The translations under genes were made by a program, and so were the position numbers. A stretch of 64,000 bases of DNA from Pseudothauera nasutitermitis (lineage in GTDB: Bacteria > Pseudomonadota > Gammaproteobacteria > Burkholderiales > Rhodocyclaceae). The notes below the pieces were generated by a model that was not told where the DNA came from, searched no databases, and saw only the letters and a program-made list of their open reading frames with translations. How positions within the stretch are numbered: the stretch's first letter is position 1; each line of letters starts with the position of its first letter. Positions 1-64,000 of the stretch are shown here, in pieces. The stretch is taken from assembly GCF_004801295.1 (NCBI RefSeq), contig NZ_SSOC01000004.1:1-64000 (forward strand). Reading direction: 5' to 3'.

Positions 1-383
1 AGCGCGGCGCGGCCGGCCTCGGCCAGGGCGAGCAGCGGATCGGCGTCGCGCCCGGCCACCGCGTCGGCACGGCGCAGGCCGGGCGGCAGCGCGAGGGCGA
101 TGACCTCGCCGAGGGGGGCGTGATAGTAGCGCGCGGTGAAGGACACCAGCTCCAGCCAGTCGGCCGGCAGCGCGGCGACCTCGCGCTGGATGTGGAGTAC
201 CGCTTTGAGGCGCGTGGATTCGACCTCCGCCGCAGCGGACAGGGCGACGATCAAACCGCTCTTCTCGCCCCGCCCGAAGGGCACCCGCACGCAGCGTCCG
301 ACGTCCGAGGCGTCTACATTTTCCGCCGTGTAATCAAACAGTTGTGGAATCGGAACAGGAAGCGCGACACGGACAATGTTCAT
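1..383 (-). CDS. priA: PriA primosomal helicase, N-terminal part (cut by window edge)
   Basis: Only the first 127 codons lie in the window; the gene continues beyond base 1. Reading leftward from the ATG at 381-383 gives MNIVRVALPVPIPQLFDY, followed by a basic segment (RVPFGRGEKSG) and ARYYHAPLGEV. These match the 3'-DNA-binding N-terminal domain of PriA, the helicase that reloads DnaB at stalled replication forks. The ATP-binding and zinc-binding parts are outside the window. Its neighbour hemE lies in the same orientation about 405 bp upstream, so priA probably has its own promoter in that gap. The family call rests on the N-terminal domain alone. Confidence 0.85.
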   Translation of the reverse strand, partial: MNIVRVALPVPIPQLFDYTAENVDASDVGRCVRVPFGRGEKSGLIVALSAAAEVESTRLKAVLHIQREVAALPADWLELVSFTARYYHAPLGEVIALALPPGLRRADAVAGRDADPLLALAEAGRAA

Positions 384-497
384 CAGCGGCGACTTATTGT
401 CCGTTGAAGTTCTTCATAAACAAGACATTACCGTGTTCTTTTGAGAAATACCCTGGAAAGGAGCGGTAACAGCTTGCCTGGAAAACAGCTCGGCGGC

Positions 498-696
498 TTG
501 TCCACAAAACCTGTGGATAACTTTGTGGAAAGCATGGGTGAAAACGCTGCAAACCTGTGTGGCGCAAGCATTTTCTATACTTTGCCCCATCATTAGGCAT
601 CAAAAATTCTTTTTAAAATCAATTGCTTGAAAAAACACCTGCATATTCATCGATTTGCCTCCGGTGCGCGCCTTCGGAACGCTTCGGTGTGTATAA
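498..696. promoter_or_regulatory. DnaA-box cluster between hemE and priA
   Basis: Two nonamers fit the TTWTNCACA consensus exactly on the minus strand: TTATCCACA at 512-520 (read as TGTGGATAA on plus) and TTATACACA at 688-696 (TGTGTATAA on plus). TTGTCCACA at 498-506 on the plus strand differs at one base, and TGTGGAAAG at 524-532 differs at two from TGTGGATAA. Three of the four lie within 35 bp. DnaA boxes occur at oriC and at DnaA-regulated promoters. Binding is inferred. Confidence 0.55.
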
Positions 697-735
697 GTCA
701 ACCCATTTCGGTGCATTTTCTTGCTTGACAAGGCA

Positions 736-769
736 CCCGGAACCCCATTCGGAAAACGGGTTTTCCGGG
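736..769 (-). terminator. Hairpin downstream of hemE
   Basis: CCCGGAA (736-742) pairs with TTCCGGG (763-769), and a CCC/GGG extension inside strengthens the stem. It lies about 20 bp beyond the hemE stop codon. No clear T-run follows on the minus strand, so it may be an imperfect intrinsic terminator or only an mRNA-end-stabilising hairpin. Confidence 0.4.
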
Positions 770-788
770 CACCCTGGATGTGGCGGAA

Positions 789-1868
789 TCAGCGCGTGCC
801 GGCACGCAGTTCACGGCTGCGTGCATGCACGGTATCGACCAGCACCGAGACGTTCTCCGGCGGGGTGAATTGGGAGATGCCGTGGCCCAGGTTGAACACG
901 TGGCCGGGATGCGGGCCGAAGGCATCGACCACGCGGCGCGCCTCGGCGGCCACCACTTCGGGGGGCGCGAACAGGATGGTCGGGTCCAGGTTGCCCTGCA
1001 GCGCCACCTTGTGGCCCACCAGCTCACGCGCGCGGCCGATGTCCAGCGTCCAGTCCAGGCCCACGGCGTCCGAGCCGATGCCGGCGATCTGCTCCAGCCA
1101 CACGCCGCCACCCTTGGTGAACACGATGCTGGGCACGCGCTCGCCGTCGCGCTCGCGGATCAGGCCCTGCACCACGCGCTCCAGATAGGCCAGCGAGAAT
1201 TCGCGGTAGGCCGCCTCGGACAGCACGCCGCCCCAGGAGTCGAACACCATGACGGCCTGCGCGCCGGCTTCGATCTGCGCGTTGAGGTAGGCCACCACCG
1301 CATCGGCGGTCACCGACAGGATGCGGTGCAGCAGGTCGGGGCGCGCGTAGGCCATGGTCTTCACGCGGCGATAGTCGGTTTCCGCGCCGGAACCGCCCTC
1401 GACCATGTAGCAGGCCAGCGTCCACGGGCTGCCGGAGAAGCCGATCAGCGGCACGCGGCCGTCCAGCGCGCGGCGGATTTCGGCCACCGCGTCCACGACG
1501 TAGCGCAGTTCGCCGTGCGGATCGGGCGCGGCGAGCTTGAGGATGTCCGCTTCCTCGCGCAACGGGCGCTCGAAGCGCGGCCCCTCGCCCTCGGCGAAGT
1601 ACAGCCCCAGGCCCATGGCGTCGGGCACGGTGAGGATGTCGGAAAACAGGATGGCCGCGTCCAGGTCGTAGCGTTCCAGCGGCTGCAAGGTGACCTCGCA
1701 GGCCATCGTCGGGCTCTTGCACAGTTGCAGGAAGCTGCCCGCGCGCTTGCGGGTCTCGCAGTACTCCGGCAGATAGCGCCCGGCCTGGCGCATCAGCCAG
1801 ACGGGGGTGTATTCGGTGGGCTGGCGCAGCAGCGCGCGGAGGAAGGTATCGTTCTTGAGGCGGCTCAC
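789..1868 (-). CDS. hemE: Uroporphyrinogen-III decarboxylase HemE
   Basis: Cytoplasmic enzyme of haem synthesis that decarboxylates the four acetate side chains of uroporphyrinogen III to give coproporphyrinogen III. The 359-residue length is normal for the family. The signature [11 protein letters not shown] lies at residues 26-36 with its conserved arginines, and the substrate-site motif [14 protein letters not shown] follows near the middle. The start is a GTG at 1866-1868 preceded by AGGAA at about 7 nt. It is a single gene, separated from priA by the AT-rich region and transcribed away from the M20 hydrolase gene. Confidence 0.96.
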
Positions 1869-2177
1869 GTTGGCGTTCCTGATCTCGTCCGGGCGGCCCG
1901 GCCGCGAGCCACGAGGGCCGCACCGGGGTAAAGGCGGGATTATCCCGCGTTTCGCCCCGCCCGCCTAACCGGACGGGCAGGTTGCATGGACCCGTGCGGG
2001 AGGGCATTGGCGCCGCGCTCACCGGAACCGGCGGGATCGCAGCGGCTGCTTTATAGTCGGACCTGCCTCCGCCAATCCACCACGGCCGCTTTCCGGACCC
2101 CGCATGAACCCAGTACCCGCCCCCTTCGACGCGCTTTCCTTCCAATACGCCGGTGCGATCGCGGAGACCGCCGGATC
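1869..2177. other. Divergent intergenic region, hemE / M20 hydrolase
   Basis: A GC-rich 309-bp gap between two divergent genes. It should hold both promoters; a TTTATAGT stretch near 2050 is the only good -10-like sequence seen for the rightward gene. An open frame runs from 1986 into the hydrolase gene, but its first 64 codons show no family similarity and are probably untranslated. No other structure was seen. Confidence 0.4.
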
Positions 2178-3437
2178 ATGAACACGCCCCGCATCGACGG
2201 CGAACGTCTGGCCCGGCGCATCGCCCGGCTCGCCGAAGTCGGCGCCATCGAGGGCGGCGGCTGCGCGCGCCTGGCGCTCGGCGACGCTGACCGCGCCGGC
2301 CGCGATCTGGTGTGCGGCTGGATGCGCGAGCTGGGCCTGGACGTGCGCGTGGATGCCATCGGCAACGTCGTCGGCGTGCGCGCCGGGCGCGTGGACGGCG
2401 CGCCGGTGATGACCGGCTCGCACATCGACACGGTGGGCACCGGCGGGCGCTACGACGGCAACTACGGCGTGCTCGCCGGGCTGGAGGTGGTGGCCGCGCT
2501 CAACGACGCCGGCGTGCGCACCGAGCACCCGCTGGCGGTGGCCTTCTTCACCAACGAGGAAGGCGTGCGCTTCGCCCCGGACATGATGGGCAGCCAGGTC
2601 TATGCCGGTTCCCTGGCGCTCGGCGAGGCCCTGGCCGCGCGCGGCATCGACGGCCCCACGGTGGGCGAGGAACTCGCGCGCATCGGCTATGCCGGCGCGG
2701 CGCCGGTGCCCGGCCCGGTGCCGCGCGCCTTCGTGGAGCTGCACATCGAACAGGGGCCGGTACTCGACCGCGAGGGCGTCGACATCGGCGTGGTGGAATC
2801 GGTGCAGGGCATCTCGTGGACCGAGGTCGATATCCGCGGCACCGCCAACCACGCCGGCACCACGCCGATGGCGCTGCGCCGCGACGCGGGCTGGGCGGCC
2901 GGCGCGCTGATCGCCTGCGTGCGCGAACTGGCGCTGGAACTGGGCGGCAGCCAGGTGGCCACGGTGGGCCGCATCGAGTTCTTCCCCAACCTGATCAACG
3001 TGGTGCCCAGGCAGGCGCGGCTCGGCGTGGACCTGCGCAACACCGACGAGGCTCAGCTGCAATTGGCCGAGGCGCGCCTGGCCGCCCATCTGGAAAACTT
3101 GCGCGCTGCCGAGGGCGTGGACATCGCCACCCGCAGCCTGGCGCGCTTCGCCCCGGTGCGCTTCGCCCCGGAGATGGCCGCGCGCATCGAGCGCCATGCC
3201 CGCGCGCTGGGCCTGTCCACCCGCCGCATGCCCAGCGGCGCCGGGCACGACGCGCAGATGCTCGCCGCCGTCTGCCCCACCGCGATGATCTTCGTGCCCA
3301 GCGTGGAGGGCATCAGCCACAACGTGCGCGAATTCACCCACCCACACCACCTGGAGGCCGGCGCGCGCGTGCTGCTCACGGTGCTGTGCGAACTGGCCGG
3401 CGGGCCGGCGCTCAGCGCCGCCAGAACGACGGGGTGA
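2178..3437 (+). CDS. M20 family Zn-dependent amidohydrolase (N-carbamoyl-L-amino-acid hydrolase / allantoate amidohydrolase type)
   Basis: Probable cytoplasmic dinuclear metal hydrolase that cleaves N-carbamoyl or ureido bonds in amino-acid, pyrimidine or purine breakdown. Expected metal ligands are visible in order: GSHIDT, GGRYDGNYG, FFTNEEGVRF, ELHIEQGPVLD and, near the end, GISHNVREFT. The lid/dimerisation segment includes GTANHAGTTPM. I chose the ATG at 2178 (419 residues) because family similarity begins there; an upstream in-frame start at 1986 would add 64 unrelated residues. The 3' end overlaps the convergent trkH gene by 26 bp. No hydantoinase or allantoinase gene is nearby, so the substrate remains open. 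Confidence 0.82.
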   Translation: MNTPRIDGERLARRIARLAEVGAIEGGGCARLALGDADRAGRDLVCGWMRELGLDVRVDAIGNVVGVRAGRVDGAPVMTGSHIDTVGTGGRYDGNYGVLAGLEVVAALNDAGVRTEHPLAVAFFTNEEGVRFAPDMMGSQVYAGSLALGEALAARGIDGPTVGEELARIGYAGAAPVPGPVPRAFVELHIEQGPVLDREGVDIGVVESVQGISWTEVDIRGTANHAGTTPMALRRDAGWAAGALIACVRELALELGGSQVATVGRIEFFPNLINVVPRQARLGVDLRNTDEAQLQLAEARLAAHLENLRAAEGVDIATRSLARFAPVRFAPEMAARIERHARALGLSTRRMPSGAGHDAQMLAAVCPTAMIFVPSVEGISHNVREFTHPHHLEAGARVLLTVLCELAGGPALSAARTTG

Positions 3438-4869
3438 GCACCACCAGGAAGGTGAAGATCTCCAGGCGGCCGAGGATCATGGTGAAGGCCAGCAGCCAGC
3501 TCTGGAAGGTGTTCATGTCCGCATAGCTGCCGGCCGGCCCCACGCCGCCGAGGCCCGGGCCGGTGTTGTTGATGCAGGCCACCACCGCCGAGAACGCGGT
3601 GACGATGTCCAGCCCGGTGGCCGACAGGGTGAGCGTCAGCGAAACGATGGACACCATGTACATGAACGAGAAACCCAGCACGGCGTGCAGCACGCTTTCC
3701 GACACCGGCTGCTCGCCCAGGCGCACCGGGCTGACCGCCTGCGGATGCAGCGAGCGGATGATCTCGCGGAAGAACTGCTTGTAGAGGATCATCGCGCGCA
3801 TCATCTTGATGCCCCCGCCGGTGGACCCGGAACAGGCGATGAAGCTGCCGAGGAACAGGATCCACAGCTGCGCGAACATCGGCCACTGCGTGTAGTCCTG
3901 CGTGGTCAGGCCGAGCGAGGTGGCGATCGACACCACGTGGAAGGCCACCGCGCGCAGGGTCGCCGGCACGTCGCCGCCACCCTGCACGGCGGTGAGATAG
4001 AAGGTCAGCATGCCGATGCTGGCGGCGAGCACGGCAAAGTAGTGGCGGATTTCCGGGTCGCGCAGATAGGGGCGCAGGCTGCGCCGCGCCAGCGCGAGGT
4101 AGTGGGTGGCGTAGTTGAGCCCGGCGAGCAGAGCGAAGACGATGGTCACCACCTCCACGCCGACGCTGTCGAAATGGCCCAGCGAGGCATCCTTGCTGGA
4201 AAAACCGCCCAGCCCGGTGACCGTGAAGGCGTGGATCAGCGCGTCCCAGCCGTCCAGCCCGACCGCCCGGAAACTCAGCCCGCAGGCCACGGTGAGCAGG
4301 ATGTAGGTCATCCACAGGCCCTTGGCGGTTTCGGTGATGCGCGGGGTGAGACTGCTTTCCTTCATCGGCGTGGGCACTTCGGCCTGGAACATCTGCCGGC
4401 CGCCGATGCCGAGCAGCGGCAGGATGGCGACCACCAGCACGATCACCCCCATGCCGCCGATCCAGTGCATGAAGGTGCGCCACAGGTTGATCGAGACCGG
4501 CAGATCCTCCACCTCGCGCAGGATGGTCGCCCCGGTGGCGGTCAGCCCAGAGGCGGCCTCGAAATAGGCGTGGGTGAAGGACAGCTCCGGCAGGTGGGCG
4601 AGCAGCGGCAGCGCGCCGAACACCGGCAGCACCACCCAGGCCGAGACCACCAGCAGAAAGCCGTCATGCACGCGCAGGTCGCGGCGCGCCGAGCGGGTGA
4701 ACATCCACAGCAGCGCCCCGCAGCCCACGGTGATCAGCAGCGCCTTGTCGTAGGCCGGGGTGGCGCCGTCGTTGAGCCAGAACGAGACGATGAGCGGAAA
4801 GGCCATCAGCAGGCCGAAGATCATCACGATCAGGCCGAGCGCCTTGAAAGCCGGAAAGTAGGGACGCAT
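3412..4869 (-). CDS. trkH: Trk potassium uptake membrane subunit TrkH
   Basis: Inner-membrane K+-translocating subunit that works with the TrkA NAD-binding subunit encoded just upstream. The 485-residue protein has the fourfold repeated membrane-pore-membrane architecture. Selectivity-filter segments are visible as TATGAT (about 110), TGLGGFS (218-224), the region ending in CSGSTGGGIK (346-355) and NNTGPGLG (434-441). It starts at ATG 4867-4869, 11 bp after the trkA stop, so the two are co-transcribed. Its 3' end overlaps the convergent hydrolase gene by 26 bp. Confidence 0.95.
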   Translation of the reverse strand: MRPYFPAFKALGLIVMIFGLLMAFPLIVSFWLNDGATPAYDKALLITVGCGALLWMFTRSARRDLRVHDGFLLVVSAWVVLPVFGALPLLAHLPELSFTHAYFEAASGLTATGATILREVEDLPVSINLWRTFMHWIGGMGVIVLVVAILPLLGIGGRQMFQAEVPTPMKESSLTPRITETAKGLWMTYILLTVACGLSFRAVGLDGWDALIHAFTVTGLGGFSSKDASLGHFDSVGVEVVTIVFALLAGLNYATHYLALARRSLRPYLRDPEIRHYFAVLAASIGMLTFYLTAVQGGGDVPATLRAVAFHVVSIATSLGLTTQDYTQWPMFAQLWILFLGSFIACSGSTGGGIKMMRAMILYKQFFREIIRSLHPQAVSPVRLGEQPVSESVLHAVLGFSFMYMVSIVSLTLTLSATGLDIVTAFSAVVACINNTGPGLGGVGPAGSYADMNTFQSWLLAFTMILGRLEIFTFLVVLTPSFWRR

Positions 4870-4880
4870 GGGCGCGCGGA

Positions 4881-6284
4881 TCAGAGGAAGCCGAAGCCGA
4901 CCTGGAACAGTTTCTCGACCTTGCGCACCAGGTTCTTGTGGGTACAGAACACGATCACGTGGTCTTCCGGCTCGATCACCGTGTCGTGGTGCGGAATGAT
5001 CACCTGGCGGCGTGCCGCCTTGCCGTCGCCGCGCTGCCCGGCACGCACCACGGCGCCGATGGAGGCCCCGTCGGGCAGGGCGATCTCCTCGATGCGGCGG
5101 CCCACCACCTTGGATTCCTTGGGCGTGCCGTGGGCGATGATCTCCAGCGCCTCAGCCGCGCCCCGGCGCAGGCTGTGTACCGCGACCACGTCGCCGCGCC
5201 GCACGTGGGCGAGCAGCGAACCGATGGAGGTCTGCGCCGGCGAGATGGCGATGTCGATGGGCCCGCCCTGCACCAGATCGACGTAGCTCTTGCGGTTGAT
5301 CAGCGCCAGCGTGCGGCGCGCGCCCAGGCGCTTGGCGAGCGAGGCGGACATGATGTTGTCTTCCTCGTCGTTGGTCAGCGCGACGAACAGGTCCATCTCG
5401 TCGATGCCCTCGCTCTCCAGCAGCTTCTCGTCGGTGGCGTCGCCGCGCAGCACCAGGCTGCCGTTGAGCTGGGTGGCGAGCAGTTCGGCGCGCGCCTCGC
5501 TGGTCTCGAGGATCTTCACCACGTACTCGGCCTCGATGCTGCGCGCCAGGCGCTGGCCGATGTTGCCGCCGCCGGCGATCATGATGCGCCGCATCGGCCG
5601 GTCGGTACGGCGCAGTTCGCGCAGCACCTTGCGGATGTCGGTGCTGGCGGCCAGGCAGAACACTTCGTCGCCGGGCACCACCAGCGTGGCGCCGTCGGAG
5701 GGGATGGGCAGGCCGTTGCGGTAGATGGCGACGATGCGCGCCTCCACGTCGGGCAGGTGCTGGCGCAGGTTCTTCAGCGGCTTGCCCACCAGCGGCCCGC
5801 CCTCGAAGGCCTTCACGCTCACCAGGCTGACCGCGCCGTCGGCGAATTCGAGCACCTGCAGGGCCTCGGGAAAGGCGATCAGGCGGCGGATGTAGTCGGT
5901 GACGATCTGCTCCGGGCAGATGGAGAAATCCACCGCGAAATTGTCGTCGTCGAGCAGCTCGGGATAGTCGGCGAAATCGGTGGAACGCAGCCGGGCGATG
6001 CGCGTGGGCAGGTTGAAGACCACCTTGGCGATGCGGCAGGCGCACAGATTGGTCTGGTCGGACTGGGTGACCGCGATCAGCAGGTCGGCGTCTTCCGCGC
6101 CGGCCTCGCGCAGCACCGAGGGCGCGGCTGCGTTGCCGCACACCGTGCGCACCTCCAGCCGGCTGCGCAGCGCGGCGAGCTGGACGGCGCTGGTATCCAC
6201 CAGGGTGATGTCGTTGGCCTCGGACACGAGGTTTTCCGCCACCGAGGCGCCGACCTGGCCGGCGCCGAGAATGATGATCTTCAC
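4881..6284 (-). CDS. trkA: Trk potassium uptake regulatory subunit TrkA
   Basis: Peripheral membrane subunit that binds NAD(H)/ATP and gates TrkH. The 467 residues contain two RCK units. The first begins with the Rossmann motif GAGQVGASVAENL, ending in an acidic residue (LVD). The second Rossmann motif is GGGNIGQRLARS, just after the midpoint. Each is followed by a TrkA-C domain, for example VVPGDEVFCLA and EPEDHVIVFC. The start is a GTG at 6282-6284. An ATG a few bases upstream is in another frame and is closed at once. It is the first gene of the trkA-trkH pair and lies 103 bp after ntrX. Confidence 0.95.
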   Translation of the reverse strand: MKIIILGAGQVGASVAENLVSEANDITLVDTSAVQLAALRSRLEVRTVCGNAAAPSVLREAGAEDADLLIAVTQSDQTNLCACRIAKVVFNLPTRIARLRSTDFADYPELLDDDNFAVDFSICPEQIVTDYIRRLIAFPEALQVLEFADGAVSLVSVKAFEGGPLVGKPLKNLRQHLPDVEARIVAIYRNGLPIPSDGATLVVPGDEVFCLAASTDIRKVLRELRRTDRPMRRIMIAGGGNIGQRLARSIEAEYVVKILETSEARAELLATQLNGSLVLRGDATDEKLLESEGIDEMDLFVALTNDEEDNIMSASLAKRLGARRTLALINRKSYVDLVQGGPIDIAISPAQTSIGSLLAHVRRGDVVAVHSLRRGAAEALEIIAHGTPKESKVVGRRIEEIALPDGASIGAVVRAGQRGDGKAARRQVIIPHHDTVIEPEDHVIVFCTHKNLVRKVEKLFQVGFGFL

Positions 6285-6387
6285 GACATGCGCCTATCCG
6301 CAGGGGAAGACGGCCATTCTACGCCCGCCTCCGGGCACACCGCCATGTCATGTTGCGGCGCACCAACAGCGCGTCGGCACCGACGCT

Positions 6388-7635
6388 TCAGCTTTCCTCG
6401 GCGCGCCGGCCGGCCTGCAGGCCGAGCTGCTTGAGCTTGCGGTACAGATGGGTGCGCTCCAGCCCGGTCTTCTCCGCCAGGCGGGTCATGTTGCCGCCTT
6501 CCAGGCGCAGGTGGTGCTCGAAGTACAGGCGCTCGAAGGCCTCGCGCGCCTCGCGCAGGGGCTGGTCGAGCGGCAGGCCGTACAGCGTGCCCTCGGCCGG
6601 CGGCGCGGTCATGCGGCGCACGTCGGCCAGCGAGATTTCCTCTTCCAGCGTGCCCAAGGCGATGGACTTCACCGCCGCGCGCAGTTCAGCGTAGCCGCCC
6701 GGCCAGGGATGCGTGCGCAGCGCGTTGAGCGCGGCGGTGGAGAAATGATGGCGCGGCACTTCGCCGGCCTCGACCAGATGCAGCAGGATCTGCGCGGCCA
6801 GTTCGGGCAGGTCGTCGCGCAGGTCGGCCAGCGAGGGCGGCGCCAGGCTGACCTCGAACAGGCGGGCGAGCAGCCCTTCGTCCCAGCCCAGGCGGGCCAG
6901 CGCGTCCTGCGCGTGGTCGGTGGCCACCACCATGCGCAGGTCGTAGCGGTCCAGGCGCTCCAGCGTGAAAGCCAGATTCTTCTGCTGGGGACGCGACAGG
7001 CGCGCCAGTTCGCCGACGAACACCACCCCGCCATGCGCGCCCTGCAGCTGGGAGATATCGATGGGCGCATGCAGCGCGGCCAGGTCCACCCATTGCGTGG
7101 AGCAGCCCAGCACGCTGCGCGCGGCCAGTTCGGCGATGCTGCCGGCGCCCACCTTGAGCAGCAGCACGCGCGAGTTCTCGCCGATCTGCTCGATGCGGCG
7201 GCGCAGTTCGCGCAGGGCCTGCGAACGCGTGAACGCCGCCAGGCTCAGCGGCGCGGGCGCGCCGGGGGTGGCCGGACGCTGCAGGCCGCGCTTCACCGCG
7301 CCCAGCAGCTTCTGCAGGGCGATGGGCTTTTCCAGATAGTCGATGGCACCGATGCGGGTGGCTTCCACCGCGGTATCGATGGTGCCGTGGCCGGACATCA
7401 TCACCACCGGCATGATGAGCTGGCCGCTGGCCGCCCACTCCTTCAGCAGGGTGATGCCGTCAGTGTCGGGCATCCAGATGTCCAGCAGCACCAGATCGGG
7501 CCGCGCAGCGTTGCGCGCGGCGCGCGCCGCGCCGGCGTTTTCCGCAAGCACCACGTCGTGCCCTTCGTCACGCAGGATTTCCGAGAGCAACTCGCGGATG
7601 CCCATTTCGTCGTCAACGATGAGTATGTTCGCCAT
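6388..7635 (-). CDS. ntrX: NtrX-type response regulator with degenerate AAA+ domain
   Basis: DNA-binding response regulator probably phosphorylated by the NtrY kinase encoded 12 bp upstream. The receiver domain (about 1-115) has D8/D9, phospho-acceptor D52 in LLDIWMPDTDG and K103. A Fis-type helix-turn-helix ends the protein (LAEKTGLERTHLYRKLKQLG). The central region, expected to be a sigma54 activator ATPase, is badly eroded. The P-loop position (about 158-172) reads LLLKVGAGSIAELAAR without the GK pair, the Walker B position reads VVFVGEL, and no GAFTGA loop is visible. It therefore probably acts without ATP-driven sigma54 activation. At 415 residues it is slightly shorter than usual NtrX/NtrC proteins. 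Confidence 0.85.
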   Translation of the reverse strand: MANILIVDDEMGIRELLSEILRDEGHDVVLAENAGAARAARNAARPDLVLLDIWMPDTDGITLLKEWAASGQLIMPVVMMSGHGTIDTAVEATRIGAIDYLEKPIALQKLLGAVKRGLQRPATPGAPAPLSLAAFTRSQALRELRRRIEQIGENSRVLLLKVGAGSIAELAARSVLGCSTQWVDLAALHAPIDISQLQGAHGGVVFVGELARLSRPQQKNLAFTLERLDRYDLRMVVATDHAQDALARLGWDEGLLARLFEVSLAPPSLADLRDDLPELAAQILLHLVEAGEVPRHHFSTAALNALRTHPWPGGYAELRAAVKSIALGTLEEEISLADVRRMTAPPAEGTLYGLPLDQPLREAREAFERLYFEHHLRLEGGNMTRLAEKTGLERTHLYRKLKQLGLQAGRRAEES

Positions 7636-7647
7636 GATTCCGTCGTA

Positions 7648-9759
7648 TCAGTTGTCGGCCGCCACCGCGCACAGACGGATGCGGATTTCCGCCCCGCCGC
7701 CGTCCGGGTTGCTCAGGCGCACGTCGCCGCCGTGCTCGTCGACGATCTTCTTGACCATCGCCAGGCCCAGGCCGGTCCCGCGCGCCTTGGTGGTGAAGTA
7801 GGGTTCGAAGGCACGCGCCAGCACCTCGGGCGGAAAGCCCGGGCCGTTGTCGCGCGTGCGCAGCACCACGCGCTCGTTCTCGACGCACGTGGCGATGCGC
7901 AGTTCCGGCGCCTCGCGGCCGGCCAGTGCATCCTCTGCATTCTGCAGCAGATTGTGGATGATCTGGCGCAGCTGCGAGGCGTCGCCCAGTACCGCCGGCA
8001 GATCCGCGGACAACTCCTTGCGGATGCCGAGCGGCGTGCTCTCGTAGAGGTTGAGCACTTCCTCGATCAGCCCGTTGAGGTCCACCGCGCCGAGTTGCGG
8101 GGCGGGCAGGCGGGCATAGTCGCGGAAGGCATTGACCAGGTTCTTCATGGCCTCGACCTGGTTCACGATGGTGCGCGTGGAACGCTCCAGCATGGCCTGC
8201 GCGTCGCCGTCGAGGCGGTCGTGCAGCTTGTGCAGGAGACGCTCGGCGGACAGCTGGATGGGGGTCAGCGGGTTCTTGATCTCGTGTGCCAGCCGGCGCG
8301 CCACCTCGCCCCAGGCGGCGGTGCGCTGCGCGGCGATCAGGCTGGAGATGTCGTCGAACACCACCACCGAGCCGCCACCGGAGCTCTCCGGCAGGCGCGC
8401 GCCGTGGATCAGCAGGGTCTGCGGCGCCACATCGGCGCGCGCCAGTTCGAGTTCGCGATGCCAGTCGCCCTCGTTGGCGGCGAAACCTTCCAGCAGGGCA
8501 TCACGGAACACCTCGTGGCGCGGCCAGTCGGCCAGCGCGAGATCCTCGAAGCCTTCCAGCGGATCGCCCAGGATGTCCATCGCCCCCCGGTTGGCGGCGC
8601 GCAGCGTGCCGTCGGCGGCAAAGGCCAGCACGCCGGTGGACAGGTTGGCCAGCACGCTTTCCAGGTAGGCGCGCGCCGACTCCACCGCCGCACGGTTGCG
8701 CTCGGCGGCCGCGCGCGCGTCGTCCAGCTGGCGGGTCATGCGGTTGAAGGACTGGGTGAGCACGCCCAGCTCGTCGCGCGCGGGCAACGCCTGGCGCGGC
8801 GAGTAATCACCCTGCGCCACCGCCTGGGTACCCTCGGCGAGAATCAGCAGCGGCGCAGCGAGCCGGCGCGCGAGCACGAAGGCGAAGGCCATCGCGCCGA
8901 GCAGCGCGAGCAGCAGGGCGAGGGTCAGCGTGAGCGTGTAGATGCGCGTGAGCCCGTCGCGCCCCAGGGTGAGCTGCTGGTAGTCGCGGTAGGCCTCCTG
9001 CACCGCCTCGACATGGCGGGCAAAGGTTTCCGGCACCGGCTGGCCGATCACCAGGTAGGGCGGCTCCTGCACCAGCGAACGGCCGGGCATGGGCACCACC
9101 ACGCGGATCAGCAGCGAGCCGTCCGGCAGGCTGTCGACCTGGCTGAACTTGCGGAACTGGCGGGCCTGGCGCAGTTGCGCGGGGCCGGGCAGATCGGGGA
9201 TCAGGCTGCCGCGCCCGTCGGTCACCGTGGTGAGCAACTGGCCGCTGGCCGACACGATCGTCAGGCTGGCCACCCCGGCCTGTTCGCGCAGGCGGTTCAG
9301 GCGGGTGCTGGACACCGGCAGATCCTCCAGCTCCAGCGCCATGCCCTCCGCCTTGTCGGCGATCTGCCCGACCAGGTAGTCGAGCGCGTTCTGGCCGAGC
9401 GCGATGCCGCCTTCCAGCGCGGAATCGACACGCACGTCGAACCACGATTCGATGCTGCGCACGACGAACTGCAGCGACACCGCGTACACCACCACGCCGG
9501 GCAGCAGCGCCATCAGCGCGAACATCAGCACCAGCCGGTACTTGAGCCGGGAGCCGAACTGGCGGGTGCGGTACTCCCGCCACAGCGCGCGCAGCTGCAC
9601 GCCGACCAGCCCGGCGAGCGCCACCGCGACCACGCCGTTGAGCGCCAGCAGGTAGGGATAGCTGTTGGCGAACAGATCGGAATTGGCGCTCGCCGAGGCC
9701 AGCAGGAACAACGAGATGCCGGCCAGGGCGGCGATGACGAGGAGAGCGATGCGCTTCAT
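7648..9759 (-). CDS. ntrY: NtrY-type membrane sensor histidine kinase
   Basis: Inner-membrane kinase of the NtrY family, linked to nitrogen or redox control. From the ATG at 9757-9759 it has 703 residues. Hydrophobic segments open the protein, a periplasmic part follows, then another membrane pair, a HAMP linker (RRLAAPLLILAEGTQAVAQG), a PAS-like region (ILGDPLEGFEDL), the phosphorylation site AHEIKNPLTPIQ, and the ATP-binding boxes NLLQNAED, DNGPGFP and GTGLGLAMVKK. The start overlaps the stop of the DUF4390 gene by 4 bp (ATGA), so translation is coupled. A longer frame running up to 10293 is open but overlaps DUF4390 and rsmB and shows no family similarity. Confidence 0.93.
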   Translation of the reverse strand: MKRIALLVIAALAGISLFLLASASANSDLFANSYPYLLALNGVVAVALAGLVGVQLRALWREYRTRQFGSRLKYRLVLMFALMALLPGVVVYAVSLQFVVRSIESWFDVRVDSALEGGIALGQNALDYLVGQIADKAEGMALELEDLPVSSTRLNRLREQAGVASLTIVSASGQLLTTVTDGRGSLIPDLPGPAQLRQARQFRKFSQVDSLPDGSLLIRVVVPMPGRSLVQEPPYLVIGQPVPETFARHVEAVQEAYRDYQQLTLGRDGLTRIYTLTLTLALLLALLGAMAFAFVLARRLAAPLLILAEGTQAVAQGDYSPRQALPARDELGVLTQSFNRMTRQLDDARAAAERNRAAVESARAYLESVLANLSTGVLAFAADGTLRAANRGAMDILGDPLEGFEDLALADWPRHEVFRDALLEGFAANEGDWHRELELARADVAPQTLLIHGARLPESSGGGSVVVFDDISSLIAAQRTAAWGEVARRLAHEIKNPLTPIQLSAERLLHKLHDRLDGDAQAMLERSTRTIVNQVEAMKNLVNAFRDYARLPAPQLGAVDLNGLIEEVLNLYESTPLGIRKELSADLPAVLGDASQLRQIIHNLLQNAEDALAGREAPELRIATCVENERVVLRTRDNGPGFPPEVLARAFEPYFTTKARGTGLGLAMVKKIVDEHGGDVRLSNPDGGGAEIRIRLCAVAADN

Positions 9760-10346
9760 TGGCCGATCTGCGCCCCCGCCAGGAAGGTCCAGGCGTACCA
9801 GTCGGTGCCGAGATTCCACTCGCGGCTGCCGATCGCGGTGACCTGGAAGGGTTTGGGCAGTTGTGCAGTGTCGAGGCGGAAGCGGATCGCGGCATTGTAG
9901 GACTGCCCGTCTTCCAGTTCGTCGCGCCCGGCCACCTGCCAGTTGCGGATGCGCTGCATGGTCAGCAGCGCCCCTTCCAGGCTGTCGAAGCTCTGGTGGA
10001 AGCTGCCCAGCGACAGGCGGTAGCTGCGCGTGATGGCGTGGTAGGACAGGCGGTAGTTGAGCCGGCGGTCCACCACCACCTTGTTGAACCAGTACCAGCG
10101 CGGACGCTCGACGACGAATTCGGCGACGAAGTACAGCGACACGCCGCGATTGACCGCCTCGGCCAGGCGGTCGTTGAGTTCGACGCCGAATTCCGCGTTG
10201 ACCACGTAGCCTTCCTCGCGCAGCAGCACTTCGGCGTGGAGCAGGCGGGCCTCGTCGTTGGCGGTAGCGCCCATCGGCAGCCACAGGGCGCACAGCAGCA
10301 GCCAGCCGGCCAGAAGGCCGGGCCAGCCCAGGGCAGACCTAGACAC
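9756..10346 (-). CDS. DUF4390 domain exported protein
   Basis: Protein of unknown function regularly found upstream of ntrY in betaproteobacteria (from memory). I place the start at the GTG 10344-10346, which overlaps the rsmB stop by 8 bp and gives 196 residues. The N-terminus is a clear signal peptide: basic start, the hydrophobic run LLAGWLLLCALWL, then GATA before NDEARLL. The mature part is rich in beta-like segments and aromatic residues (RPRWYWFNKVVVDRR, ending WYAWTFLAG). This suggests a soluble periplasmic protein, possibly a partner of NtrY's sensor region; that role is inferred from the operon alone. Confidence 0.8.
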   Translation of the reverse strand: MSRSALGWPGLLAGWLLLCALWLPMGATANDEARLLHAEVLLREEGYVVNAEFGVELNDRLAEAVNRGVSLYFVAEFVVERPRWYWFNKVVVDRRLNYRLSYHAITRSYRLSLGSFHQSFDSLEGALLTMQRIRNWQVAGRDELEDGQSYNAAIRFRLDTAQLPKPFQVTAIGSREWNLGTDWYAWTFLAGAQIGQ

Positions 10347-11703
10347 GCTTGCGCAGCAGGGCGTAGTAGAAACCGTCATGCTCGGGGGTAGGCAGCAGCT
10401 GTTGCTCGAGCCGGCCATCGATCGGCAGGCGCAGGACGTCGGCATGGCGCTCGCGGAAGCGGGCCATCTGGCCGCGGTTTTCCTCGTCGAACACCGAACA
10501 GGTCACGTACAGCATTGTGCCACCCGGCGCCAGCGTCTGCCAAAGTGCATCGAGTATCCCGGCCTGCTGCGCGGCGAAGTGCGCGATGTCCTCGCGGCGG
10601 CGCAGCCACTTGATGTCCGGGTGGCGGCGCGCCACGCCGGAGGCCGAGCACGGCACGTCGGCCAGGATGCGGTCGAACGGCCGGCCGTCCCACCAGCGTT
10701 CGGGATGGCGGGCATCACCCACGCGCACCGTGCCATGCAGTCCGAGACGGGCGAAGTTGCCCTCGATGCGGCGCGCGCGGCGCGGGTCGATTTCCAGCGC
10801 GGTGAGAGCCGCGTCGGCGCCTTCCAGGATGTGCGCGGCCTTGCCGCCGGGCGCGGCGCAGGCATCCAGCACACGCTCGCCCGCGCACGCCTCCAGCCAG
10901 CGCGCGGCCCATTGTGCGCCGGCGTCCTGCACGGAGACGCGGCCTTCGGCGAAGCCCGGCAGGCGCGCGACCGGCAACGGATCGGTAAGCAGCAGCGCAT
11001 CGTTGGACAGGCGGCGCACGGCGATACCGGCGGCGTCCAGTTCGGCGATCACCTCCTCCACCGTGGCGCGCCGCTGGTTCACCCGCAGCGCCATCGGCGG
11101 GTGCTGGCTGCCGGCGGCCAGCGCGTCTTCCCATTCGGCCGGCCAGGCCGCGCGCAGGCGGTCGATCCACCACTGCGGATGGCGGTGGCGGGCCACCGCA
11201 TCGGCCTCCCGCCAGCGCGCCACCTGCTCGCCCTGGCGCACGACGTTGCGCAGCACGCCATTGACCACGCCCTTCAGGCCCGGCGCGGCGGCGGCCACCG
11301 CCTCCACGGCCTGGTCGACGATGGTGTGTGCCTGCTCCGGGCAGCGTTCCAGACGATGCAGCGCGATGCGCAGGAAGGACTGGTAGGGTTCGTCCAGCGG
11401 CTTCTGCATCAGCCGGCTGAGCACGGCCTCCGCGCGCCCGTAGTCGCGCAGCGTGCCCCAGGCCAGGTCGCGCACTGCGCCCCGGGTGGCATCCGGCCAA
11501 TGCGGATGTTCGCGCAGCATGCCTTCCCAGGCCTCGGTGAGATTGGCACCGCCGATGACCGCTTCGATCAGCGCGGCGGCACGGGCGATGGCGTAGGCCA
11601 GGCCGGTCTCGGGCAGCACCACGGGTGCCGGTGGGGATGGGCGGCGGTTTGCCGCGCCCTGCGGGCGGGCGGCGCGGCGCGGGCTGGATGGCGGGTGGGT
11701 CAC
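10339..11703 (-). CDS. rsmB: 16S rRNA m5C967 methyltransferase RsmB
   Basis: SAM-dependent RNA cytosine-5 methyltransferase acting on C967 of 16S rRNA. An N-terminal NusB-like RNA-binding domain (about 35-170) precedes the methyltransferase domain. SAM site DACAAPGGK, catalytic/proton-relay motif DVPCSASGV and the catalytic cysteine motif YVTCSVFDEEN are all present. The start is taken as GTG at 11701-11703 (454 residues); a longer frame upstream runs into speE and is rejected. It is the first gene of a coupled run rsmB-DUF4390-ntrY-ntrX. Confidence 0.94.
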   Translation of the reverse strand: MTHPPSSPRRAARPQGAANRRPSPPAPVVLPETGLAYAIARAAALIEAVIGGANLTEAWEGMLREHPHWPDATRGAVRDLAWGTLRDYGRAEAVLSRLMQKPLDEPYQSFLRIALHRLERCPEQAHTIVDQAVEAVAAAAPGLKGVVNGVLRNVVRQGEQVARWREADAVARHRHPQWWIDRLRAAWPAEWEDALAAGSQHPPMALRVNQRRATVEEVIAELDAAGIAVRRLSNDALLLTDPLPVARLPGFAEGRVSVQDAGAQWAARWLEACAGERVLDACAAPGGKAAHILEGADAALTALEIDPRRARRIEGNFARLGLHGTVRVGDARHPERWWDGRPFDRILADVPCSASGVARRHPDIKWLRRREDIAHFAAQQAGILDALWQTLAPGGTMLYVTCSVFDEENRGQMARFRERHADVLRLPIDGRLEQQLLPTPEHDGFYYALLRKRV

Positions 11704-11749
11704 GTCTGGTATCGGCCTGTGGCGGGCGCGGCACCGCCCTCCGCGGAGG

Positions 11750-12619
11750 TCAGGCGAGCAGTTCGCGCAGGTAGTTGGGCAGCGCGAATTGCGCGCAGTG
11801 AACCGCGCCATTGTAGTGCCGCAGGGCACCGATGCCACGCTGCGCGATGCGCGCATCCACTTCGGCGGCGGACAGGGCCGCAGGCTCCAGCGTGTCGGAT
11901 GCGCTGGCCATGCCCCACAGGCTGCCGTACAGCGGAATGTAGAGGAAATACGGACTGACTCGGGTGAAGGCCGCCCGCAGGTTGTCCACCAGCCGGCGCA
12001 CGCGCTCCGGCTGGAACACCGGGGCGCCAATGTGCAGGGTGAGCGCGCCGCCCTCGGCGAGCAGCGCCTTGCAGTCGCGGAAGAATTCGGGGGAATACAA
12101 GGCTTCCGCAGGGCCGACCGGATCGGTGAGGTCGAGCACGATCAGGTCGAAACGCTCGCCGCTTGCCGGGGCCACTTCGCGCACATAGCGCAGGCCATCC
12201 TCGACGCGCAGCTCAAGGCGGGGATCGTCGAGCGCGCCGTGATGCACGGCGTCGAAATGCGCGCGGGCGATCTCCACCACCTTGGCGTCCAGCTCGACGA
12301 GCACTACGCGTTCCATGCTCGGGTACTTGAACAGTTCGTCCGCCGAGCCGCCATCCCCTCCGCCGATGACCAGCGCCCGGCGCGGTGCGGCCTGGGCAAT
12401 GGCAGGCACGTGGATGAGATTCTCGTGGTAGAAGAACTCATCCCGCTCGGAAGTCATGAAGCAGCCGTCCAGGCGGAACAGACGGCCGAACTGCGGGGTC
12501 TGCCACACCTCGTAGGCCTGGTAGGCCGACTGGCCCGCGTCCAGCAAGGTGCCGCGCCGGTAGAAGAAGCCGGCATCGTCGTTGAGCCATTCGAGCAGCA
12601 GATCGTCGCGCTCGGCCAT
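11750..12619 (-). CDS. speE: Spermidine synthase SpeE
   Basis: Polyamine aminopropyltransferase that moves an aminopropyl group from decarboxylated SAM to putrescine. The 289 residues from ATG 12617-12619 show the N-terminal beta domain (YQAYEVWQTPQFGRLFRLDG), the gate region (SERDEFFYHENLIHVP), the GGGDGG nucleotide loop and the catalytic region LDLTDPVGPAEALYS. It begins 4 bp after the speD stop, so speD and speE form a unit that makes the decarboxylated-SAM substrate and uses it. A longer frame to 12658 would overlap speD and is not needed. Confidence 0.95.
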   Translation of the reverse strand: MAERDDLLLEWLNDDAGFFYRRGTLLDAGQSAYQAYEVWQTPQFGRLFRLDGCFMTSERDEFFYHENLIHVPAIAQAAPRRALVIGGGDGGSADELFKYPSMERVVLVELDAKVVEIARAHFDAVHHGALDDPRLELRVEDGLRYVREVAPASGERFDLIVLDLTDPVGPAEALYSPEFFRDCKALLAEGGALTLHIGAPVFQPERVRRLVDNLRAAFTRVSPYFLYIPLYGSLWGMASASDTLEPAALSAAEVDARIAQRGIGALRHYNGAVHCAQFALPNYLRELLA

Positions 12620-12623
12620 TGCC

Positions 12624-13010
12624 TCAGGCCTCCGCCAGGATCTTGCCGCGGATGACATCGTGGCAGGCCGAATCCTGCGGCTTCAAGGCATCGAGCACAC
12701 GGGAGAACACCTGGCGCGCCCGCTCGCTGTTGTCGCGCGAGAAATTACACACGTAAACGTCCAGGGTCACGTCGCCGCTTTCCGGCCAGGTGTGGATGGC
12801 CAGGTGGGATTCGGCCAGCACCACGGTACCGGTCACGCCGGCCTTCTGGCCGTCGTCGTGCAGAAACTGATAGAAATAGGCGCCCAGCGGGGTCAGACCG
12901 GCACCGCGGCACTCGTCGACACACAGGGTTTCCAGTACGTCCCGGTCGATCAGCAGGTCGGGTGGGCATTGACAGCGGTACAGATCCGCAATCAGATGAA
13001 GTCCGTTCAT
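12624..13010 (-). CDS. speD: S-adenosylmethionine decarboxylase proenzyme SpeD
   Basis: Small (128-residue) prokaryotic AdoMet decarboxylase that supplies decarboxylated SAM for SpeE. The self-cleavage serine that becomes the pyruvoyl cofactor lies in ESHLAIHTWPE at about residues 67-77, with a conserved histidine and the downstream cysteine in VYVCNFS. The start ATG is at 13008-13010. It leads the speD-speE pair. The 114-bp gap upstream of it contains one of the two parS-like palindromes. Confidence 0.95.
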   Translation of the reverse strand: MNGLHLIADLYRCQCPPDLLIDRDVLETLCVDECRGAGLTPLGAYFYQFLHDDGQKAGVTGTVVLAESHLAIHTWPESGDVTLDVYVCNFSRDNSERARQVFSRVLDALKPQDSACHDVIRGKILAEA

Positions 13011-13105
13011 GGTGTTCTTCTATCCAACCACAGCAAAGCGATCAATTCTATCACGTTGGACGGCCATCTCATTGGCGCGAATATATCTCCCAGCCACGCA
13101 ATCAA

Positions 13106-13119
13106 GTTTCACGTGAAAC
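13106..13119. other. parS-like ParB-binding site 1
   Basis: The perfect palindrome GTTTCACGTGAAAC matches the 14-bp core of the chromosomal parS site bound by ParB. It lies 5 bp beyond the TSUP permease stop and about 4.7 kb from dnaA, where parS sites normally cluster. parA/parB themselves are not in this window. Confidence 0.88.
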
Positions 13120-13124
13120 GCGGC

Positions 13125-13892
13125 TCAGGCCAGCAGATCGTAGGTCAGCTTGATGATGAGCACACTGACGACGAACAGGAACATCTTGCGCACGAACGCC
13201 GTGCCGTGGCGCAGCGCCATGCGCGAACCGGTCACCGCGCCCGCGAGGTTGCACAGCGCCATCAGGGCGGCCAGTTTCCACAGCACCTCGACGTTGAGCG
13301 AAAAGAACGCCAGCGCGGCCAGGTTGGTCGCGACGTTGAGGATCTTCGCCGTGACCGATGCGCGCAGGAAATCCATGCCGAGCATCCGGATGAACAGGAA
13401 GATCAGAAAGCTGCCGGTTCCCGGTCCAAAGAACCCATCATAGAAGCCGACCACCAGGCCAATCCCCGCAGCAATACCACTTACCTTCATGCCTGGAGCG
13501 GATTCATTGGACTGCTGGCCAAGATCCTTGCGCATGAAGGTATAGACCGCCACGGCGATCAGCAGCAGCAGAATCAGCGGACGCAGCACATCGGGCGGCA
13601 GATAGGCCACCGCCTTGGCGCCGAACCATGCGCCGATCAGTGCCGCCACCGCCCCGGGCAATGCCGCGTGCCACGGGATGCGTACCCGGCGGGCGTATTG
13701 AATCGCCGCGCTGCTGGTTCCCACGATACTGGCGGCCTTGTTGGTGGCGAACAGCGTGGCCGGCGTCGTATTGGGATACGCGGCAAACAATGCGGGAATC
13801 TGGATCAACCCACCGCCACCGACGATGGCATCGACAAAGCCCGCGAAGAAAGCGGCAATACCAAGTACTACGAACAACAGATCGATATCCAT
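13125..13892 (-). CDS. TSUP (TauE/SafE) family membrane permease
   Basis: Predicted inner-membrane transporter of the sulfite/sulfonate exporter family; the substrate is not readable from sequence. The 255 residues contain repeated hydrophobic helices and family features: FAGFVDAIVGGGGLIQIPAL in the first half and the repeat-like VGFYDGFFGPGTGSFLIF in the second. The ATG at 13890-13892 is preferred because GGAG lies 5 nt upstream; a GTG at 13907 falls inside the parS palindrome and is less likely. It stands alone between two parS-like sites, with mnmE upstream and speD downstream on the same strand. Confidence 0.85.
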   Translation of the reverse strand: MDIDLLFVVLGIAAFFAGFVDAIVGGGGLIQIPALFAAYPNTTPATLFATNKAASIVGTSSAAIQYARRVRIPWHAALPGAVAALIGAWFGAKAVAYLPPDVLRPLILLLLIAVAVYTFMRKDLGQQSNESAPGMKVSGIAAGIGLVVGFYDGFFGPGTGSFLIFLFIRMLGMDFLRASVTAKILNVATNLAALAFFSLNVEVLWKLAALMALCNLAGAVTGSRMALRHGTAFVRKMFLFVVSVLIIKLTYDLLA

Positions 13893-13900
13893 GGAACTCC

Positions 13901-13914
13901 GTTTCACGTGAAAC
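13901..13914. other. parS-like ParB-binding site 2
   Basis: A second perfect copy of GTTTCACGTGAAAC, 8 bp upstream of the TSUP start codon and 781 bp from site 1. It overlaps the likely ribosome-loading region of that gene, so ParB binding could affect its expression. Confidence 0.88.
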
Positions 13915-13942
13915 AGGCGACTCGTGGCCGCCTGTCGATCTG

Positions 13943-15304
13943 CTACTTGCCGATGCAGAACCTTGAGAAGATGACACCCAGCAGGTCATCGGCCGAGAAT
14001 TCTCCCGTGATTTCACCCAGGGCCTCCTGCGCCAACCTCAATTCCTCGGCAAACAATTCCAGCGCGGCGCCACTCCGCTCCTCGGCCTCGCATACATGTT
14101 CCAGCGCGCGGCGCAGCGCGATCAGATGACGCTCGCGTGCCAGCACCAGATCCTCGCCATGGGCATGCCACCCGGCCACCCGCAACAATTCGGCGCGCAG
14201 CAGATCCACTCCATCCCCCGTACGGGCACTCAGGTGAAGTTCCACCGCGCCCTCCCGCTCATGGCGCGATGCGGGCAGACCCAGCAGGTCGGATTTGTTG
14301 TGGACGGTAATGCGTTCGACGCCCTCGGGCAGAAGGCCATCGATCTCGGCATCTTCTTCCCCCGCGCCTTCCCGTGCATCGCGCAGCCGCAGGATCACGT
14401 CGGCACGTTCGATCTCCTTCCAGGTACGCTCGATGCCGATGCGCTCCACCTGATCCGCCGTTTCGCGCAACCCTGCGGTATCGATGACATGCAGCGGAAT
14501 GCCTTCGATCTGGATGGTCTCGCGCAGCGCATCACGCGTCGTGCCCGCCACGTCGGTGACGATCGCACGCTCCTCACCGGCCAGCTGATTGAGCAGGCTG
14601 GACTTGCCGACATTCGGCCGACCAACCAGCACCACGTTCAGCCCACTGCGCAGCAGCGCGCCCTGGCGCGCGCGATCCAGCAGCGCCTCCAGGCGCAGCC
14701 GCAGTGCGTGCAGACGGCCAAAGGCGTCGGCGGCCTGGAGAAAATCGATTTCTTCCTCGGGAAAATCCAGCGTCGCCTCGACCAGCATGCGCAGATCGAT
14801 CAGCGCGTCGCGGATGCCGTCGACCTCGGCGGAAAAGGCGCCGGACAAGGAGCGCAGCGCGGAACGCGCAGCCGCCGCGGTGGACGCCTTGATCAGATCG
14901 GCGACGCCCTCGGCCTGGGCCAGATCGAGCTTGCCATTGAGAAACGCACGCTTGGTGAACTCGCCCGGCTCGGCCAGCCGTGCGCCCAGTTCGAGACAGC
15001 GCGCCAGCAGCATCTGCATGACCACCGGCCCGCCATGGCCCTGCAATTCGAGCACATCCTCGCCGGTGAACGAATGCGGCGCCGGAAAAAACAACAACAG
15101 GCCCTCGTCGAGGACCTGTTGTTGGGCATCGCGGAAACGGGCGAAATGCGCTTCGCGCGGGCGTGGCAACCGCCCGGCGATGGCCTGCGCGAACGGCGCC
15201 AGATCGGCGCCGGACACGCGCACCACGCCGATGCCTCCCCGGCCCGGCGCGGTGGCCACCGCCGCTATGGTGTCACGAGGCGGCTTTGTTGCCGTTCTTC
15301 GCAC
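13943..15304 (-). CDS. mnmE: tRNA modification GTPase MnmE
   Basis: GTPase that, with MnmG, installs the cm5/cmnm5 group on wobble U34 of certain tRNAs. The 453-residue protein has the N-terminal tetrahydrofolate-binding domain ([20 protein letters not shown]), a helical domain interrupted by the G domain ([14 protein letters not shown], then [19 protein letters not shown]) and the obligatory C-terminal FCIGK. The start is a GTG at 15302-15304 that lies 32 bp inside the end of yidC. No better in-frame start exists before the conserved DTIAAV motif, so the exact start is uncertain. MnmG is not in the window. Confidence 0.95.
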
Positions 15305-16937
15305 CCTCGATCATCCGGGTGATCTGCCACTGCTGGGCAATGGACAGGATGTTGTTCACCACCCAGTACAGCACCAGGCCGGACGGGAACCACAGGAACA
15401 TGATGGTGAAGATGAAGGGCAGCGCCATCATGATCTTGGCCTGCATCGGATCGGGCGGCGCCGGGTTGAGCTTCATCTGCACCAGCATGGACAGGCCCAT
15501 GATCACCGGCAGGATGAAGTACGGATCCTTGGAGGACAGATCCTGGATCCAGCCCAGCCACGGCGCGTGGCGCATCTCCACGCTGCCCAGCAGCACCCAG
15601 TACAGCGCGATGAACACCGGGATCTGCACCAGGATCGGCAGGCAGCCGCCCAGCGGGTTGATCTTCTCGGTGCGGTAGAGATTCATCATCTCCTGCTGCA
15701 TCTTCTGCTTGTCGTTGCCGTACAGCTCCTTCAGGCGCTGCATGCGCGGACCGAGCACGCGCATCTTGGCCATCGACTTGTAGCTCGCCGCCGACAGCGG
15801 GAAGAACACCAGCTTGATGGCGACGGTCACCAGGATGATCGCCCAGCCCCAGTTGCCGGTCAGGCTGTGGAACCACGACAGCACCCAGAACAGCGGCGCG
15901 GCGATCACCGTGAGGAAGCCATAGTCGACCACCAGATCCAGCCCGGCGGCGATGTTCTCCAGCTTGTCCTGCTCCTGCGGGCCGGCATACAGACGCACCG
16001 CGATGCTGCCGCTCTCGCCCGCGGCCACCGGGGCCACCGGCAGGATCACCCCGGCGGAATACAGGTCATTGCTGACCCGACGCGCGAAGAACTCGCGCTG
16101 CGCACCGTCTTCCGGCAGCCAGGCGCCGACGAAGTAGTGCTGCACCATCGCCACCCAGCCATCCGCGGCATCGCGGACGAACTTGGCCTTGCCCTTGTCG
16201 ATATCTTCGAACTTGACCTTCTGGAAACGCTCGGCATCGGTATAGAAGGCCGGGCCGGTGAAGGTATTCACGCCGAACACCTCGACCGCCTCCGCCGCCT
16301 TGCCGTCGCGGGTGAACTGGTAGTACGCGTGCGGCGACAGGCTCCGGTCGCTCTGGTTGCTGATCTCGTAGGACACATCGACCAGGTAGTTGCCACGGTG
16401 GAAGGTCAGCAGCTTGGCCACCCGCACGCCATCCTGCTCCGGCGCTTCCAGGCGCACGGTCACGCTGTCCTGGCCGGCGGCCAGCACCACCTCCGTATCC
16501 GGCAGGGTGAACACGGTCTTGTGACTCGGCAGGCCCTCGCCGATCAGGCCGGTCTGCGCCGCGTAGAGGTGCCGGCCGCCATCGTCGAACAGCACGAAGT
16601 TGCGGCTGCGGTCCTCGTTGGATTTGTGCGCCGGCAGCTCCAGGCGGACGATGTCGCCGCCCTGCGCGGCGATCTCTGCCACCATCAGGTCGGTACGCAC
16701 CACCATGCGCGCAGAAGTGTTCGCTTCCGCCGCCCCGGCTGCGCCGCCGGGCACCGGCGCGGCACTCAGGGTACTGCCGGGGCTGGGCATCGGCACCGCG
16801 GAGATGCCGTCTGCGGCCGTGGCGCCCTGCTGCTGGGCCACCACCGGCGCGGGACGGCTGTATTCCAGCCAGCCGTTCCACAGCATCACCAGGGAAAACG
16901 AGAAGATCAGAAAGAGGATGAGGCGACGTTGATCCAT
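15273..16937 (-). CDS. yidC: Membrane protein insertase YidC
   Basis: Inner-membrane insertase that integrates membrane proteins alone or with SecYEG. From ATG 16935-16937 it has 554 residues, typical of proteobacterial YidC. An N-terminal membrane anchor ([15 protein letters not shown]) precedes a large periplasmic beta domain. The conserved five-helix core starts near residue 350 ([20 protein letters not shown], with its conserved arginine-bearing cytoplasmic loop [20 protein letters not shown]) and ends with [15 protein letters not shown]. It lies downstream of rpmH and rnpA, the usual order. The yidD gene expected between rnpA and yidC is missing or eroded. Confidence 0.96.
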
Positions 16938-16945
16938 ACGGATGG

Positions 16946-17059
16946 CTATCGATTGAGCGTTCGTTGGTCGGGAAACGGGATCATACCCGTCCGGCGGGAC
17001 GGCGCGCGCGGGGCTTGGCGATACACGGCAGGCAACGGCGGTCGCGCAAAGTTCGTCAT
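16946..17059 (-). pseudogene. Possible relic of yidD between rnpA and yidC
   Basis: Many proteobacteria have yidD overlapping the rnpA stop codon here. In this window an ATG at 17057-17059 overlaps the rnpA stop in the usual ATGA manner but opens a frame of only 37 codons without YidD features. In another frame, codons at about 16974-16988 read GYDPV, the residues that end YidD proteins. The cysteine motif of YidD is absent. The reading as a deleted, frameshifted relic is speculative. Confidence 0.22.
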
Positions 17060-17415
17060 CTCGGCAGGCGGGCCAGCAGGCGGGCCAGGTCTTCGTTGAG
17101 CTGCGCGCGGCTGGCATCGTCGGCCTTGGCGTGCAGCCGGACCACCAAGTCCAGCTTCGGCAGCGTGGCGCGCGTCTTGCGGAAATTCTCGCGCGTCAGG
17201 CGTTTCAGCAGATTGCGCAGGCTGGCACGGCGCGCCAGCTTCTTCGCCACCACCACGCCGAGCCGCGCGGTTTCCAGCCCGTTGGGGCGGTAATGGACGA
17301 TGAACCAGCGCCCCTTGATCGCCCGCCGAAAAGCAAAAACGGATGAATACTCATCCGTTTTGCGTAGTCTGTGGGCGTCGCGAAACCTGAAGTCAACGCC
17401 CGGAAGTTCCGTCAC
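17056..17415 (-). CDS. rnpA: Ribonuclease P protein component RnpA
   Basis: Protein subunit of RNase P, which trims the 5' leader from pre-tRNAs. From a GTG at 17413-17415 it has 119 residues. The family pattern is present: FRFRDAHRLRKTDEYSSVF at the start and the RNR-like basic helix ARLGVVVAKKLARRASLRN that contacts the RNA. A longer frame to 17457 would run into rpmH, so the GTG one base after the rpmH stop is preferred; its Shine-Dalgarno sequence is poor and translation is probably coupled to rpmH. Confidence 0.93.
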   Translation of the reverse strand: MTELPGVDFRFRDAHRLRKTDEYSSVFAFRRAIKGRWFIVHYRPNGLETARLGVVVAKKLARRASLRNLLKRLTRENFRKTRATLPKLDLVVRLHAKADDASRAQLNEDLARLLARLPR

Positions 17416-17416
17416 C

Positions 17417-17551
17417 TCAGACGGCGAGGCGATGACGGCCCTTCGCACGACGGGCACGGATCACCGCGCGGCCGCCACGGGTCTTCATGCGGACCAGGAA
17501 GCCATGGGTGCGCTTGCGGCGAACGACGGACGGTTGGTAGGTGCGTTTCAT
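17417..17551 (-). CDS. rpmH: 50S ribosomal protein L34
   Basis: A 44-residue basic ribosomal protein: [18 protein letters not shown], then [20 protein letters not shown]. This is full length for bacterial L34 and begins with the invariant MKRTYQPS. The ATG is at 17549-17551 and the stop at 17417-17419. It is the first gene of the leftward run rpmH-rnpA-yidC-mnmE, with its promoter in the gap towards dnaA. Confidence 0.97.
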
Positions 17552-17810
17552 TTTCAGCTGACCCGAGGAAAAAGGTTAAACGAAGGATTTAATTGGATAA
17601 TCCCATGTTTGTCAAGAACAGTTTTTGGGAAGACCTGTGGATAAGTCTGCCCGCCAGGGGTAGAATCCCCGGGTCGCCCCCGCCGGCAAAGGAGGGGCCC
17701 GCGCAGCCACCCGCTGGTTGCCGGCCCGCCGACCGGGCTCCCTATAACAAGCATCCGACCGCCAAGCCTCCCTTCGTGTGCCCCCCGGCGCATCCGGGGG
17801 CGGGCGCGTT
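17552..17810. other. rpmH-dnaA intergenic region, candidate oriC
   Basis: In many proteobacteria the chromosomal origin lies between rpmH and dnaA, and transcription diverges here as expected. A perfect DnaA box (TGTGGATAA on plus) lies at 17636-17644. A looser TTATCCAAT-like nonamer lies at about 17592-17600 on the minus strand, next to the short AT-rich stretch 17575-17630. A hairpin follows at 17782-17800. Only one consensus box was found, fewer than in the hemE-priA gap, so origin identity is likely by position but not proven by box content. Confidence 0.55.
17782..17800 (+). promoter_or_regulatory. GC hairpin in the dnaA leader
   Basis: CCCCCGG (17782-17788) and CCGGGGG (17794-17800) form a 7-bp stem with a 5-nt loop, followed by GCGCGTTTTG just at the likely dnaA start. 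It could attenuate dnaA transcription or block its ribosome site. A similar hairpin ending in GCGTTCTTT precedes gyrB. Confidence 0.45.
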
Positions 17811-19268
17811 TTGAGTACCGTGTCGCAAGCACAGACCGCACGTTCCGTGAACCAAGACTTCTGGTCCTTCTGCCTGTCGCGCCTTGAGCAGGAACTGCCC
17901 ACGCAGCAGTTCAACACCTGGATCAAGGCCCTTTCCGCCTGCGAAGGCGGCGGTGCGGAACAGCCCACGGTCGCCCTGCAGGCACCCAACCGCTTCGTGC
18001 TGCAGTGGGTGCGCGAGCGCTATCTGCGCCGCATCGGCGAACTGGGCACCGAATTCTACGGCGCCGAACCCGAGATCGAACTGGCCCTGCCCGCCGCCGG
18101 CGCGCCACGCGCTGCGCTTGCCCCGCGCGCGCCGGCCGCCCAGGCCCAGGCAGCCAACGCATCCGAAGCACCACCGGCCGCGCCCGTGCTGCTGCTCGAC
18201 AAAACGGAGGATGAGGCCATCCTCGGCGTCACCGACGTGGCCTACGAAAAAACCCGCCTCAACCCCGACTTCACCTTCGACACCCTGGTCACCGGACGCG
18301 CCAACGATCTGGCGCGCGCCGCCGCCATGCAGGTGGCGCAGAACCCCGGCACCTCCTACAACCCGCTGTTCGTGTATGGCGGCGTGGGCCTGGGCAAGAC
18401 CCACTTGATCCACGCCATCGGCAACGCGGTGTATCGCGCCAACCCGCGCATGGTGATCCGCTACGTGCACGTCGAGGACTACTACGCCGACGTGGTGCGC
18501 GCCTACCAGCAGAAGAGCTTCGACGCCTTCAAGCGCTACTACCGCTCGCTGGACCTGCTGCTGATCGACGACATCCAGTTCTTCAACAACAAGAACCGCA
18601 CCCAGGAAGAGTTCTTCCACGCCTTCAACGCGCTCACCGAGGCACGCAAGCAGATCGTCATCACCTGCGACACCTACCCCAAGGACATCCAGGGCCTGGA
18701 AGACCGGCTGATCTCGCGCTTCGACTGGGGCCTCACCGTGCAGATCGAGCCGCCCGAGCTGGAAATGCGCGTGGCCATCCTGAAGAAGAAGGCCGAGGCG
18801 CTGCGCGTGGCGGTGGATGACGACGTGGCCTTCCTGATCGCCAAGAACCTGCGCTCCAACGTGCGCGAGCTGGAAGGCGCGCTGAACAAGGTGGTGGCCT
18901 ACGCGCGTTTCCACAATCGCGGCATCTCGCTGGAAGTGGCCAAGGAAGCGCTCAAGGACCTGCTCAACGCACACAACCGCCAGCTCAGCATCGAACACAT
19001 CCAGAAGACGGTGGCCGACTACTACAAGATCAAGGTCGCCGACATGCACTCCAAGAAGCGCACCCGCGCGGTGGCCCGGCCCCGCCAGGTCGCCATGTGG
19101 CTGGCCAAGGAACTCACCCCGATGAGCCTGCCGGCCATCGGCGACGCCTTCGGCGGGCGCGACCACACCACCGTGCTGCACGCCTGCCGCACGATCACCG
19201 AGCTGCGCCTGGGCGACCACCAGCTCAACCACGACGTACACGTGCTCACCCAGGTGCTGCGCGGCTAA
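17811..19268 (+). CDS. dnaA: Chromosomal replication initiator DnaA
   Basis: AAA+ ATPase that binds DnaA boxes and opens oriC. Domain I begins with [21 protein letters not shown], a variable Ala/Pro-rich linker follows, then the AAA+ core with Walker [10 protein letters not shown], Walker [11 protein letters not shown], sensor regions ([11 protein letters not shown]), and the C-terminal DNA-binding helix with signature [14 protein letters not shown]. The start is uncertain: TTG at 17811 (used here, 485 residues), GTG at 17820 or GTG nearer the conserved NQDFW. It is followed 31 bp later by dnaN. Confidence 0.97.
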
Positions 19269-19299
19269 CCCTTCCATCAACCTTCCTCAACGAGACGCC

Positions 19300-22996
<3,697 letters not shown>

Positions 22997-23116
22997 CGCC
23001 GCAGGCGCCCGCAACAGGTGAAAGCCTCCGGCCCCCGCTGATGGCTCGGCGCGGGCCGGGGGCGTCATCGTCCAGCGCAGTGATGAACTCTCCTGGCCCG
23101 CCGGGCCGCCCCTGAT

Positions 23117-23713
23117 TCATGCAGCCTTCGATGCTCCTGACCACTGCAACATGCGCGTCAACACGTTGTCGCGGCGTACCCAATGATGGAACAGCGCAGC
23201 GGCCACATGCAGGCCGACCACGACCCAGGCAACCCATTTGCCGAGGAAGTGATGGACAACATCAATGGGAGCCTCGAACGCTTCATAGCTCAAATCGAAG
23301 GCGCTGCTGATCCAGGCGAACAGCGCGGTTTCGTCGAAGCCCGTCACGCTGAACAGCCCGAAGTCGGTCGGTGCGCCGGTGCCGAGATAGCCGGTCAGCG
23401 GCATCACGATGAGCAGGCCATACAGCCCCCAATGCGCCGCATGCGCAAGCCAGTGCTCCAGCGCCGAACCGGGCGGATCTTCGGGCTGCACGTTCAGCAG
23501 TCGCCACAGCAACCGGGGTAACACCAGGAAGCCAACCAGCAGGCCCAGCGCCCAATGAATATTGAGCACAGGCCAGGATTCCGGCGAGGTGTCGTCCATG
23601 AACCAGATGACGTAATAAACGACGATGTAGGCGGCAATGAACGCGGCCGCGCTCGTCCAATGGAAGAATTTGGCAAGAATGCCAAAGCTGGTTGCGGTAT
23701 TACGCCATTGCAT
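23117..23713 (-). CDS. Cytochrome b561 family di-haem membrane protein
   Basis: Small (198-residue) inner-membrane cytochrome with four hydrophobic helices, related to YodB/CybB superoxide:quinone oxidoreductases. Candidate haem ligands are the histidines in KFFHW (about 18), NIHW (about 53), DVVHHF and GLHVAAALFHHW. It lies 35 bp downstream of the tetR gene in the same orientation and probably shares its promoter. Codon use (more codons ending in A/T than gyrB) fits the neighbouring tetR and efflux genes, suggesting they arrived together. Its electron donor is unknown. Confidence 0.85.
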   Translation of the reverse strand: MQWRNTATSFGILAKFFHWTSAAAFIAAYIVVYYVIWFMDDTSPESWPVLNIHWALGLLVGFLVLPRLLWRLLNVQPEDPPGSALEHWLAHAAHWGLYGLLIVMPLTGYLGTGAPTDFGLFSVTGFDETALFAWISSAFDLSYEAFEAPIDVVHHFLGKWVAWVVVGLHVAAALFHHWVRRDNVLTRMLQWSGASKAA

Positions 23714-23748
23714 CTTGTATTCCCCCAGAAGACGGTAAACGAGGGTGG

Positions 23749-24345
23749 TCAGCGGATGCGCAGGCCGCCGAGCAGACGCTCCAGGCCTTCGAGCGCCTGG
23801 GCCAAACGTGCTTCATGGTCGCCATCCGTTTCGGCAATCCAGAAAGACGCTTCCGTCACCGCGCCATAGATCATGCGGGCCGTCACGCCCGTGTGCAGCG
23901 GGGCCACGGCAGCTTCGGCAATCAACCCGTCCAGCGAGGCTTGCAGCGCGGCAATGCCCACCGATTGCGCGGCTTGCGGCACATCGCCGAAGACTGCGCG
24001 CGCATCCTGCAAGATGATCCGGCGGATCTCCGGCTCCAGCGCCAGTTCCAGATAGGTGCGGCAACGGCGGCGGAAACCTTCCCAGGGCGAAGGGGCGGCA
24101 TCCGAAACGGCTTGCAGGCGTTCGCCGACCTCGGCCTCGACCTGCTCGATGACCGCGATCAGCAGCCCTTCCTTGCTGCCGAAATGGTGATAGAGCGCCC
24201 CCCGCGTCAGGCCAGCGGCGGCGGTGAAATCGTCCATCGAGGTGTGGGCGAAGCCTTGGGTGGCAAATGCGCGCCGTGCCGTTGCCACCAGCTTGGCACG
24301 GGTTTCTTCGATCATCTCGGCGCGGGTGCGGCGTTGTTGCTGCAT
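23749..24345 (-). CDS. TetR family transcriptional repressor
   Basis: The 198-residue regulator starts at ATG 24343-24345, preceded by AAGGAAGGG. The N-terminal helix-turn-helix is typical of TetR: TRAKLVATARRAFATQGF, then TSMDDFTAAAGLTRGALYHH and FGSKEGLL. The C-terminal part is the ligand-binding domain. It is divergent from a Bcr/CflA efflux pump, and the gap between them holds a perfect 14-bp-arm palindrome that is its likely operator. It probably represses itself, the b561 gene and the pump until a toxic ligand binds. A longer frame to 24624 runs across the operator and into the pump gene and is rejected. Confidence 0.92.
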   Translation of the reverse strand: MQQQRRTRAEMIEETRAKLVATARRAFATQGFAHTSMDDFTAAAGLTRGALYHHFGSKEGLLIAVIEQVEAEVGERLQAVSDAAPSPWEGFRRRCRTYLELALEPEIRRIILQDARAVFGDVPQAAQSVGIAALQASLDGLIAEAAVAPLHTGVTARMIYGAVTEASFWIAETDGDHEARLAQALEGLERLLGGLRIR

Positions 24346-24370
24346 CACAGCCCTTCCTTTTTCAACAACA

Positions 24371-24441
24371 TGCGCGACGTATGTTAATTGACATACGTCG
24401 CGCACGTCAATATGATCGAGACTGACATGCGCAGCGTATGT
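24371..24441. promoter_or_regulatory. TetR operator palindrome and second half-site
   Basis: TGCGCGACGTATGT (24371-24384) and its exact reverse complement ACATACGTCGCGCA (24391-24404) flank the 6-bp spacer TAATTG. A related half, TGCGCAGCGTATGT, lies at 24428-24441. The position between the divergent tetR and efflux genes fits autorepression and pump repression by the TetR protein. Confidence 0.85.
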
Positions 24442-24490
24442 GAATATCCTCTCATGCGCTGGAAGTGCATCGTGCAGGTGAGCGTCGTTC

Positions 24491-25708
24491 ATGACTATGG
24501 ATACCCAACAGCAAACCGTCGGAATGAAAACGGCCGCGTCCCTGGCCCTCATCACGATCCTGGGGCCCGCGGCCATCGACATGTATCTGGCGGCCATGCC
24601 GCAGATGACGAAAGACCTGAACACCGACTACGCCACCATGCAGTTGACGCTGACGGTGTTCCTGCTGGCAATGGGCGCGGGACAAGTCGTATTTGGGCCG
24701 GTGATCGACGCGTTGGGACGCCGGCGTCCGCTACTGGCGGGCTTGCTGATGTTCATTCTGGCCTCGTTATGGGCAGCCGCCAGCACGTCGATGAGCGCGA
24801 TGTTGTATGCCCGCTTCTTCCAGGGACTGTCCGCAGCACTGGTGCTGGTCACAGCCATGAGTTCGGTGCGTGACATCGCCAGCGGTGCCCGTGCCACCCA
24901 GCTCTTTGCCTTGCTGGTGACCATCCAGGGTGCAGCCCCGATCCTGGCACCGGCTGTCGGCGGCGTCATCGACGTGCAGTTCGGGTGGCGTGCGGTGATG
25001 CTGGCGCTGGCCATCATCGGTGCGCTGGCTTTGCTGAACTCCGCCGTCAATTTGCCGGAAACCTTGGCCGACGAGAAGCGTGTGGCGTTGAAGCTGGGTA
25101 GCGTATTTCGCACCTATCGGCGTCTGCTTGCCGATCGACGATTCATTGTTCCGGCACTGGCCCTGGCGGCCGTTTTTTTCTTCCTGTTCGGCTACGTCGG
25201 TGGTGCGTCCTATGTGTACCAGGCCGGCTACGGCCTGCGTTCGGACGTCTTCGGCTTCGTATTCGGCGGCACAGGCGCTGCGATGATGCTGGGCGCCATG
25301 ACCAGCAGCCGCTTGGCTCGCACACGCTCGGCGGGCCTGCCGGCGCTGGTCGGGGTCGCCATCATGGGCGGCGGTGCAGCTTTGGCACTACTTGCCGTGC
25401 TGGCAGGTGTCGGGCTCTACGGCATCGTCCCGGGGCTGTTCATCGCGGTGTTCGGCTTGGGTATGGCAGAACCGCCATTGATGTCGATTGCGATGGCCTC
25501 CCAGGAACGCTCATTGGGTGCCACCGCTGCGCTGCTGGGTTCCGGTACACACATCATCGGCTCACTTGCCACGCCGCTGGCCGGCGCTCTGGCGCCAGTC
25601 GGGGCGAATGCGTGGCTGGGATTCTTGCTGGTGACTGCACTGGCAGCATGGATACTGGCCTTCATCAGTGCCCGCAGTGTGGGCCATAAAACAGTCAGCG
25701 CGCATTGA
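24491..25708 (+). CDS. Bcr/CflA family MFS drug efflux transporter
   Basis: A 405-residue, 12-helix proton-driven exporter of the DHA1 group. Visible family marks include the first helix with LGPAAIDMYLAAMPQM, the loop motif GPVIDALGRRRPLLAG between helices 2 and 3, and the helix 5 region QGAAPILAPAVGGVI. Close in type to chloramphenicol, bicyclomycin or sulfonamide efflux proteins; the substrate is not predictable. It starts at ATG 24491 (or 24497) just past the TetR operator. TTG, CGT and other less GC-rich codons are more frequent than in gyrB or dnaN. Confidence 0.9.
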   Translation: MTMDTQQQTVGMKTAASLALITILGPAAIDMYLAAMPQMTKDLNTDYATMQLTLTVFLLAMGAGQVVFGPVIDALGRRRPLLAGLLMFILASLWAAASTSMSAMLYARFFQGLSAALVLVTAMSSVRDIASGARATQLFALLVTIQGAAPILAPAVGGVIDVQFGWRAVMLALAIIGALALLNSAVNLPETLADEKRVALKLGSVFRTYRRLLADRRFIVPALALAAVFFFLFGYVGGASYVYQAGYGLRSDVFGFVFGGTGAAMMLGAMTSSRLARTRSAGLPALVGVAIMGGGAALALLAVLAGVGLYGIVPGLFIAVFGLGMAEPPLMSIAMASQERSLGATAALLGSGTHIIGSLATPLAGALAPVGANAWLGFLLVTALAAWILAFISARSVGHKTVSAH

Positions 25709-25924
25709 CTGATATGCGGGCAAGGAACAGGGTTTCTCAGCATCCTGCTAGCACGGAGCGATGATGCGGCTACGCTGTCAGCACCACGAAAGGCACCAGC
25801 TGCGCCAGCCCCGCCATCGCCGGCCGTTGAAGCAAGCCGTGCGCGGCGCAGCGACTTACAATCGCACGCATCGCGGTAAACCGGTGCGCCGCACCGCACG
25901 CCCCCAACGCCACCCGCCCGACCC

Positions 25925-26926
25925 ATGCAGAACTCGCTTTTTCCCGATAGCGGACCAGGGGCGCCGCCCGTGGTCGAGGCCGCAGTGCCCGATCCGGCGC
26001 TGCGCAGCCTGGCCGGGGTGCTGCCGGCGCAGTTGCGCTTCGGCACCTCGTCGTGGAACTACCCTGGCTGGGCCGGCCTGGTGTGGAAGCGGGGCTACCC
26101 GGATGCGCTGCTGTCGCGCCACGGCCTGCCGGCGTATGCGCAACATCCGCTGTTTTGCACGGTCGGCCTCGACCGCAGTTTCTACCGGCCGCTGAGCGCT
26201 GCCCAGTTCGCCGCCTACGCGGCGCAGGTGCCGGCGGATTTCCGCTTCGTGGTGAAGGCGCCGAACCGGGTGACCGATGCGCTGCTGCGCGACGAATCCG
26301 GACGAGGCCGGCAACCCAATCCGGACTTTCTGGCCGCCGGCCCGGCCGTACGCGATTTCGTCGAGCCTGCGCTGGCCGGCCTGGGAGACAAGCTCGGCGC
26401 GCTGGTATTCCAGATCAGCCCGCTGCCGCCGGCGTGGCTGGCGCGCATCCCGGAACTGGTCGGGCGTCTGCATGCCATGCTGGCGGCCATCCCCGCGCTG
26501 CGCGGGGCCGCGCCCGACGGCGTGGTGGCGGTGGAGGTACGCGATCCGCAGTGGCTCGTACCGGCATTCACGCAGGCGCTGCGCGACGGTGGCGCAACCT
26601 ATTGCATGGGCCTGCACGCCAAGATGCCGCGCATCACCGAACAGCTCCCCATCCTGCGCGCGTTGTGGCCGGGGCCGCTGGTGTGCCGCTGGAACCTCAA
26701 CCCGCTGCACGGCGCCTTCGGCTACGAGCAGGCGCGTCGCCAGTATGCGCCCTACGACCGGCTGCAGGACCCGGACCCGGATACCCGCGCCGCGCTGGCG
26801 CGAGTGATCGCGGGCACCGTCGGCGCCGGCCAGAATGCCTTCGTGACCCTCAGCAACAAGTCCGAGGGCAGCGCGCCGCTGTCGGTACGGGCATTGGCCG
26901 AGGCCGTCCGCGATCAATTGCGTTGA
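25925..26926 (+). CDS. DUF72 (YecE-like) family protein
   Basis: A 333-residue protein of the DUF72 family, predicted to adopt a TIM-barrel fold; no function is established. Typical segments are present: RFGTSSWNYPGWAG near the start, LDRSFYRPLSAAQF, FRFVVKAPNRVTD, VAVEVRDPQWL and, at the end, NAFVTLSNKSEGSAPLSV. ATG 25925 was chosen as the first start of the conserved frame. It stands alone in the plus orientation after a 216-bp gap in which no structure was seen, and converges on the EndoQ-UvrD fusion gene. Confidence 0.85.
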   Translation: MQNSLFPDSGPGAPPVVEAAVPDPALRSLAGVLPAQLRFGTSSWNYPGWAGLVWKRGYPDALLSRHGLPAYAQHPLFCTVGLDRSFYRPLSAAQFAAYAAQVPADFRFVVKAPNRVTDALLRDESGRGRQPNPDFLAAGPAVRDFVEPALAGLGDKLGALVFQISPLPPAWLARIPELVGRLHAMLAAIPALRGAAPDGVVAVEVRDPQWLVPAFTQALRDGGATYCMGLHAKMPRITEQLPILRALWPGPLVCRWNLNPLHGAFGYEQARRQYAPYDRLQDPDPDTRAALARVIAGTVGAGQNAFVTLSNKSEGSAPLSVRALAEAVRDQLR

Positions 26927-26954
26927 GCCGTGGGGCGGGTGGGGCAAGTCCTCT

Positions 26955-29900
26955 TCAGAACAAATCGAACTGCCGCTGCTCCGCGTTCACCTTGCGCGGC
27001 GGGGCGTTCTGCTCGCGCAGCAGCGCCGGGGCGATGTCCGCCAGGAAAGGCGAGGGCGGCAGCGCGCGTCGCTGGCCGCGCCATAGGCGTTCGCGGGCGC
27101 GGGTGAGGAACAGCCGGTCTCTGGCGCGGGTCAGGGCGACGTAGAACAGGCGGCGCTCCTCGGTCACCGTGCCATCGTCGACGCCGGCTTCGGCGTCCGC
27201 CGGGCCCCACGAAAAGGGCACCAGCCCGTCCTCGACGCCGGCCACGAACACCACCGCGAACTCCAGCCCCTTGGCGGCGTGCATGGTCAGCAGCGAGACG
27301 CGCTCGGCGCGCGCGTCCCAGAAATCGGCCTCGGTGCATAGCGCGACCCGTTCGCGCAGCTGCGCTTCGTCGGCATCCGCGGCCAGCGTGGCGAGCCAGC
27401 GGCGGGCCTCGGCGAGCGCGGCCTGGCCAGCGGCGTCCTGTTCCTGGCGCAACTGCTCGACGGCACTGGCGAGGCGCTCGGGCAGGGGCGTGGTCTGCTG
27501 CTGCGCGCCTTGCTGCGCCAGGGCATCGAGCAGGGCGTTCACCATGGCATGGCCGGCGATGGGCGCGGGCGAGCTTTTCCGGTGCGGGATGCCGGCGCGG
27601 TCGAAGGCCTCGCGCAGCGCGGCGGCCTGGGCGTCAGTGCGGTAGAGCACGGCGAAATCGGCGAAGCCGAGCGGCCGCCCGCCATCTGCGCCAGCCAGCG
27701 CGGCGCCCTTGCGGTTGGCGGCGAGCATGTCGTGGCCGCCAAGCAGGCTTTCGATGCTGGCGGCGATGAAATCCGCTTCCGCGCGCTCGTCCGGGGCGAC
27801 ATAGAGCGTGAGGGGTTCGCCCGGCGGCCGGGTGGCGTCGTCCGGCGTGCCGCTGCCGATCACTTGCGCGGCGGCGCCGACGATATGGGCGGTGGAGCGG
27901 TAGTTGCGGCCCAGGCGCAGCGTGCCGGCGCCAGGGAAGTCCTGCGCGAAGCGGGCGAACAGGGTGGCGTCGGCACCGCGGAAACCGTAGATCGCCTGGT
28001 TCGGGTCGCCGATTGCGCAGACGCTGGCGGCCGACGGGGCGAGCCGTTGCAGCAGGCGGTACTGGCGCGCGTCCAGATCCTGGAACTCGTCGACGCAGAT
28101 ATGGCGGAAGCGTTGCTGCCAGCGCGCCGCGACGGCCGGGTCGCGTTCCAGGATGTCCACCGGCAGGCTGACCAGATCGTCGAAATCCACCCAGTGGCCG
28201 GCCTCGCCGAGCCGGCGGCAGGCGGCCAGCGCGGCGGCGCTTTCCTCGTCGGCGGGCGGCGCACCGGTGCGCTTGGCGAGCGAGACGGCTTTCAGCAGGC
28301 GCGCGGCCTTGGCGTTGCTGACACCGAGTTCGGCGGCGAGCGCGGCGGCGCGCTCGCGCTCGTCGGCAATGCGGAAATCCGCCGGCAGGCCGGCCGCCGC
28401 GCCCTCTGCATGCAAAAAGGCGAGGCCGAGCGAGTGGAAGGTGTGGATCGCGCATTCCCCGGCATCGGCCGGCAGCAGCGCGGCGAGGCGCTCACGCAGT
28501 TCCCCGGCGGCGCGGCGGCTGAAGGTGATCGCCAGGCAGGCCGGCGCCGGTACGCCGCGTTCCAGGATCAGGTGGGCGAGGCGATGGGTCAGCATGCGCG
28601 TCTTGCCGGCGCCGGGGCCGGCGGTGACGATCAGCGGGCCGTCCACCCTTGCTGCGGCGCGGGCCTGATCGGCATCGAGCGCGGCGAGGATGCCGCTCAG
28701 GCCGGACGGCGCGGGCAAGGGCGGCGCGGCCGCCGGCGCCTCCGCCGCTGCTTCGGCCACCCTCAGCGCGGGGGTTGGCGCGGCCTGCGGAGGCAGCGGC
28801 AGGTCGAACAGCAGGTCGCCGTGGCTGAAGCGCTTCAGTTCGCCGTCCTCGAACAGGCGGATCACGCCGTATTCGCCGTCGTAGCCGGCCTCGCGGATCA
28901 CGCGGCCGGCGCGCAGCCGCTCCACCGCCTCGCCGAGCAGCGGGTGCACGCGGCGGATGTCGTCGATGGGTGTCTCGCACAGGATGGCGAAATCCGGCCC
29001 GAGCGCGGCCGACACGCGGTCGTACTCGCGCGTCACGCCCTGCGAGGCGACACCGCTGCCGAGGATCTCGGCGAGCATCTCGGGCAGCGGCACCAGGCTG
29101 GTCACCGTGCCGGCGGTCGGCGGCGGAATGCCGACCTTGCGGTCGGCCAGCGTTTCGATGCGGTGCGCGGTGCCGACCGTCACCGGCTTGCCGCACACGG
29201 GGCACAGCCCGCCGTGGGCCAGTGTCTCCTGCGGATCGAGGCGCACGTTGCAGGCGCGGTGGCCGTCCAGGTGGTACTTGCCTTCCTCGGGGAAGAATTC
29301 CACCGTGCCGACGTAGCCCTCGCCGGTCTCCAGCGCGCGGCGCATGGCGTAGTAGTTTGGCGTGCCGGCGAAGCGCGTGGCCTCGCGGCCGAGCTTGGAC
29401 GGCGAATGGGCGTCCGAGTTGGAAATCAGGCGGAAACCATCGAGCGAGGATATCCGCCAGTTCATCTCCGGGTCCGACGACAGGCCGGTTTCCACCGCGA
29501 AGATGTGCCCGGCCAGGTCGCCGTAGCATTCCTGGATCGAATCGAAGCCGGACTGCGAGCCGAGCGCGGCGAACCACGGCGTCCAGATGTGCGCCGGCAC
29601 CAGATAGGCCTGCGGCCCCGATTCCAGCACCACCTCCAGCAGGTCGCGCGAATCGAGGCCGAGGATGGGTCGTCCGTCGGAGGCGATATTGCCGATCCGC
29701 CCCAGGCTGGCGGCCAGCCGGTCGGCGGTGGCGAAATCGGGCGCATACACCACGTGGTGGATCTTGCGCGTGCGCTCACCCTTCTTGTAGATCGTCGAGA
29801 TCTCGGTGGAGAGCATGAAGCGCACCGGTGTACGGCAGCTCGGCGGCAGGGTCTTCAGGACTTCGGCCTCGATCTCCGGCCGCAAGGCGAACAGGCCGTC

Positions 29901-30080
29901 GCCGGTGGCCACCAGCTTGTCCTTCATCTCCGCCAGCCAGGCCGGATGGACGCAGTCGCCGGTGGCGACCACGGCGATGCCCTTGCGCGCCGCCCACCAG
30001 GCCAGATGCTCCAGGTCCAGGTCGCGGCTGGTGGCGCGGGAATGCTTGGAATGCACGTGCAGGTCGGCGTGAAACAACAT
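26955..30080 (-). CDS. EndoQ-like PHP nuclease fused to a UvrD-type helicase
   Basis: A 1041-residue fusion. Residues 1-435 resemble endonuclease Q, a PHP-domain nuclease that nicks DNA at deaminated bases: HADLHVHSKHS, ATGDCVHPAWL, STEIST, AHIWTPWFAALGSQSGFDS, ISNSDAHSPSKLG, and a Cys cluster (C277, CPVC at 293-296). After a Pro/Ala linker, residues 465-1030 form an SF1A helicase: P-loop TAGPGAGKT (486-494), VDEFQD (663-668), GDPNQAIYGFRGAD, LTMHAAKGLEF and VALTRARDRL. The last residues, QFDLF, match the bacterial beta-clamp-binding pentapeptide. The likely role is nicking at damaged bases coupled to unwinding; this is inference. The ATG at 30078-30080 begins the PHP motif directly. Confidence 0.88.
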   Translation of the reverse strand: MLFHADLHVHSKHSRATSRDLDLEHLAWWAARKGIAVVATGDCVHPAWLAEMKDKLVATGDGLFALRPEIEAEVLKTLPPSCRTPVRFMLSTEISTIYKKGERTRKIHHVVYAPDFATADRLAASLGRIGNIASDGRPILGLDSRDLLEVVLESGPQAYLVPAHIWTPWFAALGSQSGFDSIQECYGDLAGHIFAVETGLSSDPEMNWRISSLDGFRLISNSDAHSPSKLGREATRFAGTPNYYAMRRALETGEGYVGTVEFFPEEGKYHLDGHRACNVRLDPQETLAHGGLCPVCGKPVTVGTAHRIETLADRKVGIPPPTAGTVTSLVPLPEMLAEILGSGVASQGVTREYDRVSAALGPDFAILCETPIDDIRRVHPLLGEAVERLRAGRVIREAGYDGEYGVIRLFEDGELKRFSHGDLLFDLPLPPQAAPTPALRVAEAAAEAPAAAPPLPAPSGLSGILAALDADQARAAARVDGPLIVTAGPGAGKTRMLTHRLAHLILERGVPAPACLAITFSRRAAGELRERLAALLPADAGECAIHTFHSLGLAFLHAEGAAAGLPADFRIADERERAAALAAELGVSNAKAARLLKAVSLAKRTGAPPADEESAAALAACRRLGEAGHWVDFDDLVSLPVDILERDPAVAARWQQRFRHICVDEFQDLDARQYRLLQRLAPSAASVCAIGDPNQAIYGFRGADATLFARFAQDFPGAGTLRLGRNYRSTAHIVGAAAQVIGSGTPDDATRPPGEPLTLYVAPDERAEADFIAASIESLLGGHDMLAANRKGAALAGADGGRPLGFADFAVLYRTDAQAAALREAFDRAGIPHRKSSPAPIAGHAMVNALLDALAQQGAQQQTTPLPERLASAVEQLRQEQDAAGQAALAEARRWLATLAADADEAQLRERVALCTEADFWDARAERVSLLTMHAAKGLEFAVVFVAGVEDGLVPFSWGPADAEAGVDDGTVTEERRLFYVALTRARDRLFLTRARERLWRGQRRALPPSPFLADIAPALLREQNAPPRKVNAEQRQFDLF

Positions 30081-30181
30081 GGCGCGGGAGTTCGGTTCCT
30101 GGTGATACGAACGATTATAGAAGCCGAAGCGCCACGCCCCCTCGATCGGTGCCGCGCCGCCCGGCGGATTTCGCCGCCCCG

Positions 30182-30979
30182 CTACGGCGCCTGCGGCCCC
30201 CTCATCCATCCCTGCCCGACCCGGAGCAGCACCCACATCACCAGCAGCGGCAGCACCAGGGTCTGCAGCAGAAAGACCACGATGATGCGCACCACATCGT
30301 CAACGATGCGGTCGGCGGTGTCCTTCAGCTTGCCGATGGCGGCTTTCAGGCGGTCCACCTGCTTGCCGATCTCCCACACGCCGGTGCCGCCCTCCTCGGC
30401 ATCGAGGCTGAGCAGGCCCTGGTCGACCTGCTCCAGACTGGCCTGGCGGGCCTGGTATTCGTCGGCCATGAAGGCATGGTAGGCGGCCTCGCTGCCCAGC
30501 GAGGCCAGCGGCACGATGAAGCGCACCAGCAGCAGGGCAACGAAGCCGCGCAGCAGCCAGCGCGAAGGCGGGCGGCCTTTCAGGACCAGCCAGGCCAGCC
30601 ACGCCGCCGCCACGCAGAGCACCAGGCTGACCGCCCAGGAGGCGCCGATCTTCATCAGCAGCAGCTGGGCGCCGAAGGCGATGCTGGCCGCCAGCATCAG
30701 CGTGGAGAACTGTTCGACGAGCTGGTTGAGCGGGTCCAGCACCTGGCCCGGGGTCAGGGTGATGCCCACCACCATGCTGCCGCTCACCTCGGTACCCTGC
30801 ACCACGGAGATCACCGCGTTGAGCGCGCGCGCGGTGGCGAAGCTGGCCACGGCGCGCTTCAGGCCTTCTTCTGCATAGCGTTCGGCGAGCTGGTCGAGCG
30901 GCTTCAGCCAGGCCAGCGCGGCAACCGCCAGCAGTACCGCGACCAGGGCGATGCGGCGGGGAAGAGTGGCTGCGGTCAT
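30182..30979 (-). CDS. Membrane protein of unknown function
   Basis: A 265-residue protein that I do not recognise. A basic N-terminus leads into a hydrophobic segment (IALVAVLLAVAALAWL), then a soluble stretch with PLDQLAERYAEEGLKRAVASFATARALN, several further membrane helices in the middle, an amphipathic helical stretch with a regular K/R-rich pattern (DRLKAAIGKLKDTADRIVDD), and a final helix. This suggests a polytopic inner-membrane protein with a periplasmic or cytoplasmic coiled segment. It lies 101 bp downstream of the EndoQ-UvrD start in the same orientation and is probably expressed separately. Confidence 0.7.
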   Translation of the reverse strand: MTAATLPRRIALVAVLLAVAALAWLKPLDQLAERYAEEGLKRAVASFATARALNAVISVVQGTEVSGSMVVGITLTPGQVLDPLNQLVEQFSTLMLAASIAFGAQLLLMKIGASWAVSLVLCVAAAWLAWLVLKGRPPSRWLLRGFVALLLVRFIVPLASLGSEAAYHAFMADEYQARQASLEQVDQGLLSLDAEEGGTGVWEIGKQVDRLKAAIGKLKDTADRIVDDVVRIIVVFLLQTLVLPLLVMWVLLRVGQGWMRGPQAP

Positions 30980-31171
30980 GGTGTCCTCCGGACAGGCGGA
31001 GCCTCCATGCTAAACCCCGGGGCGTGTTGACACGATCCCCGGCGTGCACGCCGGCGTCCGGTCGGCCCCGGGCAGGGCTCGGCAACACTTCGCCACGCAT
31101 CTCGGGCACCACCCGGCCACGGCTGGGTTACCTTACGACCTGTCGTTCCTTCTCCTGCCGAGCCGTTCCCC

Positions 31172-31561
31172 ATGAAGATCTCCCGCCACCTGGCCGCCGT
31201 GCTCCCCGCGCTGTTGCTCGGCGCCTGCATGAGCCACCCCGCCGATCTGCCTTCCGTCGTCGAAGTCCCGCCCGGCACCCCGGACGGCCAGCTGGAATTC
31301 AAGCTGGCCAGCGGCAGCTATGCCTGCGACCAGGGCGTGCGGGTAGGCGTGCAGCGCGAGCACGACCACAACCGCGATCGGCGCGTGACGGTGCTGTGGC
31401 GCGGCCAGCACCACGTGCTCGAACGCGACCCGTCCTATTCCGGCCTGCCGCGCTTCGAGAACAACCACAGCGGCCTGGTGTGGATCGATCTGCCGTGGAA
31501 GAGCGTGCTGCTCGACGGCCGCACGCAGAAGCCGCTGGCCACCGAGTGCCGCCTCGGTTGA
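31172..31561 (+). CDS. Small lipoprotein, MliC-like
   Basis: A 129-residue exported protein with a lipoprotein signal: AAVLPALLLGAC, with the lipid-bearing cysteine at residue 19. The mature part contains GSYACDQGVRVGVQRE, then VTVLWRGQHHVLE, and ends LATEC. This resembles MliC, the outer-membrane inhibitor of C-type lysozyme, including its paired cysteines, but the conserved core is loose. Inhibition of host lysozyme is therefore only a suggestion. ATG at 31172. It stands alone, upstream of the sulfate operon. Confidence 0.6.
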   Translation: MKISRHLAAVLPALLLGACMSHPADLPSVVEVPPGTPDGQLEFKLASGSYACDQGVRVGVQREHDHNRDRRVTVLWRGQHHVLERDPSYSGLPRFENNHSGLVWIDLPWKSVLLDGRTQKPLATECRLG

Positions 31562-31771
31562 ACGGCTTGCCCGACGGATGCCTTCGTGCCCGCCGGCAAA
31601 CCGGGCGACAATCCATATAAAAAAATAGACTTAAGAAATCACTTCTTATCAGTATTATTCACAAAGAACTGCCCGCACACTGTCTCCCATGCCGGATGAG
31701 CCGGTGGCGGCGGGCGGGGTGCATGCCCGGTCCGTCTCCCCAATGAGAACCGACAAGGAAACCGATCGATC
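31562..31771 (+). promoter_or_regulatory. Leader of the sulfate uptake operon
   Basis: A 210-bp gap whose centre (31614-31672) is strikingly AT-rich. It contains the inverted repeat TAAGAA/TTCTTA (31632-31648, 5-bp spacer) next to a -10-like TATTATT. A LysR-type regulator such as CysB could bind here, as sulfate transport genes are usually CysB-controlled; that is an inference. Confidence 0.45.
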
Positions 31772-32788
31772 ATGCTGAAGAAACTGATTCTGGGCGCCGC
31801 GCTGGGCGCTTCCGTATTCGCCAGCGGGTTCGCCGCCGCGCAGTCCAGCCCGCCGCTGCTCAACGCCTCCTACGACATCGCGCGCGAACTGTTCGGCGCC
31901 ATCAATCCCAAGTTCGTCGAACACTGGAAGCAGCAGACCGGCGAAACCGTGGTCATCGACCAGTCCTTCCAGGGCACCTCGCGCCAGGCGCAGGACATCA
32001 TCCAGGGCAAGAAGGTGGATACCGTGACCTTCAACCAGGTCACCGACATCAACGTGCTGGTGCAGCGCGGCTTCGTCGCCAAGGACTGGGCCCAGCGCTT
32101 TCCCAACAATGCTTCGCCGTACTACAGCACCACCGCCTTCCTGGTGCGCAAGGGCAACCCCAAGAACATCAAGACCTGGGACGACCTGGTGCGCCCGGAC
32201 GTGAAGCTGGTGTTCCCCAACCCCAAGACCTCCGGCAACGCGCGCTACAGCTATCTGGCCGCGTGGCTGTACGCCAACGAGAAGTTCAACGGCGACGAGG
32301 CCAGGACCCGCGAATTCGTCGGCAAGCTGCTGCACAACGTGGAGAACTTCCCCACCGGCGGGCGCGGCGCCACCGTGGCCTTCGCGCAGAACGGCCAGGG
32401 CGACGCGCTGCTGACCTTCGAATCGGAAGTGGTCAACATCGCCAACAGCGACGAGTTCAAGTCCGGCCAGTACGAGATCGTCGTGCCGCCGGTCAGCGTG
32501 CTGGCCGAGTTCCCGGTGGCCGTGGTGGACCGCGTGGTCGACGAAAAGGGCACCCGCAAGCTGGCCGCCGCCTTCCTGGAGTTCCAATACACCAAGGAAA
32601 TCCAGGAGCTGCTGACCACCTTCAACTACCGCGTGCATCACCCGGAAGTGGTCACCGCCACCGCCAGCAAGTTCCCGCAAGTGCGCCTGATCAACCCCAA
32701 CGACGTGCTGGGCAGCTGGGAAGACATCACCGCGAAGCACTTCGCCCCCAACGCCACGCTGGACCAGTTGCTGGCCAGCAAGCCGTAA
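31772..32788 (+). CDS. sbp: Periplasmic sulfate-binding protein
   Basis: Substrate-binding protein of the sulfate/thiosulfate ABC importer. 338 residues start with a signal peptide (KKLILGAALGASVFASGF, cleavage near AAAQ). The mature protein has the Sbp/CysP features: LLNASYDIARELF at the start, TFNQVTDIN, NPKTSGNARYSYLAAW, and AEFPVAVVDRVVDEKGT near the end. It is first in an operon with cysT and cysW; a terminator-like hairpin between sbp and cysT probably makes the binding protein more abundant than the permeases. Confidence 0.94.
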   Translation: MLKKLILGAALGASVFASGFAAAQSSPPLLNASYDIARELFGAINPKFVEHWKQQTGETVVIDQSFQGTSRQAQDIIQGKKVDTVTFNQVTDINVLVQRGFVAKDWAQRFPNNASPYYSTTAFLVRKGNPKNIKTWDDLVRPDVKLVFPNPKTSGNARYSYLAAWLYANEKFNGDEARTREFVGKLLHNVENFPTGGRGATVAFAQNGQGDALLTFESEVVNIANSDEFKSGQYEIVVPPVSVLAEFPVAVVDRVVDEKGTRKLAAAFLEFQYTKEIQELLTTFNYRVHHPEVVTATASKFPQVRLINPNDVLGSWEDITAKHFAPNATLDQLLASKP

Positions 32789-32839
32789 GCTCCCCGAATG
32801 CCGGTCGCCCGGACGGGTCACCGGCAGCAGGAAACCCGC

Positions 32840-32884
32840 AACCGTACCGCTGACCCACGGGGAGTGGTACGGTTCGCGTTTTTG
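32840..32884 (+). terminator. Intergenic hairpin between sbp and cysT
   Basis: AACCGTACC (32840-32848) pairs with GGTACGGTT (32866-32874), a perfect 9-bp stem with a 17-nt loop, followed by CGCGTTTTTGCG. It fits an intrinsic terminator with partial read-through, setting the excess of sbp over the permease genes. Confidence 0.72.
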
Positions 32885-32910
32885 CGCTCCGCATCACCGC
32901 CCCTTCGCAC

Positions 32911-33774
32911 ATGCCGTCCACCGTTTCCGCCAGAAGACACTGGTTCTTCCAACAGACGCCGGTCATGCCGGGGTTCGGGATCAGCTTCGGCCTCAGCACG
33001 CTGTTCGTCTCGCTGATCATCCTGTTCCCGCTGTCGGCGCTGCTGGCCCACGTCGCCGAACTGAGCTGGGCGCAGTACTGGCGGGCGATCAGCGACCCGC
33101 GCGTGGTCGCCAGCTACCGCGTGACGCTCACCGGCGCGCTGTATTCGTCGATCGCCGCCGCGCTGATCGGCCTGCTGCTGGCGTGGATCGTCACGCGCTA
33201 CGAATTCCCCGGCCGGCGCATCATCGACGCGCTGGTCGATCTGCCCTTCGCCCTGCCCACCGCCGTGGCCGGGCTGACCCTGGCGGTGCTGTTCGCTCCG
33301 GGCGGCTGGTTCGGCCAGTTCTTCGCCGCCCACGACATCAAGATCGCCTACGCCTACCCCGGCATCGTCATCGCCATGACCTTCACCAGCCTGCCCTTCG
33401 TGGTGCGCACGGTGCAGCCGGTGCTGCTCGAAGGCGACAAGGAATGCGAGGAGGCCGCGCGCTCGCTGGGCGCCACCGCCTTCCAGACCTTCTGGCGCAT
33501 CACCCTGCCGACCATCGTGCCCGCGCTGGTGGCCGGCACCTCCCAGGCCTTCATCCGCAGCCTGGGCGAGTTCGGCGCGGTGATCATGATCGCCGGCAAC
33601 ATGCCGTTCCGCACCGAAGTGTCGTCGCTGATGATCTTCGTGCGCCTGCAGGAGTTCGACTACCCGGCAGCCTCGGCCATCGCCTCGGTGATCCTGCTGG
33701 CCTCGCTGCTCATGCTGTTCGTCCTGCAACTGATCCAGGGCCGGCTGTTCCCGTGGCAGAGGGTGATGCGATGA
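32911..33774 (+). CDS. cysT: Sulfate ABC transporter permease CysT (CysU)
   Basis: One of two inner-membrane permeases of the sulfate importer, 287 residues with about six helices. The conserved coupling loop EEAARSLGATAFQTFWRITLP, which contacts the CysA ATPase, is intact, as is DLPFALPTAVAGLTL typical of CysT. Start ATG 32911. The stop overlaps the cysW start by 4 bp (ATGA). No cysA gene follows, so the ATPase must be encoded elsewhere or shared with another transporter. Confidence 0.94.
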   Translation: MPSTVSARRHWFFQQTPVMPGFGISFGLSTLFVSLIILFPLSALLAHVAELSWAQYWRAISDPRVVASYRVTLTGALYSSIAAALIGLLLAWIVTRYEFPGRRIIDALVDLPFALPTAVAGLTLAVLFAPGGWFGQFFAAHDIKIAYAYPGIVIAMTFTSLPFVVRTVQPVLLEGDKECEEAARSLGATAFQTFWRITLPTIVPALVAGTSQAFIRSLGEFGAVIMIAGNMPFRTEVSSLMIFVRLQEFDYPAASAIASVILLASLLMLFVLQLIQGRLFPWQRVMR

Positions 33775-34607
33775 AGCGCCCGGATTCCTGGCATCAATGG
33801 CTGCTCATCGCACTCGGCATCATCGCCGCCGGGCTGCTGCTGGTCGTCCCGCTCATCCTGATCTTCAGCCAGGCGCTGTCCGGCGGCTGGAGCCTGCTGC
33901 TGGCCAACCTGGACGAGCGCTACATGCGCCACGCCATCGGCCTCACCCTGCTGGCCACCGGGCTCACCGTGCCGATCAACCTGGCCTTCGGCATCCTGCT
34001 GGCCTGGTGCATCACGCATTACGAATTCCGCGGGCGCAGGCTGCTCACCACACTGGTGGACATCCCCTACGCGGTGTCGCCGGTGGTCGCCGGGCTGTGC
34101 TACATGATCGTCTACAGCGTGGAAGGCACGCTGGGGCGCTGGCTGTCCGAGCAGGGTGTGCAGGTCATCTTCGCCTGGCCGGGCATCGTGCTGGTGACCA
34201 TCTTCGTCACCTCGCCCTACGTGGCGCGCATCCTCATTCCGCTGATGCAGGCCCAGGGCACCGACGAGGAATACTCCGCGCTCACGCTGGGCGCCAGCGG
34301 CTGGCAGATCTTCAGCCGCATCACCCTGCCGCGCATCAAATGGGCGCTGCTCAACGGCGTGGTGGTCACCAACGCCCGCGCGGTGGGCGAATTCGGCGCG
34401 GTGGCGGTGGTCTCCGGCACCATCATGAACCAGACGCTGACCCTGCCGCTCTTGGTCGAACAACTCAACAACGACTACAAGACCGCCGCCGCGTTCACCG
34501 CCGCCTCGCTGCTGGCGTGCATGGCGCTGGTCACGCTGCTGCTGAAGAGCTTCATGGAATGGCGCACACGCGAACGCGAAGCGCGCATGGTGCCGGCGCC
34601 GCGCTGA
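33771..34607 (+). CDS. cysW: Sulfate ABC transporter permease CysW
   Basis: Second permease of the sulfate importer, 278 residues from ATG 33771, translationally coupled to cysT. Family marks are DIPYAVSPVVAGLCYMIVYS and the coupling helix EEYSALTLGASGWQIFSRIT, with GEFGAVAVVSG in the second half. An open frame begins upstream inside cysT but the ATGA start is the natural one. In many genomes cysA follows here; in this window the next gene is an unrelated small membrane protein on the opposite strand. Confidence 0.94.
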   Translation: MKRPDSWHQWLLIALGIIAAGLLLVVPLILIFSQALSGGWSLLLANLDERYMRHAIGLTLLATGLTVPINLAFGILLAWCITHYEFRGRRLLTTLVDIPYAVSPVVAGLCYMIVYSVEGTLGRWLSEQGVQVIFAWPGIVLVTIFVTSPYVARILIPLMQAQGTDEEYSALTLGASGWQIFSRITLPRIKWALLNGVVVTNARAVGEFGAVAVVSGTIMNQTLTLPLLVEQLNNDYKTAAAFTAASLLACMALVTLLLKSFMEWRTREREARMVPAPR

Positions 34608-34677
34608 GGCCGCTGCGTGGGGCTTGCACCCCTGGGAAATCTGGGGCGCGGTTGCCTGCTGCCACGGCGGCGGCGCC

Positions 34678-35013
34678 TCACGGACGCGGCGGCTCTTCCT
34701 CCGTGCGCACCTCGCGGATCACCTCGCCCTCGATCACCAGGCCACCGTCCGCCTGCCCGGGGCGCGGCGGCGCATTCCCGGCCATCTCGCGCATCTGCCT
34801 GCGCACCGCGCGGGTCTTCCACCACAGCCAGCCCCACACCACCACGCCCACGGCGACCACCGCGGCAAACAGCACCACCGAGAACATCAGCGCGAGCACG
34901 AACATGGCGCCGCCGACGATCACGGCGACAAGCTTCTGCCACAGGCTGAGCGGCGCGCCGCCGTTGAGCGGGATGCGGCCGAAAGGCGGGGTCTGGCGGA
35001 ATCTGGGATCCAT
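34678..35013 (-). CDS. Small membrane protein of unknown function
   Basis: An unrecognised 111-residue protein. From ATG 35011-35013 it has a short polar N-terminus (MDPRFRQTPPFGRIPLNGG), a long hydrophobic stretch from about residue 20 to 62 that can form two close membrane helices, then a basic helix (WKTRAVRRQMREMAG) and an acidic/proline-rich cytoplasmic tail ending EEEPPRP. It is convergent with cysW. A longer frame to 35169 adds residues without recognisable features. Function unknown. Confidence 0.6.
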   Translation of the reverse strand: MDPRFRQTPPFGRIPLNGGAPLSLWQKLVAVIVGGAMFVLALMFSVVLFAAVVAVGVVVWGWLWWKTRAVRRQMREMAGNAPPRPGQADGGLVIEGEVIREVRTEEEPPRP

Positions 35014-35207
35014 CGTGTGCTGTCCTTGTTCGTTCGCCCTGCGGGCGGATGGCCCGCGCGGGAAGGTGTCTGAGTGCCGGAGGCGCGGAAAGATTCCCGC
35101 GCGCCGGCCCTTCGCCCCGGAATGAGTACCCGGGCGGTAACGGTTAGCCGTTAACATACCCGCCGTCACCCCATCATGCTCTCCATTCCTGCAAAACCGC
35201 GTGCCCC

Positions 35208-37040
35208 ATGAACCTTGAAATGCTGTGGGTCTTCGCCCTGCTGGCCGCCTGCGTGGCGGCCTTCATCGCCAACCGCCCGCGCATGGACGTGGTGGCGATC
35301 ACCGCCATGCTCGCCCTGGTGGTCAGCGGCGTGCTGGAGGTCAACGAGGCCCTGGCCGGTTTCAGCGAACCCAGCGTGATCCTCATCGCCGCCTTCTTCA
35401 TCATCGGCGAAGGACTGGTGCGCACCGGCGTGGCCTACCGCGTCGGCGACTGGCTGATCCGCACCGCCGGCAGCAGCGAAACCCGCCTGCTGGTGCTGCT
35501 GATGCTGGCGGTGGCCGGGCTGGGCTCGGTGATGAGTTCGACCGGCGTGGTGGCCATCTTCATCCCGGTGGCGCTCAGCGTGGCCAACCGCATCGGCGCC
35601 AGCCCCGGGCGCCTGATGATGCCGCTGGCCTTCGCCGCGCTGATCTCCGGCATGCTCACCCTGGTCGGCACACCGCCCAACCTGGTGGTCAGCAGCGAAC
35701 TGGAACGCAACGGCTTCGAGGGTTTCGCGTTCTTCGACTTCACCCCGGCCGGGCTGGCCGTGCTTGCGGTCGGGGTGGCCTACATGCTGGTCGCCCGGCG
35801 CTGGCTGGCCGACAAGCCGGATCCCAAACCAGAGCGCAACGGACGCCGCCGCCGGCTGCGCGAGCTGGCTGAGGACTACCGTCTGCTCAACCGCGTGCGC
35901 CGCATGATGGTGGCCCAGGGCTCGCCGATGATCGGCCACACCCTGGGCGAACTGCAGCTGCGCGCCAGCCACGGCGCCAACATCATCGCCATCGAGCGCC
36001 AGCGCCAGTTCGGCCGGATCATGCTGACCACCTCGGCCAACCGCGAAATCCTCGCCGGTGACATCCTGCTGGTGGATTTCACCTGCCCCGCCGGGAACAT
36101 CGAACGCTTCACCACCGACATGCGCCTGCAGGACCGCGTGTTCAAGAACGACTACTTCACCGACATGTCGCGCGAACTGGGCCTGGCCGAGGTGACCCTG
36201 CCGCCCGGCTCCACGCTCATCGGCCGCTCCATTCTGGAGCTGCGCATGCGCTCGCAGCGCGGCATCAACGTGATGGGTGTGCGGCGCAACGGCCAACCGC
36301 TGGAAGACGACATCCTGCGCGAAAAGCTGAAGATGGGCGACACCCTGCTGATCGCCGGCACCTGGAAGGCCATCCGCCTGCTGCACACCCAGCCGCAGAA
36401 CTTCCTGGTGCTCACCCTGCCGGCGGAAATCGACGAGGCCGCGCCGGCCGCCAGCCGCGCGCCGCACGCCCTGCTCGCGCTGGCGATCACCGTGGGACTG
36501 ATGATTTCCGGCAGCGTGCCCAATGTCATCGCCGCGCTGATCGGCTGCCTGCTGATGGGCGCGCTGCGCTGCCTGGACCTCAACAGCGCCTACCGCTCCA
36601 TCCACTGGCAGAGCCTGATCCTGATCATCGGCATGCTGCCCTTCGCCACCGCGCTGCAGAAGACCGGCGGCATCGACGTGATCGTCTCCGCGCTGCTCGG
36701 CCTCACCGGCGAAGCCTCGCCGCGCGCGGTGATGGCCGTGCTGTTCGTGCTCACCGCGGTGGTCGGCCTGTTCATCTCCAACACCGCCACGGCGGTGCTG
36801 ATGGCGCCCATCGGCATCGGCCTGGCGCAGCAGCTCGGCGCCTCGCCCTACCCCTTCGCGATGACCGTGGCGCTAGCCGCCTCGGCAGCCTTCATGACCC
36901 CGGTGTCCTCGCCGGTGAACACCCTGGTGCTCGGCCCGGGGCACTACCGCTTCACCGACTTCGTGCGCATCGGCGTGCCCTTCACGCTGATCGTGCTGGT
37001 GATCTGCGTGGTCCTGCTGCCGGTGCTGTTCCCGCCCTGA
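35208..37040 (+). CDS. SLC13-type permease with RCK_C domains
   Basis: A 610-residue inner-membrane transporter of the SLC13/DASS (ion transporter superfamily) group. The first half (about 1-205) and last third (about 420-610) are membrane helices with paired family motifs such as [15 protein letters not shown] and [15 protein letters not shown]. Between them lie two TrkA-C (RCK_C) domains, around 215-300 and 305-395 (for example [14 protein letters not shown] and [11 protein letters not shown]). Proteins of this build include sulfate transporters in cyanobacteria and algae; the sulfate operon lies next door, but the substrate is not determined by sequence. Confidence 0.85.
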
Positions 37041-37086
37041 TCGCAGTACACTGCGCCTTCGGCACCGCATGGCAAGGACCCACACG

Positions 37087-38286
37087 ATGAAACTCGGCAC
37101 CCCGCTTTCCTCCAGCGCGCTGCGCGTGATGCTGCTCGGCGCCGGCGAACTCGGCAAGGAAGTGGTCATCGCCCTGCAGCGTCTCGGCGTCGAGGTGATC
37201 GCGGTGGACCGCTACCCCGACGCGCCCGGCCATCAGGTCGCCCACCGTGCCCACGTCCTCCCGATGACCGACGGCGCCGCGCTGCGCGCGCTGGTGGAAG
37301 CCGAACGCCCGCACCTGATCGTGCCCGAGATCGAGGCCATCGCCACCGACATGCTGGCCGAGATCGAGGCCGCCGGGCTGGCCGAGGTCATCCCCACCGC
37401 GCGCGCCACCCAGCTCACCATGAACCGCGAGGGCATCCGCCGCCTCGCCGCCGAGGAGCTCGGCCTGCCCACCTCGTCCTACCGCTTCGCCAGTTCGCTG
37501 GAAGAACTGCGGGCCGCCATCGACGGCGGCATCGGCTACCCCTGCATCGTCAAGCCGGTGATGTCCTCTTCCGGCAAGGGCCAATCCACGCTGCGCGGGC
37601 CGGACGACGTGAACAAGGCCTGGGACTACGCCGCCGCCGGCGGGCGGGTGAACCAGGGCCGCGTCATCGTCGAGGGCTTCGTCGATTTCGAGTTCGAGAT
37701 CACCCTGCTCACCGTGCGCGCCCGCGACGCCGCCGGCACGGTGCAGACTTATTTCTGCGAGCCCATCGGCCACCTGCAGGTCTCCGGCGACTACGTCGAA
37801 TCCTGGCAGCCGCAGCCCATGCGCCCGGCCGCGCTGGCCCGCGCGCAGGAGATCGCCGCGGCGGTCACCGGCAACCTGGGCGGACGCGGCGTGTTCGGCG
37901 TCGAACTCTTCGTGCGCGGCGACCAGGTGTGGTTCTCCGAGGTCAGCCCGCGCCCGCACGACACCGGCCTGGTCACACTGTGCTCGCAGCGCTTCTCCGA
38001 ATTCGAACTGCACGCGCGCGCCATCCTCGGCCTGCCGGTGGACGTCGCGCTGCGCGAGCCCGGCGCCTCGGCGGTGATCTACGGCGGGCTGGACGAAACC
38101 GGCATCGCCTTCGAGGGCATCGCCGAAGCGCTCGCCGTGCCGCGCAGCGACCTGCGCCTGTTCGGCAAGCCGGAGTCCTTCAGCAAGCGCCGCATGGGTG
38201 TGGCGGTGGCCAACGGCGAAAACGTGGAACAGGCGCGCGAGCGTGCGAAGCGGGCCGCCGGCAAGATCAGGCCGGTACACGCCTGA
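37087..38286 (+). CDS. purT: Formate-dependent phosphoribosylglycinamide formyltransferase PurT
   Basis: ATP-grasp enzyme that formylates glycinamide ribonucleotide with formate and ATP in purine synthesis. 399 residues from ATG 37087, with AAGGA 8 nt upstream; an ATG at 37069 is less well placed. Motifs: [16 protein letters not shown] at the N-terminus, [12 protein letters not shown] (the ATP-grasp loop), GVFGVELFV and [14 protein letters not shown]. It lies 46 bp after the SLC13 gene and could be read from the same transcript. Its 3' end faces the AEC carrier gene, 6 bp away. Confidence 0.95.
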
Positions 38287-38292
38287 ACGCGT

Positions 38293-39246
38293 TCAGATCA
38301 GTCCCGCCGCACGCAGGATGGTCACCGCCACGCTGGTGGCGACCAGCGAACCGGCGGTGGTCAGCGCGATGATGCTGGCCGCCAGGGTCGCGTTACCGCC
38401 CATCGCGCGCACCATCACGTAGCTCGCCGCCGCCGTGGGCGCCGAGGACAGCAGCAGCAGCACCCCCAGTTCCACCCCGCGGAAACCCACCGCCACCCCG
38501 GCCAGCACGAAGAACAGCGGCACCACCACCAGCTTGGCGACGCTGGCGAACAGCGCGCTGCCGAATTCGCTGCGCATGCTGCGGAAATCCAGCGACGCAC
38601 CGGCGCACAACAGGGCCAGCGGCACGGTCACGTTGGCCAGGTAGCGGAGGGACTGTTCGATCACCTTGGGCAAGGGCAGGCCGGTGCCGGCAACCGCCAG
38701 TCCGGCGAGGATGCTGAGGATCAGCGGATTCCGGGCGATGCCACGCAGCATGCGCAGCCAGCCGCCGCCCTCGCGTGCCAGTGAACGCTGCAGGGTGATG
38801 ACCGCCAGCACGTTGTACAGAATGGTCACCATGCCCACGTACAGCGAGGCGGTCACCACGCCCACATCGCCATAGGCATTCATGCAGTAGGCCAGGCCGA
38901 TGATGGCCAGGTTGCCGCGGAATCCCCCCTGGACCACCACGCCCCGGTCGCGCGCGGGCTGCACATAACGGGCCGCCAGGAACTCCAGGATCAGATAGGC
39001 CACCAGGGTGGCCAGCAAGCCGAAGATCACCAGTCCGGGGTTGGCCGTTTCCTCCAGCGGATTGGCCGCCACACTGATGAACAGCAGCGCCGGCAGCATG
39101 ACGTTGAACACCAGGCGCGAGCCGGTATCCACAAATGCGTCGGTGAGCATTTCGGTGCGCCGCAACAGCACCCCCAGCGCCAGCAGCACGAAGATCGGCC
39201 CGGTGACGGAAAAGGAAAAAGCGAGAACCTGGAGGAATTCGGACAT
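38293..39246 (-). CDS. AEC family transporter
   Basis: Predicted inner-membrane carrier of the auxin efflux carrier family, which includes bacterial malonate and other organic-acid permeases. 317 residues form about ten helices in two repeats. The first repeat has VFNVMLPALLFISVA and the middle has GFRGNLAIIGLAYCMNAYG, a typical AEC discontinuity segment. The second repeat has VPLALLCAGASLDF. ATG at 39244-39246. It stands alone, divergent from prfC. The substrate cannot be read from sequence. Confidence 0.85.
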   Translation of the reverse strand: MSEFLQVLAFSFSVTGPIFVLLALGVLLRRTEMLTDAFVDTGSRLVFNVMLPALLFISVAANPLEETANPGLVIFGLLATLVAYLILEFLAARYVQPARDRGVVVQGGFRGNLAIIGLAYCMNAYGDVGVVTASLYVGMVTILYNVLAVITLQRSLAREGGGWLRMLRGIARNPLILSILAGLAVAGTGLPLPKVIEQSLRYLANVTVPLALLCAGASLDFRSMRSEFGSALFASVAKLVVVPLFFVLAGVAVGFRGVELGVLLLLSSAPTAAASYVMVRAMGGNATLAASIIALTTAGSLVATSVAVTILRAAGLI

Positions 39247-39448
39247 CGGCGCGCTCGGTGGTGCACTGCAACGGAACGGAGAACTCTACGCCGCCCGCCG
39301 CGCATCCACAATTGTGGAGCCTCTTCCGCCCAATCCGCCAGCGGGCGCTAATCCACTGATTCCCTGATAAAATCGCCTGCCCTGCACCGCCTGACCGCGC
39401 AGCCTTCGCCGCCGGCCGGCGGTTTCGCTTTTTCCGCCACGCCCACCG

Positions 39449-41080
39449 ATGACCGACACCGCCGCCACTCCCTACCCGCCCGAACTGCTGCGCGACGTCG
39501 CCAAGCGCCGCACCTTCGCCATCATCTCCCACCCCGACGCCGGCAAGACCACGCTGACCGAAAAGCTGCTGCTGTTCGGCGGCGCGATCCAGCTCGCCGG
39601 CACGGTGAAGGCCAGGAAGAGCGCGCGCCACGCCACCTCGGACTGGATGGAGGTGGAAAAGCAGCGCGGCATCTCGGTGACCAGCTCGGTGATGCAGTTC
39701 GACTACGCCGGACACACCATCAACCTGCTCGACACCCCAGGCCACGAAGACTTCTCCGAAGACACCTACCGCGTGCTCACCGCCGTGGATGCGGCGGTGA
39801 TGGTGATCGACGCGGCCAAGGGCGTGGAAACGCAGACCATCAAGCTGCTCGACGTGTGCCGCCTGCGCAGCACGCCCATCATCACCTTCATCAACAAGCT
39901 CGACCGCGAGGTGCGCGAACCCTTCGACCTGCTCGCCGAGATCGAGGACGTGCTGAAGATCCAGTGCGCGCCGGTGACCTGGCCGCTGGGCATGGGCAAG
40001 GCCTTCCACGGCGTGTACCACCTGCTGCGGGACAGCGTGCTGCGCTTCACCGCCGGCCAGGAAAAGCGCACCGACGCGGAGATCATCCAGGGTCTCACCA
40101 ACGCCCAGCTCGACACCCTGTTCCCCATGGAAGTCGGCCAGCTGCGCGAAGACGTGGAACTCATCCAGGGCGCCTCCACCCCCTTCGAACTCGACGAATT
40201 CCTCGCCGGCCGGCAAAGCCCGGTGTTCTTCGGCTCGGGGATCAACAACTTCGGCGTGCAGGAAATCCTCCAGGCGCTGATCGACTGGGCGCCGCCGCCG
40301 CAGGCCCGGGTGGCCGGCACCGGCGGCGCCGACACGCGCATGGTGCAGCCGGCCGAGGAGAAATTCTCCGGCTTCGTGTTCAAGATCCAGGCCAACATGG
40401 ATCCCAAGCACCGCGACCGCATCGCCTTCTTCCGCATCTGCTCGGGGCGCTACAGCTCCGGCATGAAGGTCAGGCACGTGCGCGCCGGGCGCGAGATGAA
40501 GCTCGCCAACGCGCTCACCTTCATGGCGAATGAACGGGTATTGAAGGACGACGGCGTGGCCGGCGACATCATCGGCATCCACAACCACGGCCAGTTGCAG
40601 ATCGGCGACACCCTGAGCGAGGGCGAGAACCTCGGCTTCAAGGGCATCCCCTACTTCTCCCCGGAACTGTTCCGCGCCGCCCGCCTGCGCGATCCGCTCA
40701 AGTCCAAGCAGTTGCAGAAGGGCCTGCAGGAACTCGGCGAGGAAGGCGCGATCCAGGTCTTCGAGCTGGAAGGCGGCAACATGCTGCTGGGCGCCGTGGG
40801 CGTGCTGCAGTTCGAGGTGGTCGCCCAGCGCCTGAAGGACGAGTACAAGGTGGACGCCATCTTCGAATCCGCCGACATCCACACCGCGCGCTGGCTGACC
40901 TTTCCGGACGAGCTCACGCGGCGCAATTTCGAGCGCGAGCAGGTGATGCGCCTGGGCAAGGACGTGGACGGCAACCCAGTGTATCTCGCCAGCAGCCGCT
41001 ACAACCTGGAAGTGACCATGGAAAAGTGGCCCAAGGTGGGCTTTCATGCCACCCGCGAGCATGGGCAGGTGCTGGGCTGA
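39449..41080 (+). CDS. prfC: Peptide chain release factor 3
   Basis: Ribosomal GTPase that removes RF1/RF2 after termination. 543 residues contain the G domain with P-loop [15 protein letters not shown], switch II region [14 protein letters not shown] and NKLD, followed by domains II and III with the RF3-specific [21 protein letters not shown]. The ATG is at 39449, early in a 202-bp gap from the divergent AEC gene. A retropepsin-like protease gene follows 25 bp later. Confidence 0.97.
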
Positions 41081-41105
41081 GGATTTCTTACGGAGGGAAG
41101 CACGC

Positions 41106-41630
41106 ATGAGCCAGTCCCCCGAGCACACCACCCGCGGCCTCGGCCGCGTCATGCTGTGGCTGGGCGCGCTGGCGCTGCTCGGCGTGCTGTGGCTGTTCTT
41201 CAGCGAGCGCCTGGAGCAGCGCCACAATCCCAACCGCGATCTTTCCGTCACCCCGGGCAGCGGCACCGAGCTGGTGCTGCAGCGCAACCGCATGGGGCAT
41301 TACGTGGCGCCGGGCACCATCAACGGCCGGCCGGTGGTGTTCCTGCTCGATACCGGGGCCACCCAGGTTTCGGTGCCCGCCCATCTGGGCGAAGCGCTCG
41401 GCCTCGCGCCGGGCGCGCCGGCCCAGGTGATGACCGCCAACGGCGCGGTCACCGTGCGCGCCACGCGCATCGATGAACTGGGCCTGGGCCCCTTCCTCGC
41501 CCGCGAGGTGCGCGGCCACCTCAACCCCGGCATGCGCGACGACCAGGTGCTGCTGGGCATGAGCGTGCTCAAGCACCTGGAATTCACCCAGCGCGGCGAT
41601 ACCCTGATCCTGCGCGCACCGGGGCCCTGA
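41106..41630 (+). CDS. Membrane-anchored retropepsin-like aspartic protease
   Basis: A 174-residue clan AA protein with one N-terminal membrane helix (VMLWLGALALLGVLWLFF) and a periplasmic domain. The catalytic motif is VVFLLDTGATQVSVP at about residues 79-93, followed by the DELGLGPFLAREVRGHL flap region and GMSVLKHLEF. These are typical of the TIGR02281 group of single-domain proteases that act as dimers. The ATG at 41106 has AGGGA about 10 nt upstream. It lies 25 bp after prfC. Its substrate is unknown. Confidence 0.85.
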   Translation: MSQSPEHTTRGLGRVMLWLGALALLGVLWLFFSERLEQRHNPNRDLSVTPGSGTELVLQRNRMGHYVAPGTINGRPVVFLLDTGATQVSVPAHLGEALGLAPGAPAQVMTANGAVTVRATRIDELGLGPFLAREVRGHLNPGMRDDQVLLGMSVLKHLEFTQRGDTLILRAPGP

Positions 41631-41657
41631 AAACCGGCCGGCGCCCGCCGGGGTGAC

Positions 41658-41675
41658 TGAAAGCAGTTTGAAAGC
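41658..41675 (+). promoter_or_regulatory. Direct repeat upstream of tctC, likely response-regulator site
   Basis: TGAAAGC occurs at 41658-41664 and again at 41669-41675, an 11-bp period, which is one helical turn and typical of OmpR/TctD-type regulators. A -10-like TAGTAT follows at 41686-41691. The TctD-like regulator encoded at 48467 is the natural candidate; binding is inferred. Confidence 0.5.
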
Positions 41676-41755
41676 CCTCCGTAGCTAGTATGCCTTGCGC
41701 GCATCCACCCCCGAACGGCGGGCGCGCATAAATACAAAACCTACAGGAGACAACC

Positions 41756-42772
41756 ATGCTTTCCGCATCCCTTGCGTTCACCCGCCGCCTGCCGGGGCGG
41801 GCTTTTGCCGCCGCCTGCCTGGGGGCGGCCGTGCTGGCTTCGGCCAGCGTCGCCGCGCAGGCCGAGCCGCGCCGGCCCGAGTGCATCGCGCCCGCCCAGC
41901 CGGGCGGCGGCTTCGATCTGACCTGCCGGCTGACCCAGGCCGCGCTGCAGGAAAGCGGCGCGCTGAAGAATCCACTGCGCATCGTTTACATGCCGGGCGG
42001 CGTGGGCGCGGTGGCCTACAACACCATCGTGGCGCAGCGCCCCGCCGAAGGGGGGTCTATCGTTGCCTTCTCCGGCGGTTCGCTGCTGAATCTGGCCCAG
42101 GGCAAGTTCGGCCGCTACACGGTGGACGACGTACGCTGGCTGGCCGCCGTCGGCGCCGACTACGGTGTGGCCGTGGTGCGCGACGATTCGCCCTACCAGA
42201 CCCTGGACGACTTGATGCAGGCGCTCAGGCAGGACCCCGCCAAGGTGGTGTTCGGCGCGGGCGGCACCGTGGGCAGCCAGGACTGGATGAAGGCCGCATT
42301 GACCGCCAAGGCCGCCGGCGTCGATTACAAGCGCATGCGCTTCGTGGCCTTCGAAGGCGGCGGCGAGGGCATCACCGCGCTGCGCGGCAATCACATCCAG
42401 GCCTACATGGGCGATGCCGCCGAGGCCGTCACCACGCTGGAAGGGGGGGCGCCGATCAGGATTCTGGCGGTGTTCCACAGCGAGCGCCTGCCCGGCCGCC
42501 TGGCCGACGTGCCGACCGCCAGGGAACAGGGCTACGACATCGAATGGCCGATCATCCGCGGCTTCTATCTCGGCCCCAAGGTGTCGGACGCGGACTACCA
42601 GTGGTGGGTGGAGGCGTTCGAAAAGACCATGGGCAGCGAGGCGTTCGCCCGGCTGCAGGCCCAGCAGGGCTTGTTCCCGTTCAGCCTGACCGGGCCCGAG
42701 CTCGACGCCTACGTCAAGGAGCAGGTCCGCCAGTACGGCGAACTGGCCCGCTCGTTCGGCCTGGTGAACTGA
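41756..42772 (+). CDS. tctC: Tripartite tricarboxylate transporter binding protein TctC
   Basis: Periplasmic solute receptor of the TctCBA secondary transporter (Bug family). 338 residues with a signal peptide (basic RRLPGRA, hydrophobic AAACLGAAVLASASVAAQA). The mature part carries the family's ligand loops: APAQPGGGFDLTCR near the start and YMPGGVGAVAYN. ATG 41756 follows AGGAGACAACC. The expected ligand is a carboxylate such as citrate, but related receptors bind many acids. It heads the operon tctC-tctB-tctA; a direct repeat upstream suggests TctD control. Confidence 0.9.
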   Translation: MLSASLAFTRRLPGRAFAAACLGAAVLASASVAAQAEPRRPECIAPAQPGGGFDLTCRLTQAALQESGALKNPLRIVYMPGGVGAVAYNTIVAQRPAEGGSIVAFSGGSLLNLAQGKFGRYTVDDVRWLAAVGADYGVAVVRDDSPYQTLDDLMQALRQDPAKVVFGAGGTVGSQDWMKAALTAKAAGVDYKRMRFVAFEGGGEGITALRGNHIQAYMGDAAEAVTTLEGGAPIRILAVFHSERLPGRLADVPTAREQGYDIEWPIIRGFYLGPKVSDADYQWWVEAFEKTMGSEAFARLQAQQGLFPFSLTGPELDAYVKEQVRQYGELARSFGLVN

Positions 42773-42919
42773 CCGGCGGGCCGGTCCCCGGTTCTCTCCT
42801 TCCGCCGCAGCCGGCGGGACTTCCGTACTTCGCGCGCAGGGCGCAGCCGCGCCCCGCACGCCGCCCGCGCGAGGCCGTCGCGGGACGGCGCGGCGCGCAT
42901 TTTCCGACGGGACACGAAC

Positions 42920-43357
42920 ATGAACAATCGCATACTGGGCATTGCCGCGCTGGCGCTGGCGGCGATGATGATCTGGCAGGGCCATGACCTGCAGGCGCCT
43001 TTTTCCTACGAGCCGCTCGGGCCGCGCGCGTTTCCGCTGCTCATCGCGGCGGTCATGGCGCTGTGCGGCCTGCGGCTGGCGATCCGCGGCGGCGGGCAGG
43101 CGCCGGCCAACCCGCCGGGCGCCAACACGCGCATCGCCGCCATGTTCGGCGTGATCGTGGGCTATGCCCTGGTGTTCCAGTGGGCGGGCTTCATCATCGC
43201 CACGGCGCTGATGACCCTGCTGGTCGGCCGCCTGTTCGGCGGCGGCTGGGTGGGCCCGGCCATCGGCGGGGTGGCGGGCTCGGTGCTGCTGTTCGTGCTG
43301 TTCGACCGGGTGCTGGACGTGGTCCTGCCGGTCGGCCTGCTGGGAGCATGGCTATGA
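42920..43357 (+). CDS. tctB: Tripartite tricarboxylate transporter small subunit TctB
   Basis: Small (145-residue) membrane subunit with about four helices, poorly conserved as usual for TctB. It includes the first helix RILGIAALALAAMMIWQG, an early motif PFSYEPLGPRAFPLLIAAVMAL that is characteristic of the family, and a C-terminal helix ending in VVLPVGLLGAWL. The stop codon overlaps the tctA start (ATGA). It is separated from tctC by a 147-bp gap in which no clear gene was found. Confidence 0.88.
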   Translation: MNNRILGIAALALAAMMIWQGHDLQAPFSYEPLGPRAFPLLIAAVMALCGLRLAIRGGGQAPANPPGANTRIAAMFGVIVGYALVFQWAGFIIATALMTLLVGRLFGGGWVGPAIGGVAGSVLLFVLFDRVLDVVLPVGLLGAWL

Positions 43358-44880
43358 ACGGCGTGCTGGAACATCTTTCCCAGGGCTTCGGCGTGGCATT
43401 CACCCCGCTGAACCTGCTGGTGGCGGCCATCGGCTCGTTCTTCGGCACCATCGTCGGGGTGCTGCCGGGGCTGGGGCCGATCAACGGGGTGGCGATGCTC
43501 ATTCCGGTGGCCTTCGCCATGAACCTGCCGCCGGAGACGGCGCTGATCCTGCTCGCCGCGGTTTACGTGGGGGCCGAATACGGCGGGCGCATCACCTCCA
43601 TCCTGATCAACGTGCCGGGCGAGGCGGCCTCGGTGATGACCACCCTGGACGGTTATCCGCTGGCCCGCCAGGGGCTGGGCAGCGTGGCCTTGTCGCTGTC
43701 CGCCTGGGCGTCGTTCTTCGGTTCGCTGGTGGCCTTCTTCGGCATCGTCATCTTCGCCCCGCTGCTGGCGCGCTGGGCGCTGGCGTTCGGGCCGGCCGAG
43801 TATTTCGTGCTGATGGTGTTCGCCTTCTGCTGCCTGACCGGGCTGCTGGGCAGCGAGCCGGTGAAGGGCGTGCTGGCGGCGATGATCGGGCTGGCCATTT
43901 CCACCGTGGGGGTGGATGCCAATTCCGGCGTCTATCGCTTCGCCTTCGATTCGCCCAATCTGTCCGACGGCATCGATTTCGTGGTGGTGGTGATCGCGCT
44001 GTTCGCCATCAGCGAGATGCTGCAGATGCTGGAGCACGTGGTCGGCGGCCTGTCGGTCAAGGTGCCCAAGAGCGGGCGCAAGCTGTTCAATTTCGCGGAA
44101 TTCCGCTTCACCCTGCCCAGCGTGGTGCGCAGCAGCCTGACCGGCTTCGGCCTGGGGGTGCTGCCGGGTGCGGGCGCCAGCGTGGCCTCGGCGATCGCCT
44201 ACGCCAACGAGAAGCGCATCACCGAACAGCGCGATCCGGACGCCAAGTTCGGCCGGGGCGACATGCGCGGCCTGACCGCGCCGGAGTCGGCCAACAACGC
44301 CTCCGCGACCGGCTCGTTCATCCCCATGCTCACGCTCGGCGTGCCCGGCTCGGGCACCACCGCGGTGATGATGGGGGCGCTGACGCTGTACAACATCACC
44401 CCCGGGCCGGTGCTGTTCGACGCCCAGCCGCAGCTGGTGTGGGGGCTGATCGCTTCGCTGCTGGTGGCCAACGTCATGCTGCTCATCATGAACGTGCCCA
44501 TGGTGCGGGTGTTCGCCAGCATCCTGTCCGTGCCGCCCTGGCTGCTGGTGCCCGGCATCGTGTGCGTGAGCATCATCGGCGTGTATTCGATCAACGCCAC
44601 GCGCTTCGATCTGCTGCTGGTGGCAGGGATCGGCCTGGTGGGCTATTTTCTGCGCAAGGCGCACATGCCCATGGCCCCGCTGATCCTCGGGGTGGTCCTC
44701 GGCAACCTGATGGAGCAGAACCTGCGCCGCGCGCTGGCGATCTCCGACGGCGACGTGGTCATTCTGTTTTCCAGCGCGGTGAGCGTGGCGTTCTGGGTGC
44801 TGTCGCTGGGCGTGATCCTGCTTCCGCCCTTGTACCGGCGCTGGAAGAAGCGCAGCCTGCTGCCGGAGATTGCCGAGTAG
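43354..44880 (+). CDS. tctA: Tripartite tricarboxylate transporter large permease TctA
   Basis: Main transport subunit, 508 residues with about 12 membrane helices. Conserved family segments: GTIVGVLPGLGPINGVAMLIP near the start, YGGRITSILINVPGEAAS and, in the second repeat, PESANNASATGSFIPMLTLG and GVPGSGTTAVMMGAL. The ATG at 43354 overlaps the tctB stop and has GGGAG 7 nt upstream; the ATG at 43348 is too close to that site. An intrinsic terminator follows the gene. Confidence 0.94.
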   Translation: MNGVLEHLSQGFGVAFTPLNLLVAAIGSFFGTIVGVLPGLGPINGVAMLIPVAFAMNLPPETALILLAAVYVGAEYGGRITSILINVPGEAASVMTTLDGYPLARQGLGSVALSLSAWASFFGSLVAFFGIVIFAPLLARWALAFGPAEYFVLMVFAFCCLTGLLGSEPVKGVLAAMIGLAISTVGVDANSGVYRFAFDSPNLSDGIDFVVVVIALFAISEMLQMLEHVVGGLSVKVPKSGRKLFNFAEFRFTLPSVVRSSLTGFGLGVLPGAGASVASAIAYANEKRITEQRDPDAKFGRGDMRGLTAPESANNASATGSFIPMLTLGVPGSGTTAVMMGALTLYNITPGPVLFDAQPQLVWGLIASLLVANVMLLIMNVPMVRVFASILSVPPWLLVPGIVCVSIIGVYSINATRFDLLLVAGIGLVGYFLRKAHMPMAPLILGVVLGNLMEQNLRRALAISDGDVVILFSSAVSVAFWVLSLGVILLPPLYRRWKKRSLLPEIAE

Positions 44881-44929
44881 GAGGCCGCAGCGGCGCCGAT
44901 GAGGAGATGAGTGGTATATGGAAACGCGG

Positions 44930-44966
44930 AGCCGACGGGATGCTGCATCCCGCCGGCTTGTTTTTT
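44930..44966 (+). terminator. Rho-independent terminator after tctA
   Basis: AGCCG-A-CGGGATG and CATCCCG-C-CGGCT form a 13-bp stem with one mismatch and a CTG loop, followed by TTGTTTTTT. This ends the tctCBA transcript 15-20 bp before the AbrB-family permease gene. Confidence 0.88.
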
Positions 44967-44984
44967 CGAGAGGCAGGGAAATAG

Positions 44985-46013
44985 ATGAAAAACGCGTGGC
45001 GGTGCCTGCTGGGCCTGTGCGTCGCCCTGTTCGGTGCCGCGCTGGCCTTGTGGCTGGATGTGCCGCTGCCCTGGCTGCTGGGCCCGCTGATCCTGACCGC
45101 CGCGACCCGCCTGTCCGGCGTCGCCAGCCGTTGCCCGTCCCCGGTCAACCGCCTGGGGCGCTGGGTGATCGGCGTGTCGCTGGGCTTGTACTTCACCCCG
45201 CAGGTGGCCGCCAGCGTGGCCCAGCACTGGGCGCTGATCGTGCTCGGCATGACCTACGCCCTGCTGCTGGCGTGCATCGGCAGCTGGGCCTACCGGCGCT
45301 ATGCCGGGCTCGATGTGTCCACCGCATGGTTCGCGGCCGCCATCGGCAGCGCCAGCGAAATGGCCAACATGGCGGCCCGGCACGGTGCCCGCGTGGACCA
45401 GGTGGCCTCCGCCCACAGCATGCGCGTGCTGCTGGTGGTGGTGGTCGTGCCGTTCGCCTTCCGCTGGTTCGGCGACCATGGCGGGGACGTGCTGCCGGAC
45501 GTGCGCGAGCTGCGCTGGCCCGGCCTGGCCTGGCTGGTGCTGGGCGCCTGGGCCAGCGGCTGGCTGTTCCAGAAGCTGCGCCTGCCCAACGCCTGGATGC
45601 TCGGCCCGATGGCCTTCGCCATGCTGGTCACGCTGTTCGACCTGCGCCTGTCGGCCCTGCCGCAGTGGGTGTCGTGGGCCGGGCAGTTGTGCATCGGCTG
45701 GTCGCTGGGCGACAAGTACCGGCCCGATTTCCTGCGCTCGGCGCCGCGCCTGCTGGCGGTGGCGACGGTTTCCTCGCTGCTGTTCATGGGCGCCTCCGCG
45801 CTGCTGGGCTGGGGCGTGGCGCATCTGGTCGAGCTGCCCGCGCCGACGCTGATCCTCGCCCTGGTGCCCGGCGGCATCGCGGAAATGACCATCACCGCCA
45901 AGGTGCTGGGCCTGGGCGTGCCCATCGTCACCGCCATGCAGGTCATGCGCATGCTGTTCGTGGTGCTGGGCACCGGGCCGATCTACCGCAGGTGGGTGGC
46001 GAGGGCGGGGTAG
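44985..46013 (+). CDS. AbrB family membrane protein
   Basis: A 342-residue inner-membrane protein of the AbrB (COG3180) family, named from a doubtful link to ammonia monooxygenase; function unknown. Two repeats each have a LPWLLGPL-type helix start (LPWLLGPLILTAA and LPNAWMLGPMAFAML), and the end carries LALVPGGIAEMTITAKVLG. Such genes often sit beside tripartite tricarboxylate transporter operons, as here. ATG 44985 follows the tctA terminator directly, so expression may depend on read-through. Confidence 0.85.
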   Translation: MKNAWRCLLGLCVALFGAALALWLDVPLPWLLGPLILTAATRLSGVASRCPSPVNRLGRWVIGVSLGLYFTPQVAASVAQHWALIVLGMTYALLLACIGSWAYRRYAGLDVSTAWFAAAIGSASEMANMAARHGARVDQVASAHSMRVLLVVVVVPFAFRWFGDHGGDVLPDVRELRWPGLAWLVLGAWASGWLFQKLRLPNAWMLGPMAFAMLVTLFDLRLSALPQWVSWAGQLCIGWSLGDKYRPDFLRSAPRLLAVATVSSLLFMGASALLGWGVAHLVELPAPTLILALVPGGIAEMTITAKVLGLGVPIVTAMQVMRMLFVVLGTGPIYRRWVARAG

Positions 46014-46065
46014 GGGGCGGTCATGTGTTTCCGGCGGCCGCGCCCCCTTTCCCCGCCGGAACCCG

Positions 46066-47193
46066 TCAACCCAGCCGATCCAGCGCGCCGGCCAGGTGCC
46101 CCACCGTGCGCTCGATGTCCGCCAGCTTGTCCAGGCCGAACAGGCCGAGGCGGAAGGTCTTGAAGTCCGGCCCTTCGTCGCATTGCAGCGGCACGCCGGC
46201 GGCGATCTGCAGGCCGGCGGCGATGAATTTGCTGCCGTTGTGGACGCCGTCGTCGTCGGTGTAGGCCACCACCACGCCGGGCGCTTCGAAGCCGTCGGCC
46301 GCCACGCTGCGGAAGCCGCGCGCGGCGAGCAGCGCGCGCACCGCGCGGCCCAGGGCGAACTGGCGCTCGCGCAGGGTCTCGAAGCCCACCGCCTCGGCCT
46401 CGCGCATGGTGTCGCGCAGGCGCGCCAGCGCGTCGGTGGGCAGGGTGGCGTGGTAGGCGAACCCGCCGTGCTCGTAGGCCTCCATGATCTGCAGCCATTT
46501 GCGCAGATCGCAGGCGAAGCTCGTGCTGGTGGTGGCGTCGATGCGTTCGCGCGCCCGCGCGTTGAGCATCACCATGCCGCAGCCCGGCGAGGCCGACCAG
46601 CCTTTCTGCGGCGCGCTGATCAACACGTCCACCGCGTTCGCCTCCATGTCCACCCACACGGTGCCCGAGGCCACGCAGTCGAGCACGAACAGGCCGCCGG
46701 CTTCGCGCACGGCCTCGCCCACCGCGCGCAGGTAATCGTCGGGCAGGAGGATGCCCGAGGCGGTTTCCACGTGAGGGGCGAACACCAGGTCCGGGCGCTG
46801 CTCGCGGATCGCCGCGACCACCTCGGCGAGCGGCGGCGGGGCGAAGGGGGCCTGGCGCCCCGCGCCGAGCGGGCGGGCCTTGAGCACGGCGGCCTCGGCG
46901 GGAATGCCGCCCATCTCGAAGATCTGCGTCCAGCGGAAGCTGAACCAGCCGTTGCGGATGACCAGGCATTTGCGCCCGGTGGCGAACTGGCGGGCCACCG
47001 CTTCCATCGCGTAGCTGCCGCCGCCGGGCACCAGGGCCACCGCGCGGGCGTTGTAGACCCGCCTGAGGGTGGCCGAGATGTCGCGCATCACGCCCTGGAA
47101 GGCCTGCGACATGTGGTTGAGCGAGCGGTCGGTAAACACCACCGAATACTCCAGAAGTCCGTCCGGATCGAGGTCGGGAAGCAAACCGGGCAC
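46066..47193 (-). CDS. Class V pyridoxal-phosphate aminotransferase
   Basis: PLP enzyme of the alanine/serine-glyoxylate or 2-aminoethylphosphonate aminotransferase type. The cofactor lysine lies in SAPQKGWSASPGCGMVML, with upstream substrate-phosphate features VPGGGSYAMEAVARQF and VLDCVASGTVWVDM. I prefer a GTG start at 47191-47193 (375 residues), which has AAGGAGAC about 6 nt upstream; the ATG at 47217 would add 8 residues with no ribosome site. It lies 65 bp downstream of a solute-binding protein gene on the same strand. The amino donor and acceptor cannot be fixed from sequence. Confidence 0.85.
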   Translation of the reverse strand: MPGLLPDLDPDGLLEYSVVFTDRSLNHMSQAFQGVMRDISATLRRVYNARAVALVPGGGSYAMEAVARQFATGRKCLVIRNGWFSFRWTQIFEMGGIPAEAAVLKARPLGAGRQAPFAPPPLAEVVAAIREQRPDLVFAPHVETASGILLPDDYLRAVGEAVREAGGLFVLDCVASGTVWVDMEANAVDVLISAPQKGWSASPGCGMVMLNARARERIDATTSTSFACDLRKWLQIMEAYEHGGFAYHATLPTDALARLRDTMREAEAVGFETLRERQFALGRAVRALLAARGFRSVAADGFEAPGVVVAYTDDDGVHNGSKFIAAGLQIAAGVPLQCDEGPDFKTFRLGLFGLDKLADIERTVGHLAGALDRLG

Positions 47194-47258
47194 GGCTGTC
47201 TCCTTGCAAGGGTTCATGGGCGTGGAATGCCAGTTGCCGCCGGCGGGCCGGGGCACGC

Positions 47259-48353
47259 TCAGGGCGCCATGGCGGCTTCCCATTGTCTCAGGAAGTCCTG
47301 CTGCTTGGACTGGTCCAGATAGGCCAGCAGCCCGGTGCCGATGGGAATGGGGCGGAACGCGCCGCCGAGCTGGCTGCGCAGGTCGGAGGCCGCGTGCCGG
47401 GAAACCCCTTCGCGCACCGCATGCAGCCCGGCGCTTTCGGCCAGCATGCGCTGGCCCTGCGGCGAGAGCAGATAGTCCAGCCACAGGCGCGCGGCCTCGG
47501 GGTGGCGGCCGTGGCGGGTGATCAGCGCCACCCGGCTCAGCACCAGGGTGTAGTCGCGCGGCCACACGATGCCGATGCGCGGATTGCGCCGGGCCCGCTC
47601 CAGCGCGTACGAACCGAGCAGGTTGTAGCCCAGCAGGATCTCGCCCGCGGCGATGGCGTCGAGCATCTGCGCCGAGGTCGGATAGCGCCGCACGCCCAGG
47701 GCGCCGAGGCGGTGGGCGAGCTGCCAGAAGGCGGTCGGGTTGGCCTGGGCGTCCTGGCTGAGCAGCAGCAGGCCCAGGCCGGAGCGTTCTGGGTCGTAGG
47801 TCGCCACGCGGCCGGTGAAGCGTTCGGGCTGCGCCGCCAGCAGGCGGATCAGCGCGGCGTGGCTGTCGGGCACCTCGTCCGCGGCCAGGGCGTCGCGGTC
47901 GTAGGCCATCACCACCGGCTCGTAGGTGGTGCCGAAGGCTTCCTCCTTCCACACCGCCCAGCCCGGCAGCGCGGCGGTTTCGGTGGAGCGGTGGGGGCGA
48001 GCGTAGCCGTCGTTGACCAGCTTGACCTGCAGGTCCATCGCCGAACTCCACACCACGTCGGCCACCTCCGCACCGTCCGGGGCCGCCCGCGCAGCCTCCG
48101 ACCCGGCCTCCTCCACGATGCGCCGGTAGGCTTCGTTGCTCTGCATGTCGTGGTAGGCCACCCGCACGCCCGGATGGCGCGCCTCGAAGTCGTCGATGAC
48201 CGACTGCACGATCTCCCGGTCGGTGACCGCATAGATCACCACCGCCCCTTCGCGCTGCGCCGCGGCCAGCCGTTCGCCGGCGGTCTGGGCGAACACCGGC
48301 GCAAACGGGCCGGCCAGCAGCGCGAGTAGAATGACATGCCTCAATCCGGGCAT
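47259..48353 (-). CDS. Extracellular solute-binding protein, ABC type 1 (Fe/polyamine-like)
   Basis: A 364-residue periplasmic binding protein with signal peptide (HVILLALLAGPFAPVFAQ). The mature part shows the pattern of Fe3+/AEP-type receptors: EGAVVIYAVTDREIVQSVIDDFE, GEILLGYNLLGSYA and LWLDYLLSPQGQRMLAESAG. ATG 48351-48353 follows AAGGAGGAG at about 8 nt. No permease or ATPase gene accompanies it. Instead, an aminotransferase lies downstream, and a two-component system starts 113 bp away on the other strand, suggesting a role in sensing. This is inference. Confidence 0.85.
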   Translation of the reverse strand: MPGLRHVILLALLAGPFAPVFAQTAGERLAAAQREGAVVIYAVTDREIVQSVIDDFEARHPGVRVAYHDMQSNEAYRRIVEEAGSEAARAAPDGAEVADVVWSSAMDLQVKLVNDGYARPHRSTETAALPGWAVWKEEAFGTTYEPVVMAYDRDALAADEVPDSHAALIRLLAAQPERFTGRVATYDPERSGLGLLLLSQDAQANPTAFWQLAHRLGALGVRRYPTSAQMLDAIAAGEILLGYNLLGSYALERARRNPRIGIVWPRDYTLVLSRVALITRHGRHPEAARLWLDYLLSPQGQRMLAESAGLHAVREGVSRHAASDLRSQLGGAFRPIPIGTGLLAYLDQSKQQDFLRQWEAAMAP

Positions 48354-48466
48354 CGACGCGTCTCCTCCTTGTCGGCGCCGGCCGGCCATGCGGCGGCAGC
48401 GCCTGTTTTCATGCAAGGATAAAACGTCCGCCCGGCTTACGTGCCACTTTCCGCCGCGGAGATGCC

Positions 48467-49144
48467 ATGCGCCTGCTGCTCGTGGAAGACCATGCCGAGC
48501 TGGCCGAATGGGTGGCGCGCGCCCTGCGCCAGGCCGGCTACGCCCTGGACGTGATGCGCCGCGGCGACCATGCCGACCACGCCCTGCTCACCCAGCCCTA
48601 CGACCTGGTCATCCTCGACCTGTCGCTGCCCGGCATGGACGGGCTGGACGTGCTGCGCCGGCTGCGCGCACGTGAACACGGCCTGCACGTCCCGGTGCTG
48701 GTGCTGACCGCGCGCGCCACCACCGAAGAGCGCGTGCACGGCCTCAACCTCGGCGCGGACGACTACCTGCCCAAGCCCTTCGAGCTGGCCGAACTGGAAG
48801 CGCGCATCAAGGCCCTGCTGCGCCGCAGCGGCAACCACGCCCCGCTGCTGCGCGTCGGCCGGCTGAGCTTCGACACCACCACCCGCCTGGTCAGCGTGGA
48901 CGACCGCCCGCTCGCCCTCACCCCGCGCGAACTGGCGGTGCTGGAGGCCCTGCTGTGGCGCGTCGGCCGCCCGGTGGCGCGCGAGGCGCTGTTCGAAAAG
49001 GTGTTCGACCTCGCCGCCGACGTCCGCGTCGAGGCCATCGAAATCTATGTGTCGCGGGTGCGCAAGAAGCTGGAAGGCTCGGGCGTGACGATCACCACCC
49101 TGCGCGGCCTGGGCTACCTGCTCGCCGAGGCCGGCGATGGCTGA
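48467..49144 (+). CDS. OmpR-type response regulator (TctD-like)
   Basis: A 225-residue regulator with a receiver domain (LLLVEDHAELAEWVARAL; phospho-acceptor in LVILDLSLPGMDG; the lysine of LPKPFELAEL) and an OmpR/PhoB winged helix (LTPRELAVLEALLW, ending YVSRVRKKLEGSGVTITTLRG). It overlaps the kinase gene by 8 bp, so the two are translationally coupled. By type it matches TctD, which activates tricarboxylate transport genes. Its targets could be tctCBA 7 kb away, or the divergent solute-binding protein gene, or both. Confidence 0.92.
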   Translation: MRLLLVEDHAELAEWVARALRQAGYALDVMRRGDHADHALLTQPYDLVILDLSLPGMDGLDVLRRLRAREHGLHVPVLVLTARATTEERVHGLNLGADDYLPKPFELAELEARIKALLRRSGNHAPLLRVGRLSFDTTTRLVSVDDRPLALTPRELAVLEALLWRVGRPVAREALFEKVFDLAADVRVEAIEIYVSRVRKKLEGSGVTITTLRGLGYLLAEAGDG

Positions 49145-50570
49145 CGCGGCCGCCCCGCAGTCGTCCATGCCCACGCGCTTCAGCCTGCGCCGCCGCGTGG
49201 CGGCCTGGCTGCTGCCGCCGCTGGTCATCCTGCTGCTGGTTAATGCCGTGCTGTCCTACCAGTCGGCGCTCGACGCAGTCAACCGCGCCTACGACCGCTC
49301 GCTCACCGCGGCGCTGCGCGCGGTGGCCGAGCGCACGCACTCGCTGGCCGGGCAGATCCACGTGGACATTCCCTACGCGGCCTTCGAAGTGTTCGAGGAA
49401 AGCGGCCAGGAGCGGGTCTACTACGCGGTCATCGACCCGCAGGGCGAGGTGCTCACCGGCTACGCCGGCCTCGCGCCGGACGACCCGCCCCCGCCCAGCG
49501 GCGAGGTGCACATCCGCAACGCCCGCTTCCTGGGCGAGGAAGTACGCCTGGCCGCCCAGCGCAAACGGCTCTACGACCCCGAGCTGGGCGACAGCGACGC
49601 GGTGACCATCGTGTTCGCCGAAAGCACCGGCTCGCGCGACGTGCTGGTGCGCGAGCTGTTCCTCGGCAGCCTGCGCCGCCAGCTGCTGCTGGTCGCCGCG
49701 GGCGGCGTGCTGATCATGCTCGCGCTGGCCTCCGCGTTCCGCCCGCTGCTGGCCCTGCGCAACGCCATCCGCCAGCGCCACGCGGAAGACCTCACCCCGG
49801 TGCCCGACACCAACATCCCCAACGAAGTGCGCCCGCTGATCGACGCCATCAACCACCACATGGCCCGCCTGTCGGCCATGCTGGCGGCGCGCCGGCGCTT
49901 CCTGGCCGACGCGGCCCACCAGATCCGCACGCCGCTGGCGGTGCTCGGCACCCAGGCGGAATACGGCATGCGCCAGCGCGATCCCGAGGAAATGCGCCGC
50001 ACCCTGGCGAGCCTGCACGCCAGCGTGCGCGGCGCGCGCCGGCTGGCCAACCAGATGCTCACGCTGTCGCACGCCGAGGCGGTCAACGGTCTGATCGGCG
50101 AGCGCGCCGAACTCGATTTCACCGCGCTGGCGCGCGAAACGGCGCTGGAGCTGGCGCCGCTCGCATTGCGCAAGCGCATCGCCCTCGAATTCGAAGGCGC
50201 CGACACCTCCCTCCGCCTGCACGGCAACGCCGCCATGCTGCGCGAGATGATCGCCAACCTGATCGACAACGCACTGCGCTACAGCCCGCAGGACGCCCGC
50301 GTGGTGGTCGCGGTGGCGGCCCGGGCGGGCGGCGGGGCGGTGCTGCGCGTGAGCGACAGCGGCCCGGGCATTGCGAAAACGGAACGGGAAAACGTGTTCA
50401 AGCGCTTCTACCGCATTCTCGGCCAGGGCGACAGCGAAGGCAGCGGGCTGGGCCTGGCGATCGTGCGCGAGATCTGCTGGGCCCACGGCGGGCGGATCGC
50501 GCTCAAGGACGGGGAACACGGGCGCGGCCTGTGCGTGGAGGTCGAACTACCCCGCAGCGGGAAGCCGTAA
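49137..50570 (+). CDS. TctE-type sensor histidine kinase
   Basis: A 477-residue membrane kinase. An N-terminal helix (AAWLLPPLVILLLVNAVL), a periplasmic 2CSK_N-type sensing region, a second helix (LLLVAAGGVLIMLALA), then the phosphorylation site DAAHQIRTPLAVLGTQAEY and the ATP boxes NLIDNALRYSP, DSGPGIAK and GSGLGLAIVRE. The HQIRTPLA box is typical of the TctE subfamily. Paired with the OmpR-type regulator. A neighbouring lone solute-binding protein could deliver its signal. Confidence 0.92.
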   Translation: MADAAAPQSSMPTRFSLRRRVAAWLLPPLVILLLVNAVLSYQSALDAVNRAYDRSLTAALRAVAERTHSLAGQIHVDIPYAAFEVFEESGQERVYYAVIDPQGEVLTGYAGLAPDDPPPPSGEVHIRNARFLGEEVRLAAQRKRLYDPELGDSDAVTIVFAESTGSRDVLVRELFLGSLRRQLLLVAAGGVLIMLALASAFRPLLALRNAIRQRHAEDLTPVPDTNIPNEVRPLIDAINHHMARLSAMLAARRRFLADAAHQIRTPLAVLGTQAEYGMRQRDPEEMRRTLASLHASVRGARRLANQMLTLSHAEAVNGLIGERAELDFTALARETALELAPLALRKRIALEFEGADTSLRLHGNAAMLREMIANLIDNALRYSPQDARVVVAVAARAGGGAVLRVSDSGPGIAKTERENVFKRFYRILGQGDSEGSGLGLAIVREICWAHGGRIALKDGEHGRGLCVEVELPRSGKP

Positions 50571-50580
50571 GGGCGCCGGC

Positions 50581-50597
50581 GGGCCGGCCACCGGCCC
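50581..50597. terminator. Short hairpin between convergent genes
   Basis: GGGCCGG (50581-50587) and CCGGCCC (50591-50597) form a 7-bp stem between the kinase stop and the siderophore operon end. It is symmetrical and has no T-run, so a bidirectional terminator is possible but weakly supported. Confidence 0.35.
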
Positions 50598-50602
50598 GTG
50601 CA

Positions 50603-51439
50603 TCAGGGGCGGGGCAATTCCGCGGGCGTAGGCGCCAGCGCAAAACGCAACACGCGCTGGATGCCGATCATCAGGATGGAGGCATGGTCCTCATCGGCGA
50701 AGAACTGGAAGCGCACGCGCTCCTCGCCCAGCAGCGCGCCCAGTTCGGCGGCGATGTCGCGCGCATTGCCCACCATGCGGCACTGCGCGCGGCGCTGCAC
50801 CAGTTCCTCGTAACCGGGGAAGGGGCGCTGCCAGGGCGGCACCTCGTCCTCCCACTCGCCGGCCGCGACGAACACCCGCGCATCGGCACCCGCCAGCGCG
50901 GGCAGGCGGGCGCGTAGCCCGGCCTCGTCCCACCACACCGAGGGGCTGATCGCCGCGAAATTCTGGAAGGCGGCCGGGCGCTGCGTGAGCGCATGCAGCA
51001 CGAAGAAGCCCGCCAGCGAATGGCCGAACAGGGTCTGGCGCGCCGGATTCAGCGAGAGCTCGCCGGCCAGCGCCGGCGCCAGCTCGTCGGCGAGGAAGGC
51101 CAGGAAGGCTTCCGCGCCGCCGCCCTTGTCCTGCGGCGAGAAGTCGCGCTGGCGCAGCGCGTCGGGGGAAAACAGGTGCTCGCCGCTCTGCGCGATGCCG
51201 ACCACCGCCGCCGGCGCCACGCCGGTGGCGTCCGGGCGCCGGCTGGAACGCCGGATGCCCTCGACGAAGGTGCCGAACACCGCGTTGCCGTCCAGCGCAT
51301 ACACCACCGGCCAGCCGCCCGCGGGCGGCGTGCCGGGCGGTACCCACACGCACAGGTGATAGTCGATGCCGGCGGCCGAACGCACGCTGCGCACCTGCGT
51401 GCCGCGCAGCGCCACCGGCAGGGCCGCCGCGCCGTTCAT
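50603..51439 (-). CDS. Siderophore esterase-like alpha/beta hydrolase (Fes/IroE type)
   Basis: A 278-residue alpha/beta hydrolase. The nucleophile motif GHSLAGFFVLHALTQRP is clear, an acidic residue lies in the region EWEDEVPPWQR, and the catalytic histidine is probably the one in DEDHASILMIG. Fold and context match IroE/BesA-like esterases that cut the ester backbone of ferric catecholate siderophores to free iron. No signal peptide is seen, so the cytoplasm is likely. The ATG at 51437-51439 overlaps the ATPase gene stop (ATGA); it is the last gene of the siderophore operon. Confidence 0.8.
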   Translation of the reverse strand: MNGAAALPVALRGTQVRSVRSAAGIDYHLCVWVPPGTPPAGGWPVVYALDGNAVFGTFVEGIRRSSRRPDATGVAPAAVVGIAQSGEHLFSPDALRQRDFSPQDKGGGAEAFLAFLADELAPALAGELSLNPARQTLFGHSLAGFFVLHALTQRPAAFQNFAAISPSVWWDEAGLRARLPALAGADARVFVAAGEWEDEVPPWQRPFPGYEELVQRRAQCRMVGNARDIAAELGALLGEERVRFQFFADEDHASILMIGIQRVLRFALAPTPAELPRP

Positions 51440-52251
51440 GCCGCCGGCACCTCGTCCGGGCGCAGCACGCCATCCACCATGATCTGCAACATGCCGTGCG
51501 AGCAATGCTCGGTGCGCGCACGCACGCCATACACGCGCGCCAGGGTATGCGGGGTGATGGCCTCCGCCGGCTTGCCGGTGGCCACTACCGCGCCCTTGGA
51601 GAACATCACGATGCCGTCCGACCAGCGCGCCGCGGCCTGCAAGTCGTGCAGTACCACCAGGGCGATCATGCCGCGCTCGCGCGCCAGTTCATGCACCAGC
51701 TGCATCACGCGCAGCTGGTGCTGCAGGTCGAGCGCGCTGATCGGCTCGTCGAGCAGCAGCACCCGGGGCTCGCGCACCAGCGACTGGGCCAGCGAGACCA
51801 GCTGGCGCTGCCCGCCGGACAGCTGGTCCAGGCCGTTCAGCGCCAGGTGGGTGATGCCCACGCGCTGCAGCACCTCCAGCGAACGCCGTTCGATGGCCTT
51901 CTCGCCCAGCCCGGCGTCTTCCCCGGTGGGCGAGGCGCGCAGCGCGCCGATCACGCTTTCCAGCACGGTCAGCGCCACGCCCTGCGGCAGGGTCTGCGGC
52001 ATGTAGGTGATGTGGCGGGCATGCTCGGCCAGCGACAGGCCGATCAGTTCGCGCCCGCCCAGCTTCACCGAGCCGGTGGCACGCTGCAGGCCGGCCAGCG
52101 CGCGCATCAGCGTGCTCTTGCCGGCACCGTTGGGGCCGACCAGCGAATGCACCTCGCCGGCGCGGATGTCGGGCAGGACCAGCTTGTGGATGATCTCGCG
52201 GCCGTGGTAGCCGGTGGACAGGTCGCGGACCTGGAGGAGATCGTCGGCCAT
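51436..52251 (-). CDS. Iron-siderophore ABC transporter ATPase (FepC/FecE type)
   Basis: A 271-residue nucleotide-binding subunit with Walker A GPNGAGKST, Q-loop in ITYMPQTLPQGVALTVLE, signature LSGGQRQLVSLAQSL, Walker B VLLLDEPISALDLQHQLRV and the switch histidine in VVLHDLQAAA. It starts at ATG 52249-52251, sharing a base with the permease stop. It energises import of ferric siderophore by the FecCD-type permease. The order binding protein-permease-ATPase-esterase places uptake and iron release in one transcript. Confidence 0.93.
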   Translation of the reverse strand: MADDLLQVRDLSTGYHGREIIHKLVLPDIRAGEVHSLVGPNGAGKSTLMRALAGLQRATGSVKLGGRELIGLSLAEHARHITYMPQTLPQGVALTVLESVIGALRASPTGEDAGLGEKAIERRSLEVLQRVGITHLALNGLDQLSGGQRQLVSLAQSLVREPRVLLLDEPISALDLQHQLRVMQLVHELARERGMIALVVLHDLQAAARWSDGIVMFSKGAVVATGKPAEAITPHTLARVYGVRARTEHCSHGMLQIMVDGVLRPDEVPAA

Positions 52252-53327
52252 CAGGAACGCTCCGAGCGGCGGAAGATCAGGAACAGGAACATCGGCACGC
52301 CGACGATGGCGGTGACGATGCCCACCGGCATCAGCACGCCCGGCACCAGCGTCTTGCTGGCCACCGAAGAGAGCGACATGATCAGCGCCCCAGCCAGGAT
52401 GCTGGCCGGCAGCAGGAAGCGGTGATCCTCGCCGAGCAGCAGGCGGGCGACGTGCGGGCCCACCAGGCCGATGAAGCCGATGGTGCCGACGAAGGCCACC
52501 GAAGTGGCGGCCAGCAGGCTCACCCGCAGCAGCGCCATGAAGCGCAGGCGCTGCACGTTCACACCGAAGCTGCGCGCGCGGTCCTCGCCCAGACGCAGCG
52601 AGGTGAGCTGCCCGGCGGCATGCAGGGAAAACGGCACCACCACCGCCACTACCACCGCCAGCATGCCCACGTTGGCCCAGGTGGCACGCGACAGCGAGCC
52701 CATGCTCCAGAACACCAGTTGCTGCAAGGCCTCCTGCGAGGAGATGAACTGCACGAAGGCCACCAGCGCGTTGAACGCGAACACCAGCGCGATGCCCAGC
52801 AACACCACGGTCTCCACCCCGGCGCCGCGCCGGCGGGTCATCATCTGCAGCAGCAGCACCGAACCGAAGGCGCACACGAAGGCGTTCAGCGGCACCATCC
52901 AGTCCGCCGGAATGAAGGGCAGCGAAAAGCCCAGCACGATGGCCAGCGCCGCGCCGAACGAGGCCGCCGAGGACACCCCGAGGGTGAACGGGCTGGCCAG
53001 CGGGTTGTTGAGGATGGTCTGCATCTCCGCGCCCGCCAGCGACAGCGCGGCGCCCACCAGCACCGCCATCAGCGCGTAGGGCAGGCGCACCTGCCAGACG
53101 ATGGCGGCCTGCGGCGGGGTGAGGCTGTCCGGCGCGAACAGCCCGCTCAGCACCTGCCGCGGGGTCAGCGCCGACGGCCCGGTGACCAGATCGAGCAGAA
53201 AGGCGCCCACGCACAGCACCGCCAGGCCGAGGACGATGGCCGCGCGGCGCGCCACCATGCGGCGGTAGGCGGCCAGGATGGAAGCCGCTTCGGCGGCCGT
53301 GTCATTCACCTCGATTGCGTTTGCCAA
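52251..53327 (-). CDS. Iron-siderophore ABC transporter permease (FecCD family)
   Basis: A 358-residue permease with about ten helices; it probably works as a homodimer because no second permease is present. Family segments include WQVRLPYALMAVLVGAALSLAG with AEMQTILNNPLASPFTLGVS, and VAFVGTIGFIGLVGPHVARL, plus the final PVGIVTAIVGVPMFLFLI. The start is a TTG at 53325-53327, preceded by GGGGAG at about 5 nt. It lies 45 bp after the binding-protein gene and overlaps the ATPase gene by one base. Confidence 0.92.
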   Translation of the reverse strand: MANAIEVNDTAAEAASILAAYRRMVARRAAIVLGLAVLCVGAFLLDLVTGPSALTPRQVLSGLFAPDSLTPPQAAIVWQVRLPYALMAVLVGAALSLAGAEMQTILNNPLASPFTLGVSSAASFGAALAIVLGFSLPFIPADWMVPLNAFVCAFGSVLLLQMMTRRRGAGVETVVLLGIALVFAFNALVAFVQFISSQEALQQLVFWSMGSLSRATWANVGMLAVVVAVVVPFSLHAAGQLTSLRLGEDRARSFGVNVQRLRFMALLRVSLLAATSVAFVGTIGFIGLVGPHVARLLLGEDHRFLLPASILAGALIMSLSSVASKTLVPGVLMPVGIVTAIVGVPMFLFLIFRRSERS

Positions 53328-53372
53328 ACCGACTCCCCGGAAAATTCCTCAAGCGCCGCGCCCACCGCGCAG

Positions 53373-54476
53373 CTAGCGCAGATCCACCCAGCTCGCGCCA
53401 CCATACGGCACGGCGAGGAAGCGCGTATTGATCTCGTCCAGGGTACGGCCCGGATCGAGATCCGCGAACAGTTCGGGATGCACCCAGCGCGCGAAGGCCT
53501 CGGTGGCGACGATGTCGATGGGCGAGTTGATCAGCTGGTGGGCCAGCCCGTGGGTGCGGCCGTTCTTCACCGCGCTCAACTGGGCGATGCCCTGGCGGCG
53601 GGCGATGGCCTGCAAGGAAGCCTGGGCCTGCGCGGCATCGTAGCCCACCCCCAGCACCAGACCGCCGCTCTTGGCCAGATGCGGCCCGCCGGTAGCGATG
53701 TACACCTGCGGATCGCGCGAGATCACGTACTCCATGTTCAGTTTGCCGTAGGGCGCGGTCAGCACGTCCGCGCCGATGTTGTGCCCGCCGACGAACTCGA
53801 TGTAGTCGCCCACGTTGCCCTTGCCCGGCGAGTTGCAGCAATCGGCGGTCATCCCCGCGTGGGCTTCCAGGAACACCGTGGGGCGCGCTTCCGGCGCAAT
53901 CGCCGCGACGCGCCGGGAAATCGTCTCCAGGCGCTGCTCGCGGAAGGCCACGAAGGCTTCGGCACGCTCCTGCGCGCCGGTGAGGCGGCCGAGGAGGCGC
54001 AGGCTGTCCGCCTGATTCTTGAACGGATAGGTGAAGAAGTCGATGAACACCACCGGAATGCCGGCGGCCTGCAACTGCGCCACCTGGGCGTCACTGGGGC
54101 CGCTGCCGAGCGACACCACGGCCACGTCGGGTGCCGCGGCCAGCACCGCCTCCAGGTTGAAGCTGCCGGCCGAGCTGGCCACCTGCGGCAGCTTGCCGAG
54201 CGCCGGGAATTTCTTCAGGTACTGCGCATGGGTGGCCTCGCCGATGCGGTGGATGTCGCGCGGCCAGGCCGCCAGCACCTGCACCGGATCGGCGTGCAGC
54301 AGCGCCAGCGCCACCAGGTAGCGCCCGTCGTCGATGGAGATGCGCTGGATGCGCTCGGGCACCGTCACCGTGCGCCCGCGCAGATCGACGATCTGCGCGG
54401 CCGTCGCCGGCACGGCGAAGAGCAGCGGGAACAGCACGCAGCAGGCGGCAGCAAGGCGGGACGCAAAGGATTTCAT
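53373..54476 (-). CDS. Siderophore-binding periplasmic protein (FepB-like)
   Basis: A 367-residue substrate-binding protein of the Peripla_BP_2 group. Signal peptide: SRLAAACCVLFPLLFAVPATA. The mature protein begins with AQIVDLRGRTVTVPERIQRI and has VVSLGSGPSDAQVAQLQAAG, then GNVGDYIEFVGGHNIGADVL, all typical of ferric-siderophore receptors. ATG 54474-54476 has GGAAG 6 nt upstream. It follows entA by 37 bp in the same transcript. The ligand is probably the catecholate made by the adjacent genes. Confidence 0.87.
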   Translation of the reverse strand: MKSFASRLAAACCVLFPLLFAVPATAAQIVDLRGRTVTVPERIQRISIDDGRYLVALALLHADPVQVLAAWPRDIHRIGEATHAQYLKKFPALGKLPQVASSAGSFNLEAVLAAAPDVAVVSLGSGPSDAQVAQLQAAGIPVVFIDFFTYPFKNQADSLRLLGRLTGAQERAEAFVAFREQRLETISRRVAAIAPEARPTVFLEAHAGMTADCCNSPGKGNVGDYIEFVGGHNIGADVLTAPYGKLNMEYVISRDPQVYIATGGPHLAKSGGLVLGVGYDAAQAQASLQAIARRQGIAQLSAVKNGRTHGLAHQLINSPIDIVATEAFARWVHPELFADLDPGRTLDEINTRFLAVPYGGASWVDLR

Positions 54477-54513
54477 GGCAGCTTCCGCAACGGAAAATGG
54501 GCAACGGCCGGCA

Positions 54514-55284
54514 TCATGCACGCAGCGTCGCTCCGCCATCAACATAGAGATCGCTCATGGCGACGTGGCCGGCCTGCTCGGAGAGCAGGAACATCACCGC
54601 GTGGGCCACGTCCTCCGGCAGGGCGAGCTTGCCGAGCGGGATGCCGGCCTTGTAGATCTGCGGCAGGCCCTCGATGACCCGGCGCGCGCCGCTGTCGTCC
54701 GCCCACATGCCGGTCTGCATGGGGGTCAGCGTGGAGCCGGGGGCGACGATGTTGCAGCGGATGCCCAGCGGCGCCAGCTCCAGCCCCAGGCAGCGCATGA
54801 ACATGGTGGCCGCCGCCTTGGAGGCCGCGTAAGCCGCCATGCCGTGGCGCGGCACGCCGGCGGCGTTGGAACTCACGGTGACGATGGCGCCCTGGCGGCG
54901 CGGCGCCATCACCCGCGCCAGCGCGCGCGAGACGTGGAACACGCCGTCGGCGTTCACCGCGAACACGCGGCGCCATTCGGCATCGTCGATGGTGTCCACG
55001 GTGCCGGTCTGCAGCACGCCGGCCACGTTGATGCCGAAGCCGATGGGGCCGGCTTCGCGCTCCACGCGCGCCACCAGCGCATCGACCGCGGTGGAGTCGG
55101 TGACGTCCAGTGCCTCGGCGAAGGCCGCCGGCGTGCCGGATTGTTCTTCCAGCACCGGCGCATACAGGTCGGTGGCCACCACCACGCTGCCGCTGGCGCG
55201 CAGCAGGCGCACCAGCGCGGCGCCGATGCCGCCGCCCGCGCCGGTGACCAGTGCCACCGTGCCGTCGAAGCCGGTCAGGCGCAT
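54514..55284 (-). CDS. entA: 2,3-dihydro-2,3-dihydroxybenzoate dehydrogenase EntA
   Basis: NAD-dependent short-chain dehydrogenase that makes 2,3-dihydroxybenzoate, the last step of DHB synthesis. 256 residues with cofactor motif [25 protein letters not shown], the catalytic serine in [11 protein letters not shown] and YAASKAA carrying the Tyr/Lys pair. The role is assigned with entB, entC and entE next to it. ATG 55282-55284 has GAGGGAGA upstream; the longer frame to 55311 is not needed. The gap to entB is 31 bp. Confidence 0.92.
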
Positions 55285-55315
55285 GCCGGTTCTCCCTCGG
55301 CCAGCGGGCAAGGCT

Positions 55316-55951
55316 TCATCGCAGCACCTCCAGCAAGGCTTCGGTGCTCATCGGCACGCCGCAGGTGCGCGCGATCCAGCGCAGCGCCTGGTCGTGATCC
55401 TCGCGCGAGAAATCCGCCACCGCGTCGGCGGCGATGAAGGGCTCGATGTCGCGCTGGAAGGCCTCCACCACGGTCGCGGTGCAGCCGATGTGCGCATACA
55501 CGCCAGTGACCAGCAACTGGTCGCGCCCGCGTGCGCGCATCAGGGTTTCCAGGTTGCTGCGCTGGAAGGCGCTGTAGCGGTGCTTGACCAGCACATGCTC
55601 GCCGGCCCGCGGCGCGAGTTCCTCGACGATGGCCTCGTGTTCCGCGCTGGCGCGCATGCCCGGCCCCCACAGGTCGGCCTGCAGGCCGCGGTCGCAGCGT
55701 TCCTGGTTGCCCTTCTGGGCGGTGTAGAACACCGGCACGCCAAGCGCGCGGCTGCGTTCCAGCAGGCGGGCGAGGTTGGCGATGGCCGGCCCCAGCGGGG
55801 CGGCGTCGGGCGCGTAGGGGGCGAGGAAATAACGCTGCATGTCATGCACCAGCAGCGCCAGCCGTTCGGCGCGCGGCTGCCAGGTGGCGCGCGGCGCGGG
55901 CAGTTCGGCCTGCGCCGGCAGCGGGTAGGGGGCGATGCGCGGCAGGCCCAT
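55316..55951 (-). CDS. entB: Isochorismatase EntB without carrier domain
   Basis: Hydrolyses isochorismate to 2,3-dihydro-2,3-dihydroxybenzoate and pyruvate. 211 residues, about 70 fewer than E. coli EntB, because the C-terminal aryl carrier domain is missing; that domain is encoded separately at 62237. Catalytic features: VHDMQRYF, the lysine in YTAQKGNQ, and the cysteine in [12 protein letters not shown]. The ATG at 55949-55951 shares a base with the entE stop (TGATG). Between entE and entA in one operon. Confidence 0.93.
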
Positions 55952-57609
55952 CAGGCGTCCTGCTGTCCGGCGAGAAATTTCTCGCGCAACTGGGCGCGCA
56001 GCTCGCGGCGGCTGACCTTGCCCACCGCCGTGGTGCCGAAGGCGTCCACGAAGACGATCTGGTCCGGCACCTTGAAGGCGGCCAGCCCGCGCTCGCGCAT
56101 CCAGGCCTTGAGGGCCGGCGCGCGCGGTTTTTCGCCGCGCGGGATGATGAAGGCGCAGCTGCGCTCGCCCAGGTATTCGTCGGGAATCGACACCACCGCC
56201 GCGTCGAACACCGCCGGATGGGCGAGCAGGTGGTCCTCGATCTCCTCGGCGGAAATCTTCTCGCCGGCGCGGTTGATGTGGTCGGTGGCGCGCCCCTGCA
56301 CCACCAGATAGCCGCCGGGCAGGCGCTGCACCACGTCGCCGGTGCGGTAGTAGCCGTCCTCGGTGAAGCTGCGCGCGTTGGCGGCCTCGTCGTTGTGGTA
56401 GCAGCGGATGGTGTAGGGCCCGCGCGTCAGCAGATAACCGGTCTGGCCCTCGGGCACCGGATTGCCGTGGTCGTCCACCACCAGCACCTCGTCGTCCGGG
56501 CTGATCGGCCGGCCCTGGGTGTTGAGGATGAGCTCCTCGGCGTCGTCCAGACGGGTGTAATTGACCAGGCCCTCGGCCATGCCGAACACCTGCTGCAGCG
56601 TGCAGCCCAGCCCGGCGACCACCCGGCGCGCGGCTTCCGGCACCAGCTTGGCGCCGCCCACCTGCACCACCCGCAGGCTGGACAGATCGTGCGGGGTCTT
56701 GGCCGCGGCGTCGGCCCACAGCAGCGCCAGCGGCGGCACCAGGCCGACGCAGGTGACGCGCTCACGGGCGATCAGCGGGAAGGCGGCGTCCGGCCCGGGG
56801 CCGGGGCTGAGCACCACGCGCGCGCCGGCGTACAGCGCGCCCAGCCAGCCCGGCGAACTCATCGGGAAATTGTGCGCGGCCGGCAGGGCGACCATGTAGG
56901 CGCTGTCGCGGCCGATGCCGCAGATCTCGTTGCTGGCGCGGAAGCTGTAGAGGTAGTCGTCGTGGGTGCGCGGGATCAGCTTGGACAAGCCGGTGCTGCC
57001 GCCGGAAATCTGCAGGAAGGCCACCGACTGCGGATCGGGGTCGGCCGGCAGCGCGGCCGGATCGCCGTCCAGCGCGGCCAGCGCGGTGAATTCTTCCGCC
57101 TCGCCGACGATCACCACCTCGCGCACCGCGGGCACCTCGGCGCGCAGTTCGCGCGCCAGCCCCCGGCAGTCGAAGCCCTCGTGGCGCTCCACGGTAATGT
57201 AGGCGCTGGCCTCGGCCTTGCGCGCGAAGTGGGCGATCTCGGTGATGCGGTGGGCGGGCAGGGCGTACACCGGGATCAGCCCGGCGCGGAACAGGCCCCA
57301 GACCACGGAGATGAATTCGGGTGTGTTGCCCAGCTGCACCACCACCCGGTCGCCCGGCCGCAGGCCGCGCGCCAGCAGGCCGGCGCCAATGCGCCCGGCT
57401 TCCCGCCACAGCTGCGCATAGGTCCACCGCGCGTCGTGGCTGACCACCGCGAGGTCGTCGGCGTAACGCTCGGCGCGCTCGCGCAGGAAACCGGGCAGGG
57501 TCTCGCCGCGCCAGTGGCCGGCGGCGCGGTAGCGCGCGACGAACTCGTCGGGCCAGACTTGACGCAGCGGCACGCGGGTGTCGGAGGGCGGAGTGGAACG
57601 ATCGTTCAT
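55951..57609 (-). CDS. entE: 2,3-dihydroxybenzoate-AMP ligase EntE
   Basis: Activates 2,3-dihydroxybenzoate with ATP and loads it on the aryl carrier protein. 552 residues of the ANL family with ATP loop [15 protein letters not shown], the DHB-pocket motif [14 protein letters not shown] seen in DhbE/EntE, and the C-terminal [15 protein letters not shown] and [11 protein letters not shown] lysine. The start ATG 57607-57609 overlaps the entC stop by one base (TAATG), so the genes are coupled. The carrier it loads is encoded across the Fur-box gap. Confidence 0.95.
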
Positions 57610-58814
57610 TACAAGCTCAAACCTTGCAGTGAGGGACGCTGGGCCGCCACGTGCCCTTCGCCCTGAGTGTCGGAAACCCCTTCATCGCGGATGCCGAGTG
57701 CGTTCAGCATCGCCAGGAACTTGCCCGCGGTCTCGGCCACCTCGTCCGCCGGCCGCGAACCGGCGACGATGCCCGCTCCGGCGAACAAGCGCAAGTTCGC
57801 GCCCTGCACACGCGCGCAGCGGATGGCCACGTACCAGTCGCCGTCGCCGGCGGCATCGGTCCACCCCACCGCGCCGGCGTAGAAGCCGCGTTCCACCGGC
57901 TCCAGCGCCTGGATGGCCGCCAGGGCGGCCGCGCGCGGCGTGCCGCACACCGCCGGGGTGGGGTGCAGCAATGCCGCCAATGCGGCGGCGGATGGGGCGG
58001 GATGCTTCAGGGTGCCGGTGATGCGCGTCCCCAGGTGCCACATCGTCGCGGTGGCGTGCAGCGACGGCCGCGCGGGCACGTCCAGTGTGCTGCACAGCGG
58101 TGCCAACGCATCGGCGATGGCCTCGACGACGTAGCGGTGTTCGTCCAGATCCTTGGCGGAATCGAGCAGGCTGCGTGCCGTACGCTGGTCCTCGCCGGCA
58201 TCGGCACAGCGCCGTGCCGAACCGGCGAGCGGGTGCGATTCGATGACCAGGCCACGGCGCGAGACCAGCAGTTCCGGCGAGGCGCCGACCAGCCAGGCCG
58301 GGGCTTCGCCATCGCCGACCGGCAGCGGCGCCACGTAGGCCACCACCCCCGGATCGCGCCCCAGGCGCGCGGCCAGTACGCGCGGATCGACCGCCCGCGT
58401 GGCGCGCATCGCCAGGCTGCGCGCCAGCACCAGCTTGCGCGGCGCATCCTCGCCGGCGCCCAGGCAGGCGAGTCCGCGCGCCACCATGTCCGCGTAGGCA
58501 TCGGCCGATGGTTCGGCGACGATCCCGCCGGCCAGCGCCGGCGGTGCGCCGGCGCTGGCCGGTAGCGGGGCAGCGAGCCGGGCCGGCTGGTACAGCGCGT
58601 CGTCGGCATGCGGGTCGAAGGGCAGGGCGCCGACCAGCACGGCCGGGCCGGGGCGCGATTCCGCGAAGAAGGCCTTCACCCGTTCGGCCAGCGTGGCCGC
58701 CGGGCCGGCCGGCAGCCGGGCCAGACAGCCGGTTGCTTCCAGGGGACGCTGCGGCACCTGTAGCAGGAACAGGGCGGGATGGCCGTCGTCGCCGGAAAGC
58801 GGGAACTCACCCAT
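57609..58814 (-). CDS. entC: Isochorismate synthase EntC
   Basis: Converts chorismate to isochorismate, the first dedicated step of catecholate siderophore synthesis. 401 residues from ATG 58812-58814; an ATG at 58829 is also in frame. Chorismate-binding family features: [20 protein letters not shown], then [25 protein letters not shown] and [20 protein letters not shown]. It is the first gene of the eight-gene leftward run and faces the AT-rich gap with a Fur-box-like element. Confidence 0.94.
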
Positions 58815-59293
58815 GACCCACCCGCGCATTCGCTACAACGGAGTGTTCCCGCAAGGGCAAATCAATGAAAAGGAAAAGTGAGAACTGGAAACACATGTAT
58901 TCGACACCAGCTAGAAAAAGCAACTCAACCGGCTTCAATCCATGAATCCGGCATGACTCCTGTCAATCACTTGGAATCCAAGCATGAACCGCCATACGAT
59001 TATAAATAAAAATGATTTACACTTGTAATTAGATGCAAGGCTTGCATTGGATTGAGCGAACGAATCTGCGCTAAGGCTACGGTGATCGACCCCATGCCTC
59101 CAAGGCCTTGTACATAGCGATACAAACGATAATGTGTATCATTCATATGATTTACATCGGCCCATCGGCTGCCCGGCCGGCCCACGGCGGCAACCAAGAG
59201 ACATCCGGCCGCCGGTCATTCCCGGCGGCCTGAACCCCAGCGCACCGGCAGCACGTATTCGCACACCATCGACGGTTTTTCAAAGGAGCACAC
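58815..59293. promoter_or_regulatory. Divergent promoter region of the siderophore genes
   Basis: A 479-bp gap, AT-rich between about 58860 and 59155. It contains the Fur-box-like element at 59128-59146 and several AT-rich stretches (for example TATAAATAAAAATGATTTAC near 59001) that could hold the promoters for entC leftward and the lipoprotein gene rightward. No gene was found in it. Iron regulation of both sets is inferred from this element and the genes' roles. Confidence 0.6.
59128..59146. promoter_or_regulatory. Fur-box-like element
   Basis: GATAATGTGTATCATTCAT matches the 19-bp Fur consensus (GATAATGATAATCATTATC) at 13 of 19 positions, including the GATAATG start. It lies 147 bp upstream of the lipoprotein start and 314 bp from entC. 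Confidence 0.6.
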
Positions 59294-60739
59294 ATGAACG
59301 GCAGACGTACTTTGTCCCACGCACTCTCCACCACAGGCTCGCGCACCGTGCTGCTTGCCTCGCTCACGGTGCTGATGGCCGCTTGCGCCACCGCGCCGTC
59401 CTTCGACACGCCGGATGCGAGCTTCAAGGGCCGCGTCAACGTCGTCGAAACGCCGGTGGTGGTGCCGGGCACCGAAGTCAAGCTGGCCGGCCGCGACTTC
59501 AAGCCGGGCCAGGAAATCCGTCTGACCTACGGCGGCGCTGCGCTGAGCGGCAAGGAGCCGGTGGTGGTCGGCGCCGACGGCACTTTCCGCACCCAGTTCG
59601 TCGTGCCCGCCGATGCACCGGTCGGCCAGCATCCGGTGGTGGTGAACGCCTCCAAGCCTGCCGCCGCGCTGATCCACACTCTCAAGGTGTCGCCGGACAT
59701 TCCGCTGTCGGGCGAGGAGCGCTTCACCCTCACGTCCAAGCCGCTGGTGCCGGGCCTGTACCAAGCCGCCTACTCGGCCAAGAACGACGTGCTGTTCGTG
59801 ACCTCCGCCGTCGGCCGCCCGCCGGTGACGCAGACCCAGCTGGTCAAGGTCGATCCGCAGACGCTGGCCATCCTGGCCAATGTGACCCCGCCGCCCGCAC
59901 CCGCGCAGCCGGCCCGCGACGGCCAGGCGCCGCGCGACCCAGGCCTGTACGCCGTATATGGCGTGGCCGTCGATGACGTGAATGGCACCGTGTGGGTCAC
60001 CAACACCCGGCAGAGCACCGTGGCCGTGTATCGCCAGTCCGATCTCGCCCTGCTCAAGCAGTTCGACGCCGGCCTGGTGCCGCATGTGCGCGACGTGGTG
60101 GTCGACGAGAAACAGGGCAAGGTCTACGCGTCGGCCTTCGGCGCGCCGAACATCGCCGTGTTCGATGCCAGGACCCAGGCCTTCGTCAAGAACATCGAGA
60201 TCAAGACCACCCTCGCCGGCGGTCCCGGCGCCGGCGACAGGAAGTTCTCGCCGATGAGCCTGGAACTCGACCCGGAAAACCACAAGCTGTACACCGTCAG
60301 CATGTCGACCGACGAAGCCGCGGTGATCGACACGCGCACCGACGAAGTCGACAAGGTGTTCGCTATCGAAGGCTCCAAGGGCGCTTCCGGCGTAGCCTTC
60401 GACCCCAGGACCAACCGCCTGCTGGTCGCCTCCCAGGGTTCCGACAACCTGCTGATCGTCGACCTCGCTTCGGGCAAGACCCTGCACGACGTGAAGGTCG
60501 GCGCAGGCCCGCTGAACGTGGCGAAGGACAGCGAACGCGGCGTGGCCTACGTGCCGAACCGCGGTTCGGGCACCGTGACCGTGGTGAACTTCGATGGCGA
60601 AATCGTCGCCAACCTGCCGGGCGGCACCCTGCCCAACCACGTGACCAAGGCCGGCAAGGGCACGATCTACGCGATCAACAAGGCGCGCGGCAACGAAGAC
60701 CCGAACGGCGACCGCATCACCCGCATCACCCCGCGCTGA
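59294..60739 (+). CDS. YncE-like beta-propeller lipoprotein
   Basis: A 481-residue exported protein. Lipoprotein signal: TVLLASLTVLMAAC, with the lipid cysteine at about residue 31. The first part (about 40-130) looks like an Ig-like domain; the rest is built of repeated blades of YVTN/NHL type, such as TVWVTNTRQSTVAVYR, KVYASAFGAPNIAVFD and GVAYVPNRGSGTVTVVN. E. coli YncE is an iron-repressed periplasmic propeller of unclear role, so this may share that regulation. AAAGGAGCACAC precedes ATG 59294. It is divergent from entC. Confidence 0.78.
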   Translation: MNGRRTLSHALSTTGSRTVLLASLTVLMAACATAPSFDTPDASFKGRVNVVETPVVVPGTEVKLAGRDFKPGQEIRLTYGGAALSGKEPVVVGADGTFRTQFVVPADAPVGQHPVVVNASKPAAALIHTLKVSPDIPLSGEERFTLTSKPLVPGLYQAAYSAKNDVLFVTSAVGRPPVTQTQLVKVDPQTLAILANVTPPPAPAQPARDGQAPRDPGLYAVYGVAVDDVNGTVWVTNTRQSTVAVYRQSDLALLKQFDAGLVPHVRDVVVDEKQGKVYASAFGAPNIAVFDARTQAFVKNIEIKTTLAGGPGAGDRKFSPMSLELDPENHKLYTVSMSTDEAAVIDTRTDEVDKVFAIEGSKGASGVAFDPRTNRLLVASQGSDNLLIVDLASGKTLHDVKVGAGPLNVAKDSERGVAYVPNRGSGTVTVVNFDGEIVANLPGGTLPNHVTKAGKGTIYAINKARGNEDPNGDRITRITPR

Positions 60740-60748
60740 ACGCGCGCT

Positions 60749-60810
60749 CCGGGGCCCCTGCGGGCCCCGGCCACGGACCGCGCCGGGAATCCATCCCCGG
60801 CGCGGTTTGC
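60749..60810 (+). terminator. Tandem hairpins after the lipoprotein gene
   Basis: CCGGGGCCC/GGGCCCCGG with a 4-nt loop spans 60749-60770. A second, stronger stem CCGCGCCGGG/CCCGGCGCGG spans 60778-60805 and is followed by TTTGCTT. The second fits a rho-independent terminator, so the MFS exporter gene needs its own promoter in the remaining gap before 60957. Confidence 0.72.
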
Positions 60811-60956
60811 TTGAATACCGTCCATGTCCGTGCGCAACCGTGATCGGCCCCCAGCTCCCCATGCGACGGGAAAACGCTGTTCCATGCGCCTCCCCTGCAT
60901 TCCAGCTGGGCTAGAATTGGCCGCCCGCTGACTTCGCTGCGGCCCCGAAATCCCCG

Positions 60957-62240
60957 ATGAGCGCCGATACCGAATCCCCAGCCAAACCCGCGCACCCGCC
61001 CAGCGAAGCGGGTCCGGCCCTGCATCTGCCGCCGCTGCTGTTTTCCGCGCTCGCCGGCACCATGGCGATGATGGCCTACGTGGCGGTGATCGGCCCGGCG
61101 GCCCGCCAGCTCGGCCTGCCGGAATGGGTGGTGGGGCTGTCGATCACCGCCGGCGGCGTGTTCTGGATGCTGCTGGCGCGCTGGTGGGGCGGCATCAGCG
61201 ACCGCCACGGGCGCAAGCCCGTGCTGCTGATCGGCTTCGGCGTGTTCGCCGCGATCTACCTGATGCTGGCCGCAAGCGTCGATCTGGCCCTGCGCGGACA
61301 GCTCGGCGCGCTTGCCCTGATCGTGCTGCTGGTCGGCACCCGCTCGCTGATCGGCGCGGTGTATGCCGCCGTTCCACCCTGCACCGCCGCATTGATCGCC
61401 GACCACACGCCGCCGCCGGAACGCCCGGCGTGCATGGCCAAGCTCGGCACCGCCAACGCCCTGGGCATGGTGGCCGGCCCGGCCGCCGCCGGCATGCTGG
61501 CCGCCCATGATCTGAGCCTTGCTCTGTACGGCGCGGCCGCGCTGCCCGCCGTGGCCTTGCTGGTGATCTGGTTCGCCCTGCCGCATTCCACCAGCAGCGC
61601 CACCTGCGCGCCGGACGGCGCTGCCCGGCCGAAACCCTCGGTGAAGCTGTTCGATCCGCGCCTACGCCTGGCCAGCCTGACCGCTCTGATCGCCATGTCC
61701 TCGGTGGCCGTCGCCCAAGTGCTGGTCGGCTTCATCGCCATCGACCGCCTCGGCCTGGATGCCCAGGCCGGCGCACGCGCGGCAGGGCTGGCGCTGGCCA
61801 CCGTCGGCCTCGCGCTGATCGCTTCGCAGCAGTTCGTCATGCGCCTCAAGAGCGTACCGCTGACCCGCTGGGTATCCACCGGCACCCTCATCGCCGGCAT
61901 CGGCTTCGCCAGCGTGGCGCTGGTACACACCCAAGCCCAACTGCTGGCCTGCTACGCGGTGGCGGCCTTCGGCATGGGGCTGGTGTTTCCGTCCTTCCAG
62001 GCCATGGCCGCCAACGCCGTGCACAGGCACGAACAGGGCGCGGCGGCCGGCACGGTATCGGCCGCGCAGGGGCTGGGCATGGTCGTGGCACCCCTGGCCG
62101 GCACCCTGCTGTACCGCATCGCCCCCAGCCTGCCGTACCTGCTGGTCAGCGGCCTGCTGTTCGCCCTGGCCCTGTTCGTCGTCCTGCATCGCCCGCTTCC
62201 GCTTTCCTCCGAACCGACTTCCGTCCGAGAACATCCATGA
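60957..62240 (+). CDS. MFS transporter, probable siderophore exporter (EntS-like)
   Basis: A 427-residue, 12-helix exporter. The first loop carries GGISDRHGRKPVLLIGF, the typical MFS motif A, and motif-like segments repeat in the second half (MGLVFPSFQAMAANAVH). EntS exports newly made enterobactin, and the position of this gene directly before the aryl carrier and NRPS supports the same role; the substrate is inferred. Its stop overlaps the aryl carrier start by 4 bp (ATGA), so it is coupled to the biosynthesis genes. Confidence 0.85.
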   Translation: MSADTESPAKPAHPPSEAGPALHLPPLLFSALAGTMAMMAYVAVIGPAARQLGLPEWVVGLSITAGGVFWMLLARWWGGISDRHGRKPVLLIGFGVFAAIYLMLAASVDLALRGQLGALALIVLLVGTRSLIGAVYAAVPPCTAALIADHTPPPERPACMAKLGTANALGMVAGPAAAGMLAAHDLSLALYGAAALPAVALLVIWFALPHSTSSATCAPDGAARPKPSVKLFDPRLRLASLTALIAMSSVAVAQVLVGFIAIDRLGLDAQAGARAAGLALATVGLALIASQQFVMRLKSVPLTRWVSTGTLIAGIGFASVALVHTQAQLLACYAVAAFGMGLVFPSFQAMAANAVHRHEQGAAAGTVSAAQGLGMVVAPLAGTLLYRIAPSLPYLLVSGLLFALALFVVLHRPLPLSSEPTSVREHP

Positions 62241-62497
62241 GCACCCCGTCCGCCACCTCCGCCCCGCTCACGCTGGACCGCATCCGCAGCGAGATCGCCG
62301 GGATCATCCACGAAAGCCCCGAGGACATCGGCCTCGACGACAGCCTGGTGGACTGGGGCCTGGATTCCCTGCGCCTGCTCAACCTGATCACCGCCTGGAA
62401 CCAGACCGGGCTGCAGCTCGACATGTCCGAACTGGCCGGCCAGCTCACCCTCAACGCCATATGGAAGGTCATCCGCCAGCGGCAGGCCGGCGCATGA
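62237..62497 (+). CDS. Stand-alone aryl carrier protein
   Basis: An 86-residue acyl carrier protein. The phosphopantetheine attachment serine is in WGLDSLRLLNLI (residue about 45). Similar to the C-terminal carrier domain of EntB/DhbB/VibB, which accepts 2,3-dihydroxybenzoate from EntE. Here it is a separate gene, coupled by ATGA overlaps to both the exporter upstream and the NRPS downstream. It supplies the missing domain of the short EntB encoded on the other strand. A phosphopantetheinyl transferase is not in the window. Confidence 0.9.
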   Translation: MSTPSATSAPLTLDRIRSEIAGIIHESPEDIGLDDSLVDWGLDSLRLLNLITAWNQTGLQLDMSELAGQLTLNAIWKVIRQRQAGA

Positions 62498-64000
62498 ACG
62501 AACGCGCCGCACATCCACCGGCCCTCGCGCCGGTGTGGCCGCTCACCGAGGCCCAGTCCGGGCTGTGGTACGCCCAGCAGCTGGCGCCGGACAACCCCAG
62601 CTTCAACACCGCTCACGCGCTGTGGATCGAGGGCGAGCTGGATGTCGACACCTTCCGTGCCGCCGCCGACCAGACCGTGCGCGAGGCGCAGTCGCTGTCG
62701 CTCGCCCTGCGCCACGGCGAGAAGGGCCCGGAACAGTGGCTGGACGCCGCGCGCACGCCCTGGCTGGAGTTCGTTGACCTGAGCGCGCAGGATGATCCGC
62801 GCGCCGCCGCCCGCGCGGCCATGCGCCAGGACATGGACACCCCGCTCAACCCCTTGCGCGACGCGCTGGCGCTGCAGCGCCTGTACCGCCTCGGCGCGCG
62901 GCAATATGTCTGGTACCAGCGCGCCCACCACCTCGCCAACGACGGCTACGGCATGGCGCTGTGGACCACGCGGGTGTGCGAGCTGTACGCCGGTGGCACC
63001 CAGCACGCCCCACTGGGCGCGCTGCAGGCGGTCGTCGACGAAGACCTGGCCTACCGCGAGGGTGACAAGCGCGCCAAAGACGCCGCCCACTGGCGCGAAG
63101 CCTTCACGCCGATGCCGGAAGTCGCCGGCATGGCGCCCGGCCGCGCCGTCAGCGCGCACACCTGCCACCGCCGCGAGATCGCCCTGGACGCGGACTTGCG
63201 CGCCCGCCTGCTGGCCTTCGCCGAACGCCTCGGGCAGACCTGGCCGGACCTGCTCACCGCGCTCACCGCGCTGTACTGCCTGCGCATGGCCGGCGCCGCG
63301 CAGACCGTGCTCGGCATCCCCTACATGGGCCGCCTGGGCAGCACCAGCGCACGCGCCACCGCCACCGTGATGAACGTGCTGCCGCTACGCGTGGCAGCCA
63401 CGCCGGACACCGCGCTGGACGAGTTCATCCGCGAACTCTCCGTCACCCAGCTGCGCGCCCGCCGCCACGGCCGCTACCGCAGCGAACAACTGCGCCGCGA
63501 CCTCGGCCTGCTCGGCGGCCAGCGCCGCCTGCACGGCGCGCTGATCAACGTGCAGCCCTTCTACCGCCCGGTCGACCTGAAGGGCGTACGCGCCGAACTG
63601 GAAATCCTCGGCACCGGCCCCATCGACGACATCACCATCGGCTTCCGCGGCGACGGCACCCAGTTGCTCGACCTGGAAATCGAGGCCAACCCGGACCTCT
63701 ACAGCGCCGCCAGCGTGGACGCCCATCTGGCCCGCCTGCCGGCCTTCCTGGAAGCCGCGCTGGAAGCCCGCACGGTGGGCGACATCCCGCTCGCCAGCCC
63801 GGTCGAGGCGCAACGCTACCTGTTCGAGGTCAACGCCACCGAGCACCCGGTGCCGGACACCACGCTCACCGCGCTGATCGAAGCCGGCATGGCGCGCGAC
63901 ACGCAGGCCACCGCGCTGGAATTCGAAGACAGCGCGCTGAGCTACGCCGAACTCGAACAACGCACCCGCGCGCTGGCCGAGGCGCTGCGCGCGCAGGGCG
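62494..64000 (+). CDS. Siderophore nonribosomal peptide synthetase (EntF-like), N-terminal part
   Basis: The gene continues past the window; 502 codons are present. A condensation domain occupies about residues 13-430: PLTEAQSGLWYAQQL, the active-site motif HHLANDGYG (HHxxxDG) and GIPYMGRLGS. It would join DHB from the carrier to an amino acid. From about 445 an adenylation domain begins (TALEFEDSALSYAELEQRTR); its substrate code lies outside the window. ATG 62494 overlaps the carrier stop (ATGA). Resembles EntF; whether the product is a cyclic trilactone cannot be seen. Confidence 0.9.
   Translation, partial: MNERAAHPPALAPVWPLTEAQSGLWYAQQLAPDNPSFNTAHALWIEGELDVDTFRAAADQTVREAQSLSLALRHGEKGPEQWLDAARTPWLEFVDLSAQDDPRAAARAAMRQDMDTPLNPLRDALALQRLYRLGARQYVWYQRAHHLANDGYGMALWTTRVCELYAGGTQHAPLGALQAVVDEDLAYREGDKRAKDAAHWREAFTPMPEVAGMAPGRAVSAHTCHRREIALDADLRARLLAFAERLGQTWPDLLTALTALYCLRMAGAAQTVLGIPYMGRLGSTSARATATVMNVLPLRVAATPDTALDEFIRELSVTQLRARRHGRYRSEQLRRDLGLLGGQRRLHGALINVQPFYRPVDLKGVRAELEILGTGPIDDITIGFRGDGTQLLDLEIEANPDLYSAASVDAHLARLPAFLEAALEARTVGDIPLASPVEAQRYLFEVNATEHPVPDTTLTALIEAGMARDTQATALEFEDSALSYAELEQRTRALAEALRAQG

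Follow-up and report, generated by a model that had tools for sequence, protein, structure and literature searches.

An uninterrupted open reading frame with an ATG start runs from 30080 to 26955 on the minus strand of the 64,000-nucleotide stretch of Pseudothauera nasutitermitis DNA analysed here (the window) and encodes a protein of 1041 residues. Both halves of this protein are recognised by homology, so that the nuclease-helicase fusion described in the original prediction is real; no description of such a layout was found in the literature searched. The features of the locus are the following:

26955..30080, minus strand: EndoQ-helicase fusion gene, 1041 aa, with its stop codon at 26955-26957
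28839..30080, minus strand: EndoQ module, residues 1-414 (PHP catalytic domain, zinc ribbon and C-terminal EndoQ domain; phmmer, TIGR00375, Foldseek)
29190..29273, minus strand: zinc ribbon, with ligand positions H274, C277, C293 and C296
28692..28838, minus strand: Ala/Pro-rich flexible linker, residues 415-463 (alignment; model pLDDT below 50 at residues 422-452)
27003..28691, minus strand: SF1A helicase module, residues 464-1026 (PF00580 and PF13361; PcrA/UvrD/Rep chains; Foldseek)
27300..27572, minus strand: reduced 2B insert, residues 837-927, between motifs IV and V (motif IV-V spans; no G-I-G signature)
26958..26972, minus strand: C-terminal beta-clamp-binding-type motif QFDLF, residues 1037-1041 (terminal pattern; tail consensus QLxLF)

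The linker ranges from 42 to 147 aa across 66 aligned fusions, and the predicted model of the whole protein (pTM 0.59) leaves the relative placement of the domains uncertain.

The N-terminal half had been read as a PHP nuclease resembling EndoQ, and this assignment holds. When the first 460 residues were compared with all PDB chains (phmmer, E of at most 0.01), the matches consisted of three EndoQ sequences only, with no other PHP-family chain among them; residues 2-412 match residues 2-385 of PfuEndoQ (5zb8) with an E-value of 8e-45, and the predicted fold superimposes on the same structure with a Foldseek TM-score of 0.86. Grouping with another PHP family was thus not observed by either method. 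Identity to PfuEndoQ is about 30%, and the TIGR00375 match (residues 99-407, 136.5 bits) lies below the curated NCBIfam cut-off of 326.6 bits, so specificity may have drifted. Judging from these matches, the N-terminal half is a member of a divergent bacterial EndoQ subfamily, outside the TIGR00375 equivalog group.

Fold, metal ligands, base gate and the C-terminal EndoQ domain are shared with the known EndoQs (PfuEndoQ 5zb8/7k30, TkoEndoQ and the M. acetivorans and B. pumilus enzymes). Residues E76, H84 and H139 of PfuEndoQ, loss of which is described as abolishing activity, and its base gate, given as H139, G169 and S171 (PMC8307549), align with E93, H108, H164, G199 and S201 of the window protein, all identical in 86/86 fused and 13/13 stand-alone EndoQ rows. 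Outside the zinc ribbon, the window protein and PfuEndoQ are identical at all 12 positions of one comparison; H8 is replaced by Q in 2/86 fused rows. Another list of 12 positions gives 11 identities, the exception being PfuEndoQ position 43 (S, with C in the window protein), which adjoins D42, the residue meant. The zinc ribbon follows the PHP domain as in EndoQ, with His-Cys-Cys-Cys as ligands rather than the four Cys of PfuEndoQ; the first ligand is His in 85/86 fused and 13/13 stand-alone bacterial rows, and the last Cys is replaced by G in a single fused row of the 86.

The second half, residues ~464-1026, is recognised as an SF1A helicase by PF00580, PF13361, the PcrA, UvrD and Rep PDB chains and Foldseek, which aligns its core to the solved UvrD and PcrA structures. 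The core motif residues of UvrD, PcrA and Rep are present, and K493, D664, E665, Q695, R701, R728, H934, K937 and R985 are identical in 66/66 fusions. The metal-binding and helicase motifs are therefore intact, as had been proposed, and alignments of the fusions show that the base-gate residues are intact as well. The claim that the helicase is complete needs correction: its motif IV-V span, which contains the 2B insert, is 121 aa, as against 203 and 204 aa in the two other UvrD/Rep-type helicases of its own genome, and the G-I-G signature was not found in the insert. This reduction is general, the span being 104-162 aa in 66/66 fusions and 192-217 aa in 14/15 other UvrD-type helicases. Pattern-based spacing could be measured in four distinct stand-alone helicases (205-206 aa), and alignment extended the comparison to 15, exposing one exception, L141, a separate 692-aa helicase from a Streptosporangium genome with a span of 129 aa and no clamp-type tail. 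A reduced 2B is therefore not exclusive to fusions. A G-I-G-like motif, as scored by a simple window search, is a weak discriminator (1/66 fusions, 6/17 other helicases). On these alignments the helicase half is best described as a 2B-reduced SF1A form, its regulatory 2B subdomain about half the normal size; because this subdomain is undersized and lacks the G-I-G signature, we do not file the protein as a UvrD, PcrA or Rep.

The protein ends in a third element that had gone unnoticed in the original prediction. Its last five residues, QFDLF (1037-1041), are of beta-clamp-binding type, and the tail consensus of the family, QLxLF, is of a kind that we take to be a beta-clamp-binding motif. Counting 78 complete fusions (leaving out the window protein and the broken copy L059), a clamp-type tail is present in 74 by a general pattern, compared with 7 of 691 neighbouring ORFs, and in 56 by a strict pattern, compared with 1 of 691; the remaining four fusion tails fall outside even the general pattern. 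Such a tail was found in 0/13 stand-alone EndoQs and 0/16 other UvrD-type C-termini, and at two split loci (L071 and L096) it sits on the helicase ORF just downstream. A terminal clamp-binding motif is itself an EndoQ trait: archaeal EndoQ is described as binding PCNA through a C-terminal PIP box, with its nicking stimulated by PCNA, and stand-alone EndoQs of Bacillus and Desulfovibrio are described as carrying beta-clamp motifs (PMC4858679), so fusions are not alone in having such a tail. The fusion differs from archaeal EndoQ in that its motif is of the beta-clamp type and one of its zinc ligands is His; it differs from the known EndoQs, which stand alone (the PfuEndoQ PDB chain has 400 aa), in that a helicase is inserted before the motif. 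As predicted from its sequence, the QFDLF tail is a third module that should dock the enzyme on the beta clamp.

The fusion is a widespread family and not a one-off. A domain-architecture search across genomes, as suggested in the original prediction, found the same layout in relatives from 10 bacterial phyla, and an eleventh phylum is represented by a truncated copy. The architecture is kept in 66/66 aligned fusions, in which 25 tabulated positions are invariant save for H8 (64/66) and zinc position 274 (65/66); given this constancy, the fusion is not the product of chance. Carriage is patchy (5/199 in its own family, 2/369 in its own class), and the gene is therefore not essential. The two halves have been inherited together (Mantel r 0.906, with 0/1000 permutations as high). 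In a tree with 15 other UvrD-type helicases, all helicase halves lie on one side of a single branch (SH-aLRT 99), and one change in fusion state is counted, the split helicases L151 and L152 being left out. A strict clade of fused rows in the EndoQ tree is rejected (p-AU 2e-39), because six stand-alone or split members fall inside it. At four of these six non-fused loci no match to the helicase half was found in the fetched flanks, so the nuclease can persist without the motor. Seven changes are counted on the EndoQ tree, the number needed by one fusion followed by six losses or splits; such counts cannot by themselves separate gain from loss, and the rooting is unsure, since the branch of the PfuEndoQ outgroup is extremely long and those of L030 and L031 are also long. 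The history of both halves is compatible with a single origin followed by losses or splits.

Among 32 chosen genomes, UDG genes were found in 11/13 with the fusion, 13/13 without EndoQ and 6/6 with an unfused EndoQ. We therefore reject the fusion as a replacement for UDG; for uracil, the pathway would duplicate UDG in most of the genomes carrying it. The same count agrees with the idea that the EndoQ half has drifted and that the protein is a nick-and-unwind machine that acts on a lesion of another kind, such as oxidised pyrimidines or AP sites alone, rather than on deaminated bases, as do its ~30% identity to PfuEndoQ, its score below the TIGR00375 cut-off and its one His zinc ligand; with base-gate residues G199, S201 and H164 unchanged throughout the 99 bacterial rows counted, we regard such a shift as distinctly improbable. 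EndoV is present in 0/13 fused, 0/6 unfused-EndoQ and 2/13 EndoQ-less genomes, and in a sample of the phylum it occurs in 43/398 genomes and in 0/18 EndoQ genomes; as an EndoV replacement the fusion does not reach significance (hypergeometric p ~0.12), and the comparison is confounded by taxonomy.

Clustering of neighbouring ORFs of at least 130 aa, together with part of the window, revealed no conserved neighbourhood in the 6-kb flanks, the largest neighbour cluster covering 7 of 92 loci. No LexA-like box was found near the gene (the window as a whole has 6 matches, with 15 expected), Rfam gave no match within the window, and the fusion had no matches among the plasmids, phages or viral contigs searched. 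The neighbourhood and the plasmid, phage and viral-contig searches bear on a possible role in anti-phage defence, where a nuclease-helicase would act against DNA containing uracil or other altered bases. Gabija combines a nuclease with a compact UvrD-like helicase, and its nuclease, GajA, is of a different kind and is encoded by a separate gene. The helicase half does match PADLOC GajB models (best 243 bits), and a possible antiviral role of bacterial EndoQ is mentioned in PMC8307549. Its score with the NCBIfam PcrA model is higher, at 338 bits, placing it closer to PcrA than to GajB; no GajA-like gene was seen among the window neighbours, read by eye; and the absence of a conserved neighbourhood and of plasmid, phage or viral-contig matches, along with a conserved clamp-type tail that would point toward chromosome maintenance, makes a defence function very unlikely.

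In RepD-PcrA and MutL-UvrD, the partner marks or makes the nick. To our knowledge, the nuclease of the fusion is not homologous to RepD or MutL, and the resemblance to these systems is an analogy in working, with the differences that partner and motor are on one chain and that a lesion-specific nick is predicted. SF1A monomers are described as being activated by RepD, MutL or PriC, and the Rep monomer by deletion of 2B (PMC13238157). Taken together, the domains suggest that the fusion is probably a single-chain excision-repair enzyme that docks on the clamp and acts on DNA with deaminated bases or abasic sites. By homology, the EndoQ module would flip the damaged nucleotide (uracil, hypoxanthine or abasic) into its pocket and cut the bond just 5' of the lesion, leaving a 3'-OH and a 5'-phosphate. 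The tethered SF1A motor, for which the EndoQ module would provide the targeting, could then load onto the intact strand where the nick lies, travel 3'-5' and peel off the 5' end of the opposite strand, bearing the lesion; its regulatory 2B subdomain being reduced, it should work without dimerising and without activation of the MutL type. With the QLxLF-type tail keeping the enzyme on the beta clamp, a clamp-bound polymerase may extend the 3'-OH behind it, to be followed by flap removal and ligation.

The two activities could also work in the reverse order, the helicase opening the duplex at the clamp or close to it, and EndoQ scanning the exposed strand, with the nick as end point. A location at replication sites is suggested by the clamp-type tail, and the cleavage pattern of archaeal EndoQ is described as similar on single- and double-stranded DNA (PMC6202378). 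We nevertheless find this order unlikely, as the template strand, once opened, would be broken by such a cut, cutting of AP sites in single-stranded DNA is given as not detected for archaeal EndoQ in the same source, and a 3'-5' motor combined with a 5'-side nick seems better suited to strand displacement. The nick-then-unwind order of the original prediction is supported by the anatomy of the protein and by the co-inheritance of its halves, the activity itself being predicted. The wider proposal, a widespread one-chain pathway tethered to the beta clamp, which nicks beside a deaminated base and displaces the strand under its own power through a helicase released from the brake of its 2B subdomain, is a credible but tentative one, to which we give slightly less than even weight.

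EndoQ is described as chiefly an archaeal enzyme, with a limited presence in bacteria, and the accounts in PMC4357722 and PMC6202378 leave the step after its nick at proposals. The fused family, spread over 10 or 11 bacterial phyla, suggests both a downstream step and a partner for EndoQ, and with one chain carrying both the helicase and a clamp-type tail, these become testable with one purified protein. The family also offers a natural SF1A helicase that lacks about half of its regulatory 2B subdomain and would be controlled by a nuclease that recognises lesions. If true, the proposed pathway would parallel in bacteria the EndoQ-PCNA pathway of archaea and would tell us which step comes after the EndoQ nick.

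The fusion gene is an open frame of 1041 residues with an ATG start and no internal stop. Its surroundings and the domain matches of its product are as follows.

20498-22996, ORF that by eye reads like gyrB
25925-26926, plus strand, convergent neighbour, which we take to resemble a DUF72/YecE-type protein
30080-26955, minus strand, fusion ORF
30182-30979, minus strand, membrane-protein-like ORF about 100 bases upstream of the fusion in the same direction, possibly its operon partner in this genome
Residues 99-407 of the product, TIGR00375 (NCBIfam, 136.5 bits, below the 326.6 cut-off)
Residues 469-716, PF00580 (Pfam)
Residues 910-995, PF13361 (Pfam)

The N-terminal half matches no Pfam PHP family at cut-off (only PHP_C, with 15.7 of the 21.3 bits required), so that annotation would probably name such proteins only after the helicase half. 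The resemblance to EndoQ in the original prediction is borne out by a comparison of the first 460 residues with all PDB chains, in which only three distinct sequences were matched (E<=0.01), all of them EndoQ. An AlphaFold model of the protein (pLDDT 86.5, pTM 0.59; alignment of 54 of the 66 sequences) gives TM scores, normalised to the target, of 0.85-0.86 against the archaeal PfuEndoQ (5zb8) and up to 0.77 against UvrD, with a low-confidence linker between the two modules.

According to a review (PMC8307549), PfuEndoQ activity is abolished by E76A, H84A and H139A, and normal bases are blocked by H139, G169 and S171. E76, H84, H139, G169 and S171 align with E93, H108, H164, G199 and S201 of the window protein, which are identical in all 86 fused and all 13 stand-alone bacterial rows (two rows cut by contig ends being excluded from these counts), as are D6, H10, D42, E197, D223 and H225. 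The H8 position is Q in two of the 86 fused rows; in the zinc ribbon the first Cys is replaced by His in 85/86 fused and 13/13 stand-alone bacterial rows, and the last is G in one fused row. The tabulated helicase residues are invariant (66/66 fusions). The prediction that metal-binding and helicase motifs are intact holds.

The helicase was also predicted to be complete, and here the prediction fails, as 2B, the regulatory insert between motifs IV and V, is reduced. In 66 fusions (the window protein and 65 complete ones from the best 80 of at least 589 relatives, with L059, L093 and all ORFs truncated at contig ends set aside) these motifs are 104-162 residues apart, with a median of 118. By alignment the distance is 192-217 in 14 of 15 other UvrD-type helicases, among them the window genome's own two (203 and 204), and 109 in the helicases of the two split loci. 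The exception, a separate 692-residue Streptosporangium helicase (L141, 1162-3237, minus strand), has a span of 129, sits on a long branch that does not group with the fused helicases and carries no clamp-type tail, the EndoQ of the same genome (L121) being unfused; a short 2B is therefore not restricted to fusions. A G-I-G-like signature occurs in 1/66 fusions versus 6/17 other helicases, including both of the window genome's; PMC13238157 describes the G-I-G signature as contacting duplex DNA.

The window protein ends in QFDLF. QLxLF is the beta-clamp consensus. The strict pattern Q[LF]x[LF][FL] lies within the last 12 residues of 56 of the 80 complete fused ORFs, a set that contains those of the window and of L059, and occurs four times elsewhere in these proteins, over 85,561 residues. 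Within the last 16 residues, with the window and L059 excluded, 56/78 complete fusions carry the strict pattern and 74/78 a general one (Qxx[LFM][FLIVMWN]), against one and seven, respectively, of 691 neighbouring mechanical ORFs. Neither pattern was found at 16 other UvrD-type C-termini, nor any tail, by the general pattern included, in 13 stand-alone EndoQs; such tails are not exclusive to fusions, having been reported for stand-alone bacterial EndoQs. In two Gastranaerophilales loci (L071 and L096), the EndoQ ORF is directly followed and slightly overlapped by a separate helicase ORF, which carries the tail.

EndoQ cuts directly 5' of the lesion, leaving a 3'-OH and a 5'-phosphate, and strand displacement with Fen1, or helicase removal after EndoQ and EndoV cuts, has been drawn as a possible sequel (PMC4357722). 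The anatomy of the fusion suggests that a motor travelling 3'-5' along the intact strand would move towards the lesion side and displace the strand bearing the lesion at its 5' end, which would leave the 3'-OH free for a clamp-bound polymerase. By analogy with Rep, whose monomer is activated by 2B deletion (PMC13238157), the reduced 2B should let the motor act as a monomer.

TIGR00375 matches are found in 5/199 genomes of the window's own family, all in frames of 1044-1179 residues (four carriers besides the window being confirmed as fused), in 2/369 of its class, own genome counted, and in 18/398 of its phylum. These 18 comprise ten frames above 1000 residues (seven confirmed fusions, the window's own, and G632 and G687, two genomes judged by frame length only), seven stand-alone proteins and one cut by a contig end. 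Among contigs, at least 589 stretches encode relatives; the best 80 contain 73 fused, six unfused and one cut, a proportion that favours fusions, since the relatives were ranked by similarity to the window protein. Fused loci, many of them from MAGs, come from Pseudomonadota, Actinomycetota, Melainabacteria, Elusimicrobiota, Planctomycetota, Verrucomicrobiota, Acidobacteriota, Myxococcota, Poribacteria and Binatota, with Chloroflexota represented by L124 alone, its helicase half cut after 42 matching residues. The overlapping Gastranaerophilales ORFs (L071:5998-8927, L096:5998-8926) may reflect either a genuine split or a frameshift, and in a third locus of that group (L059:5947-8909) the helicase half runs across two frames, which suggests a broken gene or a sequencing error. 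The EndoQ of Devosia nitrariae (L047:5935-7332) shares 75% identity with that of the window and has no adjoining helicase half; the best helicase match in that genome is an 802-residue protein of ordinary motif span. No matches were found in the plasmids, phages and viral contigs searched, and the loci compared share no conserved neighbourhood. Neither fusion nor tail is described in available parts of PMC11354406, PMC6202378, PMC4357722, PMC8307549, PMC13238157, PMC3820547 and PMC4858679, and we claim a lack of earlier description only for the open-licence PMC texts searched.

In the 102-row EndoQ tree, seven stand-alone proteobacterial EndoQs fall outside a clade of the fused and six unfused rows (SH-aLRT 85; 87 in a 60-row tree). 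In the helicase tree (15 other UvrD-type helicases and a thinned set of 46 fused-type rows), fused and two split helicases lie on one side of a single branch (SH-aLRT 99), and pairwise distances of the two halves are correlated (r 0.906, 0/1000 permutations). The data are consistent with a single fusion event, after which the halves were inherited and transferred together, with a few subsequent losses or splits. The window copy clusters with alphaproteobacterial ones, so its lineage probably acquired the gene by transfer.

PADLOC GajB models match the helicase half (28691-26958, minus strand) with up to 243 bits, so software that searches for defence systems could mistake this repair-like gene for Gabija. 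The window genome also encodes UvrD/Rep-type helicases of 693 and 779 residues, so that the fusion is present alongside the usual ones. No EndoV was detected in this genome, which is suggestive only; in the phylum sample it occurs in 43/398 genomes overall and in 0/18 of those bearing EndoQ, and the two may avoid each other there. UDG-superfamily genes are present in 11 of the 13 fused genomes tested (exceptions G653 and G583), so that in most of them the enzyme would back up UDG or serve hypoxanthine and AP sites.
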